From Jannaschia sp. Os4 (lineage in GTDB: Bacteria > Pseudomonadota > Alphaproteobacteria > Rhodobacterales > Rhodobacteraceae), in the NCBI RefSeq assembly GCF_016820245.1, contig NZ_JAFCAR010000005.1:124001-188000 (forward strand): a stretch of 64,000 nt of DNA, in the 5' to 3' direction. The position numbers and the translations under genes were made by a program. This document shows, piece by piece, positions 1-64,000 of this stretch. Numbering within the stretch: the stretch's first letter is position 1; every line of letters begins with the position of its first letter. The notes beneath the pieces are model-generated. The model saw only the letters and a program-made list of their open reading frames with translations. It ran no database searches and was not told the DNA's origin.

Positions 1-1541
1 TGGATTCGCTGGGCTTCGTGCTGGGCTGGCGGGGCCGCGCGGCGCTCGTGCGGTCGGGTGCCGACCGGGGCGAGGTGTCGGCCGAGTTCGACCTGCCGCC
101 CGGCCACCCGGCCCGCACGGTGCTCGACGAGGCGGGGATCGCGGTCGAGGACGACGCGGTCCTGCTGCGCCGGGTCAACACCGCCGACGGGCGCAAGACC
201 GCGTGGATCAACGGCAGCCGCGCCTCCGGCGAGGTGCTGCGCCAGCTCGGGGACGCCCTGCTCGAACTGCACGGCCAGCACGACGATAAGGGCCTGATGG
301 ACATCCGCGGCCACCGCGCGCTGCTCGACGCCTTCGCCGGCGCGGGCCCCGCGCGCGAGGCGGTGGGGGCGGCGTGGCGGGATTTGTCGAAGGCCGCCAA
401 AGCGTTGCGGGCGGCGCGGGCGCAGGTCGAGGCGACCAAGGCCGAGGAGGATTTCCTCCGCCACGCCGTGGCCGAGTTCGACGACCTCGGCCCCGAGGCG
501 GGCGAGGACGAGGCCTTGGACGCCCGCCGCCGCCTCATGCAGGGGGCCGAGCGCATCCGCGAGGACGTCGCCAAGGCCCTGCAGGCGATCGGGCCGAACG
601 GGGCGGAGGCGCAGATGCTCGACGCGACCCGATGGCTGGAGGACGCGGGCGAGGCAGCGGACCAGCTCGCGGGCGCCATCGACGCGCTCGGGCGCGCGAT
701 GACCGAGCTGGGCGAGGCGCAGGCGGGGGTGGAGGCGGTGCTCGACGCGCTGTCCTTCGACCCGCACGAGCTGGAGGCGGTGGAGGAGCGGCTCTTCGCG
801 ATCCGGGCCTTGGCGCGCAAGCACGGCGTGGCGCCGGACGAATTGGGCGCGTTCGGGGACGACCTGCGCGCGCGGCTGGACCTGCTGGACGCGTCGGGGC
901 CGGGGATGCGCGCGCTGGTCGAGGCGGAGGCCGAGGCGCGCAAGGCCTACGACGCGGCGGCGGCCTCGCTGACGACGCTCCGGACCGATGCCGCCGGGCG
1001 GCTGGACGCGGCGATGGCGGCGGAACTGGCACCGCTCAAGATGGAGCGGGCGGTCTTCGTCACCCGCGTGACCGAGGGGTCCGAAGGACCGGAGGGGCGC
1101 GACGACGTGGCCTTCGAGGTGGCGACCAACCCCGGCGCGCCGCCCGGGCCGCTGAACAAGATCGCGTCGGGGGGCGAGCTGTCGCGCTTCCTCTTGGCGC
1201 TGAAGGTCTGCCTGACGGGCGGGGACCGGTCGATGACCCTCATCTTCGACGAGATCGACCGCGGCGTGGGCGGCGCCACCGCCGACGCGGTGGGGCGGCG
1301 GCTCAAGGCGCTGGCCGAGGGGGGGCAGGTGCTGGTCGTCACCCACTCGCCGCAGGTGGCCGCGCTGGGGGCGCATCACTGGCGGGTCGAGAAGCGGGTC
1401 GAGGGCGAGGTCACGACCTCGACGGTGGTGCCGCTGGGCGAGGGCGAGCGGGTGGACGAGATCGCCCGGATGCTGGCCGGGGACACGGTGACGGAGGCCG
1501 CACGGGGCGCGGCGAAGGCGCTCTTGGACGCGGCGGCGTAG
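1..1541 (+). CDS. recN: DNA repair protein RecN (5' end outside window)
   Basis: SMC-like ATPase of recombinational double-strand break repair. The gene is cut by the window edge: the frame is open from base 3, and the first visible residues (DSLGFVLGWRG) are those that follow the Walker A loop in RecN, so Walker A and the true start lie outside. About 512 residues remain. Visible motifs are the family block HGQHD (near base 280), a central Ala/Glu-rich region of coiled-coil type, the ABC signature SGGELSRF (near 1170) and Walker B LIFDEIDRGVGG (near 1245). It converges on the ClC gene. Any SOS-type promoter would be outside the window. Confidence 0.95.
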   Translation, partial: DSLGFVLGWRGRAALVRSGADRGEVSAEFDLPPGHPARTVLDEAGIAVEDDAVLLRRVNTADGRKTAWINGSRASGEVLRQLGDALLELHGQHDDKGLMDIRGHRALLDAFAGAGPAREAVGAAWRDLSKAAKALRAARAQVEATKAEEDFLRHAVAEFDDLGPEAGEDEALDARRRLMQGAERIREDVAKALQAIGPNGAEAQMLDATRWLEDAGEAADQLAGAIDALGRAMTELGEAQAGVEAVLDALSFDPHELEAVEERLFAIRALARKHGVAPDELGAFGDDLRARLDLLDASGPGMRALVEAEAEARKAYDAAAASLTTLRTDAAGRLDAAMAAELAPLKMERAVFVTRVTEGSEGPEGRDDVAFEVATNPGAPPGPLNKIASGGELSRFLLALKVCLTGGDRSMTLIFDEIDRGVGGATADAVGRRLKALAEGGQVLVVTHSPQVAALGAHHWRVEKRVEGEVTTSTVVPLGEGERVDEIARMLAGDTVTEAARGAAKALLDAAA

Positions 1542-1578
1542 GCGCAGAGCGCGCGGGAAATCTTCCCTCTTTCGCCCC

Positions 1579-1603
1579 GCACGGTGGGGGGCGCCCCCCG
1601 TGC
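1579..1603 (+). terminator. GC hairpin after recN
   Basis: A GC-only inverted repeat (G6-CG-C6 core, with GCAC/GTGC outer arms) begins 38 bases after the recN stop. There is no following T-run, so intrinsic termination is uncertain. Its right arm runs into the first unit of the 11-bp repeat cluster, so it could instead belong to that element. Confidence 0.35.
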
Positions 1604-1642
1604 ATATGGCGTGCATACACCGTGCATACATCGTTCATACCG
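1599..1642 (+). repeat. Four 11-bp tandem units, CGTGCAT-type
   Basis: Four direct units start at 1599, 1610, 1621 and 1632, exactly 11 bases apart: CGTGCATATGG / CGTGCATACAC / CGTGCATACAT / CGTTCATACCG. The first seven bases are constant except for one G-to-T change in the last unit. The spacing of about one helical turn puts each copy on the same DNA face, as for an oligomerising DNA-binding protein. A second cluster of the same unit lies upstream of clpP. Confidence 0.85.
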
Positions 1643-1920
1643 ACTGGCGCACGGTCCGGGTGGAAACCGTGCGTTCGTGGAGGATGGACGGGTTGGCGCT
1701 CGGTGATCTCGGCGGTTCCGCGTCGTCGGACGGGCAAAGCACCATGTGCGATACGACCGCGCAGCGCCAGGCTGCCGTGCCACGGGCCGGCGATGCGCTG
1801 GTATGGTCGTCGCGCGACCGCCACCATTGCGGGTCTCCCCCGTTCGGAGCCTTTCTCTCGGCTCGGATCGACGAGAGGGCACGGAGGCCCCCATCAGGTC
1901 GGGGGCGTCGAGGGAGGGCC

Positions 1921-3603
1921 TCAGGCGTGCTCCTCCGCCGCGCGGGCCGCCAAGGCCCGGTTGAACGCCCGGAAGGCGTCCACGGCGAGCAGGACCGCGA
2001 CGGCGCGGGGAACGTCGTCCTCGATCCGCACGACGGGGACGAACTCGGCCGCGCTCTCGCGCAGGACGGGCAGGGCCGTCGCGAAGGAGGCGTCGGACTC
2101 GATCCAGCGGCCCTCGGCCATGGCCGCGTCGATCCGCTCCCGCGAGGGCGCGCGGGGGTGCGACAGGGCCTTCATGTGCGAGGTCACGCGGATCGTGGCG
2201 GGGATGTAGGCCTGCGGACCCGCGCCGATCTGCTGGCCCCGGCGGAACAGCTGCCGGTCGAAGAAGGACCCGCCCATCAGGCGCGAGCCGACGGCGGTGG
2301 CCATGGAGACGGCGACCATGACGGCGAGGCCGGTCTGCCAGTCGCCCGTCAGCTCGAACACGATCAGCGTGGTGGAGATCGGCGCGCCTAGCACGGCGGC
2401 CGCGACCGCGCCCATGCCGGCCAGGGCGTAGAGCGTCTCCGACCCCGAGACCTCGGGGAAGAGCCCGGTCGCGAGGATCCCGAAGGCGAGGCCGGTCAGC
2501 GCGCCCACCATCAGCGCCGGAGAGAACACGCCCCCGCCCATCCGCCCGCCCACGGTGATCGCGACGGCGGCGACCTTCACGGCGGCGAAGACCATCGCCT
2601 CGCGCAGGCCGATCCCCCCCGACAGTGCGGCGGAGGTGGTCTCGTAGCCCACGCCGATGATGTGCGGGAAGGCGATGGCGATGGCGCCCAGCAGCAGCCC
2701 CGCGACGGCGGGCCGCGCCCATCGCGGCAGGCCGGTGCGGCCTTGGACCGCAGTGCCGATGTCGTCGCAGAAGAACACCGCCCGCATCAGCACGACGGCG
2801 ACGATCCCGCAGAGCAGGCCGAGCAGCAGGAAGGCGGGCAGCTCCACGTAGAAGGCGAGCACGCGCCCCTCGCCGAGCGCGAACTCGGTGACGTCGCCGA
2901 AATGGCTCCGGGAGATGACCGCCCCCGCGACCGCCGAGATGGTGATCGGCGCGAAGGCGTGGACCGAGAAGTGGCGGTTCACCACCTCCATCGCGAAGAG
3001 GGCGCCCGCGATCGGGGCGTTGAAGGAGGCCGCGACCCCCGCCGCGACCGCGCAGCCGAGCAGCTCGCGCCCCGTGATGCCGTCGGCGTTGATGCGGTTC
3101 GACACCCAGCCCGCGATCATCCCGGTGATGTGCACCACCGGCCCTTCCCGGCCCGAGGAGCCGCCGGAGGACAGGGTGATGAGCGACGACAGGGCCGAGG
3201 CGACGCCGGCCTTGCGCTCGACCCGCCCCTCGCGGAGCGCGGCGGCCTCGATCACGTCGGCGACGGAGCGCACGCGCCCGTCCGGGGTGAAGCGGTCGAG
3301 GATCAGGCCCACCACGAGCCCGCCGATGGCGGGGAGCGCGAGCACCCACCACCACGGCAGCGTGGCCGCGAAGCTGTGCAGGAGGCGCGGGTCCTCGGTG
3401 CCGTAGAGCAGGGTCTGGAGCGCCCGGATCGCCGTCATGAACCCCACCGCCGCATAGCCCGAGGCGATGCCCATGAGCAGCGCGATGAACCAGAACTGGG
3501 CGGCGGTCGGGCCGCGCTCCCGCACCACCCGCCACGCGTCGCGCGTCCGCGCGGACAGGCGGGCGAAGGGTCCCTCGGGGGGGTCGGACGGGGCGACGCT
3601 CAT
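1921..3603 (-). CDS. ClC-family voltage-gated chloride channel/antiporter
   Basis: Inner-membrane ClC protein of 560 residues with many hydrophobic segments between about 33 and 430. The selectivity-filter motif is GSSGREGP at residues 148-155, with E153 in the place of the ClC gating glutamate. A second filter-type motif, GGGVFSP, lies further on. A soluble C-terminal stretch of about 110 residues resembles a degenerate CBS region. The start ATG is the one nearest the divergent dehydrogenase gene, 63 bases away. Whether it is a passive channel or a H+/Cl- exchanger cannot be decided from sequence, although most bacterial members are exchangers. Confidence 0.92.
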   Translation of the reverse strand: MSVAPSDPPEGPFARLSARTRDAWRVVRERGPTAAQFWFIALLMGIASGYAAVGFMTAIRALQTLLYGTEDPRLLHSFAATLPWWWVLALPAIGGLVVGLILDRFTPDGRVRSVADVIEAAALREGRVERKAGVASALSSLITLSSGGSSGREGPVVHITGMIAGWVSNRINADGITGRELLGCAVAAGVAASFNAPIAGALFAMEVVNRHFSVHAFAPITISAVAGAVISRSHFGDVTEFALGEGRVLAFYVELPAFLLLGLLCGIVAVVLMRAVFFCDDIGTAVQGRTGLPRWARPAVAGLLLGAIAIAFPHIIGVGYETTSAALSGGIGLREAMVFAAVKVAAVAITVGGRMGGGVFSPALMVGALTGLAFGILATGLFPEVSGSETLYALAGMGAVAAAVLGAPISTTLIVFELTGDWQTGLAVMVAVSMATAVGSRLMGGSFFDRQLFRRGQQIGAGPQAYIPATIRVTSHMKALSHPRAPSRERIDAAMAEGRWIESDASFATALPVLRESAAEFVPVVRIEDDVPRAVAVLLAVDAFRAFNRALAARAAEEHA

Positions 3604-3666
3604 GCTGGTCCGCCTGTCGGGTCGCGCGTAGGGTGCGCGCCAGGAGCGATCGCCGGAGGTGAAACG

Positions 3667-5052
3667 ATGATCCCGGACGACCTGACGCGCGCGTTGGCCG
3701 CCATGCTAGGCGACCGCCTGTCGACGGGAAAGAGCGATCTGGCCCTGCACGGGCGCTCGGAGACGTGGCACCCGGAGATGCCGCCCGACGCGGTGGCCTA
3801 TCCCGAGACGACCGCCGAGGTGGCCGAGGTGGTTCGCCTCTGCGCGGCCCGCGGGGTGCCGGTGATCGGCTGGGGCACGGGGACCGCCTTGGAGGGGCAT
3901 GCCTCCGCGCCGCGGGGCGGCGTCACGGTGGACTTCCGCCGCATGGACCGGGTGCTGGAGGTGCTGGAGGAGGACATGCTGGTGCGGGTCCAGCCGGGCT
4001 GCACCCGCGTCCGCCTGAACGAGGAGCTGCGCGCCACGGGGCTGATGTTCCCGGTCGATCCCGGCGCGGACGCGAGCGTGGGCGGCATGGCCTCCACCCG
4101 CGCCTCAGGGACCACGGCGCTGCGCTACGGGACGATGCGCGACCACGTCCGGGGCTTAGAGGTCGTCTTGGCCGATGGGCGGGCGATCCGCACCGGGGGC
4201 GTCTCCGGCGGCCTCGCGCGGAAGTCGTCGGCGGGCTACGACCTGACGTCGCTCTTCGTGGGCGCGGAAGGGACGCTGGGCCTCATCACGGAGCTGACGC
4301 TGAAGCTGCACGGCCAGCCCGAGGCGGTGGCCGCCGCCGTCTGCGCCTTCCCGGACACGGCCTCGGCCATCGGCTGCGTCATCGACGCGACGGCGATGGG
4401 GATCGTGCCCGCGCGCTGCGAGTTCGTGGACGCGGCGACGGTGGCCATCCTCAACGACCTCGACGGCGCGGGGCTGCCCGTCGGCCCCCACCTCCTGCTG
4501 GAGTTCCACGGCTCGGACGCGGGCGTGGCCGAGGCGGCGGAGCGGTTCGGGGCGGCGGCCACCGACCGGGGCGGGGCGGGCTACGCTTGGGCCACCGAGG
4601 CGGAGGCGCGGACCCGCCTGTGGGACATGCGGCACCGGGCCTACCACACCATCCTGCGGTCGCGGCCCGGATCGACGGCGGTGGTGACGGATGTCTGCGT
4701 CCCCGTCTCGCGCTTGGGCGAGGCGATCGAGCGGGCGGCGGCGGCGGTCGCGGCGTCGCCGATCCCCGGCCCGATCCTCGGGCATGTGGGCGACGGCAAC
4801 TACCACGCGATCCTCTTGGTGGACCGCGACCGCCCGGAGGAGCTGGAGGAGGCCAAGCGGCTGTCCGACGCGATGGTGCGGGACGCGCAGGCGCTGGGCG
4901 GCACGGCCACCGGCGAGCACGGGGTGGGGCTGGGCAAGCTGCACCACATGGAGGCCGAGCACGGGGCCGCGTGGGACGTGATGGGGCTGGTGAAGCGGGC
5001 GCTGGACCCGGAGGGCGTGATGAACCCCGGCAAGCTGGTGCGGGGGAACTGA
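3667..5052 (+). CDS. FAD-linked oxidase, D-lactate/glycolate dehydrogenase type
   Basis: A flavoprotein of 461 residues of the FAD_binding_4/FAD-oxidase_C group, which oxidises 2-hydroxy acids such as D-lactate or glycolate and passes electrons to the respiratory chain. The PCMH-type FAD-binding half contains GWGTGTALEGHA, DPGADASVGGM and VGAEGTLGLITE. The C-terminal half has GHVGDGNYH and ends with TGEHGVGLGK, as in the D-lactate dehydrogenase (cytochrome) branch. The open frame extends far upstream, but ATG 3667 is preceded by a strong GGAGGT six bases away and starts where the family starts. The substrate is not certain. A hairpin terminator follows directly. Confidence 0.9.
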   Translation: MIPDDLTRALAAMLGDRLSTGKSDLALHGRSETWHPEMPPDAVAYPETTAEVAEVVRLCAARGVPVIGWGTGTALEGHASAPRGGVTVDFRRMDRVLEVLEEDMLVRVQPGCTRVRLNEELRATGLMFPVDPGADASVGGMASTRASGTTALRYGTMRDHVRGLEVVLADGRAIRTGGVSGGLARKSSAGYDLTSLFVGAEGTLGLITELTLKLHGQPEAVAAAVCAFPDTASAIGCVIDATAMGIVPARCEFVDAATVAILNDLDGAGLPVGPHLLLEFHGSDAGVAEAAERFGAAATDRGGAGYAWATEAEARTRLWDMRHRAYHTILRSRPGSTAVVTDVCVPVSRLGEAIERAAAAVAASPIPGPILGHVGDGNYHAILLVDRDRPEELEEAKRLSDAMVRDAQALGGTATGEHGVGLGKLHHMEAEHGAAWDVMGLVKRALDPEGVMNPGKLVRGN

Positions 5053-5053
5053 G

Positions 5054-5080
5054 GGGGGTCGGGGTTCGGCCCCGACCCCC
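5054..5080 (+). terminator. Hairpin terminator after the D-lactate-type dehydrogenase
   Basis: A perfect 11-bp stem, GGGGGTCGGGG / CCCCGACCCCC, with a TTCGG loop, starts one base after the stop codon. There is no clear T-run, which is common in such GC-rich genomes. Confidence 0.55.
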
Positions 5081-5145
5081 GTCATCCTCGGGCCCGACCC
5101 GAGGATCTCGTGGAGGGAGGTCCCCGGGTCGAGCCCGGGGATGAC
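5081..5145. repeat. REP-like palindromic element (GTCATCC...GGATGAC)
   Basis: Two 27-base arms (5081-5107 and 5119-5145) are inverted copies, matching at 23 of 27 positions, around an 11-base centre. Each arm is also internally palindromic (TCCCCGGGCTCGACCCGGGGA type). This is the look of the intergenic REP-like elements common in alphaproteobacteria. It sits in the convergent gap between the dehydrogenase and DUF427 genes. Confidence 0.8.
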
Positions 5146-5163
5146 GGGCGGGGCGCTAGGGCC

Positions 5164-5505
5164 CTAGACCCGCTCCACCGTCACCTTGTCGCCGTAGAAC
5201 GCGAGATGCCCCGCGATGGGCTTCGCCGCCTCCTGGTCCGGGGCCTCGTAGGACCACGCCGCGTCCTCGATCCGCGCCGAGGCGCCCACGTAGTGATAAT
5301 GCGTGGCCTCGCCCTTGTGCGGGCAGCGCGTGACCTTGTCCGACCGCTCCATCAGCGCCATCGCCACGTCCTCGCGCGGGAAGTAGATGACCGGGTCGTA
5401 CGACCCCTCGCGCAGCTCCACCGCGTTGCGGCTCTCCACCATCACGCCGTCGTCCGTGCGCACGGTCCACGTGCCCTCGGCGGGCGCGGTCTCGATCTTG
5501 GCCAT
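5164..5505 (-). CDS. DUF427 domain protein
   Basis: A small soluble protein of 113 residues that matches the DUF427 family throughout. It includes the central [13 protein letters not shown] segment, the [14 protein letters not shown] segment with its Cys/His residues, and the C-terminal [16 protein letters not shown] strand. The biochemical role of the family is not established. The start ATG is preceded by AAAGGAG at good spacing. It lies just downstream of the aminopeptidase P gene on the same strand and may be co-transcribed with it. Confidence 0.88.
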
Positions 5506-5557
5506 CGGGATTCTCCTTTGGCCGGATGGTAGGGCGCCGCCGCGCGTAAGCCCACCC

Positions 5558-7330
5558 TCACAGCGGGGCCGTCATCCGCTCCATCCACGCGCGGTCCTCG
5601 CCCGTCAGGCGGTCCGACAGCCGCGCGCGCACGCCCGCGTGGTAGGCGTCGATCCAGTCCCGCTCCCAAGGGCCGAGCATCCGGGCCACGATCAGGCGGC
5701 GGTCGATCGGCACCCATGTCAGCGTCTCGAAGCCCAGCAAGTCGCGGTCATCGCCGCCCTCCGGGCGCTCGGCCCTCGTGACCACGATCAGGTTCTCGAT
5801 CCGGATGCCGTATTCGCCCGCGCGGTAGTAGCCCGGCTCGTTCGACAGGATCATCCCCTCGGCCAGCGGCAGGGTGGAGACCCGGCTGATCCGCACCGGC
5901 CCCTCGTGCACGCCGAGGTAGACGCCCACGCCGTGCCCCGTGCCGTGGTCGTAGTCCTTGTGCGCGGCCCAGAGCGGGGCGCGGGCCAGCGCGTCGAGAT
6001 GCGCCCCCGCCACCCCGCGCGGGAAGCGGGCGCGGGAGACGGCGATCATGCCCTGCAGGACGCGGGTGAAGTCCTCCCGTATCCCGATCGGCGGGTCGCC
6101 GCGGGGGATGGTGCGCGTGATGTCGGTGGTGCCGTCGAGATACTGGCCCCCGCTGTCGAGCACCATGACCGAGTCCGGGTCCACGATCCGGTCGGACTCC
6201 TCGTCGACCCGGTAGTGGGGCAGCGCGCCGTGGGGGCCGGACCCGGCGATCGTCTCGAAGGAGATGTCGCGCAGCGCGTTGGTGCCGCGCCGGAACCCCT
6301 CCAACGCGCGGACGGCGTCGATCTCGGTGATCCCGTCGGACGCCTCGTCGTACCAGCGCAGGAAGCGCACCATCGCGGCGGCGTCGCGCAGGTGCGCCTC
6401 GCGGGTGGCGGCGATCTCGGCCTCGGACTTGCAGGCCTTGGGCAGCGCGGTCGGGTCGGGCGCGTCGATCCGCTCGACGCCCCCCGCCGCCAGCGCGTCC
6501 GCGACCGCCTGCGGGGCCCATGCGGGATCGACCATCGCCGGCCCGTCGAGGGCGGCGAGCGCGGGGACGAACGCGTCCCAGCGGTGCAGCGCGATGGCCG
6601 GGTCGGGATCGAGGCCCTCGAACTTCTCCGGGTCGGAGAACAGGTCGACCCGCCCGTCCGCGTGCAGGATCGCGAAGGCGAGCACGGCGGGCGTCCGCGC
6701 GAGGTCCGCGCCGCGGACGTTCAGGAGCCAGCAGATCGACTCCGGCAGGGTGAGGACGCAGGCGGTCGCCCCCGCCGCGCGCACCGCCTCGGCGATCTCG
6801 GCCCGCTTGGTCTCGTCGCCCTTGCCGGCATAGTCCGTCGGCCATGCCTCCACCGGCGCGGCGGGGCGCGCGGGCCGGTCGGGCCACACCGCGTCGACGC
6901 CGTTCTCCACGGGGACGAGGTCGAGGCCGGAAAGGGCGCGCACCTCCTTGATGGTGTGCAGCCACGGGTCGTACCCGATCCGGCCCCCGTCCGGCAGGGC
7001 CTCGGCCAGCCAGTCGGCCAGCTTCGTCGCGGGCCAGTCGACGTACTCGAACGTGTCCCCGTCCGTCTGCGCCCGGACCTGGAGCGTGTAGCGCCCGTCG
7101 GTGAACATGGCCGCCCGGTCCGGCAGGATCACGGCGAACCCCGCGGACCCGGTGAACCCGGTCAGCCACGCGAGCCGCTCGTCCGAGGCGGGGACGGTCT
7201 CGCCTTGGTGCGCGTCGGCGCGGGGGACGAGGAAGGCGGAGAGGTCGCGCTCGGCCATCCACGCGCGTAGCGCCGCCACGCGGGGCGGGCCGTCGGCGGG
7301 GCGGGCGGTGACGGCGAAGCTCTGGAACAT
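5558..7330 (-). CDS. Xaa-Pro aminopeptidase (aminopeptidase P, M24B)
   Basis: A cytoplasmic metallopeptidase of 590 residues that removes N-terminal residues preceding proline. Creatinase-like N-terminal domains come first ([11 protein letters not shown], then [15 protein letters not shown]). A pita-bread catalytic domain follows, with metal-ligand motifs [19 protein letters not shown] (near residue 388), [16 protein letters not shown] (near 461) and NEPGYY. The length fits the long form of the family with three domains. I chose the ATG at 7330 rather than the upstream in-frame start because homology begins there and GAAAGG precedes it. Confidence 0.93.
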
Positions 7331-7349
7331 GGGGTGCCTTTCGTGGAGG

Positions 7350-7400
7350 GCGCCGGGGGCTCCGCCCCCGGACCCCCGGGATATTTGCGCCAAGAAAGGG
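7350..7400 (-). repeat. Intergenic hairpin-plus-tail repeat, copy 1
   Basis: Read on the minus strand this is TTGGCGCAAATATCCCGGGG, then a GC hairpin (stem CCGGGGGC/GCCCCCGG, 7354-7372). Related copies are at 7543-7577 and 45209-45251. I recall similar 'AATATCC...GGCCAAGA' elements between genes in Rhodobacteraceae. Their function is unknown. Confidence 0.7.
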
Positions 7401-7474
7401 GGGGCCGTTCAGCGAACGTCAACCTTTGGCGGCTAGCAGGGGACCGCGGCACAGGCGGGGACGCCGATGGCCGC

Positions 7475-7553
7475 CCAAGGAAGGGGCCGTACGGTCCCGC
7501 CCCCGCGGGGCCTGGCCGAAGGCACTCGCCCAGCGGGGGCTCCCCTTCCTTGG
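7475..7553. repeat. Long-range 12-bp inverted repeat
   Basis: CCAAGGAAGGGG (7475-7486) and its exact complement CCCCTTCCTTGG (7542-7553) are separated by 55 bases that include a CCCCGCGGGG palindrome. It could fold in RNA from either strand. The right arm is part of repeat copy 2. Confidence 0.55.
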
Positions 7554-7577
7554 CGGAAATATCCCCGCCGGAGGCTC
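7543..7577 (+). repeat. Intergenic repeat, copy 2 (shortened)
   Basis: CCTTCCTTGGCGGAAATATC followed by CCCGCCGGAGGCTCC. It matches the tail of copy 1 in the opposite orientation but lacks most of the GC hairpin. It lies just after the cobT 3' end. Confidence 0.6.
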
Positions 7578-7654
7578 CGACGTCGACGCGGCGACGCCGT
7601 CCGGGGCCGGGCCTGCCCGCTCGGGCGCGGCGGTGCCGCGGCGCCTGCGCCCCC

Positions 7655-9526
7655 TCACGCCACGCGCTTCATCCCCATGACCCGCGCGCGCTTGCGCGGG
7701 TCGCTGTCGAACAGCGCGGCCAGCTGCTCGGTCATCGCGCCGGCCAGCTGCTCCACGTCGGTGATCGTCACCGCGCGCTCGTAGTAGCGGGTCACGTCGT
7801 GGCCGATGCCGATGGCAAGCAGCTCCACCGCGCGGCGCTTCTCGACCATGGCGATCACGTCGCGCAGGTGCTTCTCGAGGTAGTTGGCGGGGTTCACGCT
7901 GAGGGTCGAGTCGTCCACCGGCGCGCCGTCGGAGATCACCATCAGGATCTTGCGAGCCTCCGCGCGCCCGACCATCCGGCGGTGCGCCCATTCCAGCGCC
8001 TCGCCGTCGATGTTCTCCTTGAGCAGCCCCTCCTTCATCATCAGCCCGAGGTTCGGGCGCACCCGTCGCCACGGGGCGTCGGCGGACTTGTAGACGATGT
8101 GGCGCAGGTCGTTCAGCCGTCCGGGGGCCGAGGGGCGCCCGGCCTTGAGCCAGTCCTCGCGGCTCTGCCCGCCCTTCCACGCCCGCGTGGTGAAGCCGAG
8201 GATCTCGACCTTCACGCCGCAGCGCTCCAGCGTCCGGGCCAGCACGTCGGCGCAGATCGCGGCGATCGAGATCGGGCGGCCCCGCATGGAGCCCGAGTTG
8301 TCGAGGAGCAGCGTGACGACCGTGTCGCGGAACTCGGTGTCCTGCTCCTGCTTGAACGACAGCGGTGTGGTGGGCGAGGCGACGATCCGGGCCAGGCGCC
8401 CGGCGTCGAGGATGCCCTCCTCTAGGTCGAACTCCCACGAGCGGTTCTGCTGCGCCTGCAGCCGCCGCTGCAACCGGTTGGCCAGCCGCGAGACGGCGCC
8501 CTTCAATGGCTCGAGCTGCTGGTCGAGATAGGCGCGCAGGCGCTCCAGCTCGGCCGGCTCGGCGAGGTCGGCGGCGTCCACCACCTCGTCATGGGCCTCG
8601 GTGAACACGACGTAGTTCGGGTCGGCCTCGGAGATGGGCGGGGGCGGCGGCGGGTCCATCGGCTGGTCCGCCTCGGGGGCCTCGGACTCCTCGTCGCTGT
8701 CGGCCTCGGCCGCGTCCTCCATGGACACTTGGGCTTGGCTCGGGTCCTGCTGCTGCTCCTGGGCGTTCTCGGGCGAGGCCTCGGCCTCGTCCTCCTCCTC
8801 GTCCTGCCCCGTCGAGTCGGGCTCCTGCTCCTCCTCGTCCTCCGAGGCGCCGTCGTCCTCGTCCTCGTCCTCCGTGTCGGGATCGTCGCCCAGCTGGTCG
8901 CCGTAGCCGAGATCCTCGATGAGCGAGCGGGCGAGCTTGGCGAAGGCGGTCTGGTCGGCGAGCACGTCGTCGAGGCTCTCGATGCGGTCGCCCGTCGCCT
9001 CCTCGATGAAGGGCCGCCACAGGTCGAGCACGTTCTGCGCGGCCGCGGGCAGCGGGCGCCCCGTGGCGGCCTGCCGGATCCAGTAGCCCGCCGCGACGGC
9101 CAGCGGCGCCTGCGCCCGGTCGGACAGCTCGCCGTAGCCGCGGCGCGTGGCCTCGGACCCGATCTTGGCCTCGATGTTGCCCGCCGTGCCCGGCATCCGG
9201 CGCGCGCCCACCGCCTCGCAGCGGGCGGTCTCCATCGCGTTGTAGAGTTCGCGCGCCATGTTGCCCTGCGGCAGGTAGCGCGCGTTCACGCCCGCGTCGT
9301 GGTGGCGGTGGCGCAGGGCGTAGGCGTCCGCCGTGCCGCGCGCCATCAGCACCTCGTCGCGGGTCAGGCGGCGCGTCACCTGCGGCAGGCGCACCTGCTC
9401 GGCCGTGGCGCCCGGCGGATCGACGGAATAGCTGACGCCGAGGTCCGGGTCGTCGGCCATGGTCCGCGTGGCCTCGGCCAGCGCCTTCTTGAACGGATCG
9501 GCGGGGTTGTCGGCGGGCTTGCTCAT
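7655..9526 (-). CDS. cobT: Cobaltochelatase subunit CobT
   Basis: A subunit of the aerobic CobNST cobalt chelatase, which inserts Co2+ into hydrogenobyrinic acid a,c-diamide during cobalamin synthesis. CobT and the AAA+ subunit CobS form the ATP-driven motor for CobN. It has 623 residues: a conserved N-terminal domain, a very acidic low-complexity linker (about 212-285, Asp/Glu/Gln/Ser runs), and a C-terminal von Willebrand A domain with the MIDAS motif DNSGS at 409-413. The ATG at 9526 is preceded by AGGTGGAGGG. The in-frame extension upstream is not homologous. No cobS or cobN lies in the window. Confidence 0.95.
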
Positions 9527-9660
9527 GGCCCTCCACCTATGCGGCGCGCGGGCGCGGGGCAACGCGGCATGAAACCTTCGACTCGTCCGGGGGTTGCGGG
9601 GGCGTCCGGGGCCGTCCGCGCGACGCGGTGGCGGCCCGCCCTGCAACGGAGGAACCGACG

Positions 9661-10494
9661 ATGACCCGACTGATGACGACCTGCGCGATGACCCTCGCCC
9701 TCGCCGCGCCCGCGTGGGCCGACGGCCACGCCAAGACGTCCGGCGCGATGGCCGAGGACGTGAGCGAGCAAGCCACCGTCCGCTACATCCGCCGCGACGC
9801 CGACGGCAACGTCGTGTTCGACTCGATGGCCGCCGACCAAGCGCCGGGCGCGACGGGCGCGGTCGCCGACGCCATCGCGCGGGCCGACGGCCCGACGGTC
9901 GGGGCCACGGACGACGCCGTGACCCGTTCGGTCGCGGCGGGCGAGGGGCTGCCCTCGGACGGCATGACGCCGCAGGTCTCCGCCGGCGCGCTGACCGAGG
10001 CCGAGCAGGCCGGCGGCCTGCCGCAGGAGACCGCCGAGGCGATGACCGCCGAGGGCGCGGGCGGCCTCGCCGACAGCTTCACCGCGGAGATGGCCGCGCA
10101 GGCCGTGCCCGCGACGGACCAGCTCGACGCGGGAGGGCAGGCCCAAGGCGGCTACGGCCTCACGGGCTCGCCCGACATCGCGTCGGCGGGCGGCGTGGAC
10201 TCGGTGCCGTTCGACGTGGAGGCCTTCGCCACCGAGATGTTCGAGCAGGGCTACCGCAAGGGCTACGTCCGGGCGATGACGGAGGTCCGCGCCGAGGGGA
10301 TCCGCCGCATGCAGCAGCGCATCCAGGCGGGCCAGTTCCAAGACCGCGAGCGGTTCCGCCAGCAGGCGCAGGACACGCGGCGCGGCATGACCCGCGACGT
10401 GCTGACCTTCCGCGACGCGCAAGGCAACCAGATGCGCTTCGTCCTACCCGAGGGCATGTCGCGGGCCGAGTTCCTGCGCCAGATCGACCAGTGA
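9661..10494 (+). CDS. Secreted protein of unknown function
   Basis: 277 residues, not recognised. It begins with a clear Sec signal peptide ([20 protein letters not shown], cleavage before DGHAK), so it is probably periplasmic or exported. The mature part is rich in Ala, Gly, Asp and Glu, without Cys. A more basic C-terminal segment (about 190-277) contains [19 protein letters not shown] and Gln/Arg-rich helical sequence. ATG 9661 is preceded by GGAGGAA at seven bases. The gene is divergent from cobT across 134 bases and lies upstream of prfA. No function is proposed. Confidence 0.75.
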
Positions 10495-10566
10495 TGCCGA
10501 GGGGGCGAGGCCGCGCTCGGTCTCGCCCCGCTTGACCCCTCCGGGTCGCCGCGCCATGCGCCCCGC

Positions 10567-11628
10567 ATGGCCACGCTCCCCTCCGACCGCCTCGACCAGA
10601 TCCTCGCGCGCGAGGAGTATCTCGAGGCGCGCATGAACGCGGGGCTGGACGGGGACGAGATCGCCGCCGTCACCCGCGAGTATTCGGAGGTCCGCCCCGT
10701 GGCCGAGGCCGTCCGAGCCGTCCGGTCGCTGGAGGGCCAGGTGGCCGACGCCCGCGCCCTGATGGACGACCCCGAGATGCGCGAGCTGGCCGCCGAGGAG
10801 CTGCCCGCGCTGGAGGCCGACCTTTCCGAGCGCACCCAGTCCCTGCGCCTCGCGCTGCTGCCCCGCGACGCCGCCGACGCCCGCCCCGCCATCCTCGAGA
10901 TCCGGCCCGGCACGGGGGGCGACGAGGCCGCGCTCTTCGCGGGGGACCTGTGGGCGATGTACCGCCGCTACGCCGAAGGACGCGGCTGGCGCGTCGAGGA
11001 GATCGAGCGGCAGGAGACGGAGCTCGGCGGCCTGAAGGAGCTCGTCTCCCGCATCGAGGGGGAGGGCGTGTTCGCCCGGCTGAAGTTCGAGAGCGGCGTC
11101 CACCGGGTGCAGCGCGTCCCCGCGACCGAGAGCCAAGGGCGCATCCACACCTCCGCCGCCACCGTCGCCGTGCTGCCGGAGGCCGAGGCGGTGGACGTCG
11201 ACATCCCGGACGCGGACATCCGCATCGACACGATGCGCGCCAGCGGGGCCGGGGGGCAGCACGTGAACACGACCGATTCCGCCGTGCGCATCACCCACCT
11301 GCCCACGGGCATCGTCGTCACGTCGTCGGAGAAGTCCCAGCACCGCAACCGCGAGATCGCGATGCAGGTGCTGCGCGCCCGCCTTTACGACGCGCAGCGG
11401 GCCGCCGCCGACGCCGAGCGGGCGGCGGACCGGCGCGCGCAGGTGGGCAGCGGCGACCGGAGCGAGCGCATCCGCACCTACAACTTCCCGCAGGGCCGCC
11501 TCACGGACCACCGCATCAACCTGACGCTCTACGCGCTCGACCGGGTGATGGGGGGCGACCTCGACGAGGTGATCGACGCGTTGACGGCCGAGGCGCAGGC
11601 GGCCCTCTTGGCGGAGATGGAGGGCTGA
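10567..11628 (+). CDS. prfA: Peptide chain release factor 1
   Basis: RF1 recognises UAA and UAG stop codons and triggers peptide release. The 353 residues match the usual length. The codon-reading PAT motif at 185-187 identifies RF1 rather than RF2, and the catalytic GGQ motif is at 229-231 within [16 protein letters not shown]. Its stop codon overlaps the apparent CTG start of prmC, whose product methylates the GGQ glutamine, so the two are probably translationally coupled. Confidence 0.97.
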
Positions 11629-12434
11629 GCGTCCGGGACGCGCTGGCCGCCGCCCGCGCCCGCTTGGCCGGGGCGGGCGTGCCGGACCCGGCGGGCGACC
11701 TGCGCCGCCTGATGGCGCATCACGCCCCCGGCGCCTTCCCGGACGACGACCTGCCCGACCCGGCGGGCTGGGCGCGCTTGGTCGAGGCCCGGGCCGCCCG
11801 CGTCCCGGTCTCCCACCTCGTCGGGCGCCGCGCCTTCTGGCGCCACGACTTCGCCGTGACGGGCGACGTGCTCGACCCGCGCCCGGAGACCGAGATGCTG
11901 GTCGCCGCCGCCTTGGAGGCGCCGTTCGCGCGCGTCGTCGATCTCGGGACCGGGTCCGGGGCGATCCTCGGCTCGCTGCTCGCCGGTCGTCCCGACGCGA
12001 CGGGCGTGGGGACGGACCTGTCCGACGCCGCGCTCGCGGTGGCCGCCCGCAACCTCGCGGCGCTCGGCGTGGACGGGCGCGCGACGCTGCTGCGCGCCGA
12101 CTGGTGGGAGGGGGTCGAGGGCCGCTTCGACCTGATCGTCTCGAACCCCCCCTACATCGCCGCGGCCGAGATGGCGGGCCTCGCCCCCGAACTGGCGCAC
12201 GAGCCGCGCATGGCGCTGACCCCCGGCGGGGACGGCCTGGACGCCTACCGCGCCATCGCGGCGGGCGCGGCGGCGCGCCTCGCCCCCGGCGGGCGAATCC
12301 TCTTGGAGATCGGCCCCACGCAGGCCGGGGCCGTGTCGCGCCTCCTCCGGGAGGCCGGACTCGGCGAAATCGGCGTCAAACCCGACCTCGACGGGCGCGA
12401 TCGCGTTGTTTTCGGGCGGAACACCGCCGTTTGA
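11625..12434 (+). CDS. prmC: Release factor glutamine methyltransferase PrmC, apparent CTG start
   Basis: This enzyme uses S-adenosylmethionine to methylate the glutamine of the GGQ motif of release factors. It has 269 residues with SAM motif DLGTGSGA (106-113) and catalytic NPPY (174-177). Homology begins at the residue encoded by CTG 11625 ([13 protein letters not shown] follows). No ATG, GTG or TTG lies in frame near this point, and the CTG overlaps the prfA stop as CTGA. The first in-frame GTG would remove about 18 conserved residues. A GGAG lies at 11613-11616. The function is certain; the start codon is inferred. Confidence 0.93.
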
Positions 12435-12593
12435 CGCATCATCGGGGTTGTGCCCGGCCCCCGCCGCCCCCATAACCAGCGCAAGGGCAGACGCTGGCGC
12501 ACGACGCGCGCGACGCCCGCACCAGCCAGACGGACCGACGAGTGCGCCGCGCGACGCGGCCGGGTCCGCCACACAACCGACTGGACGCACTTC
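12435..12593 (+). other. Leader of the DUF4167 gene
   Basis: 159 non-coding bases with a small hairpin (CCAGCG...CGCTGG, 12477-12498) and GC-rich self-complementary sequence near 12545-12565. No Shine-Dalgarno motif stands in front of ATG 12594, so translation may depend on leader structure or start without a leader. Confidence 0.35.
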
Positions 12594-13214
12594 ATGAGAT
12601 CCTCCAAGTCCCGCTCGCGGAACAAGAACCGCAACCGGAACCAAGGCGGCGGCAACGTCGTCAACCGCGTGTTCGACAGCTCCGGCCCCGAGGGCAAGGT
12701 CCGCGGCACGCCCCAGCAGATCATCGACAAGTACAACCAGCTCGCCCGCGACGCGCAGCTCTCCGGCGACCGCGTCGCCGTCGAGGCGTTCCAGCAGCAC
12801 GCGGAGCACTACTCCCGCATGCTGGCCGCCGCGCTCAAGGAGCAGGAGGCCCGCCAGCAGCAGCAGGGCGGCAACCAGAACAACCAAGGCAACCAGCAGA
12901 ACGGCCAAGGCGGCGGCGGGGGCCAGGGGGGCAACCAAGGCGGCGGGGGCCAGGGGGGCAACGGCGGCGGTCAAGGTGGCCAGGGCGGTCAGAACGACCA
13001 AGGCCGGCAGGAGCGCCAAGAGCGGCGCGACGACCAGCCCGCCGAGGCCGCGGAGCCGCAGGACGCCGGCCCCGTCGAGGTGCCGGAGGGGCAGGGCGAG
13101 GAGCAGCCCAAGGGCGACAAGCCGCGCCGCCGCTCGCGCCGCCGCACCACGGCCAAGGCCCCGACCGAGGAGGGCGGCGACGCCCCGCAGCCCTCGCCGG
13201 AGGACGCCGCCTAG
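12594..13214 (+). CDS. DUF4167 domain protein with Gly/Gln-rich tail
   Basis: 206 residues. The basic N-terminus ([16 protein letters not shown]) and the conserved block [20 protein letters not shown] to HAEHYSRML (about 18-80) match DUF4167, an alphaproteobacterial family of unknown role often found near prmC/prfA. After residue 95 the protein is low-complexity (Gly, Gln, Asn), then charged, ending RRRSRRR. The basic, disordered composition suggests nucleic-acid binding, but this is inference. The ATG at 12594 has no clear Shine-Dalgarno sequence. The stop shares CTAG with the convergent rsmA stop. Confidence 0.85.
12905..12961 (+). repeat. Tandem duplication inside the DUF4167 gene
   Basis: A block of 27-30 bases (CCAAGGCGGC, then GGGGGCCAGGGGGGCAA) occurs twice in a row, 12905-12934 and 12935-12961, the first with one extra GGC. 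It encodes the Gly/Gln/Asn-rich stretch and is in frame, so the tail length can change by slippage. Confidence 0.75.
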
Positions 13215-14044
13215 GCCGCCGCGTAGCCCCGCGCCAAGGCGCACCACCGCGCGAGGTCGACCTGCTCCGCCCGCTCCGTGGGCGGGATGCCCGCCGCCTC
13301 CAGCAGTGGCTCGGGCGGGCGGCCCAGCGGCTTGAGCGACGCGCGGAGCATCTTGCGCCGCTGGCCGAACCCCGCCGCGACGACCCTCGACAGCCACGCC
13401 GGGTCGGCGGGGTGGCGCGGCTCGGCCCGCGCGGCGAGGTGGACCACCGCCGAATGCACCTTGGGCGGCGGCGAGAACGCCTCGGGCGGCAGGGTCAGCG
13501 CGATCCGCGCCTCCGTCCGCCACGCCGCCAGCACCGCGAGGCGGCCGTAATGCCTCGTCCCCGGTTCCGCGACGATCCGCTCGGCCACCTCGCGCTGGAA
13601 CATCAGCGTCAGCGACGACCAGCGCGGCGGCCAGTCCTCCGTCAGCCAGCGCACCAGCAGCTCCGTGCCGACGTTGTAGGGCAGGTTCGCGCAGACCTTC
13701 CACGGCGCGGCGAGGCGGGCGCCCGGATCGAGCGCCAGCGCGTCGCCCTCCACCACCTCCAGCCGCCCCGGATAGGCCGCCGCGATCTCGTGCAGGGCGG
13801 GCAGGGCGCGGGGGTCCTTCTCGACGGCGAGCACCTTGCGCGCGCCCTCCGCCAGCAGCCCCCGCGTCAGCCCGCCGGGCCCCGGCCCGACCTCCAGCAC
13901 GTCCGTCCCCGACAGGTCCCCCGCGACCCGTGCGATCCGCGCCGTGAGGTTCAGGTCCAGCAGGAAGTTCTGCCCGAGGCTCTTCCGCGCGCGCAGGTCG
14001 TGGCGCGCGATTACCTCGCGCAGGGGGGGCAGGTCGTCGATCAT
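13211..14044 (-). CDS. rsmA: 16S rRNA dimethyladenosine methyltransferase RsmA (KsgA)
   Basis: Dimethylates two adjacent adenosines in the 3'-terminal helix of 16S rRNA during small-subunit maturation. It has 277 residues with the family motifs GQNFL (24-28), SAM-binding EVGPGPG (51-57) and catalytic NLPYN (120-124), and a C-terminal helical domain. The stop codon overlaps that of the convergent DUF4167 gene in CTAG. In many relatives rsmA directly follows pdxA. Here a divergent membrane gene and a tetR gene are inserted between them. Confidence 0.96.
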
Positions 14045-14053
14045 GGCCGTCCC

Positions 14054-14575
14054 CTAGCCCTGCGGCAGCAGCCGGTCGAGCGCCGCGTCGGCCCACGCCC
14101 CCCGTCCCGCGCGGTCGAGCACGACGATCCCCTCCGTCAGCGTCAGGAGCGCGGCCACGGCGGCGTCCGGATCGGCCTCGTCCCGCGGCAGGCGCGCGGC
14201 CACCCACGCGGCGAAGCCGTCGAGCAGCGCCGCCGCGGTCCCCGCGTCCCCCGACGCGAGCAGGTCGAGCCAGAGGGCGAAGTGCGCCGAAAGGGCCGGA
14301 TCGCCCGCGAGGCGGCGGAGCGCGCGCGCGAGCGCGGCGAGGTCGGGCTGGGGTCCGGGCGGCAGGCCCGCGTCGAGGCGCGCCGTCATCTCGGCGGCCA
14401 CGTGCGCGAGGGTGTCGTGGAGCAGCCGCTCCTTGGTGCCGAAGTGGTAGATCAGCATCCGGTCCGACGTCCCCGCCGCCTTGGCCATCGGGCGCAGCGC
14501 GGCCCCCGCCAGCCCCTCCGCCAAGAGGTGCGCCGCGAGGCGCGGCAGGAGGATTCCGCGCGTCAGGCGCGGCAT
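14054..14575 (-). CDS. TetR-family transcriptional regulator
   Basis: 173 residues with an N-terminal TetR helix-turn-helix: LAEGLAGAALRPMAKAAGTSDRMLIYHFGTKERLL (about 18-52; the YHFGTKERLL end is typical), then an all-helical ligand domain. It is divergent from a small membrane-protein gene. Two near-identical palindromes lie in the 69 bases between them and are very likely its operators. The simplest reading is that it represses itself and the membrane gene. The effector is unknown. rsmA begins nine bases downstream on the same strand and may share its transcript. Confidence 0.88.
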   Translation of the reverse strand: MPRLTRGILLPRLAAHLLAEGLAGAALRPMAKAAGTSDRMLIYHFGTKERLLHDTLAHVAAEMTARLDAGLPPGPQPDLAALARALRRLAGDPALSAHFALWLDLLASGDAGTAAALLDGFAAWVAARLPRDEADPDAAVAALLTLTEGIVVLDRAGRGAWADAALDRLLPQG

Positions 14576-14585
14576 GGCAGAAAAG

Positions 14586-14628
14586 CGTAGCGGCCGCTAC
14601 GTCCTTCGGATATGTAGCGGGCGCTACG
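14586..14628. promoter_or_regulatory. Paired TetR operators, GTAGCG(N2)CGCTAC
   Basis: CGTAGCGGCCGCTACG (14586-14601) is a perfect 16-base palindrome. GTAGCGGGCGCTAC (14614-14627) repeats it with a different central pair. The centres are 27 bases apart. Together they fill most of the gap between the divergent tetR and membrane genes. Confidence 0.85.
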
Positions 14629-14644
14629 CAACGGGAGACGATCC

Positions 14645-15049
14645 ATGACGCCCTTCACCATCCCCGCCGCGCTCGGCGCGCTCCTGCTCGCGGCCGTCGC
14701 GATCGGCCTCGCCACGGGCCGCCTGCCGCGCGGAAGCTGGGCGGTCCCGGCCGTCCTCTCCGCCGGGTTCCTCGGGGTCTCGCTCCTCGCCGTCGCGGAC
14801 GGGGGGCCGCTCGGCTTCTGGACGGTGCACACCGGGACGCTCTGGGGGCTGCAGGTCTGGCTGGACCTGCTGATCTGCGCGGGCGTGGCCCTGTTCGCTT
14901 GGGTGCCGCGCGCCCGTGCCGCCGGCGTCGCGCCCGCCCCGTGGGTGGCCGCGACCTTGGCCACGGGCGGGATCGGGCTGCTCGCCTTCGTCGCGGCGGT
15001 CATCCGGGCCGAGCGGCGCGCCGGGCGGCCATCTCCCATGCCAGCCTGA
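14645..15049 (+). CDS. Small four-helix membrane protein, probable TetR target
   Basis: 134 residues with four hydrophobic segments (about 5-25, 32-52, 65-87 and 95-120) and a short basic tail. I do not recognise a characterised family. It resembles small unannotated inner-membrane proteins seen beside TetR genes. GGGAG lies 8-9 bases before ATG 14645. The promoter region contains the paired palindromes. The last 50 bases overlap the 3' end of convergent pdxA. Confidence 0.72.
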   Translation: MTPFTIPAALGALLLAAVAIGLATGRLPRGSWAVPAVLSAGFLGVSLLAVADGGPLGFWTVHTGTLWGLQVWLDLLICAGVALFAWVPRARAAGVAPAPWVAATLATGGIGLLAFVAAVIRAERRAGRPSPMPA

Positions 15050-15965
15050 TCGCGTTCGCCGTCGAGGTCGGGTCGGCCCGGCCCGTCCCCGCGATGTCGA
15101 AGGCCGTGCCGTGGTCGGGCGACGTGCGCACGAAGGGCAGGCCGAGGGTCACGTTCACCCCGCCCGCGAAGTCGATCGTCTTGATCGGTATCAGGGCTTG
15201 GTCGTGATACATGCACACGGCGGCGTCGTAGCCCGCCCGCGCGCCCGCGTGGAACATCGTGTCGGCGGGCAGGGGGCCGAAGCAGCCGAGCTCCGGCGCC
15301 AGCCGGGCGACGAGCGCTGCGATCCAGTCGCGCTCCTCCGTGCCGATCTTGCCGTCCTCGCCCGCATGCGGGTTCAGCCCCGCCACCGCGATGCGCGGGG
15401 ACGCCACGCCGAAGTCGCGGATCAGCGCGCGGTGCGTGATGCGGAGCGTCGCCTCCAAGCCCTCGGGCGTCAGCGCGGCGGGCACCTCCGCAACGGGGAC
15501 GTGGATCGTCGCGGGGACCACGCGCAGGTCGGGGCAGGCGAGCATCATCACCACGTCCCGCACGCCGCCCAGCTCGGCGAGGTACTCGGTGTGGCCGGGA
15601 TGGGCGAACCCCGCCCCCTCGATCAGCGCGGCCTTGTGGATCGGGGCCGTCACCATGCCCGACGCGGCCCCGGCGCGGCACAGCGCGACCGCACGGTCGA
15701 TGGCCGCCACCACGCCCTTCGCCTGCGCCGGGTCGGGGCGCCCCGGCACCGCCGGGCCCGGCACGTCCACCGGCAGGACGCACAGCGCGCGGTCGTGCGC
15801 GGCCTCCGGCGCGTCGATCACCTCGACCGGCCCGAAGGGCGCGAAGTGGTCGGGGTTGCCGAGGACGAGGAGCGGGATGCCCGTGGCGAGGACGCGCGCC
15901 TTCGCCACGACCTCCGGGCCGATGCCCGCCGGCTCGCCGCAGGTGATCGCGAGCGGCGCGGTCAG
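15000..15965 (-). CDS. pdxA: 4-hydroxythreonine-4-phosphate dehydrogenase PdxA, apparent CTG start
   Basis: The NAD-dependent step of the DXP-dependent pyridoxal phosphate pathway. The 321 residues match the family. Features include the N-terminal TAPLAITCGEPAGIGPE, metal-binding His region TAPIHKAAL, GLNPHAGEDGKIG, and MYHDQALIPIKTI followed by TSPDHGTAFDIAGTG. The conserved N-terminus is reached only by starting at CTG 15965-15963, which overlaps the surA stop as CTGA. The first in-frame GTG (15908) would remove 19 residues including CGEPAGIGPE. surA-pdxA adjacency is the usual arrangement. Confidence 0.94.
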   Translation of the reverse strand: MTAPLAITCGEPAGIGPEVVAKARVLATGIPLLVLGNPDHFAPFGPVEVIDAPEAAHDRALCVLPVDVPGPAVPGRPDPAQAKGVVAAIDRAVALCRAGAASGMVTAPIHKAALIEGAGFAHPGHTEYLAELGGVRDVVMMLACPDLRVVPATIHVPVAEVPAALTPEGLEATLRITHRALIRDFGVASPRIAVAGLNPHAGEDGKIGTEERDWIAALVARLAPELGCFGPLPADTMFHAGARAGYDAAVCMYHDQALIPIKTIDFAGGVNVTLGLPFVRTSPDHGTAFDIAGTGRADPTSTANAIRLAWEMAARRAARPG

Positions 15966-17188
15966 AACCGCTCCACCACCGCGTCCGAGCGCAACTCCTC
16001 GAGGAAGCCCTGCGCGTAGGTCGTCAGGCGCTGGCTGACCAGCTGGCCGCCGATCTGGTCGCGCGCGCCCTCGGGCACCTCCGCGACGCGTCCGCAGAGC
16101 ATCACGAAGGAGAGCGTCCCGTTCGCTGCGATCAGCGTCGAGACCTCGTCGTCGTCGAGCTTGGCCAGCTCGGTGCGCAGGTCGCCCGGCAGGCTGTCGA
16201 CCGTCGCCACCTCGCGGATCAGCGCGTCGGGGCGGCCCGCGCGCCGGGCCACGCCGTAGAGGTCGTCGCAGGTATCGACCCGCGCCCGCAGCGCGGCGGC
16301 GGCGGCGAGGCCCTCCGCCGTGCGCCCGCCCGCGAGGGGCCAGATCGCGTAGTCCACCGACAGCGCGTCCGCCGGCGCGCCGCCCTCGTCCACCTGACGG
16401 ACGAGGAACAGCGCGAGGAAGCTGCCGAAGTCGATCGGCCCGGCGACCTGTCCCGGCTCCAAGGTCAGGATGCGCGTCGCGGCCTCCGGCGGCAGGTTCG
16501 CCAGCGGCACCCAGTCGAGCCGCCCGCCCCGGCCCGCCGTGGGCGCGGCCGAGAAGCGGCGCGCGGCGGCGGAGAAGGCCGCCTCGCCCCGCAGGGTGTC
16601 GGCCAGCCGCTCGGCGAGGCGGCGCTGCGCCTCGGCGTTGTCGGGCGTCAGCGGCAGGGCGATCTCCGAGAGCAGCGCGCGCGCCCCGGCGCCGCCGGCC
16701 CCCGCGCTCGCCACCGCGCGGTCCACCTCCGCCTCGGTCGGGCGGGCCTGCGGGCCGAAGCGCTGGCGGATCAGGTCACGCCAGTAGAGCTGGTTGCGCA
16801 CGAAGTCGCGGAACGTCTCGCCCGCGATGCCGCGCGCCTCGAGGATCTGGATGAACTCGTCGGGGGCGAGGTCCGCGCGGCCCGCGAACTCGACCATCGC
16901 CTCGTCGAGGGCCTCCGCGGTGACGACGATGCCGCTCCGGCGCGCGGCCTCGACCTGGATCGTCTCCTCGATCAGCCGGTCGCGCGCGCCCTCGTAGTCC
17001 GCGCCGGGCGCGTTGATCAGCCCGAAGAACCGCGCGCGCTGGTTGACCTGCCAGTCGGTGATGGTCGTGCCGTCCACCGTGGCCGCCGGCGCGAAGAGGT
17101 TCTGCGCCGCCGCGGGCTGCCCGCCCGCCGCCAGCAGCGCCGCCAGCAGCATCGCGCCCGCGCGCCGCGCCCATCCGGTCCCCGTCAT
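15962..17188 (-). CDS. surA: Periplasmic peptidyl-prolyl isomerase/chaperone SurA
   Basis: A chaperone for outer-membrane proteins such as LptD. It has 408 residues: a signal peptide (hydrophobic 10-28, AAAQ cleavage), a SurA N-domain (NLFAPAATVDGTTITDWQV, then DYEGARDRLIEETIQ), and one clear parvulin-type region (about 190-295; LPLTPDNAEAQ, then RGGRLDWVPLANLPPEAA and LEPGQVAGPI). The sequence is diverged from E. coli SurA, as is usual in this group. It lies 31 bases downstream of lptD and overlaps pdxA by four bases. Confidence 0.9.
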   Translation of the reverse strand: MTGTGWARRAGAMLLAALLAAGGQPAAAQNLFAPAATVDGTTITDWQVNQRARFFGLINAPGADYEGARDRLIEETIQVEAARRSGIVVTAEALDEAMVEFAGRADLAPDEFIQILEARGIAGETFRDFVRNQLYWRDLIRQRFGPQARPTEAEVDRAVASAGAGGAGARALLSEIALPLTPDNAEAQRRLAERLADTLRGEAAFSAAARRFSAAPTAGRGGRLDWVPLANLPPEAATRILTLEPGQVAGPIDFGSFLALFLVRQVDEGGAPADALSVDYAIWPLAGGRTAEGLAAAAALRARVDTCDDLYGVARRAGRPDALIREVATVDSLPGDLRTELAKLDDDEVSTLIAANGTLSFVMLCGRVAEVPEGARDQIGGQLVSQRLTTYAQGFLEELRSDAVVERF

Positions 17189-17219
17189 CGTCCCTCCCGC
17201 CCGCGGCTCGCGCGGCGCC

Positions 17220-19364
17220 TCATAGCCCGCAGCGGCGCTTGCGCGTCCGCCGCTCCTGTCCGCCGAGGCCGGCCAGCTTGACCGACAGCCCGTAGCTCGT
17301 GCTCGGCTCCAGCGCCGGGTTCGAGGTGAACCGCCGCTCGACGTCGAAGTCGACCGACACGCAGTCCGTCGCGTAGGTCACGCCAAGCCCCGCCTCGGTG
17401 GGGTCGTTGGTCACGAAGTCATACCGCCAGTTCGCGCGGCCCGTCCAGTCGCCCCCCAGCCCGTAGGACGCGTCGAGCGCCCATTCCGAGGTGTCGCGCG
17501 GGCGCCCCGCCGTCGCGTCGCTCTCCAGCCACGTGTGGCGGGTGTCGATGCGCCCCCGCGGGCCGGTCCAGCGCAGGATCGTCTCGGCCCGGTTGAAGTC
17601 GAGCTGGTCGTCGAACAGCGCCCGCGCCATCAGCCCGAACCCGCCCCGCCGTGCGTCCATCGACAGCAGCCAGTCGCTCCCCTGCCCGTCGAGCCCCGTG
17701 CCCGGACGGAACTGCCCCGGATCGCCGTCGCGCACCACGCGCCCCACCGTCCCGCCGAGGGACCAGCCGTCGACCACCTCGCGCCGGTAGCTCACCCCGA
17801 GGTTCACCCGGCTCCCGAGCTCGCGGCGGTCGCGGCCGGGGAAGCGGGACAGGGAGAACAGGTTCCCCTCGTCGAACTCCGGCGTGAGGCTGTCCTCGTC
17901 GGGGGGGTTCCGGCGCTCGTCGGGGGCGAGGATCAGCTGCGCCACCGGCTCCAGCGTGTGGACCGCCCCGTCCGCGCCCGTCCGCGTCATCGGGTAGCGC
18001 AGCTCGACCGCGCCGTAGGGGACGCCCCGCGTCAGCACGTCGTCCCCGAAGGCCGGGTCGTCCGAGATGCGGTAGGTGTCGAAATGCGCCGCCGCCTGCG
18101 TCGTGAACACCAGCCCGCCGCCCGTGACCCACGACCGCCGCCAGTCGAACGAGGCGGAGAACCGGCTCACGTCGCGCGCCCCCTCGGCCCCCGTCAGCCC
18201 CGCGTCGCGCGCGGTCGCGACCGAGGCGGGGCGCTCCCGGACCTGCCCCTGCAGCGACCACGCCCCGATGCCGCCGATGCCGGGGAAGTCGAAGCGCCGC
18301 TCCTTCACCACGTTGACCTCGCGCGAGGGCAGGAAGCGGTTGTCCTCGCCGGTCCGCAGCGAGTCGAACACGATGGCCTCGGCCAGCACCCGCTCGTCGC
18401 GCTCGACGCGGCTGACGGCGATGCGGCTGTCGAGGCGGTCCTTCTCGGTGATGCCGTAGTTCAGCAGGTAGGTGTCGTCGGTCACCAGCTCGAGGTCGAA
18501 GTCGAGCCGGTAGTCGCGCGGCAGGCCGAACGTGCCCTCCGCGAAGAGGTAGCCGCGCGCCTCGCCCGGCCGGATCTCGTCCGAGCCGAGCGCCCCGTTC
18601 ACCTCGATGGCGCCCGCGTCGAAGGCCTGCCGGTAGCGGAAGCCCAGCGAGCGGGCCTCGTTGGTCGTCACGAAGGGCGCGAGCGTCACGTCGCGGGACG
18701 GGCCGAGCGTGATGAAGTAGGGCACCGCGATCCCGGTCCCGAGCAGGTCGTCCGAGGTGACCGTCGGCGCGAGGAAGCCGCTGGTCCGCCCGTTCGTCGG
18801 CGCGGGCAGGCGCAGCACCGGGAACCACGCGACCGGCACGCCGAACACCTCGAAGCGGGCGCGCTCGAAGTAGATCTGGCCGGTCTCCTCGACATGGACG
18901 ACCCGGCGGGCGCGGATCTGCCAGATCGGGACCGGCGCGTCGGGGCAGACCTCGCAGGTCGAGGCGACCACCTGGTAGAGCTGCGTGACCCCGGTGCCGT
19001 CGCGCGCGATCTCGTTTGCGGCGAGCTGGAGCTGCCGGTCCAGCACGAGCCGCGCGCCCTGCAGCACGGAGGTCCGCAGGTCCCGCGACAGGGTCGCGAA
19101 CTCCGCCACCAGCACCGCGTCGCCGCCGGGGTCCACGACCTCGATCGGCCCCTCCACCACGAGGCGGTCCTCGTCGCGCAGGTAGGTCAGGCGGCGGGCG
19201 CGCAGGACGCGGCCGTCGGCGAAGACCTCCACGTTGCCGCTCGCCGTGAGCGAGGTCGCGTCGAAGCCGATCGCGTCCGCCACCAGCGAGGCGGGCGCCT
19301 GCGCGGCGGCGGGCGCGGCGCCCAGCGCGCAGAGCAGGGCGAGGAGGCGGAGCAGCCGGGTCAT
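17220..19364 (-). CDS. lptD: LPS-assembly outer-membrane protein LptD
   Basis: The beta-barrel half of the outer-membrane LPS translocon. It has 714 residues: a signal peptide (MTRLLRLLALLCALGAAPAAAQ), a periplasmic LptA-like jelly-roll domain (about 25-140, SLTASGNVEVFADGRVLRAR), and a C-terminal barrel rich in alternating aromatic and charged residues. Cysteines occur in a CEVC pair near 155 and near the C-terminus (ATDCVS, RRCGL) and could form the disulfides needed in LptD. The start ATG overlaps the lptG stop as ATGA; the long in-frame upstream extension is lptG sequence in another frame. Confidence 0.95.
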   Translation of the reverse strand: MTRLLRLLALLCALGAAPAAAQAPASLVADAIGFDATSLTASGNVEVFADGRVLRARRLTYLRDEDRLVVEGPIEVVDPGGDAVLVAEFATLSRDLRTSVLQGARLVLDRQLQLAANEIARDGTGVTQLYQVVASTCEVCPDAPVPIWQIRARRVVHVEETGQIYFERARFEVFGVPVAWFPVLRLPAPTNGRTSGFLAPTVTSDDLLGTGIAVPYFITLGPSRDVTLAPFVTTNEARSLGFRYRQAFDAGAIEVNGALGSDEIRPGEARGYLFAEGTFGLPRDYRLDFDLELVTDDTYLLNYGITEKDRLDSRIAVSRVERDERVLAEAIVFDSLRTGEDNRFLPSREVNVVKERRFDFPGIGGIGAWSLQGQVRERPASVATARDAGLTGAEGARDVSRFSASFDWRRSWVTGGGLVFTTQAAAHFDTYRISDDPAFGDDVLTRGVPYGAVELRYPMTRTGADGAVHTLEPVAQLILAPDERRNPPDEDSLTPEFDEGNLFSLSRFPGRDRRELGSRVNLGVSYRREVVDGWSLGGTVGRVVRDGDPGQFRPGTGLDGQGSDWLLSMDARRGGFGLMARALFDDQLDFNRAETILRWTGPRGRIDTRHTWLESDATAGRPRDTSEWALDASYGLGGDWTGRANWRYDFVTNDPTEAGLGVTYATDCVSVDFDVERRFTSNPALEPSTSYGLSVKLAGLGGQERRTRKRRCGL

Positions 19365-20446
19365 CCGTCCTCCAGATGCAGGATAAGGCCCAGCGCCGCC
19401 AGGATCGCGGCGGCGGGCGGGGCCCATGCGGCGATGGCGATGGGAAGCTGCCCGTTCTCGCCCAGCACCTGCGCGAAGTTGCGCAGGAAGAAGATCCCGA
19501 ACCCCGCGAGCAGCGCGGCCAGCACCATGGCGCCCGTCCGGCCCCCGCGCTGGTGGCGCATGGTGAAGGCCGCGCCGATCATCACCATCGCCGCCAGCAG
19601 GATGGGGTTCGCCAGCTCCATCTGCAGCCAGACCCGGTGGGTCCGCGCCGAGAACCCCGCCGCGTCGAGCCGCGCGATGAACGCGGGCAGCTCGTAGATC
19701 GGGATGGCCGAGGGGGTGCCGAAGCTGTCCCGGATCTGCGCCCGCGTCAGTGTCGAGGGCAGCGTCGCCTCCTCCGACAGGACGGCGTCCAGCTCGGGGT
19801 TCTCCGCCTCGTCCAGCGGCCACGTCTTGGCGTCGGTCAGGTGCCACGCGCCGACCTGCAGCTCGGCGCGCGCGGCGTCGGTCCGCTCGGTGGGGGTGCC
19901 CTCGGCGTCGAAGCGCAGGAACGTCGCCGCGAAGAGCACGGTGCCGTCGAGCGAGGCGCGCGAGGCGCGGATCACGGTCTGCCCCTCCGCGTCGCCTTGG
20001 CGGAGCCAGACGTCCTCGTCCGAGATCGACAGGGTCGAGGTGATGCCGGACAGGCGCGCCTCGACGCGCTCGAACGCCTTCTGGGTGGCGGCGACGATCG
20101 GGTTCACCGCCAGCAGCGCCACCACCCCGAGCAGCAGCGCCGCCGTCACCGGCGACCACAGCGCCCAGAGCGCCGAGCGCCCCGCGCCGCGCACCACCAC
20201 CAGCTCGGACGAGCGCGCGAGCCCGAGGAACAGCGCCAGCGTCGCCAGCATCACGATCAGCGGCAGGATCTGGTAGAGGGCGGCGGGCAGGTTGAGGGCG
20301 GCGAGGTGCAGCCCGTCGCGCAGCCCGCCCTCCAGCCCGCGCAGCTGCTCGGCGAGGTCGATGGGCAGCAGCAGCCCGGTGAACACGAGCGTGATGAGCG
20401 CGATCAGCAGCAGGAAGCGCCGCGCGATGTAGAGGCGCAGGGTCAT
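19361..20446 (-). CDS. lptG: LPS export ABC transporter permease LptG
   Basis: An inner-membrane permease of the LptB2FG transporter that extracts lipopolysaccharide and passes it to the periplasmic bridge. It has 361 residues of YjgP/YjgQ type: three transmembrane helices near each end (N-terminal RLYIARRFLLLIALITLVF, C-terminal MVLAALLAGFGIFFLRN) around a periplasmic beta-jelly-roll region. It starts at ATG 20446, overlapping the lptF stop, and overlaps lptD at its own stop, so translational coupling through the operon is likely. Confidence 0.95.
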   Translation of the reverse strand: MTLRLYIARRFLLLIALITLVFTGLLLPIDLAEQLRGLEGGLRDGLHLAALNLPAALYQILPLIVMLATLALFLGLARSSELVVVRGAGRSALWALWSPVTAALLLGVVALLAVNPIVAATQKAFERVEARLSGITSTLSISDEDVWLRQGDAEGQTVIRASRASLDGTVLFAATFLRFDAEGTPTERTDAARAELQVGAWHLTDAKTWPLDEAENPELDAVLSEEATLPSTLTRAQIRDSFGTPSAIPIYELPAFIARLDAAGFSARTHRVWLQMELANPILLAAMVMIGAAFTMRHQRGGRTGAMVLAALLAGFGIFFLRNFAQVLGENGQLPIAIAAWAPPAAAILAALGLILHLEDG

Positions 20447-21576
20447 GCCGCGGCCTCCGCCGCCCGGAGCCCGCGCGCCGCCCGCCGCCCGCCGGAGGCC
20501 AGCCACAGCAGCACCGTCCCCGCCGCCAGCATCGCGGCCCCCGGCAGGTAGAGCGTCCACCACAGGCCGGCGTCGTCGCGCGCGGCGGACTCGGCCGCGT
20601 TCGACAGGAGCTGCGCCACCACCGCCAAGGCCACCGCCCCGAGGATCTGCCGCCACAGGCCGAGCCGCGAGTAGGCCCCCGTCAGCATCGCCCCCAGCGC
20701 CATCAGCGGCAGCGCCGCCGCGAGCAGCGAGGCCGCCAAGCGGCTGTGCCCCTCCTGGAGCAGTTCCGCCGCGCTGGAGCGGGTCAGGGCGCGGGTCTCG
20801 GGCGCGGCGCGCAGCAGCGCGGGCGTCGACAGCTCGCGCGCGTCGGGCGCCCGCGCGTTCGTGCCCCCCGCGAGGCCGGCCATGTCGAAGGCGAAGTCGT
20901 CGAACCGCACCGTCAGCAGCGTCCGGTCCGCGAGGGCCAGCGTCTGCGCCATGCCGCGCAGCATCACGAGCCGGGGCGACTCCGCCCCGCGCACGAGGAA
21001 GGCGCGCTCGGCGGTGTAGGCGGTGTGCGAGCCCGCCTCGCGCCGGTCCTGCAGGTAGAGGCCCAGCATCTCCCCCTCGGGCGACACCTCGCGCACGTAG
21101 ACCGTGATCCCCGGCCCGAGGTGCAGGAACTTGCCCTCCTGCAGCAGCCGCGCCGTCACGTCCTCGCGCACCTCGCGTCCGCGGTCGGCCAAGGCGGTGC
21201 GCGAGGCGGGCACGAGGCCGTGGGCCAGCACCGCGACCATCGCCGCGACCGCGATCCCGAACACGCCCACCGGCTTGGCCAGCCGCCATGGCCCGAGGCC
21301 CGCCGTCTGCGCCACGATCAGCTCGGAATCCGCCGCCAGCCGGTTCAGCCCGTAGAGCGCGGCCACCAGCGCCGCGACCGGCAGCACCGACAGGATCACG
21401 CCGGGCAGGGCCAGCATCGTGAACTCGAGGAAGATGGTCACGCTCGACCCGTCCGACAGCAGCCGGTCAAACAGCCGGATCGCGCGGTTCACCCAGTAGA
21501 CCGCCACCAGCACGAGCGCGAAGAAGCCGAACTGCACCAGCAGCCGCCCCGTGAGGTAGCGGTCGAACACCGTCAC
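20443..21576 (-). CDS. lptF: LPS export ABC transporter permease LptF
   Basis: The partner permease of LptG in the LPS exporter and first gene of the lptF-lptG-lptD-surA-pdxA run. It has 377 residues with the family N-terminus FDRYLTGRLLVQFGFFALVLVAVYWVNRAI, six transmembrane segments and a periplasmic domain (about 130-260). The first start is GTG 21576; a second GTG two codons on is possible. It is divergent from pepA across about 185 bases, where the operon promoter should lie. Confidence 0.94.
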   Translation of the reverse strand: MTVFDRYLTGRLLVQFGFFALVLVAVYWVNRAIRLFDRLLSDGSSVTIFLEFTMLALPGVILSVLPVAALVAALYGLNRLAADSELIVAQTAGLGPWRLAKPVGVFGIAVAAMVAVLAHGLVPASRTALADRGREVREDVTARLLQEGKFLHLGPGITVYVREVSPEGEMLGLYLQDRREAGSHTAYTAERAFLVRGAESPRLVMLRGMAQTLALADRTLLTVRFDDFAFDMAGLAGGTNARAPDARELSTPALLRAAPETRALTRSSAAELLQEGHSRLAASLLAAALPLMALGAMLTGAYSRLGLWRQILGAVALAVVAQLLSNAAESAARDDAGLWWTLYLPGAAMLAAGTVLLWLASGGRRAARGLRAAEAAA

Positions 21577-21761
21577 CGCGCGCGCCCCGATTGCCGTGTG
21601 TGGTGCAGATCCACTCTGACGCGACCCCCATCCCGTCCCCCGTCCTTAGCGGGGGCGGGGGCGGGCGGAAACCCGTGACGCGACCCGCGCGCGCGACGGT
21701 GTGGCCATCGGCGCGTCCGCGCCCTACTCCTCCCGTGACCCTGACCCGCCGGAGCGCCCCC

Positions 21762-23228
21762 ATGACCGACCTCGCCCCCCTCGACATCCGCGACACCGAT
21801 GCCGACGCCCTCGCCGCCGCTGCGGGCGTGGTGGCGGTGATCGTGCCCGAGGCGGGCACCTTGGGCGGCGCGGCGCGGCGCGTGAACAAGCTGACGCGCG
21901 GCGGGCTCAAGCGGGCGGTCGAGTCCGAGGCATGGGGCAAGCTGTCCGAGGGCGGCGTGCTGGAGATCGGCTATCCCGCCGGGCTGGAGGCGACGACCCT
22001 CGCCGTGGTCCGGCTCGAGAAGCGGACCGCCGCCGCCGCCGCGCGCAAGGCGGGCGCCAAGCTGGCCAAGCTGCGCGGGTCGCGGCCGCTGACCCTCCTC
22101 GCGGAGGGCCACAAGGCGGCCGCCGCGGTGGCGCAGGGCGCGCTCCTGCGCTCCTACGACTTCCGCGACCACAAGACCGGCGACGCCGAACCGGCCGCCC
22201 CGATCACCGTCATGGCCCGCGACGCCGAGGCCCTGCGCGCCGAGCTGGACCCCCACGTGGCCCAGGCGGCGGGCGTGTTCCTCGCCCGCGACCTCGTCAA
22301 CGCGCCCTCCAACGTCCTGACCACCACCTCCTTCGCCGAGCGGCTGGCGGCGATGCGCGACCTCGGCGTCGAGGTCGAGGTGCTGGAGGAGGACGAGCTG
22401 GAGCGGCTCGGGATGCGCACGCTGCTGGCCGTGGGGCAGGGCTCCGAGAGCCCGTCCAAGGTCGTCGTGATGCAGTGGAAGGGCAGGGCTGACGAGAAGC
22501 CGCTCGCGCTGATCGGCAAGGGCGTCGTCTTCGACACCGGCGGCATCTCGCTGAAGCCCGCCGGCGGCATGGAGGACATGACCATGGACATGGGCGGCGC
22601 GGGCACCGTCGCCGGCGCGATGGAGGCGATCGCCCGCCGCAAGGCGCGCGCGAACGTCGTGGCCCTCGTGGGCCTCGTCGAGAACATGCCCGACGGGCGC
22701 GCCCAGCGCCCCGGCGACGTCGTCGTCTCCATGAAGGGCGACACGGTCGAGGTCATCAACACCGACGCGGAGGGCCGCCTCGTGCTGTGCGACGTCATGT
22801 GGTACGCGCAGGAGCGGTTCGCGCCCGTGGGCATGGTCGACCTCGCCACCCTGACGGGCGCCATCATCATCGGGCTGGGCCACGAGAACGCGGGCGTCTT
22901 CTCCAACGACGACCGCTTCTGCGACGCCTTCCTCAAGGCCGCCGCGAGCGAGGACGAGGGCGCGTGGCGGATGCCGCTGGGAAAGGCCTACGACGACCAG
23001 CTCAAGTCCCGCGTGGCCGACATGAAGAACGTGGGCGGGCGCCCGGCGGGCTCCATCACGGCGGCGCAGTTCCTGCAGCGCTTCGTCAAGGACGGCACGC
23101 CGTGGATCCATCTCGACATCGCGGGCACGGCCAGCGTCAAGGGCGGCACGGACCTGTCGCCCGCCGGCGCCACCGGCTGGGGCGTGCGCGCGCTCGACCG
23201 CATGGTGCGGGACGGCTACGAGTCCTGA
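21762..23228 (+). CDS. pepA: Leucyl aminopeptidase (cytosol aminopeptidase, M17)
   Basis: A two-metal hexameric aminopeptidase of 488 residues. The catalytic region has GKGVVFDTGGISLKP (near 252; metal and active-site lysine), the bicarbonate/active-site arginine region and the signature NTDAEGRL (near 331). The N-terminal macro-like domain begins LAPLDIRDTDADAL. I chose ATG 21762, with CGGAG before it, rather than an upstream in-frame start that is out of homology. It is divergent from lptF and followed four bases later by holC, a common proteobacterial arrangement. Confidence 0.96.
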   Translation: MTDLAPLDIRDTDADALAAAAGVVAVIVPEAGTLGGAARRVNKLTRGGLKRAVESEAWGKLSEGGVLEIGYPAGLEATTLAVVRLEKRTAAAAARKAGAKLAKLRGSRPLTLLAEGHKAAAAVAQGALLRSYDFRDHKTGDAEPAAPITVMARDAEALRAELDPHVAQAAGVFLARDLVNAPSNVLTTTSFAERLAAMRDLGVEVEVLEEDELERLGMRTLLAVGQGSESPSKVVVMQWKGRADEKPLALIGKGVVFDTGGISLKPAGGMEDMTMDMGGAGTVAGAMEAIARRKARANVVALVGLVENMPDGRAQRPGDVVVSMKGDTVEVINTDAEGRLVLCDVMWYAQERFAPVGMVDLATLTGAIIIGLGHENAGVFSNDDRFCDAFLKAAASEDEGAWRMPLGKAYDDQLKSRVADMKNVGGRPAGSITAAQFLQRFVKDGTPWIHLDIAGTASVKGGTDLSPAGATGWGVRALDRMVRDGYES

Positions 23229-23232
23229 CCCC

Positions 23233-23694
23233 GTGCCGGAGGCCGCCTTCTACCACCTGACCCGGCAGCGCCCCGAGGAGGCGCTGCTGGAGCTGATCCC
23301 CCGCGCCCGGGGGCGGGGCTGGCGGCTGGGCATCCGCGGCGGCGACGCGGAGCGGCTCAAGTGGCTGGACGAGAAGCTGTGGCTCGGCCCCAAGGAATCC
23401 TTCCTGCCCCACGGGCTGGAGGGCGGGGACCACGACGCGCGGCAGCCGATCCTGCTGGGGCCGCAGGCCGTGGCGAACGAGCCGCACTGCCTCTTCGTGA
23501 TCGACGGGGCCGCCGTGTCCGGGGACGACGTCGCCGCCCGCGACCGCGTTGCGATCCTCTTCGACGGCGGCGACGAGCGGGCCGTGTCCGACGCCCGCGC
23601 CCTCTGGTCCGCCCTCACCGGCGCGGGGCTTCCGGCCCGCTACTGGTCGCAGGAATCGGGACGCTGGGAGATGAAGCGGGAGACGAACGTCTAG
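23233..23694 (+). CDS. holC: DNA polymerase III subunit chi
   Basis: Clamp-loader accessory subunit that links the replisome to single-strand DNA-binding protein. The 153 residues cover the family: FYHLTRQRPEEALLELIPRA at the start, WLDEKLWLG, FLPHG, then the ARDRVAILFDGGDERAVSDAR strand-helix. It starts with GTG 23233, four bases after the pepA stop, so it is probably in the same transcript. Confidence 0.93.
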   Translation: MPEAAFYHLTRQRPEEALLELIPRARGRGWRLGIRGGDAERLKWLDEKLWLGPKESFLPHGLEGGDHDARQPILLGPQAVANEPHCLFVIDGAAVSGDDVAARDRVAILFDGGDERAVSDARALWSALTGAGLPARYWSQESGRWEMKRETNV

Positions 23695-23747
23695 GCGGGT
23701 TCCGTCCGCCCGACGGAACGGGGCGGGCCGCGCAACGTTTGTCCTTC

Positions 23748-23912
23748 ATGGGACGCCTCATGATCATCGCCGCGCTCGCCGCGACGCCCGCCCACGCGCT
23801 GATCCCGGTGCATCCGATCCTGCCCGACCTCCCCATCGCCGAGCCGCACGTGCCCGCGCCGGTGGACTGCGTCCGCGGCGACGCGGATCCCTGCGCCCCG
23901 GACCGGACCTAG
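23748..23912 (+). CDS. Small secreted peptide, 54 residues
   Basis: A short open frame with a clear signal peptide (MGRLMIIAALAATPAHA), leaving a mature chain of about 37 residues that is rich in proline (PVHPILPDLPIAEPHVPAPVD) and has two cysteines (C41, C49) that could form a disulfide. It is not recognised. It begins 53 bases after holC, and its stop codon shares CTAG with the convergent retropepsin-like gene. The signal peptide and exact fit before the neighbour favour a real gene, but there is no homology support. Confidence 0.55.
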   Translation: MGRLMIIAALAATPAHALIPVHPILPDLPIAEPHVPAPVDCVRGDADPCAPDRT

Positions 23913-24493
23913 CGGGTCAGGCGCAGGACGCCGTCCGCGATCTCGATCCGCCCGAAGCTGCCGAGATAGCTCATCCCCATGAGGGAGCCCGGCATCTCGC
24001 CGCCGTTCACCACCGCCGGGACGTTGCGGTCCACCAGCCCGCCCAGCCGCACCTCGTCGAGCCGCACGTCCGCCGTCCGCACCTCGCCGTTCGCGGTCAT
24101 CGCCCGCCCGAAGAAGCGCAGCTCGGTCGGGTCGATCCCGATCCGCTCCGCGTCCTGCATCGTCAGCACGAGGTTGGACGCGCCCGTGTCGACCACGAAC
24201 TCGACCGGCACCCCGTCGATCTCCAAGGTCAGGTGGTAGTGGCCGTCGCGGCGCACCGGAACCTCGATCGAGCCGCCGTCGCCCTCGGCGATCACGGCCT
24301 GCCGGGGGACGGCCTGCTCCTGATACCAGTTGTAGGCGACCACCAGCCCGCCGAAGGCGGCGACCCAGATGGCGAGGTTGTAGACCAGCTTGGCCGCGCT
24401 GCCCCGCCACGCCGCCGCGAAGGCCAGCACGAGCACGAAGCCGAGCAGCCCCATGTAGAGAAGGGTCGCGGTGTCGTCGCCGGAAAGGTCCAT
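23909..24493 (-). CDS. Membrane-anchored retropepsin-like aspartic protease (TIGR02281 type)
   Basis: 194 residues. Two transmembrane helices come first (about 10-30 and 38-55), then a soluble clan-AA aspartic protease domain with the active-site motif VVDTGASNLVL (D102-T-G). Such single-domain proteases would need to dimerise for a complete active site. The substrate is unknown. The start is taken at ATG 24493; an in-frame TTG at 24529 would add 12 residues. Neither has a strong ribosome site. Its stop overlaps that of the small secreted peptide gene. Confidence 0.85.
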   Translation of the reverse strand: MDLSGDDTATLLYMGLLGFVLVLAFAAAWRGSAAKLVYNLAIWVAAFGGLVVAYNWYQEQAVPRQAVIAEGDGGSIEVPVRRDGHYHLTLEIDGVPVEFVVDTGASNLVLTMQDAERIGIDPTELRFFGRAMTANGEVRTADVRLDEVRLGGLVDRNVPAVVNGGEMPGSLMGMSYLGSFGRIEIADGVLRLTR

Positions 24494-24557
24494 GCAGGGG
24501 GATATGTTCCCGAGCGGGGTCCCGCTCAAGTCCCGCGTCCCGATCCTGAACGGAAGG

Positions 24558-25163
24558 TTAACGCCAGCCGAACGCGCCCAGCACGCCGTCGATCACGAAC
24601 TGCACCGACAGCGCGGCCAGCAGCATCCCCAGCAGCCGCGTCGCCACGTCCACGCCCACCGGCCCGAGCGCCCGCTCCATCGGCCCGGCCAGCGCGAAGA
24701 GCGCGAGGCAGATGGCCAGCACCGCCAGCATCACGCCCACCGCCATGCCCGTCGCCGCGAGGTCCCCGCCGTCCGACAGCAGGATCATCGTCGCGATGGC
24801 GCCCGGCCCCGCGATCAGCGGCAGGGCGAGGGGGAACACGCTGGGGTCGGCGGGCGGCGCGTCGGCCTTCTCGCCCCGGCGCGCCGAGCGGCGCTCGAAC
24901 AGCATCTCCAGCGCCGTCAGGAACAGCAGCAGGCCGCCCGCAATGCGGAACGCGTCCATGCTGATCCCGAGGAAGCCCAGCAGCGCCTCGCCCGCCAAGG
25001 CGAAGACGATCAGCAGCGTCGCCGCCAGCGCCACGGCGCGCAGCGCCACGCCCCAGCGGCGGCGCGGCGTCATCCCGGCCGTGAGGGCCACGAAGATCGG
25101 CGTCAGGCCGATCGGGTCGATGACCACGAAGAGGGCCGTGAACGCGGTGATCGCGTCGCTCAC
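24558..25163 (-). CDS. MarC-family integral membrane protein
   Basis: 201 residues with about six hydrophobic segments and the family pattern: ALFVVIDPIGLTPIFVALT near the N-terminus, FLGISMDAFRIAGGLLLFLTALEM, then PLALPLIAGPGAIATMILLS. The transport role of MarC/UPF0056 proteins is not established; the early link to multiple antibiotic resistance was withdrawn. It starts at GTG 25163, overlapping the ABC-F stop as GTGA, so it is coupled to that gene. Confidence 0.9.
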   Translation of the reverse strand: MSDAITAFTALFVVIDPIGLTPIFVALTAGMTPRRRWGVALRAVALAATLLIVFALAGEALLGFLGISMDAFRIAGGLLLFLTALEMLFERRSARRGEKADAPPADPSVFPLALPLIAGPGAIATMILLSDGGDLAATGMAVGVMLAVLAICLALFALAGPMERALGPVGVDVATRLLGMLLAALSVQFVIDGVLGAFGWR

Positions 25164-27028
25164 GCCGCCGCCTCCGCCCGCTCCAGCGCCTCCGCGGCCT
25201 TCTCCCAGAGCGCCTCGGCCCGGGCGAGCCCGGCCTCGATCTCGCGATACTTCTCGTTCCAGACCTTCAGGTCGCGGGCGTTCGTGTCGTCGTAGAGGTC
25301 CGGGTTCGCCAGCTTCTCCGCCACCTGCGCCCGCATCCCCTCGATCTTGGCGATGCGCGCCTCGCATTTCTGAACTTCAGCGCGCAACTCCTTGACGGTC
25401 AACGGTTGCTGCGGCGCGGCATTGGCCTTCTTCGCCGGTTTGGCCTTCGGCTTCTCCGGCTTGGCCGCCTTCGGCGCGAGGCCCAGCAGCTCGCCCCGGT
25501 AGTCCTCGAGGTCGCCGCCATAGGGTGCGACCCGCCCGTCCTTCACCAGCCACAGGCGGTCCGCCACCAGCGACAGCAGGTGCATGTCGTGGCTCACGAT
25601 CACCACCGCCCCGTCATAGGCGGCCAGCGCCTCCACCAGCGCCTCCCGCGACGGGATGTCGAGGTGGTTGGTCGGCTCGTCGAGGATCAGCAGGTGCGGC
25701 GCGTCCAGCGTCGCCAAGAGCAGCGACAGCCGCGCCTTCTGCCCCCCCGACAGCTTCTCGACCGCCGTCTCCGCTTGGTTCGCGCCCAGCCCGAACGACG
25801 CCAGCCGCGCCCTCAGCCGCGCCGGCGCCTCCTCGGGGCGCAGCCGCGCGATGTGGTCCAGCGGCGTCTCTTCCAGATGCAGCGCGTCCACCTGATGCTG
25901 CGCGAAGTAGCCGATCCGCAGCTTGCTCGACGCGACCCGCCCGCCCTCGCGGACCTCCAAGTCGTCCGCCAAGAGCTTGGAAAGAGTGGACTTTCCCTCG
26001 CCGTTCCGCCCCAAGAGCGCAATGCGGTCGTCCTGGTCGATCCGCAGGTCAAGCGAGCGCAGCACCACCCGCTCCCCGTAGCCCACCGACGCCCCCTCCA
26101 GCCGCAGGATCGGCGGGCTCAACTGCTCGGGCTCGGGGAAGCCGAACCGCGTCACCGCCTCCTCCTCGGGGGCGCGCACGATCTCCATCCGCTCCAGCAT
26201 CTTCACCCGGCTCTGCGCCTGCTTGGCCTTCGACGCCTTCGCCTTGAACCGGTCAACGAAGCTCTGCAGGTGCGCCCGCTCCCGCGCCTGCTTGGCCGCC
26301 GCCGCCGCCTGCACCGCCCGCCGCTCGGCCCGCGTCCGCGCGAACGTGTCGTAGCCGCCCGCGTAGAGCGTCAGCTTGCGGTCCTCCAGATGCAGGATGT
26401 GCCCCACCGCGCGGTTCAGCAGCCCCCGGTCGTGGGAGATGACGAGCACCGTGTGGGGATACTTCGCGAGGTAGCCCTCCAGCCACAGCGCCCCCTCCAG
26501 ATCGAGGTAGTTCGTCGGCTCGTCCAGGAGCAGCACGTCCGGCTGCGCGAAGAGCACGCCCGCCAGTGCCACCCGCATCCGCCACCCGCCCGAGAAGTCC
26601 GACACCGGGCGTCCTTGGGCCGCCTCGTCGAAGCCCAGCCCCGCGAGGATCGTCGCCGCCCGCGCCTCCGCCGACCACGCGTCGATGTCCGCGAGCCGCG
26701 TCTGGATCTCCGCGATCCGCGCGGCGTCCTCCGTCTCCTCGGCCAGAAGCGCGGCCCGCTCGGAGTCGTGGGCCACCACCGTGTCCACGAGGTTGACCTG
26801 CGACGCCTTCGCCTCCTGCGCCACGCCGCCGACGCGGGCGCGGGCGGGCAGGTGGACGTCGCCGCCGTCGAGCGGCAGCTCGCCCCGGATGGCGCGGAAC
26901 AGGGTCGTCTTGCCCGCCCCGTTGGGACCGACGATGCCGACCTTGTGCCCGGCGGGGATGGCGGCGGAGGCGCCCTGCAGGAGCGGGCGCCCGGCGACCG
27001 AGAGGGTGACGTCGTCGAGGCGGAGCAT
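25160..27028 (-). CDS. ABC-F family ATPase (Uup/YheS type)
   Basis: A cytoplasmic protein of 622 residues with two ABC ATPase domains and no membrane segment, as in ABC-F translation factors that act in the ribosomal E site. Domain 1 has [10 protein letters not shown] (34-43), FSGGWRMR and [14 protein letters not shown]. The interdomain linker includes [20 protein letters not shown]. Domain 2 has [19 protein letters not shown] and [16 protein letters not shown]-terminal coiled-coil tail follows a Lys/Pro/Ala linker. ATG 27028 is chosen by homology; the upstream in-frame stretch is noncoding or antisense to ndk. Confidence 0.92.
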
Positions 27029-27152
27029 GGGTGGGGCGATGACCCCGCCCGCCGCCGGGGTCAAGGCGCGTCCGGGGCGCCGCGCGCGGTTCCCATCCCC
27101 TGCGCGCCCTGATAGGCGCGCGCCGGAATCCACACCTGACGGAGAGCGCATC

Positions 27153-27575
<423 letters not shown>

Positions 27576-27599
27576 TCCCGGCCCGCCCGAACATGACCG

Positions 27600-27625
27600 G
27601 AGGGCGCCCCGCGGGGCGCCCTTCC
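27600..27625 (+). terminator. Hairpin terminator after ndk
   Basis: Stem GGGCGCCCC / GGGGCGCCC with a GC loop, followed by TTCCT, 25 bases after the ndk stop. Confidence 0.7.
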
Positions 27626-27640
27626 TGCTAGAGGGGGGGG

Positions 27641-28339
27641 ATGACCGACCCCCGCGCCGCGATGGCGGCCCGCAACAACGCCGACCTCTACACCCCGGTC
27701 TTCGCGGCCCACGGCGTGCCGTTCCGGCGCGGCGACGCGCTGTTCGAGGCGGGGGCGCGCCCGCCGCCCCTCTTCTCCGACGTGACCACGCTCCGCCCCG
27801 GGGCGCCCGGCGCGGCCGAGGCGGTCGCGGCGGCGATGGCGCGCGCCGGCGGGCGCGGGGCGGTCAAGGACTCGTTCCGCGACCTCGAGCCCCCGGGCAT
27901 GGCCGTCCTGTTCGAGGCGACGTGGATCTGGCGCACGCCCCGCAGCGCGCCCACCCGCTGGACCCGCGCGACGGATCCCTCCGCCTTGGCCGCGTGGGAG
28001 GCGGGCTGGGCCGCGGACGCGCCGCAGCCCATCCGCCAGTTCCCGGACGCGCTGCTCGCCGATCCGCGCGCCGTGTTCCTCGGGCGCTGGGTGGACGGGA
28101 TCTGCGTCGAGGGCGCCTTGGCGACGCCGTCGGCGGATTGCGTGGGCCTGTCCAATGCGTTCGGCGCGGCGCCGGGCGCCTTCGCCCGCGCGGCGGACGC
28201 GGTCGGCGGGGTCCGGCCAAGCCTGCCGGTGGTCGGCTACGAGCGGGGCGCCGCGCTCGACGCGGCCCGCGCCGCCGGGTTCGACGCGACGGGCGGCCTG
28301 CGCGTCTGGGTCGGGACGGGGCCCTTCAGGGCCGGATGA
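27641..28339 (+). CDS. Protein of unknown function (weak GNAT-like resemblance)
   Basis: 232 residues, soluble, no signal peptide, not confidently assigned. The middle and end ([49 protein letters not shown]) loosely recall the last strands of a GNAT acetyltransferase, where VGYE is followed by an alpha helix and a Gly-Leu-Arg-Val strand. The classical acetyl-CoA loop is not visible, so catalytic activity is doubtful. It starts 15 bases after the ndk terminator and overlaps the convergent protease gene by 14 bases. Confidence 0.7.
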
Positions 28340-29120
28340 ACCGCATCGTGCCCCGGTCCCCCGTGCCGGGCCGCAGGGTCTTCGCGGTCGCCGAGAGGCG
28401 GGACGGGCGACCGAACTCCTGCATCAGCCGGGCGAGCCCGTGCTCCACCGTCGCGGCGAAGGCCGTCACCGTCCCGTCGGTCCGCGCACCCGACGAGATC
28501 ACCGAGGCGATCCGCAGCCCGTCCGGCCCCTCGGCGAAGACCGGGGCGCCCGAGGCCCCGAAGGTCACGTCGCAGTCGAGCGCGAGGATGCGCGCGTCGC
28601 GGGCGAGCACGCGGCAGCCGTCCTCGTAGGACGGGTACTCGTCGCGGTCCTGCGCGTAGGACACGATCCGCACCCGGTCCCCCGTCCCGAGGCGTCCCGC
28701 CGCCGCGAAGGGCCGGATCACGTGCGGCTCGATCCCCTGCGCCAGTTCGAGGAGCGCGAGGTCCGCGGCCACCTTGTCCGCCGAGTTGGGCGCGTCGGGG
28801 CGGTAGTCCGGATGGATCACGACGCGGCGGATCCGCCGGTCGCGCACCGCTTGGCCGTGGCGGTAGCCCGCGCGGAAGCGCAGGTCGTCGGGGGCGTAGG
28901 CCTCCGCGGTTCCGGGCCGGTGGACGCAATGGGCCGCCGTCAGGACCAGCGTGGGCGAGACCAGCGCGCCGGAGCAGTAGCCCGACGACCCCAGCTCGAT
29001 CCGGCCGACGGCGTGGACGCCCGCGCCGGCCTCCGCCTCCGTCGCGGCGCGCAGGCCACCCGCCGGGGCGGGGGACGCCGCGAGGAGGGCGCAGAGGGCG
29101 AGGATGGACGCGCGGCGCAT
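28326..29120 (-). CDS. Secreted trypsin-like serine protease (S1 family)
   Basis: 264 residues with a signal peptide (MRRASILALCALLAASPAPAG). The catalytic triad is visible as histidine in LTAAHCVHRP, aspartate in AADLALLEL and serine in TFGASGAPVF. The last motif differs from the trypsin GDSGGP: the aspartate before the serine and the second glycine are alanine, as in some short bacterial members. Paired cysteines surround the histidine and serine loops. It is probably periplasmic or secreted. The substrate is unknown. Confidence 0.9.
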   Translation of the reverse strand: MRRASILALCALLAASPAPAGGLRAATEAEAGAGVHAVGRIELGSSGYCSGALVSPTLVLTAAHCVHRPGTAEAYAPDDLRFRAGYRHGQAVRDRRIRRVVIHPDYRPDAPNSADKVAADLALLELAQGIEPHVIRPFAAAGRLGTGDRVRIVSYAQDRDEYPSYEDGCRVLARDARILALDCDVTFGASGAPVFAEGPDGLRIASVISSGARTDGTVTAFAATVEHGLARLMQEFGRPSRLSATAKTLRPGTGDRGTMRFIRP

Positions 29121-29134
29121 GGGGGACCTCCGGA

Positions 29135-29152
29135 GTAAGGGCCGGACCTTAC
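29135..29152. promoter_or_regulatory. Palindrome GTAAGGGCCGGACCTTAC
   Basis: An 18-base inverted repeat with one mismatched pair, 15-32 bases before the protease start codon and after the AhpD-like gene. It could be an operator or part of a terminator hairpin (GGGCCG...CGGCCC overlaps it). Confidence 0.45.
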
Positions 29153-29202
29153 GGCCCGGCCCCCCCGTGTGGCGGTCGAATGCGGCGCACGTTCGGCCCG
29201 GA

Positions 29203-29796
29203 TCAGGCGGCGATGGGCGGGCCCTTGCGCGTCCACGCGAGCGGCTGGACCGGGGCGTCGAGCGGGGTCTCGGCGACGTGGTTCATGTAGTTGGACATGA
29301 CCTTCTGCGCGAGGCCCAGCACCACGTCGAGCACCGCGCGGTGGCCGTAGCCCGCGTCGAGGAACGCCTGCATCTGCGCCCCCGTCACGTCGCCGCGCTG
29401 GCGCAGCATCTGCAGGGTGAACGTCCGCAGCGCCTCCAGCTTGGCGGAGGGGAGGGGCGTCTCGTCGCGGAGCGCTTGGACGATGGCGTCATCCACCTTC
29501 ATCGCCTTGGCGATGCCGGTATGGGCGGGGACGCAGTAGTGGCACTCGTGCTCGACGTTGATGGTCTGCCAGACGACGGTCATCTCGTCGGCGTCGAACG
29601 CGGTCTCGGTGAAGAGGCGGTGGAGGGTCTGGTAGGCCTCAAGGTGCTGGGGGCTCTCCGACATCACGCGGTGCAGGCCGGGCAGGCGCCCGAAGGCCTT
29701 CTGGGACTTCTCGAGGAGCGGCTTGGAGGCGTCCGGCGCGCTGTCGAGATCGTGCATCGGAAAGCCGTTGGCGGCGGTCTGGGGGGCTTGGGTCAT
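29203..29796 (-). CDS. Carboxymuconolactone decarboxylase/AhpD-like protein
   Basis: 197 residues with the CMD/AhpD helical core and the redox motif ECHYCVPAHTGIA, a CxxC followed three residues later by histidine, as in alkylhydroperoxidase AhpD-type proteins. A role in peroxide or electrophile defence is likely but unproven. ATG 29796 has AAAGGAA before it. The gene is divergent from a TetR regulator, with two matching palindromes in the gap, so it is probably repressed by that regulator. Confidence 0.88.
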   Translation of the reverse strand: MTQAPQTAANGFPMHDLDSAPDASKPLLEKSQKAFGRLPGLHRVMSESPQHLEAYQTLHRLFTETAFDADEMTVVWQTINVEHECHYCVPAHTGIAKAMKVDDAIVQALRDETPLPSAKLEALRTFTLQMLRQRGDVTGAQMQAFLDAGYGHRAVLDVVLGLAQKVMSNYMNHVAETPLDAPVQPLAWTRKGPPIAA

Positions 29797-29836
29797 GGGG
29801 GTTCCTTTCGCTGCGTCGCGGCATAGGTGAACTTGA

Positions 29837-29877
29837 TTGAGCGAGCGTTCAAGATTAAATATTGAACGTTCGATCAA
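29837..29877. promoter_or_regulatory. Paired TetR operators, TTGANCGNNCGNTCAA
   Basis: TTGAGCGAGCGTTCAA (29837-29852) and TTGAACGTTCGATCAA (29862-29877) fit one palindromic pattern, with centres 25 bases apart. They lie in an unusually AT-rich patch between the AhpD-like gene and the divergent tetR gene. Confidence 0.85.
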
Positions 29878-29883
29878 GTAACG

Positions 29884-30465
29884 GTGAAGCGAATGCCCCG
29901 GACCCCCGCCTTCGACCGCGACGACGTGGTCGCCCGCGCCCTGTTCTGGGAGAAGGGGTGGGCGGGGACGTCGACGCGGGACCTCTCGGACGCCTTGGAC
30001 CTCCGGCCGGGCAGTCTCTACGCGGCGTTCGGCTCGAAGGAGGGGCTCTTCCGCGCGGCGCTCGACCGCCACGCGGCCGAGCAGGCGGCGGCGCTCGCGG
30101 CGGCGGAGGCGGCGCATGGCCCCCTCGGGGCGCTGCGGGCGCTGCTCGAGGCGGCCGCTTGGCCCGCGGAGGGGCCCGCGCGGTCGTGCCTGCTGGTCAA
30201 GACGCTGCTGGAGACGGGGGCGGGGCGGGCGCCCCTTTCGGCCCGGGCGGCGGAGCTGCTCGCGGAGGCGGAGACGCGGTTCGCGGCCGTGTTCGCGCGC
30301 GCGCAGGCGGCGGGCGAGGTGGCGGCGCGCCACGACCCCGCCGCGCTGGCGCGCCGCTTCCAGTCCGACCTCACCGGGCTGCACGCGCTCGCGGAGCGCG
30401 ACGCGGCGGGCGCGGCGGCCTTGGCCGCGGAGCTATCCGCCGCATTGGATATGCACGCGCGCTGA
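29884..30465 (+). CDS. TetR-family transcriptional regulator
   Basis: 193 residues from GTG 29884, or 190 from ATG 29893. The helix-turn-helix region is FWEKGWAGTSTRDLSDALDLRPGSLYAAFGSKEGLF (about 22-57), followed by a helical ligand domain. The SLYAAFGSKEGLF form is typical of AcuR/NemR-like regulators that respond to electrophiles. Divergence from the AhpD-like gene and the palindromes beside its start suggest that it controls both. The effector cannot be told from sequence. Confidence 0.9.
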   Translation: MKRMPRTPAFDRDDVVARALFWEKGWAGTSTRDLSDALDLRPGSLYAAFGSKEGLFRAALDRHAAEQAAALAAAEAAHGPLGALRALLEAAAWPAEGPARSCLLVKTLLETGAGRAPLSARAAELLAEAETRFAAVFARAQAAGEVAARHDPAALARRFQSDLTGLHALAERDAAGAAALAAELSAALDMHAR

Positions 30466-30479
30466 CCCACACTGGGGGC

Positions 30480-30983
30480 ATGGACGAACTGCCCGCCTCG
30501 CCCGCGCAACTGGCGCCCAACCCCAAGGGGGGGACGGACGCGATCGAGGGCGACGTCGCCGCACGCGAGGCGTTCGCCGAGGCGCTGGAGCGGCTGCTGG
30601 CGCAGATCGACTTCGCCTTGGCGGGCTACGCCGAGATGGTGCCCCGCGCCCGCCCGGAGGTGGACCGCCTGCTCTTGGACTGGCGGACGATGCACCTCGC
30701 CCATCGCGACGCCCTGAGCCTGCTCGCGATCCGCTGGGGCGAGTCCCCGCGCGGGGGCAGCCGCTGGGCCGCGTGGCTCCAGCGCGCCATCATCCGCACC
30801 CGCGCGGCGCTCACCGGGATCGGGCCGGGCGTGCTCGGGCCGGTCGTGATGGGCGAGGAGCGGACCATCGACCTCTACGACGACGCGGTGGCCGCCGCCG
30901 CCGACCCGGAGGCGCGCGACCTGCTGGCGGAGCAGCGGGCGGCGCTGATCGTGCTGCACAACCGGACGCGCGACCTGACCTGA
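30480..30983 (+). CDS. DUF2383 ferritin-like helical protein
   Basis: 167 residues, soluble and mostly helical, resembling the DUF2383/PA2169-type family (AFAEALERLLAQIDFALAGYAEM, then LGPVVMGEERTIDLYDDAVAAA). Members are built like four-helix ferritin-like bundles. A metal site is not evident here. It starts with ATG 30480, 14 bases after the tetR stop, and is probably in the same transcript. Function unknown. Confidence 0.7.
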   Translation: MDELPASPAQLAPNPKGGTDAIEGDVAAREAFAEALERLLAQIDFALAGYAEMVPRARPEVDRLLLDWRTMHLAHRDALSLLAIRWGESPRGGSRWAAWLQRAIIRTRAALTGIGPGVLGPVVMGEERTIDLYDDAVAAAADPEARDLLAEQRAALIVLHNRTRDLT

Positions 30984-32395
30984 CGGGCGCGATCCGGCGC
31001 GATCGCGCAGGATGCGTGTTGACCCGTGCGGGGCGGGGGTCCACGGGCGGAGCATGGCCGAGCCGTATCCCCACCACCTGAGGCGCACGCTGACGCTGGG
31101 CCTGCCGCTAGTGGGCAGCTTCCTCGCGCAGATCCTGATCGGCATAACCGACACCGCGATGCTGGGCCGCTACTCGGCGGAGGCCTTGGCGGCGAGCGCG
31201 CTGGCGCATTCGTCTTGGTTCTCGCTCTTCATCCTCGGGTCGGGCTTCGCCTTCGCGGCGATGTCGCTCGTGGCGGACGCCGAGGGGCGCGGCGACACGA
31301 CCACGCCGCGCCGGGCGACGCGCATGGCGGCGTGGTGGTCGGTGGGCTTCGCCGTGGCGGTCTATCCGGTGTTCGTGCTGTCCGAGCCGCTGTTCCGCTT
31401 GGCGCAGCAGGGGGACCGGCTGGCGGCGGACGCGGCGGACTACCTGATCATCGCGGGCGTCGGCATGCTGCCCGCCCTGATCACGCAATGCCTGCGCTCC
31501 CATCTCAGCGCCTTGGAGCGGACGCGCATCGTGCTGTGGGCCACGCTCGCGGCGGCGGCGCTGAACGTGGGGGTGAACTGGCTCCTGATCTTCGGCAACC
31601 TCGGGTTCCCCGAACTGGGGCTGCGCGGGGCGGCCGTGGCCTCCGTCTTCGCCCACGCGACCGCGACCGTCGTGCTGGCCCTCTACGCGGCGAAGGGGCC
31701 GGGGATGGCGGCCTACCGGCTGTTCCGGAACCCGTGGCGCCCCGACCCCGAGCTGCTGGGCCGGATCGCGCGGCTGGGCTGGCCCATCGGGCTGACCGGG
31801 GTGGCGGAGACGTCGCTGTTCTTCGGCGCGGCGCTGATGATGGGGGCGCTGGGGACGATCCCCTTGGCCGCGCACGGGATCGCGCTGCAGATCGCCTCGG
31901 CCTCCTTCGTGATCCATCTGGGCCTGTCGCAGGCCGCGACGGTCCGCGTGGGCCGCGCCTTCGGGGCGGGGGCACCGGACGACCTGCGCCGCGCGGCGTG
32001 GGCGGCCGTCGCGCTGTCGATGGTGGTGGTGGCGCTGACGATGGCCGTGTTCCTGCTGGCGGGGCGCGACCTCGCGGCGCTGTTCCTCGACCGCTCCGAT
32101 CCGGCGGCCGACGCCGTGCTGGACCTCGCCGCGATGCTTGTGATCGTCGCGGGCGTGTTCCAGCTGGTCGACGCGGTACAGGTGATGGCCTTGGGCTTCC
32201 TGCGCGGCCTGCAGGACACGCGGGTGCCGATGCTGCTGGCCGTGGCCAGCTACTTCGGGATCGGCATCCCCGCCTCGCTGGTCCTCGGCTTCGCGCTGGG
32301 GCTCGGCGCGCTGGGCATCTGGGCGGGGATGGTGCTGGGGCTGGCGGCGGCGTCGGGTTTCCTGATGGTCCGCTTCCTCCGGGTCGCCCCGCCGC

Positions 32396-34755
<2,360 letters not shown>

Positions 34756-34809
34756 TTAGGAAAAGGCGAGGCAAAGGTTCGGCATCTGTTCTGCCGCCGG
34801 AGCCTGCCC

Positions 34810-35307
34810 ATGTCCCGCATCGAGACCCTCGCCCCCCGCCGCGTCCACGACTTCCAGTCGGGCTACGGCGACATGCTGCAGCTGATCGAGCGCCTGCACC
34901 GCCTCCTGCTCGACGTCGTGAAGGACGAGTTCGAGCGGCTGGGCCTCTTGGAGATCAACGCGGTGCAGGGGCTGCTGCTGCACAACGTGGGCGACCACGA
35001 GGTGACGGCGGGCGAGCTGAAGAGCCGGGGCTACTACCAAGGCTCCAACGTCTCCTACAACCTCAAGAAGCTGGTCGAGCTGGGCTACATGCACCACGAG
35101 AAATGCCAGATCGACCGCCGCGCGGTGCGGGTGCGGCTGACCGAGAAGGGCCGCGGCGTGCGCGACGCGGTGGCCGCGCTCTTCGCGGGGCAGGCGGCGT
35201 CCGCCAAGGAGACGGGCGTGCTCGACGACGCGATGCTGATCGGGGTGACCGACACGCTGCGACGGACGGAGCGGTTCTGGGGGGATCAGATCCGCTACAT
35301 CTACTAG
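34810..35307 (+). CDS. MarR-family regulator, LdtR-like
   Basis: 165 residues with a winged-helix DNA-binding domain. The stretch from TAGELKSRGYYQGSNVSYNL to LVELGYMHHEKCQIDRRAVR closely follows the alphaproteobacterial LdtR type of MarR regulator, in which the RGYY...SNVSYNLKKL recognition helix is strongly conserved. LdtR controls an L,D-transpeptidase and stress tolerance in Liberibacter; a cell-wall role here is inference. It starts at ATG 34810 with CCGGAG before it. No L,D-transpeptidase gene is adjacent. Trigger factor follows 123 bases later. Confidence 0.85.
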   Translation: MSRIETLAPRRVHDFQSGYGDMLQLIERLHRLLLDVVKDEFERLGLLEINAVQGLLLHNVGDHEVTAGELKSRGYYQGSNVSYNLKKLVELGYMHHEKCQIDRRAVRVRLTEKGRGVRDAVAALFAGQAASAKETGVLDDAMLIGVTDTLRRTERFWGDQIRYIY

Positions 35308-35430
35308 GGGCCGCCGTCCCCGCCTTGCGCCCCCATCGGCCCCTCCCTAGAAGGGCGCGGATTTTCCGGGGGGTGCCCCCTCCGGTCCGGGGGAGCGACC
35401 CCCGGCACGCCACATCCGAGGGGAACACAC

Positions 35431-36765
35431 ATGCAGGTCACCGAGACCCTGAACGACGGCCTCAAGCGCGGCTACACCATCACCGTGCCCGCCGCCGACC
35501 TGGCCGCCGCCGTCGACGGCAAGCTGGCCGAGGCGCAGCCCACCATCGAGATGAAGGGCTTCCGCAAGGGCAAGGTGCCGATGGCGCTGCTCAAGAAGCA
35601 GTTCGGCCAGCGCCTGTTGGGCGAGGCGATGCAGGAGAGCATCGACGGCGCCACGCAGAAGCACTTCGAGGAGTCGGGCGACCGCCCGGCGATGCAGCCG
35701 AAGATCGAGATGACGAACCAGGACTGGAAGGAGGGCGACGACGTGGAGGTCGCGCTCACCTACGAGGCCCTGCCGGACGTCCCCGAGATCGACCTGTCCG
35801 ACGTCGAGCTGGAGCGCCTGGTGGTCGAGCCCGCCGAGGCGGACGTGACCGAGGCGCTGGAGCAGCTGGCCGCCACCGCGAAGTCCTACGAGACGAAGAA
35901 GGGCGGCAAGGCCGCCGACGGCGACCAGGTGGTCATCGACTTCAAGGGCTCCGTCGATGGCGAGTACTTCGAGGGCGGCACCGCCGAGGACTACCCGCTG
36001 GTGCTGGGCTCCAACTCCTTCATCCCGGGCTTCGAGGAGCAGCTCGTCGGGGCCAAGAAGGGCGAGGAGAAGGTCGTCGAGGTCTCCTTCCCCGAGGAGT
36101 ATCAGGCCGAGCACCTCGCCGGGAAGGCGGCGAAGTTCGAGTGCACCGTCAAGGAGGTGAAGAAGCCCGTCGACGCCAAGCTCGACGACGAGCTCGCGAA
36201 GCGGTTCGGGGCCGAGGACCTCGACGGCCTGAAGAAGCAGATCTCCGACCGGCTCGTGCAGGAGTATCAGGGCGCCGCGCGTCAGGTGGTGAAGCGCCGC
36301 CTGCTCGACGCGCTCGACGGCAAGGTGGACTTCGACCTGCCGCCCTCGCTCGTCGACGCGGAGGCCAACCAGATCGCCCACCAGCTTTGGCACGAGGAGC
36401 ACCCGGAGGTGCAGGGCCACGACCACGGCGCGATCGAGGCGACGGACGAGCACCGCGCCTTGGCCGAGCGCCGCGTGCGCCTCGGCCTGCTGCTCGCCGA
36501 GATCGGCCAGCAGGCGAAGGTCGAGGTGTCCGACGCCGAGATGACCCAAGCGATCATGAACCAGGCCCGCCAGTATCCGGGGCAGGAGCGCGAGTTCTTC
36601 GAGTTCGTGCGCACCAACCAAGGCGCGCAGCAGCAGCTCCGCGCCCCGCTCTTCGAGGACAAGGTGATCGACCACATCCTCGAGCAGGCCAAGGTGACGG
36701 ACAAGACCGTCTCCAAGGACGACCTGCAGGCCGAGATCGACAAGATGGAGGAGGAGACCGCCTGA
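35431..36765 (+). CDS. tig: Trigger factor
   Basis: A ribosome-associated chaperone that receives nascent chains at the exit tunnel. It has 444 residues in three parts: an N-terminal ribosome-binding domain with [12 protein letters not shown] (about 46-57), an FKBP-type isomerase domain (about 155-245; [37 protein letters not shown]), and a long helical C-terminal domain. GAGG lies eleven bases before ATG 35431. clpX and clpP, often beside tig, lie about 18 kb away here. A terminator follows. Confidence 0.97.
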
Positions 36766-36790
36766 GGCGGGGACCTCCCTTCCCGACGAT

Positions 36791-36818
36791 GCGGGCGCCC
36801 CTCGGGGCGCCCGTTCTC
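36791..36818 (+). terminator. Hairpin terminator after trigger factor
   Basis: Stem CGGGCGCCCC (36792-36801) / GGGGCGCCCG (36804-36813), followed by TTCTCGTT, 26 bases after the stop codon. Confidence 0.75.
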
Positions 36819-36898
36819 GTTGCGCGGACCGTCGGCTCGCCCCTCCCGTGATCGCCGTGTCATCCATGCAACATATGGTTGAACGCGGTTGCGCGATC

Positions 36899-36910
36899 CC
36901 CACATGTGGG
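36899..36910. promoter_or_regulatory. Palindrome CCCACATGTGGG before yqiJ-yqiK
   Basis: A perfect 12-base palindrome 78 bases before the yqiJ-like start, next to a lower-GC patch with CAAC-ATATG-GTTG (36869-36881). It is a candidate operator or promoter-proximal site. Confidence 0.4.
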
Positions 36911-36987
36911 CCGGCGCGAGGCCGCGCCCACCCAAATCGCCACGCCTTCGCCTTCCGCGCGCCCCCACGCGCGGGCACGAGAGGATC

Positions 36988-37680
36988 ATGCTCGACACGC
37001 TGCTATCGCCGCCCTTCGCCCCCTTCGCCACCGCCGTGGCGATCCTCTGCCTCCTGCTCCTGCTCGAGGTGGTGATGCTCGCCGTCGGCGGCTCGCTGAT
37101 GGCCGAGCCGGACGGGCCGGATGCGGCGTTCGAGGTGCCCGAGCTGGAGATGGGCGAGATCGAGGCGCTGGAGGTCGGCGCCGCGGCGCCCGAGGCCTTC
37201 GAGATCGGCGACGTGGAGGCCGAGGTGGAGGGCGTGGACGGCGTGGCGGGCATGGGCTGGACCGGCTTCGGGCGGGTGCCCTTCCTGATCTGGTTCGCCG
37301 CGCTGCTCACCGGCTTCGGCATCACGGGCATCGCGCTGCAGTTCACCGGGCCTTGGCCGCTCTGGCTGGTCGTCCCGGCGGCGGGCGCGGTCGGCATCCT
37401 CTTCACGCGGACCTTCTCGGGCGCCTTCGCCCGCGCGGTGCCGCAGCTGGAGACCGCGTCGGTCACCCCGCGACAACTCGCGCGGCGGCGGGGGCGCGTG
37501 ACGCAGGGCACCATGCGCCGGGGCCGGGCCGCCGAGGTGCGGGTCACCGACCGCCACGGCAACACCCATTACGTCCGCGCCGAGCCGCTGCGCGACGCGG
37601 ACGAGATTTCGCGGGGGGCCGAGGTGCTCACCGTCTGGGACCGGCGGGCCGACGCCCTGCGGGTCGTGTCACTGGATTGA
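36988..37680 (+). CDS. YqiJ-like OB-fold inner-membrane protein
   Basis: 230 residues: one N-terminal transmembrane helix (about 13-36), an acidic loop rich in Glu/Asp (50-85), two more helices (about 95-135), then a soluble C-terminal beta domain (about 160-230) of NfeD/YqiJ OB-fold type. It is followed 13 bases later by a flotillin of YqiK type, and yqiJ-yqiK pairs are known in many proteobacteria, so the two probably form a membrane-microdomain complex. ATG 36988 has AGAGGA nearby. The longer in-frame start lies in noncoding sequence. Confidence 0.8.
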   Translation: MLDTLLSPPFAPFATAVAILCLLLLLEVVMLAVGGSLMAEPDGPDAAFEVPELEMGEIEALEVGAAAPEAFEIGDVEAEVEGVDGVAGMGWTGFGRVPFLIWFAALLTGFGITGIALQFTGPWPLWLVVPAAGAVGILFTRTFSGAFARAVPQLETASVTPRQLARRRGRVTQGTMRRGRAAEVRVTDRHGNTHYVRAEPLRDADEISRGAEVLTVWDRRADALRVVSLD

Positions 37681-37693
37681 GAGGGAGACCATC

Positions 37694-39337
37694 ATGGAAG
37701 TACTGATCCTAGCCGCGATCGTCGTCGCGTTCCTGATCTTCGTCGGGATCGTGATCGCCCGGCTCTACCGCCGCACCTCGCGGGAGGAGGCGCTGGTCCG
37801 CACGGGCCTCGGGGGCAAGAAGGTCATCGTGGACGGGGGCACGACCGTGTTCCCGCTGTTCCACGAGATCGCCAAGGTGAACATGAAGACCCTCCGTTTG
37901 GAGGTGTCGCGCACCGGAGAGGGGGCGCTGATCACCAAGGACCGGATGCGCGTGGACGTGGGCGTCGAGTTCTACGTCTCCGTGTCGCCGACCGAGGACG
38001 GCATCTCGCGCGCGGCGCAGACCTTGGGCGACCGCACCTTCGACGTCGAGCAGCTGCGCGAGATGATCGAGGGCAAGCTGATCGACGGCCTGCGGTCGGT
38101 CGCGGCGCAGATGACGATGGACGAGCTGCACGAGAACCGCTCGGACTTCGTGCAGGAGGTGCAGAACGCCGTCACCGAGGACCTGCTCAAGAACGGGCTG
38201 GGGCTGGAGTCGGTGTCGCTGACCGCGCTGGACCAGACGCCGTTCGAGGCGCTCGACGAGAACAACGCGTTCAACGCGGTCGGCATGCGCAAGCTGGCCG
38301 AGGTGATCGCCAAGTCCAAGAAGGAGCGCGCGGAGATCGACGCGGACGCCGAGGTGGCCGTGAAGCAGGCGGCGCTGACGGCGGCGAAGCGGTCCTTGGA
38401 GATCGAGCGCGACGAGCAGGCGGCGCGGATCGCGCAGATCCAGGAGGTCGAGACGCTGCAGGCCGCGCAGGCGGCCGAGCTGGCGCGGCGGCGCGAGGAT
38501 TCGATGCGCGAATCCGAGGCCGCCCGCGTGCTGCGCGAGCAGGCCATCCGCGCCGCCGAGATCGACCGCGACCGCGCCGTCGAGGTGGCGGAGCAGGAGC
38601 GCCAGATCATCGTCAACCAGAAGTCCGAGGAGGAGAGCCGGGCGCGGGCCAGCGCCGACCTCGCCCGGGCCGAGGCCGAGAAGGCCAAGGAGAGCGTGAT
38701 CACCTCGCGCGAGGTCGAGCAGGCCGAGCGGGAGAAGCGCATCGCCTTGATCGAGGCGCAGCGGGAGGCCGAGCGCGAGGCCACGCGCGTGCGGCTGGAG
38801 GCGCAGGCCGAGCGCGAGGCCGCGGAGGACCGGGCCGAGGCCCGCCGCGAGGAGGCCCGCGCCGAGGCGGACGCCGTGACGATCAAGGCCGAGGCGAAGA
38901 AGGCCGACATGCTGGCCGAGGCGGAGGGACGGGAGAAGATCGTCGCCGCCGAGAACGCGCTGTCGGACGCGATCATCCAGATGAAGCTGCAGCTCGCGCG
39001 GCTGGAGGCGATGCCGGGCATCGTCGAGCAGATGGTCAAGCCCGCCGAGAAGATCGACTCGATCCGCATCCACCAGGTCGGGGGGCTGAACGGGTCCACC
39101 GGCGGCGGCGCGGCGAACGAGGGCGGTAAGCCCGTCGTGAACCAGGCGCTCGACTCGATCATGGGGATGGCGGTGCAGATGCCCGCGCTGCGCAAGCTGG
39201 GCGAGGAGCTCGGCGTGTCGATGGAGAAGGGGCTGGGCGGCCTCGACCTCGGGGACGCGCCGGACGCGCCGGCGGACACCGAGGCCACGGATGCGGCGGA
39301 GGCCGACGTGCCGCCGCGGATCGACGCCGCCGAGTGA
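37694..39337 (+). CDS. Flotillin-family protein YqiK
   Basis: 547 residues: an N-terminal membrane anchor (LILAAIVVAFLIFVGIVIARLY), a band-7/SPFH domain (about 30-200; ALVRTGLGGKKVIVDGG, MRVDVGVEFYV), then a very long Glu/Ala/Arg coiled coil (about 205-430), and a C-terminal flotillin tail that ends in a variable acidic segment. Flotillins scaffold membrane microdomains. It is the second gene of the yqiJ-yqiK pair, with GAGGGAG before the ATG, and has its own terminator. Confidence 0.92.
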   Translation: MEVLILAAIVVAFLIFVGIVIARLYRRTSREEALVRTGLGGKKVIVDGGTTVFPLFHEIAKVNMKTLRLEVSRTGEGALITKDRMRVDVGVEFYVSVSPTEDGISRAAQTLGDRTFDVEQLREMIEGKLIDGLRSVAAQMTMDELHENRSDFVQEVQNAVTEDLLKNGLGLESVSLTALDQTPFEALDENNAFNAVGMRKLAEVIAKSKKERAEIDADAEVAVKQAALTAAKRSLEIERDEQAARIAQIQEVETLQAAQAAELARRREDSMRESEAARVLREQAIRAAEIDRDRAVEVAEQERQIIVNQKSEEESRARASADLARAEAEKAKESVITSREVEQAEREKRIALIEAQREAEREATRVRLEAQAEREAAEDRAEARREEARAEADAVTIKAEAKKADMLAEAEGREKIVAAENALSDAIIQMKLQLARLEAMPGIVEQMVKPAEKIDSIRIHQVGGLNGSTGGGAANEGGKPVVNQALDSIMGMAVQMPALRKLGEELGVSMEKGLGGLDLGDAPDAPADTEATDAAEADVPPRIDAAE

Positions 39338-39350
39338 TCCCACGAGACGC

Positions 39351-39376
39351 GGGGGCGCCCTTCGGGGCGCTCCCGT
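39351..39376 (+). terminator. Hairpin terminator after the flotillin gene
   Basis: Stem GGGGGCGCCC / GGGCGCTCCC (one G-T pair) around a TTCG loop, 13 bases after the stop codon. Confidence 0.7.
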
Positions 39377-39449
39377 CGCGTTAACGCTTGCGACCGACGG
39401 TCGCGGGCGGCCATCCTCCGGCCATTCACCGCAGCCCGGAGGTTCCGTC

Positions 39450-39920
39450 ATGAAATTCACGCTCGCCGCCCTCGCGCTCCTCGTCGCGGGAGCGGCCCAC
39501 GCCTGCCCGGACTGGAGCTTCAACGGCCAGCAGGCCAGCTTCTCCGGCAAGGACCTCTGGGCCGCCAAGCGCTTCCCGATCCTCGCCGGCGGGGACCAGG
39601 AGGTCTCGCGTTGCAAGCTGCCCTTCGGATCGGACCGGGGGCGCGGCTACGTGCCGGTGCGTCCTGACTTCACGATCACCCTTTCGGGCCTGCGGCCCTA
39701 CCGCCTCGTGGCGAGCGTCTACTCGGAATGCGACAGCGTGCTCGTGATGAACACCGGCGCGGAGTCGTGGTTCTACGACGACGACGACAACGCGGACAGC
39801 CGCTTGGACGCGCGCATCGTCCTGACGCGGCCGCAGGACGGCATCTTCGACTTCTGGGTCGGCACGCACGACGGCAGCACCTGCAACGCCGTGTTCGAGC
39901 TGGAGACGTTCGACCGCTGA
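39450..39920 (+). CDS. Secreted protein with beta-rich PPC-like region
   Basis: 156 residues with a signal peptide (MKFTLAALALLVAGAAHA, cleavage before CPDW). Four cysteines (in ACPDW, SRCKL, SECDS, STCNA) suggest two disulfides. The second half (GLRPYRLVASVYSECDSVLV, YDDDDNADSRLDARIVLT, GIFDFWVGTHDG) resembles the beta-sandwich PPC-type module of secreted bacterial proteins, including an acidic DDDDN stretch that could bind calcium. No catalytic motif is seen. ATG 39450 is preceded by CCGGAGG. Confidence 0.78.
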   Translation: MKFTLAALALLVAGAAHACPDWSFNGQQASFSGKDLWAAKRFPILAGGDQEVSRCKLPFGSDRGRGYVPVRPDFTITLSGLRPYRLVASVYSECDSVLVMNTGAESWFYDDDDNADSRLDARIVLTRPQDGIFDFWVGTHDGSTCNAVFELETFDR

Positions 39921-39950
39921 GCGCGGCCCCGTGGGTCAGGGGGACGGCCG

Positions 39951-40565
39951 CTACTTGAAGTTGCGGCTGTCCTTGATCTGGTCCCACGCCCACACGACCT
40001 CGGAGAGCTGCTCCTCCTGGCTGCGGTCGCCGCCGTTCATGTCGGGGTGCAGCACCTTGATCAGCTTCTTGTAGGCCTTGCGGATCTCGGCCTTGGTCGC
40101 GGTGTCCTTGGCCTCGAGGATGTCGATGGCCTTGCGCTCGGTCGGCGGGAGGCGGCGGCCCACGGCCTCGCGGCCGGGGTTCTGCGTCGCGTTCCCGCCC
40201 AGCACCTGATGCGCGTCCTCGATGCCGAGCCGCGCCCACGCCCGCTCCTCGACGGACTTGCGGAAGGGGCGGGTCGGCCCCTTCTCCGAGGCCATCGCGG
40301 CCTCCAGCTCGGCCTCGGTCTGGCCCTCGAAGAAGTTCCACTTCTGGTTGTACTCGCGGACGTGGGTCTGGCAGAACCACCACCAGTCGTCCTTCGAGTC
40401 CCGCGACTTGGGCGCGCGGTAGAGCCCCCGCTCTTCGCAGCCCTCCTTGTCGCAAACCCGCTGCGACGTCTCGACCGCCCCCGACATCCCACGGCGTCCC
40501 TTGGTCTGCCGCTTCTTGGCGGTGGACACGCGCATGTCGAACTGGCTGGGGTCGAACTTGTCCAT
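39951..40565 (-). CDS. J-domain (DnaJ-like) protein
   Basis: 204 residues. The N-terminal half is specific to alphaproteobacteria: CDKEGCEERGLYRAPKS...WWWFCQTHVREYNQKWNFFEGQT, with three cysteines and a histidine that may bind metal. The C-terminal J domain (about 145-204) has KAYKKLIKVLHPDMNGG, carrying the HPD motif needed to stimulate DnaK. In many relatives this gene lies between bolA and cobS. Here it is divergent from bolA, but no cobS follows; the next gene is a convergent secreted protein. Confidence 0.9.
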   Translation of the reverse strand: MDKFDPSQFDMRVSTAKKRQTKGRRGMSGAVETSQRVCDKEGCEERGLYRAPKSRDSKDDWWWFCQTHVREYNQKWNFFEGQTEAELEAAMASEKGPTRPFRKSVEERAWARLGIEDAHQVLGGNATQNPGREAVGRRLPPTERKAIDILEAKDTATKAEIRKAYKKLIKVLHPDMNGGDRSQEEQLSEVVWAWDQIKDSRNFK

Positions 40566-40660
40566 GCGGGGGGCTCCGTCGTTCTGCGCGGGGGGGTGTC
40601 CCGCCGGGGAGGCGACAGATTAATCATCGGACCCGCAGAGGGAAGAGGGAGCGAGGCGAA

Positions 40661-40912
40661 ATGTCCATCGAAGCAGAGATGCGCGAGCGGTTGCAGGCCC
40701 TGCAGCCGACCCGGCTGGAGGTCGTGAACCAGTCGCACCTGCATGCGGGCCATGCGGGCGACGACGGGTCCGGCGAGAGCCACTGGCACGTGGCGCTGGC
40801 GACGCCGCGCTTCGAGGGCGTGGGCCGGGTGCAGCGTCACCGGATGGTCCACGCCGCGCTGGGCGACGTGGTGGGCCGCATCCACGCGCTGTCGCTGGAC
40901 CTCTCGGCCTAG
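40661..40912 (+). CDS. BolA-family protein
   Basis: 83 residues with the BolA fold pattern: RLQALQPTRLEVVNQSHLHAGH at the start and the conserved FEGVGRVQRHRMVHAALGD helix. BolA proteins pair with monothiol glutaredoxins around a Fe-S cluster and act in iron metabolism or transcription. A histidine-rich loop (HLHAGHAGDDGSGESHWHV) is present, as in the group. It starts at ATG 40661 with GAGG before it. The stop lies one base from that of the convergent DUF4177 gene. Confidence 0.93.
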   Translation: MSIEAEMRERLQALQPTRLEVVNQSHLHAGHAGDDGSGESHWHVALATPRFEGVGRVQRHRMVHAALGDVVGRIHALSLDLSA

Positions 40913-40913
40913 G

Positions 40914-41498
40914 CTACTCGGCGGCGATGCGGCCGGACCGGGCGGCGAGCAGGTCGATCACGCGCTCGTCGTCCCCGTGCATCTCCGCGTCGGCGAACCC
41001 GGCCCAAGCCGGATCCTCGCGACGGGCGGGCGGCGTGGCGGGGCGCGGGACGGCGACGGGCCGGGACACGGCCTCGGCGGCGGGACGAGGGGCCGGGCCG
41101 CCGCGGCCGGTCCAGAAGCGGCGCGCGGCGACGGGGGCCGCGGGCGCGGCGACCGCGTTCGCGGGCGGCTCCGTCAGGGCGGCGCGCGCCTCGACAGGGG
41201 GCGCGGGGACGGCCTGCGGGGCCTGCGCGACGGCACCGGGCAGGGGGCGGCGGAACACCAGCATCGAATGATGGCGCACCGTCGTCTGGGTCAGGCCGAC
41301 GCGCTCCTCGCAGGGGAGGGTGTCGGTGCGGACGAACTCCCACCCGCTCTCGGCCATGTGGTTGACGACCCGGCTCAAGGCGAGGGCGAAGCGTCCCTCG
41401 CCGGTCCGGACCCCGCGCGCCCGTTCGCCCCGGCGGGGAGCGGGGACGACGCGGTATTCATGGGTCTGCGGGGCGGGGCTGTCGGTCGTGTCGCTCAT
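40914..41498 (-). CDS. DUF4177-domain protein
   Basis: 194 residues. The N-terminal 80 residues match DUF4177 (HEYRVVPAPRRGERARGVRTGEGRFALAL, then NHMAESGWEFVRTDTLPCEERVG, then MLVFRRPL). The remainder is a low-complexity Ala/Pro/Arg linker that ends with a short conserved piece (MHGDDERVIDLLAARSGRIAAE). No membrane segment. The function is unknown. Single gene between bolA and gatB. Confidence 0.8.
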   Translation of the reverse strand: MSDTTDSPAPQTHEYRVVPAPRRGERARGVRTGEGRFALALSRVVNHMAESGWEFVRTDTLPCEERVGLTQTTVRHHSMLVFRRPLPGAVAQAPQAVPAPPVEARAALTEPPANAVAAPAAPVAARRFWTGRGGPAPRPAAEAVSRPVAVPRPATPPARREDPAWAGFADAEMHGDDERVIDLLAARSGRIAAE

Positions 41499-41580
41499 GC
41501 GGCGAGATTACGGCAGGGTCTTGGCGAAGTCGCGGTCCATCGCGCGGACGGATCGTTCGCGGCGGGGAAACGCGCGGCCC

Positions 41581-43095
41581 CTAGAGGCCGAGCTTCGCCC
41601 GCACCGCCGCGTCCACCGCCTTGGGGTTCGCCTTGCCGCCCGTGGCCTTCATCACCTGGCCGACGAACCAGCCCGCCAGCTTGGGGTTCGCGCGGGCCTT
41701 CTCGACCTGCGCGGGGTTGGTGGCGACGATCTCGTCCACGGCGGCGTCGATGGCGCCGGTGTCGGTGACCTGCCGCATGCCGCGCTCGTCGACGATCGCC
41801 TCGGGGTCGCCGCCCTCGGTGTAGACGATCTCGAAGAGGTCCTTGGCGATCTTGCCGGAAATGGCGTCCGAGGTGATCAGCCGGATGATCGCGCCCAGCT
41901 GCGCGGGCGAGACGGGGCTGTCGGCGATGCCGCGGTCGTCCTTCTTCAGCCGCCCGAAGAGGTCGTTGATGACCCAGTTGGCGGCGAGCTTGCCGTTGCC
42001 GGCCTCGGCCGCGACCGCCTCGAAGAAGGCGGCGTCCTCGGTGTCCGCCGTCAGCACGCTCGCGTCGTAGTCCGACAGGCCGAAGTCCGACACGAACCGC
42101 GCCTTCTTGGCGTCGGGCAACTCAGGCAGGGCGGCGGCGATGTCGTCCACCCAATCCTGCTCGATCTCCAAGGGCAGGAGGTCGGGGTCGGGGAAGTAGC
42201 GGTAGTCGTGCGCCTCCTCCTTGGAGCGCATGGACCGCGTCTCGCCCCGGTCGGGATCGTAGAGCCGCGTCTCCTGCACCACCGCGCCGCCGCCCTCGAG
42301 GATGGCGATCTGGCGCCGGGCCTCGACGTCGATGGCCTGCTGGATGAATCGCATCGAGTTCATGTTCTTGATCTCGCAGCGCGTGCCGAGATGGGAGAAG
42401 TCCTGCGTCTCCTGATACTTCTCGTACTGGCCCGGACGGCAGACCGAGACGTTCACGTCCGCGCGCAGGTTGCCGTTCTGCATGTTGCCGTCGCAGGTGC
42501 CGAGGTAGCGCATGATCTGGCGCAGCTTGACGATGTAGGCCGCCGCCTCCTCCGGGCCGCGGATGTCGGGGCGCGAGACGATCTCCATGAGCGCCACGCC
42601 CGTGCGGTTGAGGTCCACGAAGGACGCGGCCGGGTCCATGTCGTGGATCGACTTGCCCGCGTCCTGTTCCAGATGGATGCGCTCGATGCGGACGGTGCGC
42701 GCCGTGCCGTCGCCCAGCTCCACCAGCACCTCCCCCTCGCCGACGATGGGGTGGTAGAGCTGGCTGATCTGATAGCCCTGCGGCAGGTCGGGGTAGAAGT
42801 AGTTCTTGCGATCGAAGGCCGAGCGCAGGTTGATCCCGGCCCTGAGGCCGAGGCCGGTGCGGACCGCCTGCGCCACGCAGAACTCGTTGATGACCGGCAG
42901 CATCCCCGGCATGCCCGCGTCCACGAAGGCCACGTTGCTGTTCGGCTCCGCGCCGAAGCGGGTGGAGGCGCCGGAGAAGAGCTTGGCGTTGGACGAGACC
43001 TGCGCGTGGACCTCCATCCCGATGACGAGTTCCCAGTCGTGCTTGTCGCCCGCGATGGTCTTGGGCGTGGGCAGGGGCATCGTGTGGTCGAGCAT
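41581..43095 (-). CDS. gatB: Asp-tRNA(Asn)/Glu-tRNA(Gln) amidotransferase subunit B
   Basis: The tRNA-binding and kinase subunit of GatCAB, which converts mischarged Glu-tRNA(Gln) and Asp-tRNA(Asn) to the amide forms. It has 504 residues with [12 protein letters not shown] near the start, the signature region [17 protein letters not shown], and a C-terminal YqeY-like helical tail. ATG 43095 is set by homology. gatA and gatC are not in the window, so the operon is split, as is common in this group. Confidence 0.97.
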
Positions 43096-43211
43096 GGCGG
43101 CCTCCGGGACTGTCGGGGCCCCGATTAGGCCGCGCGGACGGGGGCGGCAAGCCGCGGCGCCCCCCGGCGGAACACTGCGTGTCCGGCCGGGCGACGGCGC
43201 ACCTTTTGCAG

Positions 43212-43229
43212 CCATGTCCAGCGACATGG
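43212..43229. promoter_or_regulatory. Inverted repeat CCATGTC-N4-GACATGG
   Basis: Two perfect seven-base arms around CAGC, in the 261-base gap between divergent gatB and the transglycosylase gene. A second short palindrome, GGAAC-CC-GTTCC, lies at 43250-43261. Both are candidate operators. Confidence 0.45.
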
Positions 43230-43356
43230 TAGGGGGCAGGGAATCGTGGGGAACCCGTTCCGGTTGATCGCTAGGACGACCGGGCTACCCTGCGGGCCGA
43301 GAGGCCGGCTCCGCCTTCGGGCGAGGGACCGGTCCGAGAGACGTCCGGGGGGACTG

Positions 43357-44250
43357 ATGAGACGACTGCTAGCCAAGGCCGCCCGCTGGGGCACGGCCGC
43401 CTGCGTGGCGAGCGCCACCGCCATGGGGTCGCTTCCGGCGATCGCGCAGCAGACCGCCTTCGTGGCCAACGGCTTCGCGGCCGCGACGGCCGCCCCGGCG
43501 CCCATCCTCGCCTCCGCCCGCCCGATCGCGCGCCCCCGCGCCGAGCCGATGCCGGACCTGCGCTGGGACCACGTCCGAGGCTCCTCGCGCTGGACCCGCG
43601 CCATCATGCGCGCCATCGACAGCCACGGGCAGAAGCTCACGCAGACCGTCCCCGACGACATCGACGCTTGGTGCCCGGCCTATCCGGACGCCTCCGAGTG
43701 GGAGCGCAAGGCGTTCTGGGCGGGCCTGCTCTCGACCCTCGCCAAGCACGAGAGCACCTACGACCCCCGCGCCGTCGGCGGCGGCGGCCTGTGGTACGGC
43801 CTAGTGCAGATCCTGCCCGCCACGGCGCGCGGCTACGGCTGCCAGGCGCGGACGGGCGACGCGCTGAAGGACGGCGTGCTGAACATGTCCTGCGCGGTGC
43901 GCATCCTGAACGTGACCATCCCGCGCGACAACGTCGTGGCGCGCAACTGGCGAGGCGTGGCCGCCGACTGGGGGCCGTTCCACTCCCGCCGCAAGCGCGA
44001 GGACATGCGGCGCTGGATCAGCTCGCAGCCCTTCTGCGCGGGCCTGCCCGCCTCGCCGGTGCCGGCGCCCAAGCCGGACTGGATCGCGGAGCTCGACCCC
44101 GGCGCGTGGACCGAGCCGGAGATGATCCCGCTCTTCGTCTCGTGGGAGATGGACAAGGAGTTCCTCCTCGGGCCGTCCGCGTGGTCGTCGGCCGGATCCG
44201 CCGTAGCCCGCGAGGAGACCTTCGCACCGATCCTGCTCGCCCGCGACTAG
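43357..44250 (+). CDS. Secreted lytic transglycosylase, SLT domain
   Basis: Cleaves the glycan strands of peptidoglycan. It has 297 residues with a signal peptide (to about residue 30, PAIAQQ). A Pro/Ala-rich linker (40-66) leads to a lysozyme-like domain with the catalytic glutamate E132 in LAKHESTYDPRAVG and the following GGLWYGLVQILPATARGYGC. Cysteines at CPAYP, GCQA, MSCAV and PFCAG could be paired. The C-terminal tail ends PILLARD. It is divergent from gatB, and its stop shares CTAG with the convergent AEC transporter. Confidence 0.86.
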   Translation: MRRLLAKAARWGTAACVASATAMGSLPAIAQQTAFVANGFAAATAAPAPILASARPIARPRAEPMPDLRWDHVRGSSRWTRAIMRAIDSHGQKLTQTVPDDIDAWCPAYPDASEWERKAFWAGLLSTLAKHESTYDPRAVGGGGLWYGLVQILPATARGYGCQARTGDALKDGVLNMSCAVRILNVTIPRDNVVARNWRGVAADWGPFHSRRKREDMRRWISSQPFCAGLPASPVPAPKPDWIAELDPGAWTEPEMIPLFVSWEMDKEFLLGPSAWSSAGSAVAREETFAPILLARD

Positions 44251-45176
44251 CCCAAGAGCCAGAGCCACCCGCTCACCGTCGCCACGCTGGCGCCCGTCCC
44301 GATCAGGACGCTCGACGCGCTGATCCGCACGGCGCGGCCCTCCATCGCGGCGAAGAGGTAGCTGTTGACGCCGGGCGCCATCGCCGCCGTCAGCACCGCC
44401 GCGCGCGTGGCGGCGTCCGACAGGCCGAGCAGGGCGGCCATGCCCCACGTCCACGCGGGATGGACGATCAGCGCCACGCCGCACACGAGGAGGATGCCGC
44501 GCGCGTCGCCCTCCGGACGGTACTGCACGAGGACGCCGCCCAGCCCGAACAGCGCGACGGGCAGGGCAGCGGAGGCGACGAGCTGGACCGGCTCCTCCAC
44601 GAGGCGGGGCAGGGCGAGGCCCGAGAGGTTCGCCGCGATCCCGGCCGCCACGCCGAGCATCAGCGCGTTGCGCGACAGCTTGCGCGCCACGGTCCGCAGC
44701 CCCGCCGCGAGGCCCCCGCCGCCAGCGCGCACGGCCTCCATCGTGGAGATGCCGACGAGGTAGCAGAACGCCGCGTGCAGCGCGATGATCGCGAAGTTCG
44801 GCGCGAGGCTGTCGGTCCCGTAGGCCCGCTCGGCGATGGGCAGGCCGAGCAGCACGGTGTTCGCGAACATCGCCGCGAAGCCCACCGCCACCGCGTCCTC
44901 CCAGCCGCGCCGGAGCCAGAGGCGCGTGCCGAGGATGCCCAACGCGAAGCAGGCGAGGGAGCCGGAGTAGTAGGCCGCGAGCAGCGCGAGGTCGAACCCC
45001 GCCGACAGGTCGAGGCGCGTCATCGCGAGGAACAGCAGGCAGGGGATGGCGAAGCGCTGGGTGAACACCATCAGCCCGTCGACCTGCCCCTGCGAGAAGA
45101 GCCCCCGCCATACGGCGAGGTAGCCCGCCCCGATCAGCAGGAAGACCGGGACCGTGACCGCGAGGACGTCGAGCAT
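44247..45176 (-). CDS. AEC-family (auxin efflux carrier) transporter
   Basis: An inner-membrane secondary transporter of 309 residues with about ten hydrophobic helices. The family pattern is visible in the N-terminal VPVFLLIGAGYLAVWRGLFSQGQVDGLMVFTQRFAIPCLLF and in the later helix containing AALPVALFGLGGVLVQY. Bacterial members export or import small carboxylates; the substrate is unknown. The last codons overlap those of the transglycosylase gene in CTAG. Confidence 0.9.
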   Translation of the reverse strand: MLDVLAVTVPVFLLIGAGYLAVWRGLFSQGQVDGLMVFTQRFAIPCLLFLAMTRLDLSAGFDLALLAAYYSGSLACFALGILGTRLWLRRGWEDAVAVGFAAMFANTVLLGLPIAERAYGTDSLAPNFAIIALHAAFCYLVGISTMEAVRAGGGGLAAGLRTVARKLSRNALMLGVAAGIAANLSGLALPRLVEEPVQLVASAALPVALFGLGGVLVQYRPEGDARGILLVCGVALIVHPAWTWGMAALLGLSDAATRAAVLTAAMAPGVNSYLFAAMEGRAVRISASSVLIGTGASVATVSGWLWLLG

Positions 45177-45208
45177 GGCGGGCCTCCCGACGAGCCCCCG
45201 CCCTCGTC

Positions 45209-45251
45209 ATGGCCGAGATACCTCGGGGGGCCGGGGCGGAGACCCCGGCGG
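45209..45251 (+). repeat. Intergenic hairpin-plus-tail repeat, copy 3
   Basis: ATGGCCGAGATACCTCGGGG, then GGCCGGGGCGGAGACCCCGGCGG. It matches the minus-strand reading of 7350-7400 in order and spacing (tail, then GC hairpin CCGGGG/CCCCGG), with several base differences. It lies between the AEC and MBL genes, next to the MBL stop. Confidence 0.6.
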
Positions 45252-45253
45252 TC

Positions 45254-46060
45254 TCAGTCGAGCGTCACCGTCATCCCGTCGTAGGCGACCTCCACGTGGG
45301 CGGGCGTCTCCGCCGACAGGGTGGCGTAGTCGAGGTCGTTGTGCAGGTCCGTCAGCACCGCGCGGCGGGGCGCGACCCGCTCGATCCACCCCAGCGCCTG
45401 CTCGAGGTTGAGATGCGACGGGTGCGGCGCCCGGCGGAGCGCGTCGAGGATCCACACGTCCAGCCCCTCGAGGAGCGGCAGCGACGCGGTCGGGACGTCG
45501 TGGAAGTCGGGGATGTAGGCGAGGCCGCCCACGCGGAAGCCGAGCGCGTCGATCTCGCCGTGATGCACCGGCACCGGGGTGAGGGTGATCGGCCCCCCCG
45601 CGCCCTCGACCACGACGTCGCCCTCGATGGGCCGGCGCTCGATCAGGGGCGGGTAGGACGAGCCCTCGGGCGTCTCGAAGATGTAGGCGAAGCGGTGGAC
45701 GAGCTGCCCGAAGGTCGCGTCGTCGCACCAGCCGGGCAGGCGGCGGCGCATCGCAATCACGATCATCCGCAGGTCGTCGATCCCGTGCACGTGGTCGGCA
45801 TGGGCGTGGGTCCAGACCACGCCGTCCAGCGCGCCGACGCCCGCCTTCAGCAGTTGCGCGCGCAGGTCCGGGCCGGTGTCGATCAGCACGCGGGTCGTGC
45901 CCTCGGCGCCGTCCCGCTCGATCAGCATCGCGCAGCGGGACCGGCGGTTCCGCGGCTCCGCCGGGTCGCACGCGCCCCAGCCCCCGTGCCCGTCCGGCCC
46001 GCCGAGGCGCGGGACGCCACCGGACGAGCCGCAGCCGAGGATCGTGAAGCGAAGCGTCAT
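45254..46060 (-). CDS. MBL-fold metallo-hydrolase (PhnP-like)
   Basis: 268 residues of the metallo-beta-lactamase fold. The first strand-loop is FTILGCGSSGGVPRLGG. The metal-binding motif is THAHADHVHGID, and further metal ligands occur in PVHHGEIDALGF, YIPDFHD and TDLHNDLDY. Sequence and partner match the hydrolase that usually follows tatD in alphaproteobacteria, related to PhnP phosphodiesterases. The substrate is not known. It lies 56 bases downstream of tatD on the same strand. Confidence 0.9.
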   Translation of the reverse strand: MTLRFTILGCGSSGGVPRLGGPDGHGGWGACDPAEPRNRRSRCAMLIERDGAEGTTRVLIDTGPDLRAQLLKAGVGALDGVVWTHAHADHVHGIDDLRMIVIAMRRRLPGWCDDATFGQLVHRFAYIFETPEGSSYPPLIERRPIEGDVVVEGAGGPITLTPVPVHHGEIDALGFRVGGLAYIPDFHDVPTASLPLLEGLDVWILDALRRAPHPSHLNLEQALGWIERVAPRRAVLTDLHNDLDYATLSAETPAHVEVAYDGMTVTLD

Positions 46061-46116
46061 GGGCCGGTCATGGCGCGGGCCGGGGGTGGCGGCAACCGTT
46101 CATCACGGGGGACGGC

Positions 46117-46899
46117 TCAGGCCGCCTTGGCGAACAGGCGCTCGAAATTCCGCTCCGTCGCCGCCGCGAAGGCCTCCGCCGACAAGCCGAACACCTCGGC
46201 GCCGACCGCGGCGGTATGGGCCGCGAAGGCCGGCTCGTTCCGCTTCCCCCGGTGCGGGGGCGGGGCGAGGTAGGGCGCGTCCGTCTCGACCAGCAACCGG
46301 TCGAGCGGCGCGTCCGCGAAGATCGCGCGCAGGTCGGCCGACTTCGGGAAGGCCGCGATGCCCGACATCGACAGGTAGAACCCGAGGTCGAGCGCCGCCT
46401 CGGCCAGCGCGCGGCCCGACGAGAAGCAGTGCATCACGCAGCCATAGGCCCCGGCGCGGTGCTCCTCGGACAGGATGCGCGCCATGTCGTCGTCGGCGTC
46501 CCGCGCGTGGATGATGAGCGGCAGGCCCGTGACCCGCGCCGCCTCGATGTGGACGCGCAGGCTCTCCTGCTGCACCGCGGCGCTGTCGGCGGTGTAGTGG
46601 TAGTCAAGCCCCGTCTCCCCGATCCCGACCATCTTCGGATGCGCCGCCAGCGCCACGAGCTCGTCCACGGAGGCCATCGGCTCGTCGGCGGCGCTCATGG
46701 GATGGGTGCCCGCCGCCCAGAACACGGGGCAGTGCGCATCGGCGAGGGCGCGCACCGCGCCTGCGGCGCGGAGCTTGGTGCAGATCGTCACCATCCGGTG
46801 CACCCCGGCTGCGGCGGCGCGCGCGACGACGTCGCCCACGTCCTCGAAGTCCGGGAAGTCGAGGTGGCAGTGGCTGTCGGTCAGGCGGGGCGCGGTCAT
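46117..46899 (-). CDS. TatD-family metal-dependent hydrolase
   Basis: A cytoplasmic TIM-barrel hydrolase of 260 residues; the family includes 3'-5' exonucleases acting on DNA and D-aminoacyl-tRNA-related substrates. Metal ligands are visible in TDSHCHLDF, the glutamate of GIGETGLDYHY, LIIHARDADDD, MHCFSSG and the aspartate of LVETDAPYLAP. ATG 46899 is chosen as the family start. It is divergent from the SPOR-dacA-tmk-holB genes, whereas in many relatives tatD lies downstream of holB on the same strand. Confidence 0.94.
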   Translation of the reverse strand: MTAPRLTDSHCHLDFPDFEDVGDVVARAAAAGVHRMVTICTKLRAAGAVRALADAHCPVFWAAGTHPMSAADEPMASVDELVALAAHPKMVGIGETGLDYHYTADSAAVQQESLRVHIEAARVTGLPLIIHARDADDDMARILSEEHRAGAYGCVMHCFSSGRALAEAALDLGFYLSMSGIAAFPKSADLRAIFADAPLDRLLVETDAPYLAPPPHRGKRNEPAFAAHTAAVGAEVFGLSAEAFAAATERNFERLFAKAA

Positions 46900-47062
46900 G
46901 GGGCGCGGCCTAGGGACTGGGCCGCCGGAGGGCAAGCAGGCCACGGGTCCCCGCCGATGCGCGCGCAGGGGGAGGGGAGGGGTTCACAGGTCGCCCCCCG
47001 CGCGCTAGCGTTTCGCCCAACGAGGCCCCTCAAGGGGTCCGAACGGGCAGTGCAGAGGCGAC

Positions 47063-47944
47063 ATGCGACAGGCAATCCGGGCCTTGGCCCCCTCCCTCAT
47101 CCTGTGCGGCCTCGCGGCCTGCAACCCCGCCGACCTCGTGAGCCGGGGCGACCGGGCCGACGACGGCACCCTCTCGGCGGGCGACAGCGTCCGGCTGGTG
47201 GAGCGCGACGTCGAGGCGCCGCAGGTCTTCTCCATGGAGGATCGCGGCGTCTGGGACGGCCGGCCCTCGCTGGGCGGCGTCTGGGTCGCCGCGCCGGGCG
47301 TCGAGGATCCCGAGCGCGTCATCATCCGCAACGAGGCGACGGGCAAGTTCGTGATCGGCGCGCTGTTCAAGCGCGACCGGGAGGTCACCGGCCCGCCGCT
47401 GCAGCTCTCGTCCGACGCCGCCGCCGCGCTGGGCCTCTCCGCCGGGGCCGTGGGGCCGGTCTCCGTGGTGGCGCTCCGCCGCGAGGAGGTGCCCGAGGGC
47501 ACGCCCGACGCCAAGGACGCCGCGGCTCTGCCCGACATGGACGTCGCGGCCATCGACGCCGCCGTGGCCGATGCCGGGGCGGACGCCGCGCCGCTCGCCG
47601 CCCCCGAGGTCGCCGTCGCGCCGGACCCGGTCGAGACGGCCGCGCTGGAGCCCTCGACCGCGCCGCTCGCGCCCGCCCTCGATGCGCCGCTCGACCGGGG
47701 CGCGTCGCCGCTCGACAAGCCGTTCGTCCAGATCGGCTACTTCTCGGAGGAGCAGAACGCCCGCAACACCGCGACCGCGCTGCGCGGCGCGGGGATCGTG
47801 CCGACCGTGGCGCAGGACACCATCCGGGGCCGCACCTTCTGGCGCGTGTTCGTCGGGCCGTCGATGTCCGCCCGCGACCGGGCGGCGGTGATCCGCAAGG
47901 TCCAGGCCTTGGGCTTCGGCGACGCCTATCCCGTCCGGGGCTGA
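47063..47944 (+). CDS. SPOR-domain lipoprotein
   Basis: 293 residues. The signal peptide ends in a lipobox (GLAAC, C20), so it is probably a lipid-anchored periplasmic protein. A conserved N-terminal region (about 25-135) is followed by an Ala/Pro/Asp linker and a C-terminal SPOR domain (about 220-293; KPFVQIGYFSEEQNARNTA, RTFWRVFVGPSMSARDRAAV) that binds denuded glycan at the division site. It lies 39 bases before dacA, a frequent alphaproteobacterial pairing, which supports a septal cell-wall role. Confidence 0.88.
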   Translation: MRQAIRALAPSLILCGLAACNPADLVSRGDRADDGTLSAGDSVRLVERDVEAPQVFSMEDRGVWDGRPSLGGVWVAAPGVEDPERVIIRNEATGKFVIGALFKRDREVTGPPLQLSSDAAAALGLSAGAVGPVSVVALRREEVPEGTPDAKDAAALPDMDVAAIDAAVADAGADAAPLAAPEVAVAPDPVETAALEPSTAPLAPALDAPLDRGASPLDKPFVQIGYFSEEQNARNTATALRGAGIVPTVAQDTIRGRTFWRVFVGPSMSARDRAAVIRKVQALGFGDAYPVRG

Positions 47945-47983
47945 CACCCTATATCGCCCCGGACCTGCAATCCGGAGATTTCA

Positions 47984-49141
47984 ATGCACGCCATCTGCGC
48001 CACCGTGACCGCCCTGCTGCTCGCCCTTCCGGCGGTGGCGCAGGAGTTCCAGACCAGCGCCTCCAGCGCGATCGTCGTCGACCACAACACCGGGCAGGTG
48101 CTGCTGTCGAAGAACGCGGACATCCCCCTGCCGCCGGCCTCCATGTCGAAGCTGATGACGCTCAACATGACGTTCGAGGCGCTCAAGGACGGACGGCTCT
48201 CGCTCGACACCGAGCTGCCGGTGTCGGCGGAGGCGGCGGCCTACGGCGGCTCGACCATGTTCCTCGACCCGCGCGACCGGGTGACCGTCGAGGACCTGAT
48301 CCGCGGCGTCGTCGTGCTGTCGGGCAACGACGCGACCGTCGTGCTGGGCGAGGCGCTCTCGCCCGACGGGACCGAGGACGGCTTCGCGCGCCTCATGACC
48401 GAGCGGGCGCGCGAGCTGGGCATGATGAACTCCACCTTCATGAACGCCAGCGGCTGGCCCGAGCCGGGGCACGTCATGTCGATGGAGGATCTCGCGATCC
48501 TCGCCGAGCGGCTGATCACGGAGTTCCCCGAGTACTACGCCTACTTCGACGAGCGCGAGTTCGCGTTCGACGGGCGCTCGCCGTCCAACCGCTTCAACCG
48601 CAACCCGCTGCTGCGGCTCGACATCGGGGCGGACGGCCTCAAGACCGGCCACACGCAGGAGGCGGGCTACGGCCTCGTCGGGTCGGCGGTGCAGGGCGAC
48701 CGGCGCGTGACCTTCGTGATCTCGGGCCTGCAGTCCGAGGCCGCCCGCGCCGAGGAGGCGGAGCGCCTCGTCAACTGGGCCTTCCGTCAGTTCGCCGAGG
48801 CGACCATCCTCGACGACGGGGCGGCGGTGGTCGACGCCGACGTGTGGATGGGCGAGGCCGCCACGGTGCCCCTCGTCCCCGCCGAGGCGGTGACGCTGCT
48901 GCTCCCGGTCACGGGGCGCGAGGCGCTCTCCGGCGAGGTGACGTTCGAGGGGCCGCTCGCCGCGCCGATCGAGGCGGGCACGCAGGTCGGCACCCTGACC
49001 CTGACCCATCCGGGCGTCCCCCCGCAGGAGGTGGCGCTGCTCGCGGGGGCGGACGTCCCCAAGGCCGGTCCGGTCCGCCGCCTGCAGGTCGCGGGTGGGG
49101 CGGTGCTCGCCGACCTCCTGAGCCGCCTCCAAGCCGAATGA
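47984..49141 (+). CDS. D-alanyl-D-alanine carboxypeptidase (PBP5/6 type)
   Basis: Removes the terminal D-alanine of peptidoglycan pentapeptides. It has 385 residues with a signal peptide (to about 20, AVAQE). The catalytic tetrad motifs are SMSK (S53, K56), SGN near 110 and KTG near 222 (GLKTGHTQEAGYG). A C-terminal beta domain and amphipathic tail (VLADLLSRLQAE) complete the PBP5 architecture. CGGAGA precedes ATG 47984. The gene follows the SPOR lipoprotein and precedes tmk. Confidence 0.95.
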   Translation: MHAICATVTALLLALPAVAQEFQTSASSAIVVDHNTGQVLLSKNADIPLPPASMSKLMTLNMTFEALKDGRLSLDTELPVSAEAAAYGGSTMFLDPRDRVTVEDLIRGVVVLSGNDATVVLGEALSPDGTEDGFARLMTERARELGMMNSTFMNASGWPEPGHVMSMEDLAILAERLITEFPEYYAYFDEREFAFDGRSPSNRFNRNPLLRLDIGADGLKTGHTQEAGYGLVGSAVQGDRRVTFVISGLQSEAARAEEAERLVNWAFRQFAEATILDDGAAVVDADVWMGEAATVPLVPAEAVTLLLPVTGREALSGEVTFEGPLAAPIEAGTQVGTLTLTHPGVPPQEVALLAGADVPKAGPVRRLQVAGGAVLADLLSRLQAE

Positions 49142-49193
49142 CCGCGGGCGCGGGGGCCTACCGCCCCCGCGCGCCCGCTGCTAACGCGGCCCC

Positions 49194-49790
49194 ATGTTCC
49201 TGTCCTTCGAAGGCATCGACGGCTCCGGCAAGTCGACGCAGGCCCGCCGCCTCGCCGAGCACCTGCGCGGGCAGGGCCGCGAGGTCGTCCTGACCCGCGA
49301 GCCCGGCGGCTCGGAGGGGGCCGAGGAGATCCGCGCCCTCGTGCTGCGCGGCGATCCGGGGCGCTGGTCGCCCGAGACCGAGCTGCTGCTCTTCAACGCG
49401 GCGCGGCGCGACAACCTCGAGCGGACGATCCGGCCCGCGCTGGACCGCGGCGCCGTGGTCATCTGCGACCGCTACGCAGATTCCACCCGCGTCTACCAAG
49501 GGCTCACCCGCCACGACCTGACGGCCAAGGTCGACGCGCTCCACGACCTGATGATCGGGCGGGAGCCGGACGCCACCTTCCTGATCGACCTCGACCCCGC
49601 CGTGGCGCTGGGCCGCGGCATCGAGCGAGGCGGCCCGGACCTGCGGTTCGAGGCCTTCGGCGAGGACTTCCAGCACCGCGTGCGCGCGGGCTTCCTCGAT
49701 CTCGCCGCGCGTCACGATCGCATCCGGCGCATCGACGGGACCGGTACGGCGGACGCCGTGTTCGCCCGCGTCCTCGACCGGCTGCCGTGA
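49194..49790 (+). CDS. tmk: Thymidylate kinase
   Basis: Phosphorylates dTMP to dTDP. The 198 residues match the family, with P-loop EGIDGSGKST (6-15), the DRY-type motif CDRYADSTRVYQG and the lid region. Its last bases overlap the GTG start of holB (GTGA), so the two are coupled, as in many proteobacteria. Confidence 0.97.
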   Translation: MFLSFEGIDGSGKSTQARRLAEHLRGQGREVVLTREPGGSEGAEEIRALVLRGDPGRWSPETELLLFNAARRDNLERTIRPALDRGAVVICDRYADSTRVYQGLTRHDLTAKVDALHDLMIGREPDATFLIDLDPAVALGRGIERGGPDLRFEAFGEDFQHRVRAGFLDLAARHDRIRRIDGTGTADAVFARVLDRLP

Positions 49791-50860
49791 GCGACGTCCC
49801 CGAGCCCGACGCGCTGTCCGGCGCGCCGCACCCGCGCCATGCCCGCGTGGTGGTAGGCCACGACCGGGCCGAGGCGGCGTTCCTCGACGCGTGGAACTCC
49901 GGGCGGCTGCACCACGGCTGGCTGCTGACGGGGCCGCGCGGGGTGGGCAAGGCGACGCTGGCATGGCGGATGGCGCGCTTCCTGCTGACCGACCCGCCGC
50001 GCCCGGCCGAGACGCTGGACCCGCCCGGCGGCCATCCGGCGCTGGCCCGGATCGAGGCGCTGGCCGAGCCGTCCCTCCTGCTGCTCCGCCGCCCCTACGA
50101 CGCCAAGACGAAGCGCCTGAAGACGGTGATCACCGGCGAGGAGGCCCGGCGCCTCGGCCCGTTCCTCGGGCTGTCGGCGGGGGCGGGGGACCGGCGCGTC
50201 GTCATCATCGACGCCGCCGACGAGATGAACCCCACGGCGGCGAACGCGATCCTCAAGCTCCTCGAGGAGCCGCCGCGCGCCGTGACGCTGCTGCTGGTCT
50301 CGCACCAGCCCGCGCGGCTCCTGCCGACGATCCGCTCGCGCTGCCGCGTGCTGCGGCTCGACCCGCTCTCGCCCCCGGACCTCGAACGTGCCGCCCTCGC
50401 CGCCGGGCTGGAGCCACCGGGCGCGGGGCTGGCCGAGCTCGCGGGCGGGTCGGTGGGCGGGGCCGCGTCGCTGGGGCAAGGCGGGGGCGCGCAGATCTAC
50501 GCGGACCTCGTGCGCCTCCTCGGACGCCTGCCGATGGACCGGGGCGCGGCGCGCAAGCTCGCCGACGCGAACGCAGGCCGCGCCGCGGCCGAGACGCTTC
50601 CCGTGACGCTCGCGATGCTCGACAAGCTCATGCACCGCGCCGCCCGCGCGGGCCTCGTCGGCCCCCCGCCCGAGGCGGTCCCCGGCGAGGCGGAGGTGCT
50701 GGCCCGCCTCGCCCCCCACGATGCCGCGGCGCGGCGATGGGCTGCGGTGGCGCAGGAGGTGGCCGATCGCGCGGCGCACGGTGCAGCGGTCAACCTCGAC
50801 GGGGCGTCGATCGTGTGGGACGCGCTGGCCCGGGTCGAGGCCGCCGCCCGAGAGGCCTAG
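49787..50860 (+). CDS. holB: DNA polymerase III subunit delta'
   Basis: A clamp-loader subunit of 357 residues. The AAA+ region shows the modified P-loop LLTGPRGVGKATLAWRMARFL and the sensor/arm region (VVIIDAADEMNPTAANAILKLLEEPP, then LPTIRSRCRVLRLDPL with the SRC motif). Zinc-binding cysteines found in some orthologues are not visible. It starts at GTG 49787, overlapping tmk. Its stop codon overlaps that of the convergent photolyase-like gene in CTAG. Confidence 0.95.
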   Translation: MSDVPEPDALSGAPHPRHARVVVGHDRAEAAFLDAWNSGRLHHGWLLTGPRGVGKATLAWRMARFLLTDPPRPAETLDPPGGHPALARIEALAEPSLLLLRRPYDAKTKRLKTVITGEEARRLGPFLGLSAGAGDRRVVIIDAADEMNPTAANAILKLLEEPPRAVTLLLVSHQPARLLPTIRSRCRVLRLDPLSPPDLERAALAAGLEPPGAGLAELAGGSVGGAASLGQGGGAQIYADLVRLLGRLPMDRGAARKLADANAGRAAAETLPVTLAMLDKLMHRAARAGLVGPPPEAVPGEAEVLARLAPHDAAARRWAAVAQEVADRAAHGAAVNLDGASIVWDALARVEAAAREA

Positions 50861-52077
50861 CCGTCTGCGGCCTCCAGCAGGGCCGGGATCTTCGCCTTCA
50901 CCTTGAAGTAGCCCGCCGTGGCATGCGGCCACGCGGCGAGGTCCCAGTCGCGGATCGGGCGGACGATCTCGGTTTCCACCCGGTCCAGCACCGCGCGGCC
51001 CGGCCCCACCGGGGCATAGGGGGCGACCACCGCGTCGAACCCCTTGGCCCAAGCCGACACCTCGGCCGGGTCCCGCGTGATCGCGGCCACGTCGCAGGGC
51101 AGCCGATCCGCCGCGTCGGCGGTCAAGGCGTCGGTGAAGTCGCGCACCTTGCGCGCCACCTCCAGCGGCGAGCGCCCCTCGGGGTTAAGCAGCACCATCG
51201 CCTCCGCCGCCTCCAGCCCGCGCGCCATCAGGTAGGCCGGGTGGAGGTCGTCCTCGTGCAGGATCAGGCCGACGCGGCCCTTGGGGATGGGGGCGTCCCC
51301 GGGCATGTCGGACGGCGCGGCGGGGGCGGGCTCCTCCAGCGCGGGGGCCTCCTTCGACAGGCGGGAGAGGTCCGCCTCGGCATAGCGCTCGCCGGTGTAG
51401 CGGCGGATGTTACCGGGCCGCGCGAGGTAGGTCTTGCCCCGCGTGTGCAGCCCGGCGACCCAGCGCCAGCCCAGCGTGTTCGAGGCCGGATCGCCGTCGA
51501 GGAGGTGGCGCAGGAAGAAGTCCGCCCCGAGCTCCCACGGCAGGCCCAGCGTATGGATCCAGACGCTCGCGAACCACATGCGCGCGTGGTTGTGGACGTA
51601 GCCCGTGCGGACCAGCTCCTTGGCCCCGTCGTCGAAGGGGGCGATGCCGGTCTCGCCCTCGCAGGCCGCCTCCCACCCGCGGCGCAGCCCGCCCTCGGTC
51701 GCCAGCCGGTCGCGGCCCTTGGCCACGCCCCGCAGGTAGGCGTCCCACGTGCCGGGCCGCCGCTCCATCCAGCCCTTGAAGTAGGTCCGCCAGACCACCT
51801 CCTGCACGTACTTCTCCGCCGCCGACTTGGCGTGCCGCTCCAGCACCGCGGCGCAGACCTCCGCCTCGGAGATCACGCGGTGGCGCAGGTAGGGCGACAG
51901 CACCGAGACGTGGGGGTGGCCCGGCAGGTCGTGGTTGCGCCGCCCGGCGTAGTCCCGTCCCGCATGGGGCACGAACTCCGCGAGGCGGGCGAGCGCCGCG
52001 TCGCGGCTGGGCGGGAAGTCACGGTCGGGCGTGTCGGTCGCTGCGACGGGCGGGGCGGGCGCGTGATCCTCGGGCAT
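50857..52077 (-). CDS. Photolyase/cryptochrome-like flavoprotein, FAD domain first
   Basis: 406 residues. The photolyase FAD-binding helical domain occupies the N-terminal part (about 30-240: LSPYLRHRVISEAEVCAAVL, EKYVQEVVWRTYFKGWME, TGYVHNHARMWFASVWIH, SNTLGWRWVAGLHTRGK). An alpha/beta domain follows (about 265-395: GRVGLILHEDDLHPAYLMA, then VAPYAPVGPG). In classical photolyases the alpha/beta antenna domain precedes the FAD domain, so the order looks permuted. DNA repair or blue-light sensing are both possible. The same architecture exists, as I recall, in other Rhodobacteraceae. Confidence 0.85.
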   Translation of the reverse strand: MPEDHAPAPPVAATDTPDRDFPPSRDAALARLAEFVPHAGRDYAGRRNHDLPGHPHVSVLSPYLRHRVISEAEVCAAVLERHAKSAAEKYVQEVVWRTYFKGWMERRPGTWDAYLRGVAKGRDRLATEGGLRRGWEAACEGETGIAPFDDGAKELVRTGYVHNHARMWFASVWIHTLGLPWELGADFFLRHLLDGDPASNTLGWRWVAGLHTRGKTYLARPGNIRRYTGERYAEADLSRLSKEAPALEEPAPAAPSDMPGDAPIPKGRVGLILHEDDLHPAYLMARGLEAAEAMVLLNPEGRSPLEVARKVRDFTDALTADAADRLPCDVAAITRDPAEVSAWAKGFDAVVAPYAPVGPGRAVLDRVETEIVRPIRDWDLAAWPHATAGYFKVKAKIPALLEAADG

Positions 52078-52120
52078 GGGGCGAGGATAGGGCGCGGTCC
52101 CCGCGCGGCGAGGGGAGGGA

Positions 52121-53080
52121 TCAGACGGGCGACAACACCAAGCGGGCCCGCAGCCCGTCGGCCCGCCACTCCACGTGGAAGCTGGCGCCGTTCATCGCCG
52201 CGATCCGGCCCATGAGGTCCAGCCCTTGGCCGCCGGCGCGCGACGTCGCCGAGACCGCGCGGCGCGCGGTCTCGCTCCACGCGATCTCGATGGCCCCGCC
52301 GACGTCCTGCGCCGAGACGGCGACGCGACCGCCCTCGGCGAAGGCGCCGTGCTTCCCCGCGTTCACGGCCAGCTCGCCGAGGATCACCCCGACGACGTCC
52401 ACTTGGCGTGCGGGCAGGACGAGGCCCTCGTCCACGAAGAGGTCGAGCGCGCAGCCCGGCGTCCGGAGCGGCTCGACCAAGGTGGGGATCAGGTCGGAGA
52501 GGAGCGGCGCCTCCGCCTCCTCGGCGCGGGCCACCACCGACTGCGCGCGTCCCAGCGCGGACAGGCGCCCGACCATCTCGGCGACGAAGGGCGCGGCGTC
52601 GGGATGCGCCCGCCCGTGCAGCCGGAGCAGGGAGGCGGCGAGGGTGAGCGTGTTCTTCTGGCGATGCCGCATCTCGGCGAGCAGCACCTCCCGCGTCCGG
52701 CTCGCGGCCTCGCGCTCGGTGATGTCCCGGCTGATCGCGACGAAGCCGGCATGCGCGCCGGAGGGGTCGTTGACCGGCGTGACCGACACCTCCCACCACT
52801 TCGGGGTGCCCTTGGCGGTCGGGCAGAAGGCCGTGAACCGCGAGGGGCGCGGCGGGCGGGCGGCGTAGGAGGCGCGCACCTCCGCGGCATGCGCCTCGGG
52901 CCAGAAGCCGCACCATTCGCCCCCCTCGACCAAGCCGAACTCGTCGATCTCCATGGCGCACATGCCGTTGCGGTTCATCCAGAGGAGCCGCCCGTCCGGA
53001 TCGACGAGCTTCACGCAGTCCTCGGACTGCTCGAACACGGCGACGATGGCGTCCTGCGAGAGCGGGGCGTGGGCGAGCAT
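52121..53080 (-). CDS. PAS-domain sensor histidine kinase, HWE/HisKA_2 type
   Basis: 319 residues with no membrane segment, so probably a cytoplasmic sensor. A PAS domain (about 10-125; DAIVAVFEQSEDCVKLVDPDGR, ending FVAISRDITERE) is followed by a phosphoacceptor helix with H139 in EMRHRQKNTLTL, an N-box ILGELAVNAGKHGA, and a C-terminal HVEWRADG that fits the HWE group. Such kinases often feed the general stress response or single-domain receiver proteins in alphaproteobacteria. No response regulator is adjacent. It is divergent from the pilin-like fusion gene. Confidence 0.9.
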   Translation of the reverse strand: MLAHAPLSQDAIVAVFEQSEDCVKLVDPDGRLLWMNRNGMCAMEIDEFGLVEGGEWCGFWPEAHAAEVRASYAARPPRPSRFTAFCPTAKGTPKWWEVSVTPVNDPSGAHAGFVAISRDITEREAASRTREVLLAEMRHRQKNTLTLAASLLRLHGRAHPDAAPFVAEMVGRLSALGRAQSVVARAEEAEAPLLSDLIPTLVEPLRTPGCALDLFVDEGLVLPARQVDVVGVILGELAVNAGKHGAFAEGGRVAVSAQDVGGAIEIAWSETARRAVSATSRAGGQGLDLMGRIAAMNGASFHVEWRADGLRARLVLSPV

Positions 53081-53136
53081 GGCAGTCCTCCTCGGCGCCG
53101 GACGCTATCCGCCGCCCGCCGCCCGACGCAACGGCG

Positions 53137-53196
53137 CGATCCGGCGGATTCGAGCGAACCGCCCCGCCCCGGTCCATGAACGATCCGTGCGGATCG
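53137..53196. promoter_or_regulatory. Two related palindromes, CGATCCG(N1-2)CGGAT(T)CG
   Basis: CGATCCG-TG-CGGATCG (53181-53196) has two perfect seven-base arms. CGATCCG-G-CGGATTCG (53137-53152) is a near copy with one inserted T. The centres are 44 bases apart. They lie between the divergent kinase and pilin-like fusion genes. Confidence 0.55.
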
Positions 53197-53277
53197 GTGC
53201 GGAGGGGGAAACCAAGGGGCCGGGAATGCCCCAATCGCGCCTCCGCCACGCCCCGCGGCACCGGCAGCCTCGCTCGA

Positions 53278-53964
53278 ATGCAAGGGACGAACCCCATTTC
53301 CGCCTTCATCCGGTCCGACGCGGGCGCGGTGACCGTCGACTGGGTCGTGCTGACCGCCGCCGTGACGGGGCTGGGGCTCGCCGTGATGGGGGCCGTCTCG
53401 ACCGGGGCGCAGTCGGCCTCGAACGCGACGGCCTCGACCCTGTCGGGGATCACGATCAAGACCGCGTTCGAGACGCTCGGCGACCTCTTCGGGACCGACT
53501 TCTCGGGCGGGGCCGACGGCTGGACCGGCGGGACCGTCGCCGACGTCCCCGGCTTCGGAGAGATGCTCCTCGTCGATCCCGGCGGCACGGCGGAACTCGC
53601 GCTCGACGTGCCGGACGGGGCCGAGACGCTGGAGGTGGCGTTCGACCTGATCGGTGGCGACGACCTCGATGGGGAACCCGCCACCGTCTACGTCAACGGG
53701 CAGCCGGTCGCCGTCTATGCCGACGACCACGGGCGGATCACCGTCTCCGGCGAGGGGGCCGAGGGCGTCACCGTGAGCATCGACCAGCAGTACCGCAACG
53801 ACCCGGTGGGTGGCGGCACCCACGGCAGCGACAGCCGCGCCACCGTCCGCATCACGATCGACGACCCCGGGCAGGGCCTGACCCTCGGGGTGGGATCGGG
53901 CGCGGACGAAGGGCTCGGCAACGAGTTCTACGGCGTCGACGACGTCTCCGTCACCGCCTCCTGA
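53278..53964 (+). CDS. Flp-pilin-like N-terminus fused to extracellular beta domain
   Basis: 228 residues. The first 50 ([33 protein letters not shown]) look like a type IVb Flp pilin: charged lead, [10 protein letters not shown] and a single hydrophobic helix, here with a DW in the motif seen in rhodobacterial forms. Instead of ending, the protein continues with about 150 acidic, Gly/Asp/Thr-rich residues of beta-sandwich character ([29 protein letters not shown]) and no cysteine. It could be a surface adhesin or pseudopilin. The start is uncertain: ATG 53278 lacks a good ribosome site and an in-frame ATG lies at 53176. Confidence 0.7.
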
Positions 53965-53966
53965 CG

Positions 53967-53998
53967 CGGAACGGCCGCCCCGGGGGGCGGCCGCTCCG
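53967..53998. terminator. Bidirectional hairpin between the pilin-like fusion and clpX
   Basis: Stem CGGCCGCCCC (53972-53981) / GGGGCGGCCG (53984-53993), extended by CGGA/TCCG with one mismatch, in the 51-base gap between two convergent genes. It could serve both. Confidence 0.65.
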
Positions 53999-54015
53999 TG
54001 CGATCCGGGATCGGG

Positions 54016-55278
54016 TCAGGCGGAGGCCTCGGCCTCCTCCTTGTCGGCGTGGATCAGGAGCGGGGCCGCATCGCGGCGGACGGCCTCCTCGTTCACCACG
54101 ACCTCGTCCACGGTCTCCATGCCCGGCAGCTCGAACATCGTGTCGAGTAGGATGTCCTCCATGATCGAGCGCAGGCCGCGGGCGCCGGTCTTGCGCTCGA
54201 TGGCGCGCTTGGCGATCGACTGCAGCGCGTCGTCGGTGAAGGTCAGCGTCACGCCTTCGAGGTCGAAGAGGCGCTGATACTGCTTCACGAGCGCGTTCTT
54301 CGGCTCGGTCAGGATGGTCACCAGCGCGTCCTGGTCGAGGTCCTCGAGCGTCGCGATGACGGGCAGGCGGCCGACGAACTCGGGGATCAGGCCGAACTTG
54401 AGCAGGTCCTCGGGCTCCAGTTCCTTGAAGGCCTCGCCCACGGTCTTGTCCTCGGGCGCGCGCACGTCGGCGCCGAAGCCCATCGCGGAGCCCTTGCCGC
54501 GCTGCGCGATGATCTTGTCGAGCCCGGCGAAGGCGCCGCCGCAGATGAACAGGATGTTCGTGGTGTCGACCTGCAGGAACTCCTGCTGGGGATGCTTGCG
54601 CCCGCCCTGCGGCGGCACGGAGGCGACGGTGCCCTCCATGATCTTCAGCAGCGCCTGCTGCACCCCCTCGCCCGACACGTCGCGGGTGATGGACGGGTTG
54701 TCCGACTTGCGCGTGATCTTGTCGACCTCGTCGATGTAGACGATGCCGCGCTGCGCCCGCTCGACGTTGTACTCGGAGGCCTGCAGCAGCTTGAGGATGA
54801 TGTTTTCGACGTCCTCGCCGACGTAGCCGGCCTCCGTCAGCGTCGTGGCGTCGGCCATGGTGAACGGCACGTCGAGGATGCGCGCCAGCGTCTGCGCCAG
54901 GAGCGTCTTGCCGCAGCCGGTGGGGCCGATCAGCATGATGTTCGACTTGGCCAGCTCGATGTCCGACTTCGACCCGTGGTCGAGCCGCTTGTAGTGGTTG
55001 TGCACCGCCACCGAGAGCACGCGCTTCGCGTGGGCCTGCCCGATCACGTAGTCGTCGAGCACGGCGCAGATCTCGCGCGGGGTCGGCGTGCCGTCGGCCG
55101 TCTTGAGCCCGGCGGCCTTCGTCTCCTCGCGGATGATGTCCATGCACAGCTCGACGCACTCGTCGCAGATGAACACGGTGGGGCCCGCGATCAGCTTGCG
55201 CACCTCGTGCTGCGACTTCCCGCAGAAGCTGCAGTAGAGCGTGTTCTTGCCGTCGCCGCCGGTGTTGCCTTGGGACAT
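54016..55278 (-). CDS. clpX: ATP-dependent Clp protease ATPase subunit ClpX
   Basis: An AAA+ unfoldase that feeds substrates to ClpP. It has 420 residues: an N-terminal zinc domain with C16, C19, C38 and C41 ([18 protein letters not shown]), an ATPase domain with GPTGCGKT (near 119) and Walker [10 protein letters not shown], and the pore and IGF-type loop regions typical of ClpX. ATG 55278 is the family start; the upstream in-frame extension has no homology. clpP lies 233 bases upstream on the same strand, with a strong hairpin between them. Confidence 0.98.
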
Positions 55279-55451
55279 CTGCCGCCTCCTGTCCGGGCGA
55301 CCCCCACCGGGCCGCCGGTCGCGGGAACCCCCGCGCACTGTCCTGTGTCTGCTCGTTCGTGCCCGAGCCTAGGCCCCAGCGCCGGGGGCCACAAGGGCGG
55401 GAGGGCGCGTTCGCGCCGACGCCCCGAGGCTGTGGCGAACGGACCGCCCTG

Positions 55452-55478
55452 CGTGCCGCCGCGCGGGGCGGCGGCACG
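55452..55478 (-). terminator. Strong hairpin between clpP and clpX
   Basis: A perfect 11-bp stem, CGTGCCGCCGC / GCGGCGGCACG, with a five-base loop, 34 bases after the clpP stop in the direction of transcription. There is no T-run, so it may attenuate rather than end transcription, or protect the clpP message. Confidence 0.55.
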
Positions 55479-55511
55479 TCTCTCAAGTAAAATCAACAGG
55501 TTGCCGCAAGG

Positions 55512-56147
55512 TCACTTCGCCTCGTCGTCCTCCGACGCCTTGCCCCGGGACTCGACGATCTCGTCGAGATGGCCCCACTCCTTGGCCTCCTCGGGCGTCA
55601 TCCACTTGTCGCGGTCCAGCGCGGTGCGGACCGTCTCGTAGTCCTGCCCGGTGTGCTTCATGTAGACCTTGTAGATGGCCTCGCGCGTGCGCTCGATGTG
55701 GCGCGCGGAAATCAGGATGTCCTCGGCCATCCCCTGCATCCCGCCCGAGGGCTGGTGGATCATGATCTCCGAGTTGGGCAGCGCGTAGCGCATCCCCTTC
55801 TCGCCGCCGACCGCGATGACCGAGCCCATGGAGGCGGCCATGCCGCAGACGAGGGTCGAGACCTTCGGCTTGATGTACTGCATCGTGTCGTAGATCGACA
55901 TGCCCGCCGTCACCTCGCCGCCGGGCGAGTTGACGTACATCGAGATCTCCTTGTTCGGGTTCTCGGCCTCGAGGTGCAGCAGCTGCGCGACGATGAGCTG
56001 GCTCATGCCCATGTGGACCGGGCCGTTCACGAACACGATCCGCTCCTTCAGGAGGCGCGAAAAGATGTCGTAGGCCCGCTCGCCGCGGGAGGTCTGCTCG
56101 ACCACCATCGGCACGAGGTTCATCTGGATGTCCATCGGATCGCGCAT
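55512..56147 (-). CDS. clpP: ATP-dependent Clp protease proteolytic subunit ClpP
   Basis: A serine protease subunit that forms double heptamer rings with ClpX or ClpA. It has 211 residues with catalytic S106 ([10 protein letters not shown]), H131 ([10 protein letters not shown]) and the following aspartate region. ATG 56147 is chosen: AAGGGA lies eight bases before it, and a longer in-frame start at 56303 would make the 11-bp repeat cluster coding and has no family match. A cluster of 11-bp repeats and a possible heat-shock-type promoter lie upstream. Confidence 0.97.
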
Positions 56148-56232
56148 GTCGTGTGTCCCTTGGTCCGGGGCCGCCCCTGAGGTGGGCGCGGTCCCCTGCG
56201 TCGCCCCCGCCGGGCGCGGCTCGGAGGTGGAA

Positions 56233-56260
56233 CCTAGGGGCGGGGTCGGGGGGGTGCAAG
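56233..56260 (-). promoter_or_regulatory. Possible promoter of clpP
   Basis: On the minus strand, CTTGCA (56260-56255) and CCTAGG (56238-56233) are 16 bases apart, loosely like an alphaproteobacterial RpoH promoter, about 85 bases before the clpP start. The 11-bp repeat cluster begins just upstream of the -35. This is a weak match. Confidence 0.3.
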
Positions 56261-56274
56261 GCGGGGCCGGCGGG

Positions 56275-56329
56275 CGTGCATCCCGCGTGCATCCCGCGTG
56301 CATATCTCGTGCATACGCGCGTATGAACG
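56275..56329 (-). repeat. 11-bp repeat cluster upstream of clpP
   Basis: On the plus strand CGTGCAT starts at 56275, 56286, 56297 and 56308, exactly 11 bases apart: CGTGCATCCCG twice, then CGTGCATATCT and CGTGCATACGC. A fifth, inverted unit, GTATGAACG (56321-56329), is the exact complement of CGTTCATAC, the last unit of the cluster near 1632. The cluster lies 128-182 bases before the clpP start. Confidence 0.85.
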
Positions 56330-56374
56330 CCCCTTCATCTTTCGTTTACCCGAGACCGCGCCTGCCGCCGCGTG

Positions 56375-57394
56375 TCACCGCATCCAGAGCTTCTCGCGCT
56401 TGAGGCGGTTGCGGATCGGCTGCTCGTCGGCCGGCAGGTCGGCGCGGTCGAACAGCGCACGCGCCTTCGCGCCGCGGCCTTGGTAGAGGAACCGCTTGAA
56501 CGGCTCGTGCTCCTTGAGGACCTTCTTGATCCTGTTGGGCGCGGCGGCGGCCTCGACGCGCTCGATCACCCGCTCGGGGGCGGTGGCGTAGAGCAGGGGC
56601 ATCACGCGCCAGTGGTAGCTGTGCGTCCCGTCGAGCCAACCGTCGGCGATCCCGCCGCCGGCGCCGGGGCGGCCGCCGCCGAGCTCGTGCACGACGAGCG
56701 GCAGCGCGATCTGGTCGAGCCACGGCCAGATCGTCTGGCCGGAGAGCGGCCCCGGCGGGCCGTCGGCGGCGAGGCCGTCGGCGGCGCGGGCGTGGAGGCC
56801 CTCGACCATCCCGGCCACCTCCAGCCAGAGCCGCCCGAAGGAGGGGGCGTCGGCCCCGAAGGTCCAGCCCGCGTTGAAGTAGAGGTAGCGGCGCCAGTGC
56901 TCGACCGGCCATGCCGGATCCTGCGACGACGCGAAGTCGAGGCCGCGGGCGGCGTAGAGGCTGCCCCAGATCTCCTCGTGGCCGGGGCCGTAGAGGTCGA
57001 TGGCGGGCCACGTGGCCGAGCGGCGCATGGAGGCCGAGGGGCGGTCGAAGTCGATCTCGAGGTCCGCGAGGTCGTCGAGGATCGCGGTGTCCGTGTCGAG
57101 GAAGAGGAACGGCCCCGCGGGCGCGTGGGCCAGCGCCTCCATCTTGTTCCCCTGCGGGTAGGGCTCGCCGTAGACGGCGGCGGGGAAGGGGCGGATCTCG
57201 GCGCCGAGACGGGCGAGCAGGTCGCGCGCCGCGTCGCCCATGCGCGGGTCGCCGGGCCAGCGCCCGCCGGGCTGCGGCTCCATCACGACGAGCCCGCCGC
57301 CGAAGCGGGGCGAGGCGTGGCGCAGGGTGGCGGCGAGCAGGCAGGCCTCGTGCTCGAGGCGGCCCCTCTGGCCGACGCAGACGATGTTGAACAT
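56375..57394 (-). CDS. Glycosyltransferase-like protein with DxD motif
   Basis: 339 residues, soluble. It begins FNIVCVGQRGRLEHEACLLAATLR, like a nucleotide-sugar-binding fold, and has FLFLDTDTAILDDL (near 97) with a DxD-type motif that would bind a metal and sugar nucleotide. Later parts contain LYFNAGWTFGADAPSFGRLW and GTHSYHWR. The C-terminus is basic. No close family name is certain, and it may be related to unannotated rhodobacterial capsule or surface-glycan enzymes. ATG 57394 is preferred over an upstream in-frame start. It lies between mfd and clpP on the same strand. Confidence 0.75.
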   Translation of the reverse strand: MFNIVCVGQRGRLEHEACLLAATLRHASPRFGGGLVVMEPQPGGRWPGDPRMGDAARDLLARLGAEIRPFPAAVYGEPYPQGNKMEALAHAPAGPFLFLDTDTAILDDLADLEIDFDRPSASMRRSATWPAIDLYGPGHEEIWGSLYAARGLDFASSQDPAWPVEHWRRYLYFNAGWTFGADAPSFGRLWLEVAGMVEGLHARAADGLAADGPPGPLSGQTIWPWLDQIALPLVVHELGGGRPGAGGGIADGWLDGTHSYHWRVMPLLYATAPERVIERVEAAAAPNRIKKVLKEHEPFKRFLYQGRGAKARALFDRADLPADEQPIRNRLKREKLWMR

Positions 57395-57485
57395 TGGGGC
57401 CTCCCGCGCGCGCGTGGGGACGGGGTCGCGCGGCATGATGGCACGGGTGGGGCGGGCCGTGCGATCCGCGGCACGGATTCGGGGG

Positions 57486-60400
57486 CTACCCCTTCCGCTT
57501 CACCGCGCCCGCCGCCACGGCGAGGTCGCGGGCGATGGCGAAGGCGCCCTTGATGCGGTCGGCCTCCTTGGCGGCCGTCGCCTTGATGACCAGCTTGTCG
57601 CCCTTGATCTGCGCGGCGCCCTTCCACGACTTGATGTAGTCCACGAGCGCGGCCGGGTCGGGGAACTTGCCGCCGTGGAACTCGACCACGGCGCCCTTCT
57701 CGCCCACGGACAGCTTCTCGATGCCCGCCGCCTTGCACATCGCCTTGATGCGGACGACGCGGAGCAGGACGTTCACCTCGCGCGGCAGCTCGCCGAAGCG
57801 GTCGATCAGCTCGGCGGCGAAGCCCTCCAGCTCGACCTTGGACCCGAGGCTCGACAGGCGGCGGTACAGGCCGAGGCGGACGTCGAGGTCGGGGACGTAG
57901 TCCTCGGGGATCAGCACCGGCACACCCAGCGCGATGGTGGGCGACCATTCGTCGTCGAGCGCGTCGGCGAGGCCCGCGTCGCCCGCCTTCAACTTCTGGA
58001 TCGTCTCCTCCAGCATGGAGTTGTAGAGTTCGGCCCCCACCTCCGTGTGGCCCGACTGCTCCTCGCCGATGACGGAGCCGCCGCCGCGCAGGTCGAGGTC
58101 TTGGCTGGCGATGTTGAAGCCCGCGCCCAGCGCGTCGATGCTCCCCAGCGCCTTGAGGCGGCGCTCGGCGGCGGTGGTGATCTTCACGCGCGGCTTGGTC
58201 GTCAGGTAGGCGTAGGCGCGGGTCTTGGAGCGGCCCACGCGGCCCCGGATCTGGTAGAGCTGCGCCAGCCCGAAGCGGTCGGCGCGCCACACGACCATCG
58301 TGTTGGCGGTGGGGATGTCGATGCCGGACTCGATGATGGTCGTGGACAGCAGCACGTCGAAGCGTCCGTCGTAGAAGGCGTTCATCCGCTCGTCCAACTC
58401 CGCCGCCGCCATCTGGCCGTGGGCGGTGGTGAAGGAGACCTCGGGCACCTGCTCCTCGAGGAAGGCCTGCATCTCGCTGAGGTCGCTGATGCGGGGGACG
58501 ACGACGAAGGACTGCCCGCCGCGGAAATGCTCGCGCAGCAGGGCCTCGCGGATCGTCACGGGGTCGAACTCGGACACGTAGGTGCGGATCGAGAGGCGGT
58601 CGATCGGGGGTGTGCCGATGACCGACAGGTCGCGCACGCCGGTCAGCGCCATCTGGAGCGTGCGTGGGATGGGCGTGGCCGAGAGGGTGAGGACGTGCAC
58701 GTCGGAGCGCAGCTCCTTCAGGCGCTCCTTGTGCGTGACGCCGAAGCGCTGCTCCTCGTCGATGATGAGCAGGCCGAGGTCTTGGAACTTCACCTGCTTG
58801 GCCAAGAGCGCGTGGGTGCCCACGGCGATGTCCACCGTGCCGTCGGCGATCCCCGCGCGCGTCTTGGTCGCCTGTCCGGCGGGGACGAAGCGCGAGAGCT
58901 GCCGCACCTCGAGGGGGAAGCCGCGCATCCGGTCGGTGAAGGACTTGGCGTGCTGGCGGGCGAGCAGGGTGGTCGGCGCGATCACGGCGACCTGCTTGCC
59001 GGAGGTGGCGGCGACGAAGGCGGCGCGCATCGCCACCTCGGTCTTGCCGAAGCCCACGTCGCCCACGACGAGGCGGTCCATCGGCTGGCCCGCCGCGAGG
59101 TCGGCGGTCACGTCCTCGATGGCCTGCAACTGGTCGTCCGTCTCCTCGTAGGGGAAGCGGGCTTGGAAGGCGGCCCACATCTCGGGCGGCGGCTCGAGCA
59201 TGGGGGCGCGGCGCAGCGCGCGCTCGGCGGCGATCCGCATGAGGCGGTCGGCCACCTGCTTGAGCCGCTCCTTGAGCTTGGCCTTGCGCGCCTGCCACGC
59301 GCCGCCGCCCAGCTTGTCGAGCAAGCCCTCCTCGTGGCCGTAGCGGGACAGCAGCTCGACGTTCTCGACCGGCAGGTAGAGCTTGTCGCCGCCCGCGTAT
59401 TCCAGCGCGAGGCATTCGTGCGGTGCGCCCGCCGCCGTGACCGTCTCCAGCCCGAGGAAGCGCCCGACGCCGTGGTCCACGTGGACCACGAGGTCGCCGG
59501 CGGAGAGGCTTTGCGCCTCGGTCAGGAAGTTCTCGGCCCGGCGCTTGCGCTTCTTGGTGCGGATCAGGCGCTCGCCCAGCACGTCCTGCTCGGAGACGAC
59601 GGTGAGGCGGTGGCCGCCGTCGGACTTCGGCACCGGCCCCTCGAAGCCCCGGTCGAGCGGCCAGACGGCGAGGCCGACCTGTCCCTTGGCGACATCGGCG
59701 GCGTGGCGGACGGGCTGGGCGTCGGACAGCCCTTGGTCGTCGAGCAGCCCCTGCAGGCGCTCGCGCGCCCCCTTGGAGTAGGAGGCGATGACCACCGCGC
59801 CGGTCTCGCGCTTGTCCGCCACGTGGTCCGCGAGGGCGGCGAACACGTTGACGTCCTCGCGCTGGCGCTCGGGGGCGAAGGACCGTCCGACGCGCCCGCC
59901 CATGTCGATGACGTTCGGGCCGGGCGCGGCGGGGAAGGGGGAGAGGTGGAGCGCGCGGCGGCCCGCGAGCGCGCGGGCCAGCGCGTCGGGCGAGAGGTAG
60001 AGGCTGTCAGGCGGGGCGGGCTTGTAGACGTCGCCCATGCGCGCGCGGGACTTCAGCGCCTCCATGCGGTTGTCGTGCATGTCGACGATCTGCTCCCACC
60101 GCTCTTGGTGCTGCGGGCCGCTGCCGTCGTCGAGGACGATGGAGGCGGCGGGCAGGAGGTCGGGGATCGTGGCGAGCTGCTCGTGGAAGAAGCCGAGCCA
60201 GTGCTCCATGCCGGACGCCTTCCGGCCCGCGCTGACGGCCTCGTAGAGCGGGTCGTCGGTGCCGGCGGCGCCGAAGGCGATGCGGTAGGCCTGCCGGAAG
60301 CGGGTGATGGCGGGGTTGTCGAGGATGACCTCGGACACGGGGGCGAGCTCGATCGCGTCCAGCTGCTCGGTCGTGCGCTGGGTGGCGGGGTCGAAGCGGC

Positions 60401-60986
60401 GCAGCCCGTCCACCGTGTCGCCGAACAGGTCGAGACGGACCGGCGCGGGCTGGCCGGGGGGCCAGATGTCGATGATGCCGCCGCGGGGGGACCAGTCGCC
60501 CGGCTCGACGACGGTGGGGGACTGGGTGAAGCCCATGCGGACGAGGAAGTCGCGCAAGGCGTCCTCGTCGATGCGCTGGTCGCGGCGGGCGGAGAAGCCC
60601 GCGCCCTTGAGGGTGGCGGCGGCGGGCACCTTCTGGGTCAGGGCGTTGAGCGTGGTCAGCACGACGAGCCGGCCGGACAGCCCGTGGGCCAGCGCGGTGA
60701 AGGCCGCCATGCGGTCGGCGCTGATCTCGGCCGCCGGGGAGACGCGGTCGTAGGGCAGCACGTCCCACGCGGGGATGCGGAGCGTCTGCGTGCCCGGCGC
60801 CCAGAAGCGCAGGGCGGCGGCCATCGCCTCCATCCGCTTGTCGTCGCGGGCGACGTGGATGACGGGGCAGCGGTCCAGCTCGGTCAGCAGGACGCGCGCG
60901 TCGAACCCCTCGGGGGCGCCGCCCGCCCGGACGTGGCCGTCGGGCAGGGGGGAGACAAAGGCGGGGTCGGGCGCGGTGTCGGGCAT
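57486..60986 (-). CDS. mfd: Transcription-repair coupling factor Mfd
   Basis: A translocase that removes stalled RNA polymerase at DNA lesions and recruits UvrA. It has 1166 residues: UvrB-like N-terminal modules (DVLPYDRVSPAAEISADRMAA), an RNA-polymerase-interacting CarD-like domain (GDLVVHVDHGVGRFLGLE, near 490), and RecG-like translocase motors with GDVGFGKTEVAMRAAF, DEEQRFGVTHKERLK (DEEQ box), LSATPIPRTLQMAL and the QIRGRVGRSKTRAYAY motif. A C-terminal D7 domain ends the protein. ATG 60986 is the family start; an in-frame start 12 codons upstream is possible. Confidence 0.97.
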   Translation of the reverse strand: MPDTAPDPAFVSPLPDGHVRAGGAPEGFDARVLLTELDRCPVIHVARDDKRMEAMAAALRFWAPGTQTLRIPAWDVLPYDRVSPAAEISADRMAAFTALAHGLSGRLVVLTTLNALTQKVPAAATLKGAGFSARRDQRIDEDALRDFLVRMGFTQSPTVVEPGDWSPRGGIIDIWPPGQPAPVRLDLFGDTVDGLRRFDPATQRTTEQLDAIELAPVSEVILDNPAITRFRQAYRIAFGAAGTDDPLYEAVSAGRKASGMEHWLGFFHEQLATIPDLLPAASIVLDDGSGPQHQERWEQIVDMHDNRMEALKSRARMGDVYKPAPPDSLYLSPDALARALAGRRALHLSPFPAAPGPNVIDMGGRVGRSFAPERQREDVNVFAALADHVADKRETGAVVIASYSKGARERLQGLLDDQGLSDAQPVRHAADVAKGQVGLAVWPLDRGFEGPVPKSDGGHRLTVVSEQDVLGERLIRTKKRKRRAENFLTEAQSLSAGDLVVHVDHGVGRFLGLETVTAAGAPHECLALEYAGGDKLYLPVENVELLSRYGHEEGLLDKLGGGAWQARKAKLKERLKQVADRLMRIAAERALRRAPMLEPPPEMWAAFQARFPYEETDDQLQAIEDVTADLAAGQPMDRLVVGDVGFGKTEVAMRAAFVAATSGKQVAVIAPTTLLARQHAKSFTDRMRGFPLEVRQLSRFVPAGQATKTRAGIADGTVDIAVGTHALLAKQVKFQDLGLLIIDEEQRFGVTHKERLKELRSDVHVLTLSATPIPRTLQMALTGVRDLSVIGTPPIDRLSIRTYVSEFDPVTIREALLREHFRGGQSFVVVPRISDLSEMQAFLEEQVPEVSFTTAHGQMAAAELDERMNAFYDGRFDVLLSTTIIESGIDIPTANTMVVWRADRFGLAQLYQIRGRVGRSKTRAYAYLTTKPRVKITTAAERRLKALGSIDALGAGFNIASQDLDLRGGGSVIGEEQSGHTEVGAELYNSMLEETIQKLKAGDAGLADALDDEWSPTIALGVPVLIPEDYVPDLDVRLGLYRRLSSLGSKVELEGFAAELIDRFGELPREVNVLLRVVRIKAMCKAAGIEKLSVGEKGAVVEFHGGKFPDPAALVDYIKSWKGAAQIKGDKLVIKATAAKEADRIKGAFAIARDLAVAAGAVKRKG

Positions 60987-61082
60987 GGGGTGGGCAGCTA
61001 ACGGGTCGGTGCAGGGGGTCAACCGGCTCGGCGGGGCGGTGTTCCGGCCCGCGCGCGCCGCCCGGTGCGGGGCCCCGCGTCC

Positions 61083-61613
61083 TCAGCCGCCGCCGAGCAC
61101 CGAGACGTTCAGGTTCGTCCACATGCCCCACATTGTCGTCGCGAAGATCGAGACCATGCCGACGAACTGCACCACGCGGCGGTGGCGCAGCAGGGTGTCC
61201 GCCATCTCCCCGGCCTCCATCCCCTGCACCCGCCGCGCGGTCCGCAGGTTCAGCCAGCCCACCACCGTCATCGGCAGGAACAGCAGGAAGACCGCTTGGG
61301 CGAACTCGATCCCGTAGGCGAAGCCGAGCAGGGCGAGCAGCGTGATCGAGAAGAAGGCGAAGGCCGTCGTCCAGAGGCCCGTGACCTCCGAGATGTGGAT
61401 CAGGCGGCGGGAGTGGATCCCGGCGAGGGTGAGCATGTCGGCGCGCGCCACCTCCTCGCCCCGCGCGGCGCGGCGGACGAGGTCGAAGGGGACCCCGATC
61501 ATCCAGTAGGACGCGGTCGACCAGAGCACCGCCAGCGCGATCCAGAACCAGAGGTTCGAGAACGACCGGAAGGCGATCACCTCCAAGGCAGTTTCGATGA
61601 AGTCGAAGTTCAC
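61083..61613 (-). CDS. Four-helix membrane protein ('component of SufBCD complex' type)
   Basis: 176 residues with four hydrophobic segments (SNLWFWIALAVLWSTASYWMIGVP, WTTAFAFFSITLLALLGFAYGI, AVFLLFLPMTVVGWL, QFVGMVSIFATTMWGM). The sequence closely follows a rhodobacterial protein that databases label 'component of SufBCD complex', a label with little experimental basis that I recall rather than checked. It starts at GTG 61613 with GGAGGAG five bases before. There is no suf gene nearby. It is divergent from hemB. Confidence 0.8.
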   Translation of the reverse strand: MNFDFIETALEVIAFRSFSNLWFWIALAVLWSTASYWMIGVPFDLVRRAARGEEVARADMLTLAGIHSRRLIHISEVTGLWTTAFAFFSITLLALLGFAYGIEFAQAVFLLFLPMTVVGWLNLRTARRVQGMEAGEMADTLLRHRRVVQFVGMVSIFATTMWGMWTNLNVSVLGGG

Positions 61614-61749
61614 GCAGCTCCTCCCCGCGCGCGGCGCGCGGTCCCGGCGCGCTTGTCGCGTGGGCGTTCCCGTCCCGCAAGGGCGCGGCGCTTGCGGGGG
61701 GGGAGGTGGCGTGGCACCCCGGTCGCAACCCGTGTCCCGGAGGCCACCC

Positions 61750-62754
61750 ATGCCGCGCTTCGCCCCCTTTCCGACCACCCGGATGCGCCGGGTCCGGCGC
61801 ACGCCCGCCCTGCGCGCGCTGGTGCGGGAGGACAGGCTGGCGGTGGACGACCTGATCTGGCCGGTCTTCGTCCGCGAGGGCGAGGGGACGCTGGAGGAGG
61901 TGCCGTCGATGCCGGGTGTGGTGCGGCGGTCCGTGGACATGGTGGTGGAGGCGGCCGAGCAGGCCGCGGCCTTGGGCATCCGCGCGATGTGCCTGTTCCC
62001 CTACACGGACGCGTCGCTCCGCACCGAAGGCTGCGAGGAGGCGTGGTTGCCCGACAACCTGTCGAACCGCGCGACGCGGGCGATCAAGGCCGCCGTGCCG
62101 GGGATGGCCGTGATGACGGACGTGGCGCTCGACCCCTACAACGCCAACGGGCATGACGGGATCGTGCGCGACGGGGTGATCGTGAACGACGAGTCCGTCG
62201 AGGCGCTGGTGCGCATGGGGCTGGCGCAGGCCGAGGCGGGGGCCGACATCCTCGGGCCGTCGGACATGATGGACGGGCGGATCGGGGCGCTGAGGGCCGC
62301 GCTGGAGGAGGCGGGGCACCAGGACGTGACGATCATGTCCTACGCGGCCAAGTACGCCAGCGCCTTCTACGGCCCGTTCCGGGACGCGGTGGGGGCCTCG
62401 GGGCGGCTGGTGGGCGACAAGAAGACCTACCAGATCGATCCGCTGAACGCCGAGGCCGGGCTGCGCTGCGTCGAGCGGGACCTGTCCGAGGGCGCCGACA
62501 TGGTGATGGTCAAGCCGGGCCTGCCCTATCTCGACATGGTGCGGCGGGTGAAGGACCGCTTCGGCTGCCCGACCTTCGCCTACCAGGTGTCGGGGGAGTA
62601 CGCGATGATCCGGGCGGCCGCCGCGCAGGGCTGGATCGACGGCGAGCGGGTGATGATGGAGAGCCTGATGGCCTTCCGCCGGGCCGGCTGCGACGGGGTG
62701 CTGACCTACTTCGCGCCCGAGGCGGCGGGCCTGATCGCCAAGGGCTGGGAGTAG
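61750..62754 (+). CDS. hemB: Delta-aminolevulinic acid dehydratase (porphobilinogen synthase)
   Basis: Condenses two 5-aminolevulinates to porphobilinogen, an early shared step for haem, bacteriochlorophyll and cobalamin. It has 334 residues. The active-site lysines are in SYAAKYASAFYGPF (P-site) and VMVKPGLPYLD (A-site). The metal-site region, MCLFPYTDASLRTEGCEEAW, lacks the triple-cysteine zinc site of the E. coli type and fits the Mg-dependent alphaproteobacterial form. GGAGG lies before ATG 61750. It converges with an MFS gene seven bases away. Confidence 0.96.
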   Translation: MPRFAPFPTTRMRRVRRTPALRALVREDRLAVDDLIWPVFVREGEGTLEEVPSMPGVVRRSVDMVVEAAEQAAALGIRAMCLFPYTDASLRTEGCEEAWLPDNLSNRATRAIKAAVPGMAVMTDVALDPYNANGHDGIVRDGVIVNDESVEALVRMGLAQAEAGADILGPSDMMDGRIGALRAALEEAGHQDVTIMSYAAKYASAFYGPFRDAVGASGRLVGDKKTYQIDPLNAEAGLRCVERDLSEGADMVMVKPGLPYLDMVRRVKDRFGCPTFAYQVSGEYAMIRAAAAQGWIDGERVMMESLMAFRRAGCDGVLTYFAPEAAGLIAKGWE

Positions 62755-62761
62755 GGGCCGG

Positions 62762-63970
62762 TCAGGCCGCCTCGCGCAGGCGCGCCGCGAGCACCACCGC
62801 CACCCCCGACAGCACCGCGCCCACCGCGACCTGCGGCACGGGCGTCCCGTCCCCCAGCAGGATCGCCGGATAGGCCCAGAGCGCGCCGAGGATGGTCGCC
62901 GTGGCCGAGATCACGCTCGACGCCATGCCCGCGAGGTGGCCCATCGGGGCCATGGCGATGGCGTTGAGGTTGCCGATGGCGAGCCCGGCCAAGGCGAAGG
63001 AGGCGAACTGCCAGACGAGGTAGGACGGGAACCGCGTCGCCTCGGGCAGGGCGGACCAGCCGGCGAGGAGCGCGACCGACAGCAGGAGGTGCGCGCAGAC
63101 GCCGACGCGGATGATCGGCACCATGCCCAGCCGCTCGACGATGGAGGCGTTGAGCAGCGCCACGCTGCCCGACACCAGCGCCACGCCCCCGAACCAGAGC
63201 GGGAACGTCTCGGCGGCGTCGAAGGTGGCGGCGTAGATCGACTGGACGCTCGCGATGGTCGAGAACAGGATGCCGAAGACCAGCGTCTGCACCAGCATCG
63301 CGCGGCGCACGACGGCGTGGCGCAGCACCTCGGCCACCGCCGCGCGCATCTTGGCGAGGTCCAGCGGACGCCGCCGCGTGGGGGGCAGCGTCTCGGGCTG
63401 GCGCAGGCCGAGCCAGAGCGAGGTCGCGGCGGAGAACACGACGAAGGCCCAGAACACGCCCTGCCAGCCGGACACCGCGATGATGCCCGCGCCGATCAGG
63501 GGCGCGATGGCGGGGACGAGGGTGAACACGGTCATCGTCAGCGACAGGATGCGGGCCATGCCGCGCCCCATGTAGAGGTCGCGGATCATGGCCATCGCGA
63601 CGACGCGGGGGCCGGAGGCGCCGATGCCTTGGACGACCCGCGCGACGAGCACCCCGTCCAGCGTGTCGAGCCACGTGGCCGCCGCCGCGGAGAGCGAGTA
63701 GATCACGGCCCCGCCGATCATCACCGGCTTGCGGCCGAACGCGTCCGAGAGCGGCCCGGCGACGAAGGTGCCCAGCCCCGTGCCGATCACGAAGGCGAGG
63801 ACGACGAGCTGCGCGCGCTCGGGGTCGGCGGGCGACAGGTCCGCGCCCATCCGGGGCAGGGCGGGGAGCATGGCGTCGATGCTGAACGCGATGGTCGCCG
63901 CCGTCATCGCCATGAGGGCGACGAACTCCGCTTGGCCCAGCCGCCGGGGATGGGCCTCGGCGAGGGTCAC
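62762..63970 (-). CDS. MFS drug exporter, Bcr/CflA type
   Basis: An inner-membrane drug:H+ antiporter of 402 residues with 12 hydrophobic helices. The N-terminal helix AATIAFSIDAMLPALPRMGADL and motif A, GPLSDAFGRKPVMIGG, are of Bcr/CflA type (DHA1 family), as is VARVVQGIGASGPRVVAMAMIRDLY in helix 4-5. It starts at GTG 63970, thirty bases from the window edge, so a slightly earlier start cannot be excluded. The substrate is unknown. Confidence 0.92.
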   Translation of the reverse strand: MTLAEAHPRRLGQAEFVALMAMTAATIAFSIDAMLPALPRMGADLSPADPERAQLVVLAFVIGTGLGTFVAGPLSDAFGRKPVMIGGAVIYSLSAAAATWLDTLDGVLVARVVQGIGASGPRVVAMAMIRDLYMGRGMARILSLTMTVFTLVPAIAPLIGAGIIAVSGWQGVFWAFVVFSAATSLWLGLRQPETLPPTRRRPLDLAKMRAAVAEVLRHAVVRRAMLVQTLVFGILFSTIASVQSIYAATFDAAETFPLWFGGVALVSGSVALLNASIVERLGMVPIIRVGVCAHLLLSVALLAGWSALPEATRFPSYLVWQFASFALAGLAIGNLNAIAMAPMGHLAGMASSVISATATILGALWAYPAILLGDGTPVPQVAVGAVLSGVAVVLAARLREAA

Positions 63971-64000
63971 GACGGGGCCCGGTCGGCCGTCTGCGCGGCG

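Follow-up and report, generated by a model that had tools for sequence, protein, structure and literature searches.

Phased heptamer repeats at clpP of Jannaschia sp. Os4 belong to a dispersed, mostly one-way family of chromosomal arrays with a possible chromosome-level role

Does the repeat cluster in front of clpP serve clpP? The window, that is, the whole stretch of 64,000 nucleotides of Jannaschia sp. Os4 DNA that was analysed, contains two clusters of repeats with an 11-base period, one beside clpP and one beside recN. The initial annotation took them for binding arrays of one specific regulator, acting on clpP and on something at the recN/ClC site. The features concerned are the following.

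3..1541, plus strand: recN, cut by the window start, the gene upstream of the second array (open reading frame and annotation)
1586..1599, no strand: palindrome GGGGGGCGCCCCCC leading into the second array, read from the sequence
1599..1642, plus strand: second array, of the same family, with units CGTGCATATGG, CGTGCATACAC, CGTGCATACAT and CGTTCATACCG
1921..3603, minus strand: ClC-type chloride channel gene, convergent with recN (open reading frame and family match)
54016..55338, minus strand: clpX (open reading frame and family match), start codon uncertain
55512..56147, minus strand: clpP (NF001368, 304 bits; PF00574)
56231..56238, minus strand: -10-like element of clpP, CCTAGGTT, with CATAGGTT in many relatives
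56255..56260, minus strand: -35-like element of clpP, CTTGCA, replaced by CTTGAA in the 19 relatives; the array is 14 bases away
56275..56318, plus strand: four direct 11-base units, CGTGCAT-N4, comprising CGTGCATCCCG twice, CGTGCATATCT and CGTGCATACGC
56319..56329, minus strand: terminal inverted unit, in which 56320-56329 is the reverse complement of CGTTCATACG
56375..57436, minus strand: open reading frame of 353 amino acids upstream of clpP, with 0 Pfam or NCBIfam model matches at the cut-offs used; its stop codon is 45 bases from the array

Re-reading the coordinates confirmed the array at 56275-56329. CGTGCAT starts at 56275, 56286, 56297 and 56308 on the plus strand, in steps of exactly 11 bases, and the inverted CGTTCATACG follows. 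The second array, placed between the convergent genes recN and ClC, is built like the one at clpP and ends with the direct form of its variant unit. The match between the inverted unit and the other cluster also held on re-reading, the first nine bases of CGTTCATACG being identical to its fourth unit (1632-1640). The whole genome contains 19 exact matches to CGTKCAT-N4-CGTKCAT, which we grouped into 11 places, against 0 for the reversed pattern. Since this control was empty and three CGTGCAT at step 11 gave 0 matches in 60 first-order Markov copies of the window, the window arrays are not a product of chance. When up to 3 mismatches were allowed, the genome yielded 54 matches versus 2 for the control, grouped into 26 places. 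Jannaschia sp. Os4 (G000 in the genome-by-genome counts) thus holds about 26 arrays of the family.

The array does lie just upstream of the clpP promoter, as had been proposed, with 14 bases to the -35-like element. However, the minus-strand open reading frame 56375-57436 on its other side has its stop codon 45 bases away, and the array is therefore equally downstream of that gene and upstream of clpP. The promoter-like element, which we take to be of the RpoH-like type, is common in the genus: its regular expression matches 15 of 20 same-genus clpP upstream regions, and the remaining 5 carry CTTGAA and then CATA or CCTA (by eye). The array is present in only 2 of these 20 regions, those of Jannaschia sp. 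Os4 and of G001, where it has the same orientation. G001 is one of the two genomes whose ClpP is most similar to ours (85 percent identical); G011 has a ClpP equally similar, yet no array at clpP. In addition, 80 loci around clpP genes from a collection of named genomes (784 kb, many families), whose closest ClpP records come from Rhodobacteraceae-type bacteria, gave 0 matches to a two-unit pattern. The initial annotation had itself named conservation upstream of clpP in relatives as a test, and by this test the clpP-regulator reading is largely refuted.

Many of the own-genome arrays share one plan: a GC-rich lead, CGTGCACCCCC, CGTRCATACRY units, CGTGCATACGC, and finally a GCGTTCATACG-like unit. 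Many copies carry this last unit in direct orientation, whereas the clpP array and two others (L060, L064) have it inverted. Several arrays of our genome, though not the one at clpP, are preceded by a stretch resembling GGGGGCGCCCCC. The flanks vary among copies, with two loose tail types.

The distribution among relatives depends on how the heptamer is spelled. The own dialect (CGTKCAT, two units) was found in 1 of 20 same-genus genomes, that of Jannaschia sp. Os4 itself. The wider pattern of three YGTDCAY at step 11 matches 7 of the 20, including our own (G000 42 matches, G001 43, G006 83, G015 36, G009 6, G004 3, G013 3; none in the remaining 13), the control being empty in all 20, and 49 of 394 same-family genomes, again including our own, with 3 control matches (our own count of the table). 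When 289 genomes drawn from across the class (4 of the same family) were searched with three units of a slightly narrower heptamer, YGTRCAY, only our genome and G542 matched, the one match among 285 genomes of other families in the class, there as plain tandem tracts. As judged from these patterns and fractions, the array is a patchy family-level trait. Since the YGTDCAY pattern is missing from 345 of the 394 family genomes, the element must be dispensable or have dialects not seen by the pattern. The spacers have dialects as well, of CATACRY type in G000 and CCCC in G001 and G006; G251, G319 and G369 combine TGTGCAT with mixed spacers. In the small genome of G542 (0.8 Mb), tandem TGTGCATAACC tracts lie at C4:51049-51165 and C28:7-68, among the 13 of 18 matches that were listed.

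Simple tandem duplication was rejected as the origin of the arrays, because the heptamers are constant while the spacers vary within arrays; the heptamers, though, were selected by the pattern. In the unselected neighbouring unit the core still exceeds its spacer in information, though only modestly (1.00 vs 0.88 bits in G251, 1.67 vs 1.35 in G319).

The arrays have a direction, which was compared with the local GC skew taken in array orientation, leaving out 500 bp either side of the array. Pooling all genomes (68 of 201 negative) mixes dialects of opposite sign, and the dialects were therefore analysed separately. The skew is positive in 23 of 26 arrays of G000, 32 of 40 of G001, 35 of 40 of G006 and 10 of 13 of G205 (P 0.09 alone), 100 of 119 in sum. 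It is negative in 32 of 32 arrays of G251 and 12 of 13 of G319, in sum 44 of 45. At 3-kb loci, G369 was negative in 10 of 10 and G015 positive in 8 of 9, four of these also belonging to a mixed collection of single loci drawn from other genomes, in which 10 of 42 are negative. Thus, arrays mostly point one way relative to the local GC skew, with opposite sign in the two dialect groups. Polarity was not seen in G311, whose 4 arrays have near-palindromic units (3 of 4 negative). GTGCAC is its own reverse complement, so which orientations are homologous across the dialect groups is uncertain. The coding strand does not explain the polarity, because in a regression with coding-strand bias the intercepts persist (0.052, se 0.0035, and -0.123, se 0.0072); in the positive-skew group, coding bias makes a slight contribution of its own (slope 0.015, se 0.005).

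At the scale of the chromosome the agreement is looser. In G369, which is nearly one contig, 16 of 19 arrays are oriented in accord with the two skew halves (P 0.004). For G319, orientation agrees with the nearest 15-kb skew sample in 26 of 38 (P 0.03). Sampled at 20 stretches of 15 kb along its 4.3-Mb contig, the GC skew of G319 flips sign many times, which suggests that this chromosome has undergone numerous inversions. As orientation matches local skew more closely than it matches the present replichore, the arrays appear to have been carried along by inverted segments, which weakens the case for selection on their present-day direction.

The arrays also keep apart. The smallest inter-array distance was compared with simulations of uniform placement. 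It is 37 kb in G251 (P 0.0001, all 32 places), 20 kb in G319 (P 0.0009), 17 kb in G000 (P 0.03; contigs C1, C3, C4 and C5, 25 of 26 places), 13 kb in G015 (P 0.012; 33 places, placed on an extent equal to the genome size) and 9.6 kb in G006 (all 12 contigs with two or more places; P 0.001-0.002, depending on the extent assumed for three contigs). In G001 it is 10 kb (P 0.01, 11 contigs), a result that may be biased, since contigs of this assembly often end at arrays. The 21 kb of G369 is not significant (P 0.07). In each of the six genomes for which it was computed, the coefficient of variation falls short of the mean of the simulations, significantly so only in G251 (P 0.02). Close pairs (below 10-35 kb, by genome) are therefore rarer than chance, and the support stops short of strict regularity.

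Some sites are shared between species. Between the same flanking genes and in the same orientation, arrays occur at the thiolase-patatin site in G000, G001 and G006, at the ABC binding protein-permease site in G000, G001, G009 and G319, the last from a different genus, and at the Lrp pair site in G000 and G001. G001 and G006 share six sites, the thiolase site included (P 0.00006-0.0008), and G000 and G001 share four (P 0.001-0.007), clpP being included even though its array stands at the very start of the G001 contig; the two sites common to G000 and G006 are not significant (P 0.07-0.15). The expected numbers assume 1500-2500 conserved gaps, which is a guess. Two shared sites (L304/L223 and L276/L342) have opposite orientation. 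As orientation follows local skew, the fact that it is shared counts for little as independent evidence. Of 11 same-genus loci at the ABC site, 3 carry the array, each with a dialect of its own; G005 seems, by eye, to retain a degenerate copy. At the thiolase site an array lies within 220 bp in 2 of 19 species (G000, G015) and farther down in G001 and G006; in 12 of the other 15 species, a patatin-like start follows after no more than about 60 bp (by eye).

Which explanation do these features favour? If the arrays acted on the genes beside them, their placement should tell. Gene calls for the context counts were seeded or trained on the known window genes, and only 3 of 213 arrays lie inside a called gene. 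In six genomes, the 120 array-bearing gaps comprise 71 codirectional, 33 convergent and 16 divergent ones, compared with 111, 19 and 63 of 193 array-free gaps of 80-700 bp at those loci (chi-square P 4e-6); one own-genome array was classed by its protein neighbours, although at this place (L072:2889-2963) a tRNA-Thr gene ends 28 bases ahead of it. Arrays are depleted from divergent, promoter-bearing gaps, which are not empty of them, and enriched between convergent genes, the opposite of operators. It is thus improbable, in our view, that a regulator such as an OmpR/PhoB-type response regulator controls clpP and other genes through the arrays. Such regulators do use 11-base direct repeats, and the array abuts the clpP promoter in our genome, G001 having one there too in the same orientation. 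The 7+4 base unit also has the length of the PHO box unit, PhoP direct repeat units being described as 11 nucleotides long (PMC7866108); PHO boxes, however, are promoter-bound regulatory sites. Against operators speak also the 18 of 20 same-genus clpP upstream regions that lack the array while the promoter element is common, the tie to GC skew, which is not expected of operators, and the neighbours at five annotated sites, which are unrelated: thiolase and patatin, an NMT1-like binding protein and an ABC permease, FAD oxidases, an Lrp/AsnC pair, and an AFG1 ATPase. On the clpP upstream regions and this gene context, a regulator specific for clpP was rejected. What stood of the initial reading is that the two clusters are one family with common variants and a phased build suited to one protein. 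Still less probable is an element acting at the RNA level, as a terminator, mRNA stabiliser or small RNA. The frequent position behind genes and the GC-rich palindrome beside some arrays would suit it, but codirectional flanking genes are faced both ways about equally (53 with both on the plus strand, 57 with both on the minus strand, relative to the array), divergent gaps are occupied too, and a scan of the window with Rfam at gathering scores had no match, so that a known RNA was dropped as a candidate.

The strongest rival of the binding-array reading is a selfish intergenic repeat, REP/BIME-like or MITE-like, with the phased units as transposase end sequences, which we hold to be a real possibility, if well short of an even chance. 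Such a repeat would have settled behind genes since promoters are intolerant, and would have acquired one orientation by replication-linked insertion, for example into one template strand. REPs are described as dispersed, extragenic and frequent between convergent genes (PMC1525189), and the arrays are all of these. Copies are homogeneous within a species, with conserved tails beside the arrays in G006 and G205, and their distribution among genomes is patchy. The G001 assembly seems to break at arrays, 11 of its 43 matches lying within 140 bp of a contig end. The thiolase-patatin site, moreover, is mostly a short spacer where the array is absent. Several findings weigh against it: conservation in G251 and G319 declines beyond roughly 60 bases, orthologous sites keep arrays across species, each in its own dialect, and close pairs are rarer than chance. 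REPs usually exceed 100 copies (PMC2817692) and their units are palindromic, whereas the arrays are direct phased heptamers in tens of copies, mostly in one skew orientation. The units of REPs fold to hairpins; some own-genome arrays have a GGGGGGCGCCCCCC palindrome beside them, but the array units themselves are direct repeats. The RAYT family PF01797 matches 3 of the 20 genus genomes, 2 of them over the cut-off, and none of these is one of the array-rich G000, G001, G006 and G015. A REPIN/RAYT system was rejected on this ground. Should the selfish repeat nevertheless be the right explanation, it would be a repeat family without a REP transposase and with a strong orientation rule that needs explaining.

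We now turn to the reading that we prefer, held tentatively and at slightly less than an even chance: the array would be a dispersed chromosomal element, a polar and helically phased putative binding array with a chromosome-level role. It builds on the dispersion, phasing, placement, skew polarity, few close pairs, shared sites and dialects of the arrays. The conserved core consists of three to five direct YGTRCAY heptamers, spaced by one turn of the helix; in many cases a variant or inverted unit closes the row. We hypothesize that one putative sequence-specific protein binds the units side by side on one helix face and that, once bound, it would form a short head-to-tail filament, from which the direction would arise. 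The element would then act on the chromosome, in replication, segregation or organisation, and not on the adjacent promoter. Consequently, the array at clpP is probably a landing platform for a putative chromosome-level protein and not a clpP switch. No protein that binds the arrays was found in this computational analysis. YefM/Phd-type TGTACA sites were also considered. ATGCACA presumably resembles part of a DnaA box; DnaA boxes were dropped, as GTACAC-type units do not fit.

Known chromosomal and plasmid systems offer partial likenesses. KOPS and other AIMS octamers are described as strand-biased along the chromosome (PMC5993296). The arrays are strand-biased too, with a fit to local skew stronger than to the replichore, but AIMS are thousands of single octamers and the arrays are intergenic, multi-unit and present in tens of copies. 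AIMS are expected to become more abundant and more biased towards the terminus; in an approximate map of G369, few arrays lie near the skew switch at about 1.75 Mb, taken as the terminus. In parC of plasmid R1, 11-bp direct repeats are bound by ParR into a solenoid-shaped complex (PMC9426499). The arrays share with parC the 11-bp direct repeats, which there are bound by one protein; they differ in being many dispersed chromosomal copies, and the annotated neighbours (five sites only) are not parMR. The direct repeats of parC reportedly number ten. In a literature search covering titles and the opening of abstracts, no description of the phased repeat appeared.

A further lead came from phages. 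A scan of viral contigs with a four-unit pattern gave 16 stretches, in 13 of which the open reading frames around the array were listed. In L463, L466 and L470 the phased heptamers lie inside an open reading frame matching DnaD-like helicase loader families, and in L472 inside one matching a replication initiation protein family; these four open reading frames were the ones family-scanned, and in the other listed stretches the array lies in or between open reading frames. In phage lambda, the origin iterons lie inside gene O. By analogy, the phage arrays inside replication genes look like origin iterons, which hints at an iteron-like use. The O-like and DnaD-like replication genes hold the identical phased heptamer pattern, although the phage array is inside a gene and single in each contig stretch read. 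This lead connects the phased heptamer with replication proteins and not with the Rhodobacteraceae arrays, and the likeness may be convergence, as the contigs were chosen by the pattern. It is tempting to go further and propose, as a long shot, that the arrays are directional and iteron-like, spaced to avoid close pairs, and that a putative, perhaps phage-derived, initiator- or helicase-loader-like protein assembles on them with polarity, for example restarting or pacing forks. The specificity of such a protein would drift between species, with the dialects shifting together at old sites.

If the chromosome-level reading is true, a bacterial family possesses a chromosomal element that takes its direction from strand composition, hence probably from replication, and that switches sequence dialect from one species to the next while its sites are conserved. 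It would point to a chromosome-binding protein not known before, to which the array offers a direct way.

Finally, a subset of copies extends beyond the array. Five own-genome loci (L050, L058, L059, L061, L063) and one of G001 (L261) have a longer common tail, with GTTAAC, a GGATCACG-like stretch and GTCAAG, and in some of these long-tail copies GGTTAACG-like stretches lie on the opposite side of the array. GTTAAC motifs also occur beside many arrays of G319 and some of G251.
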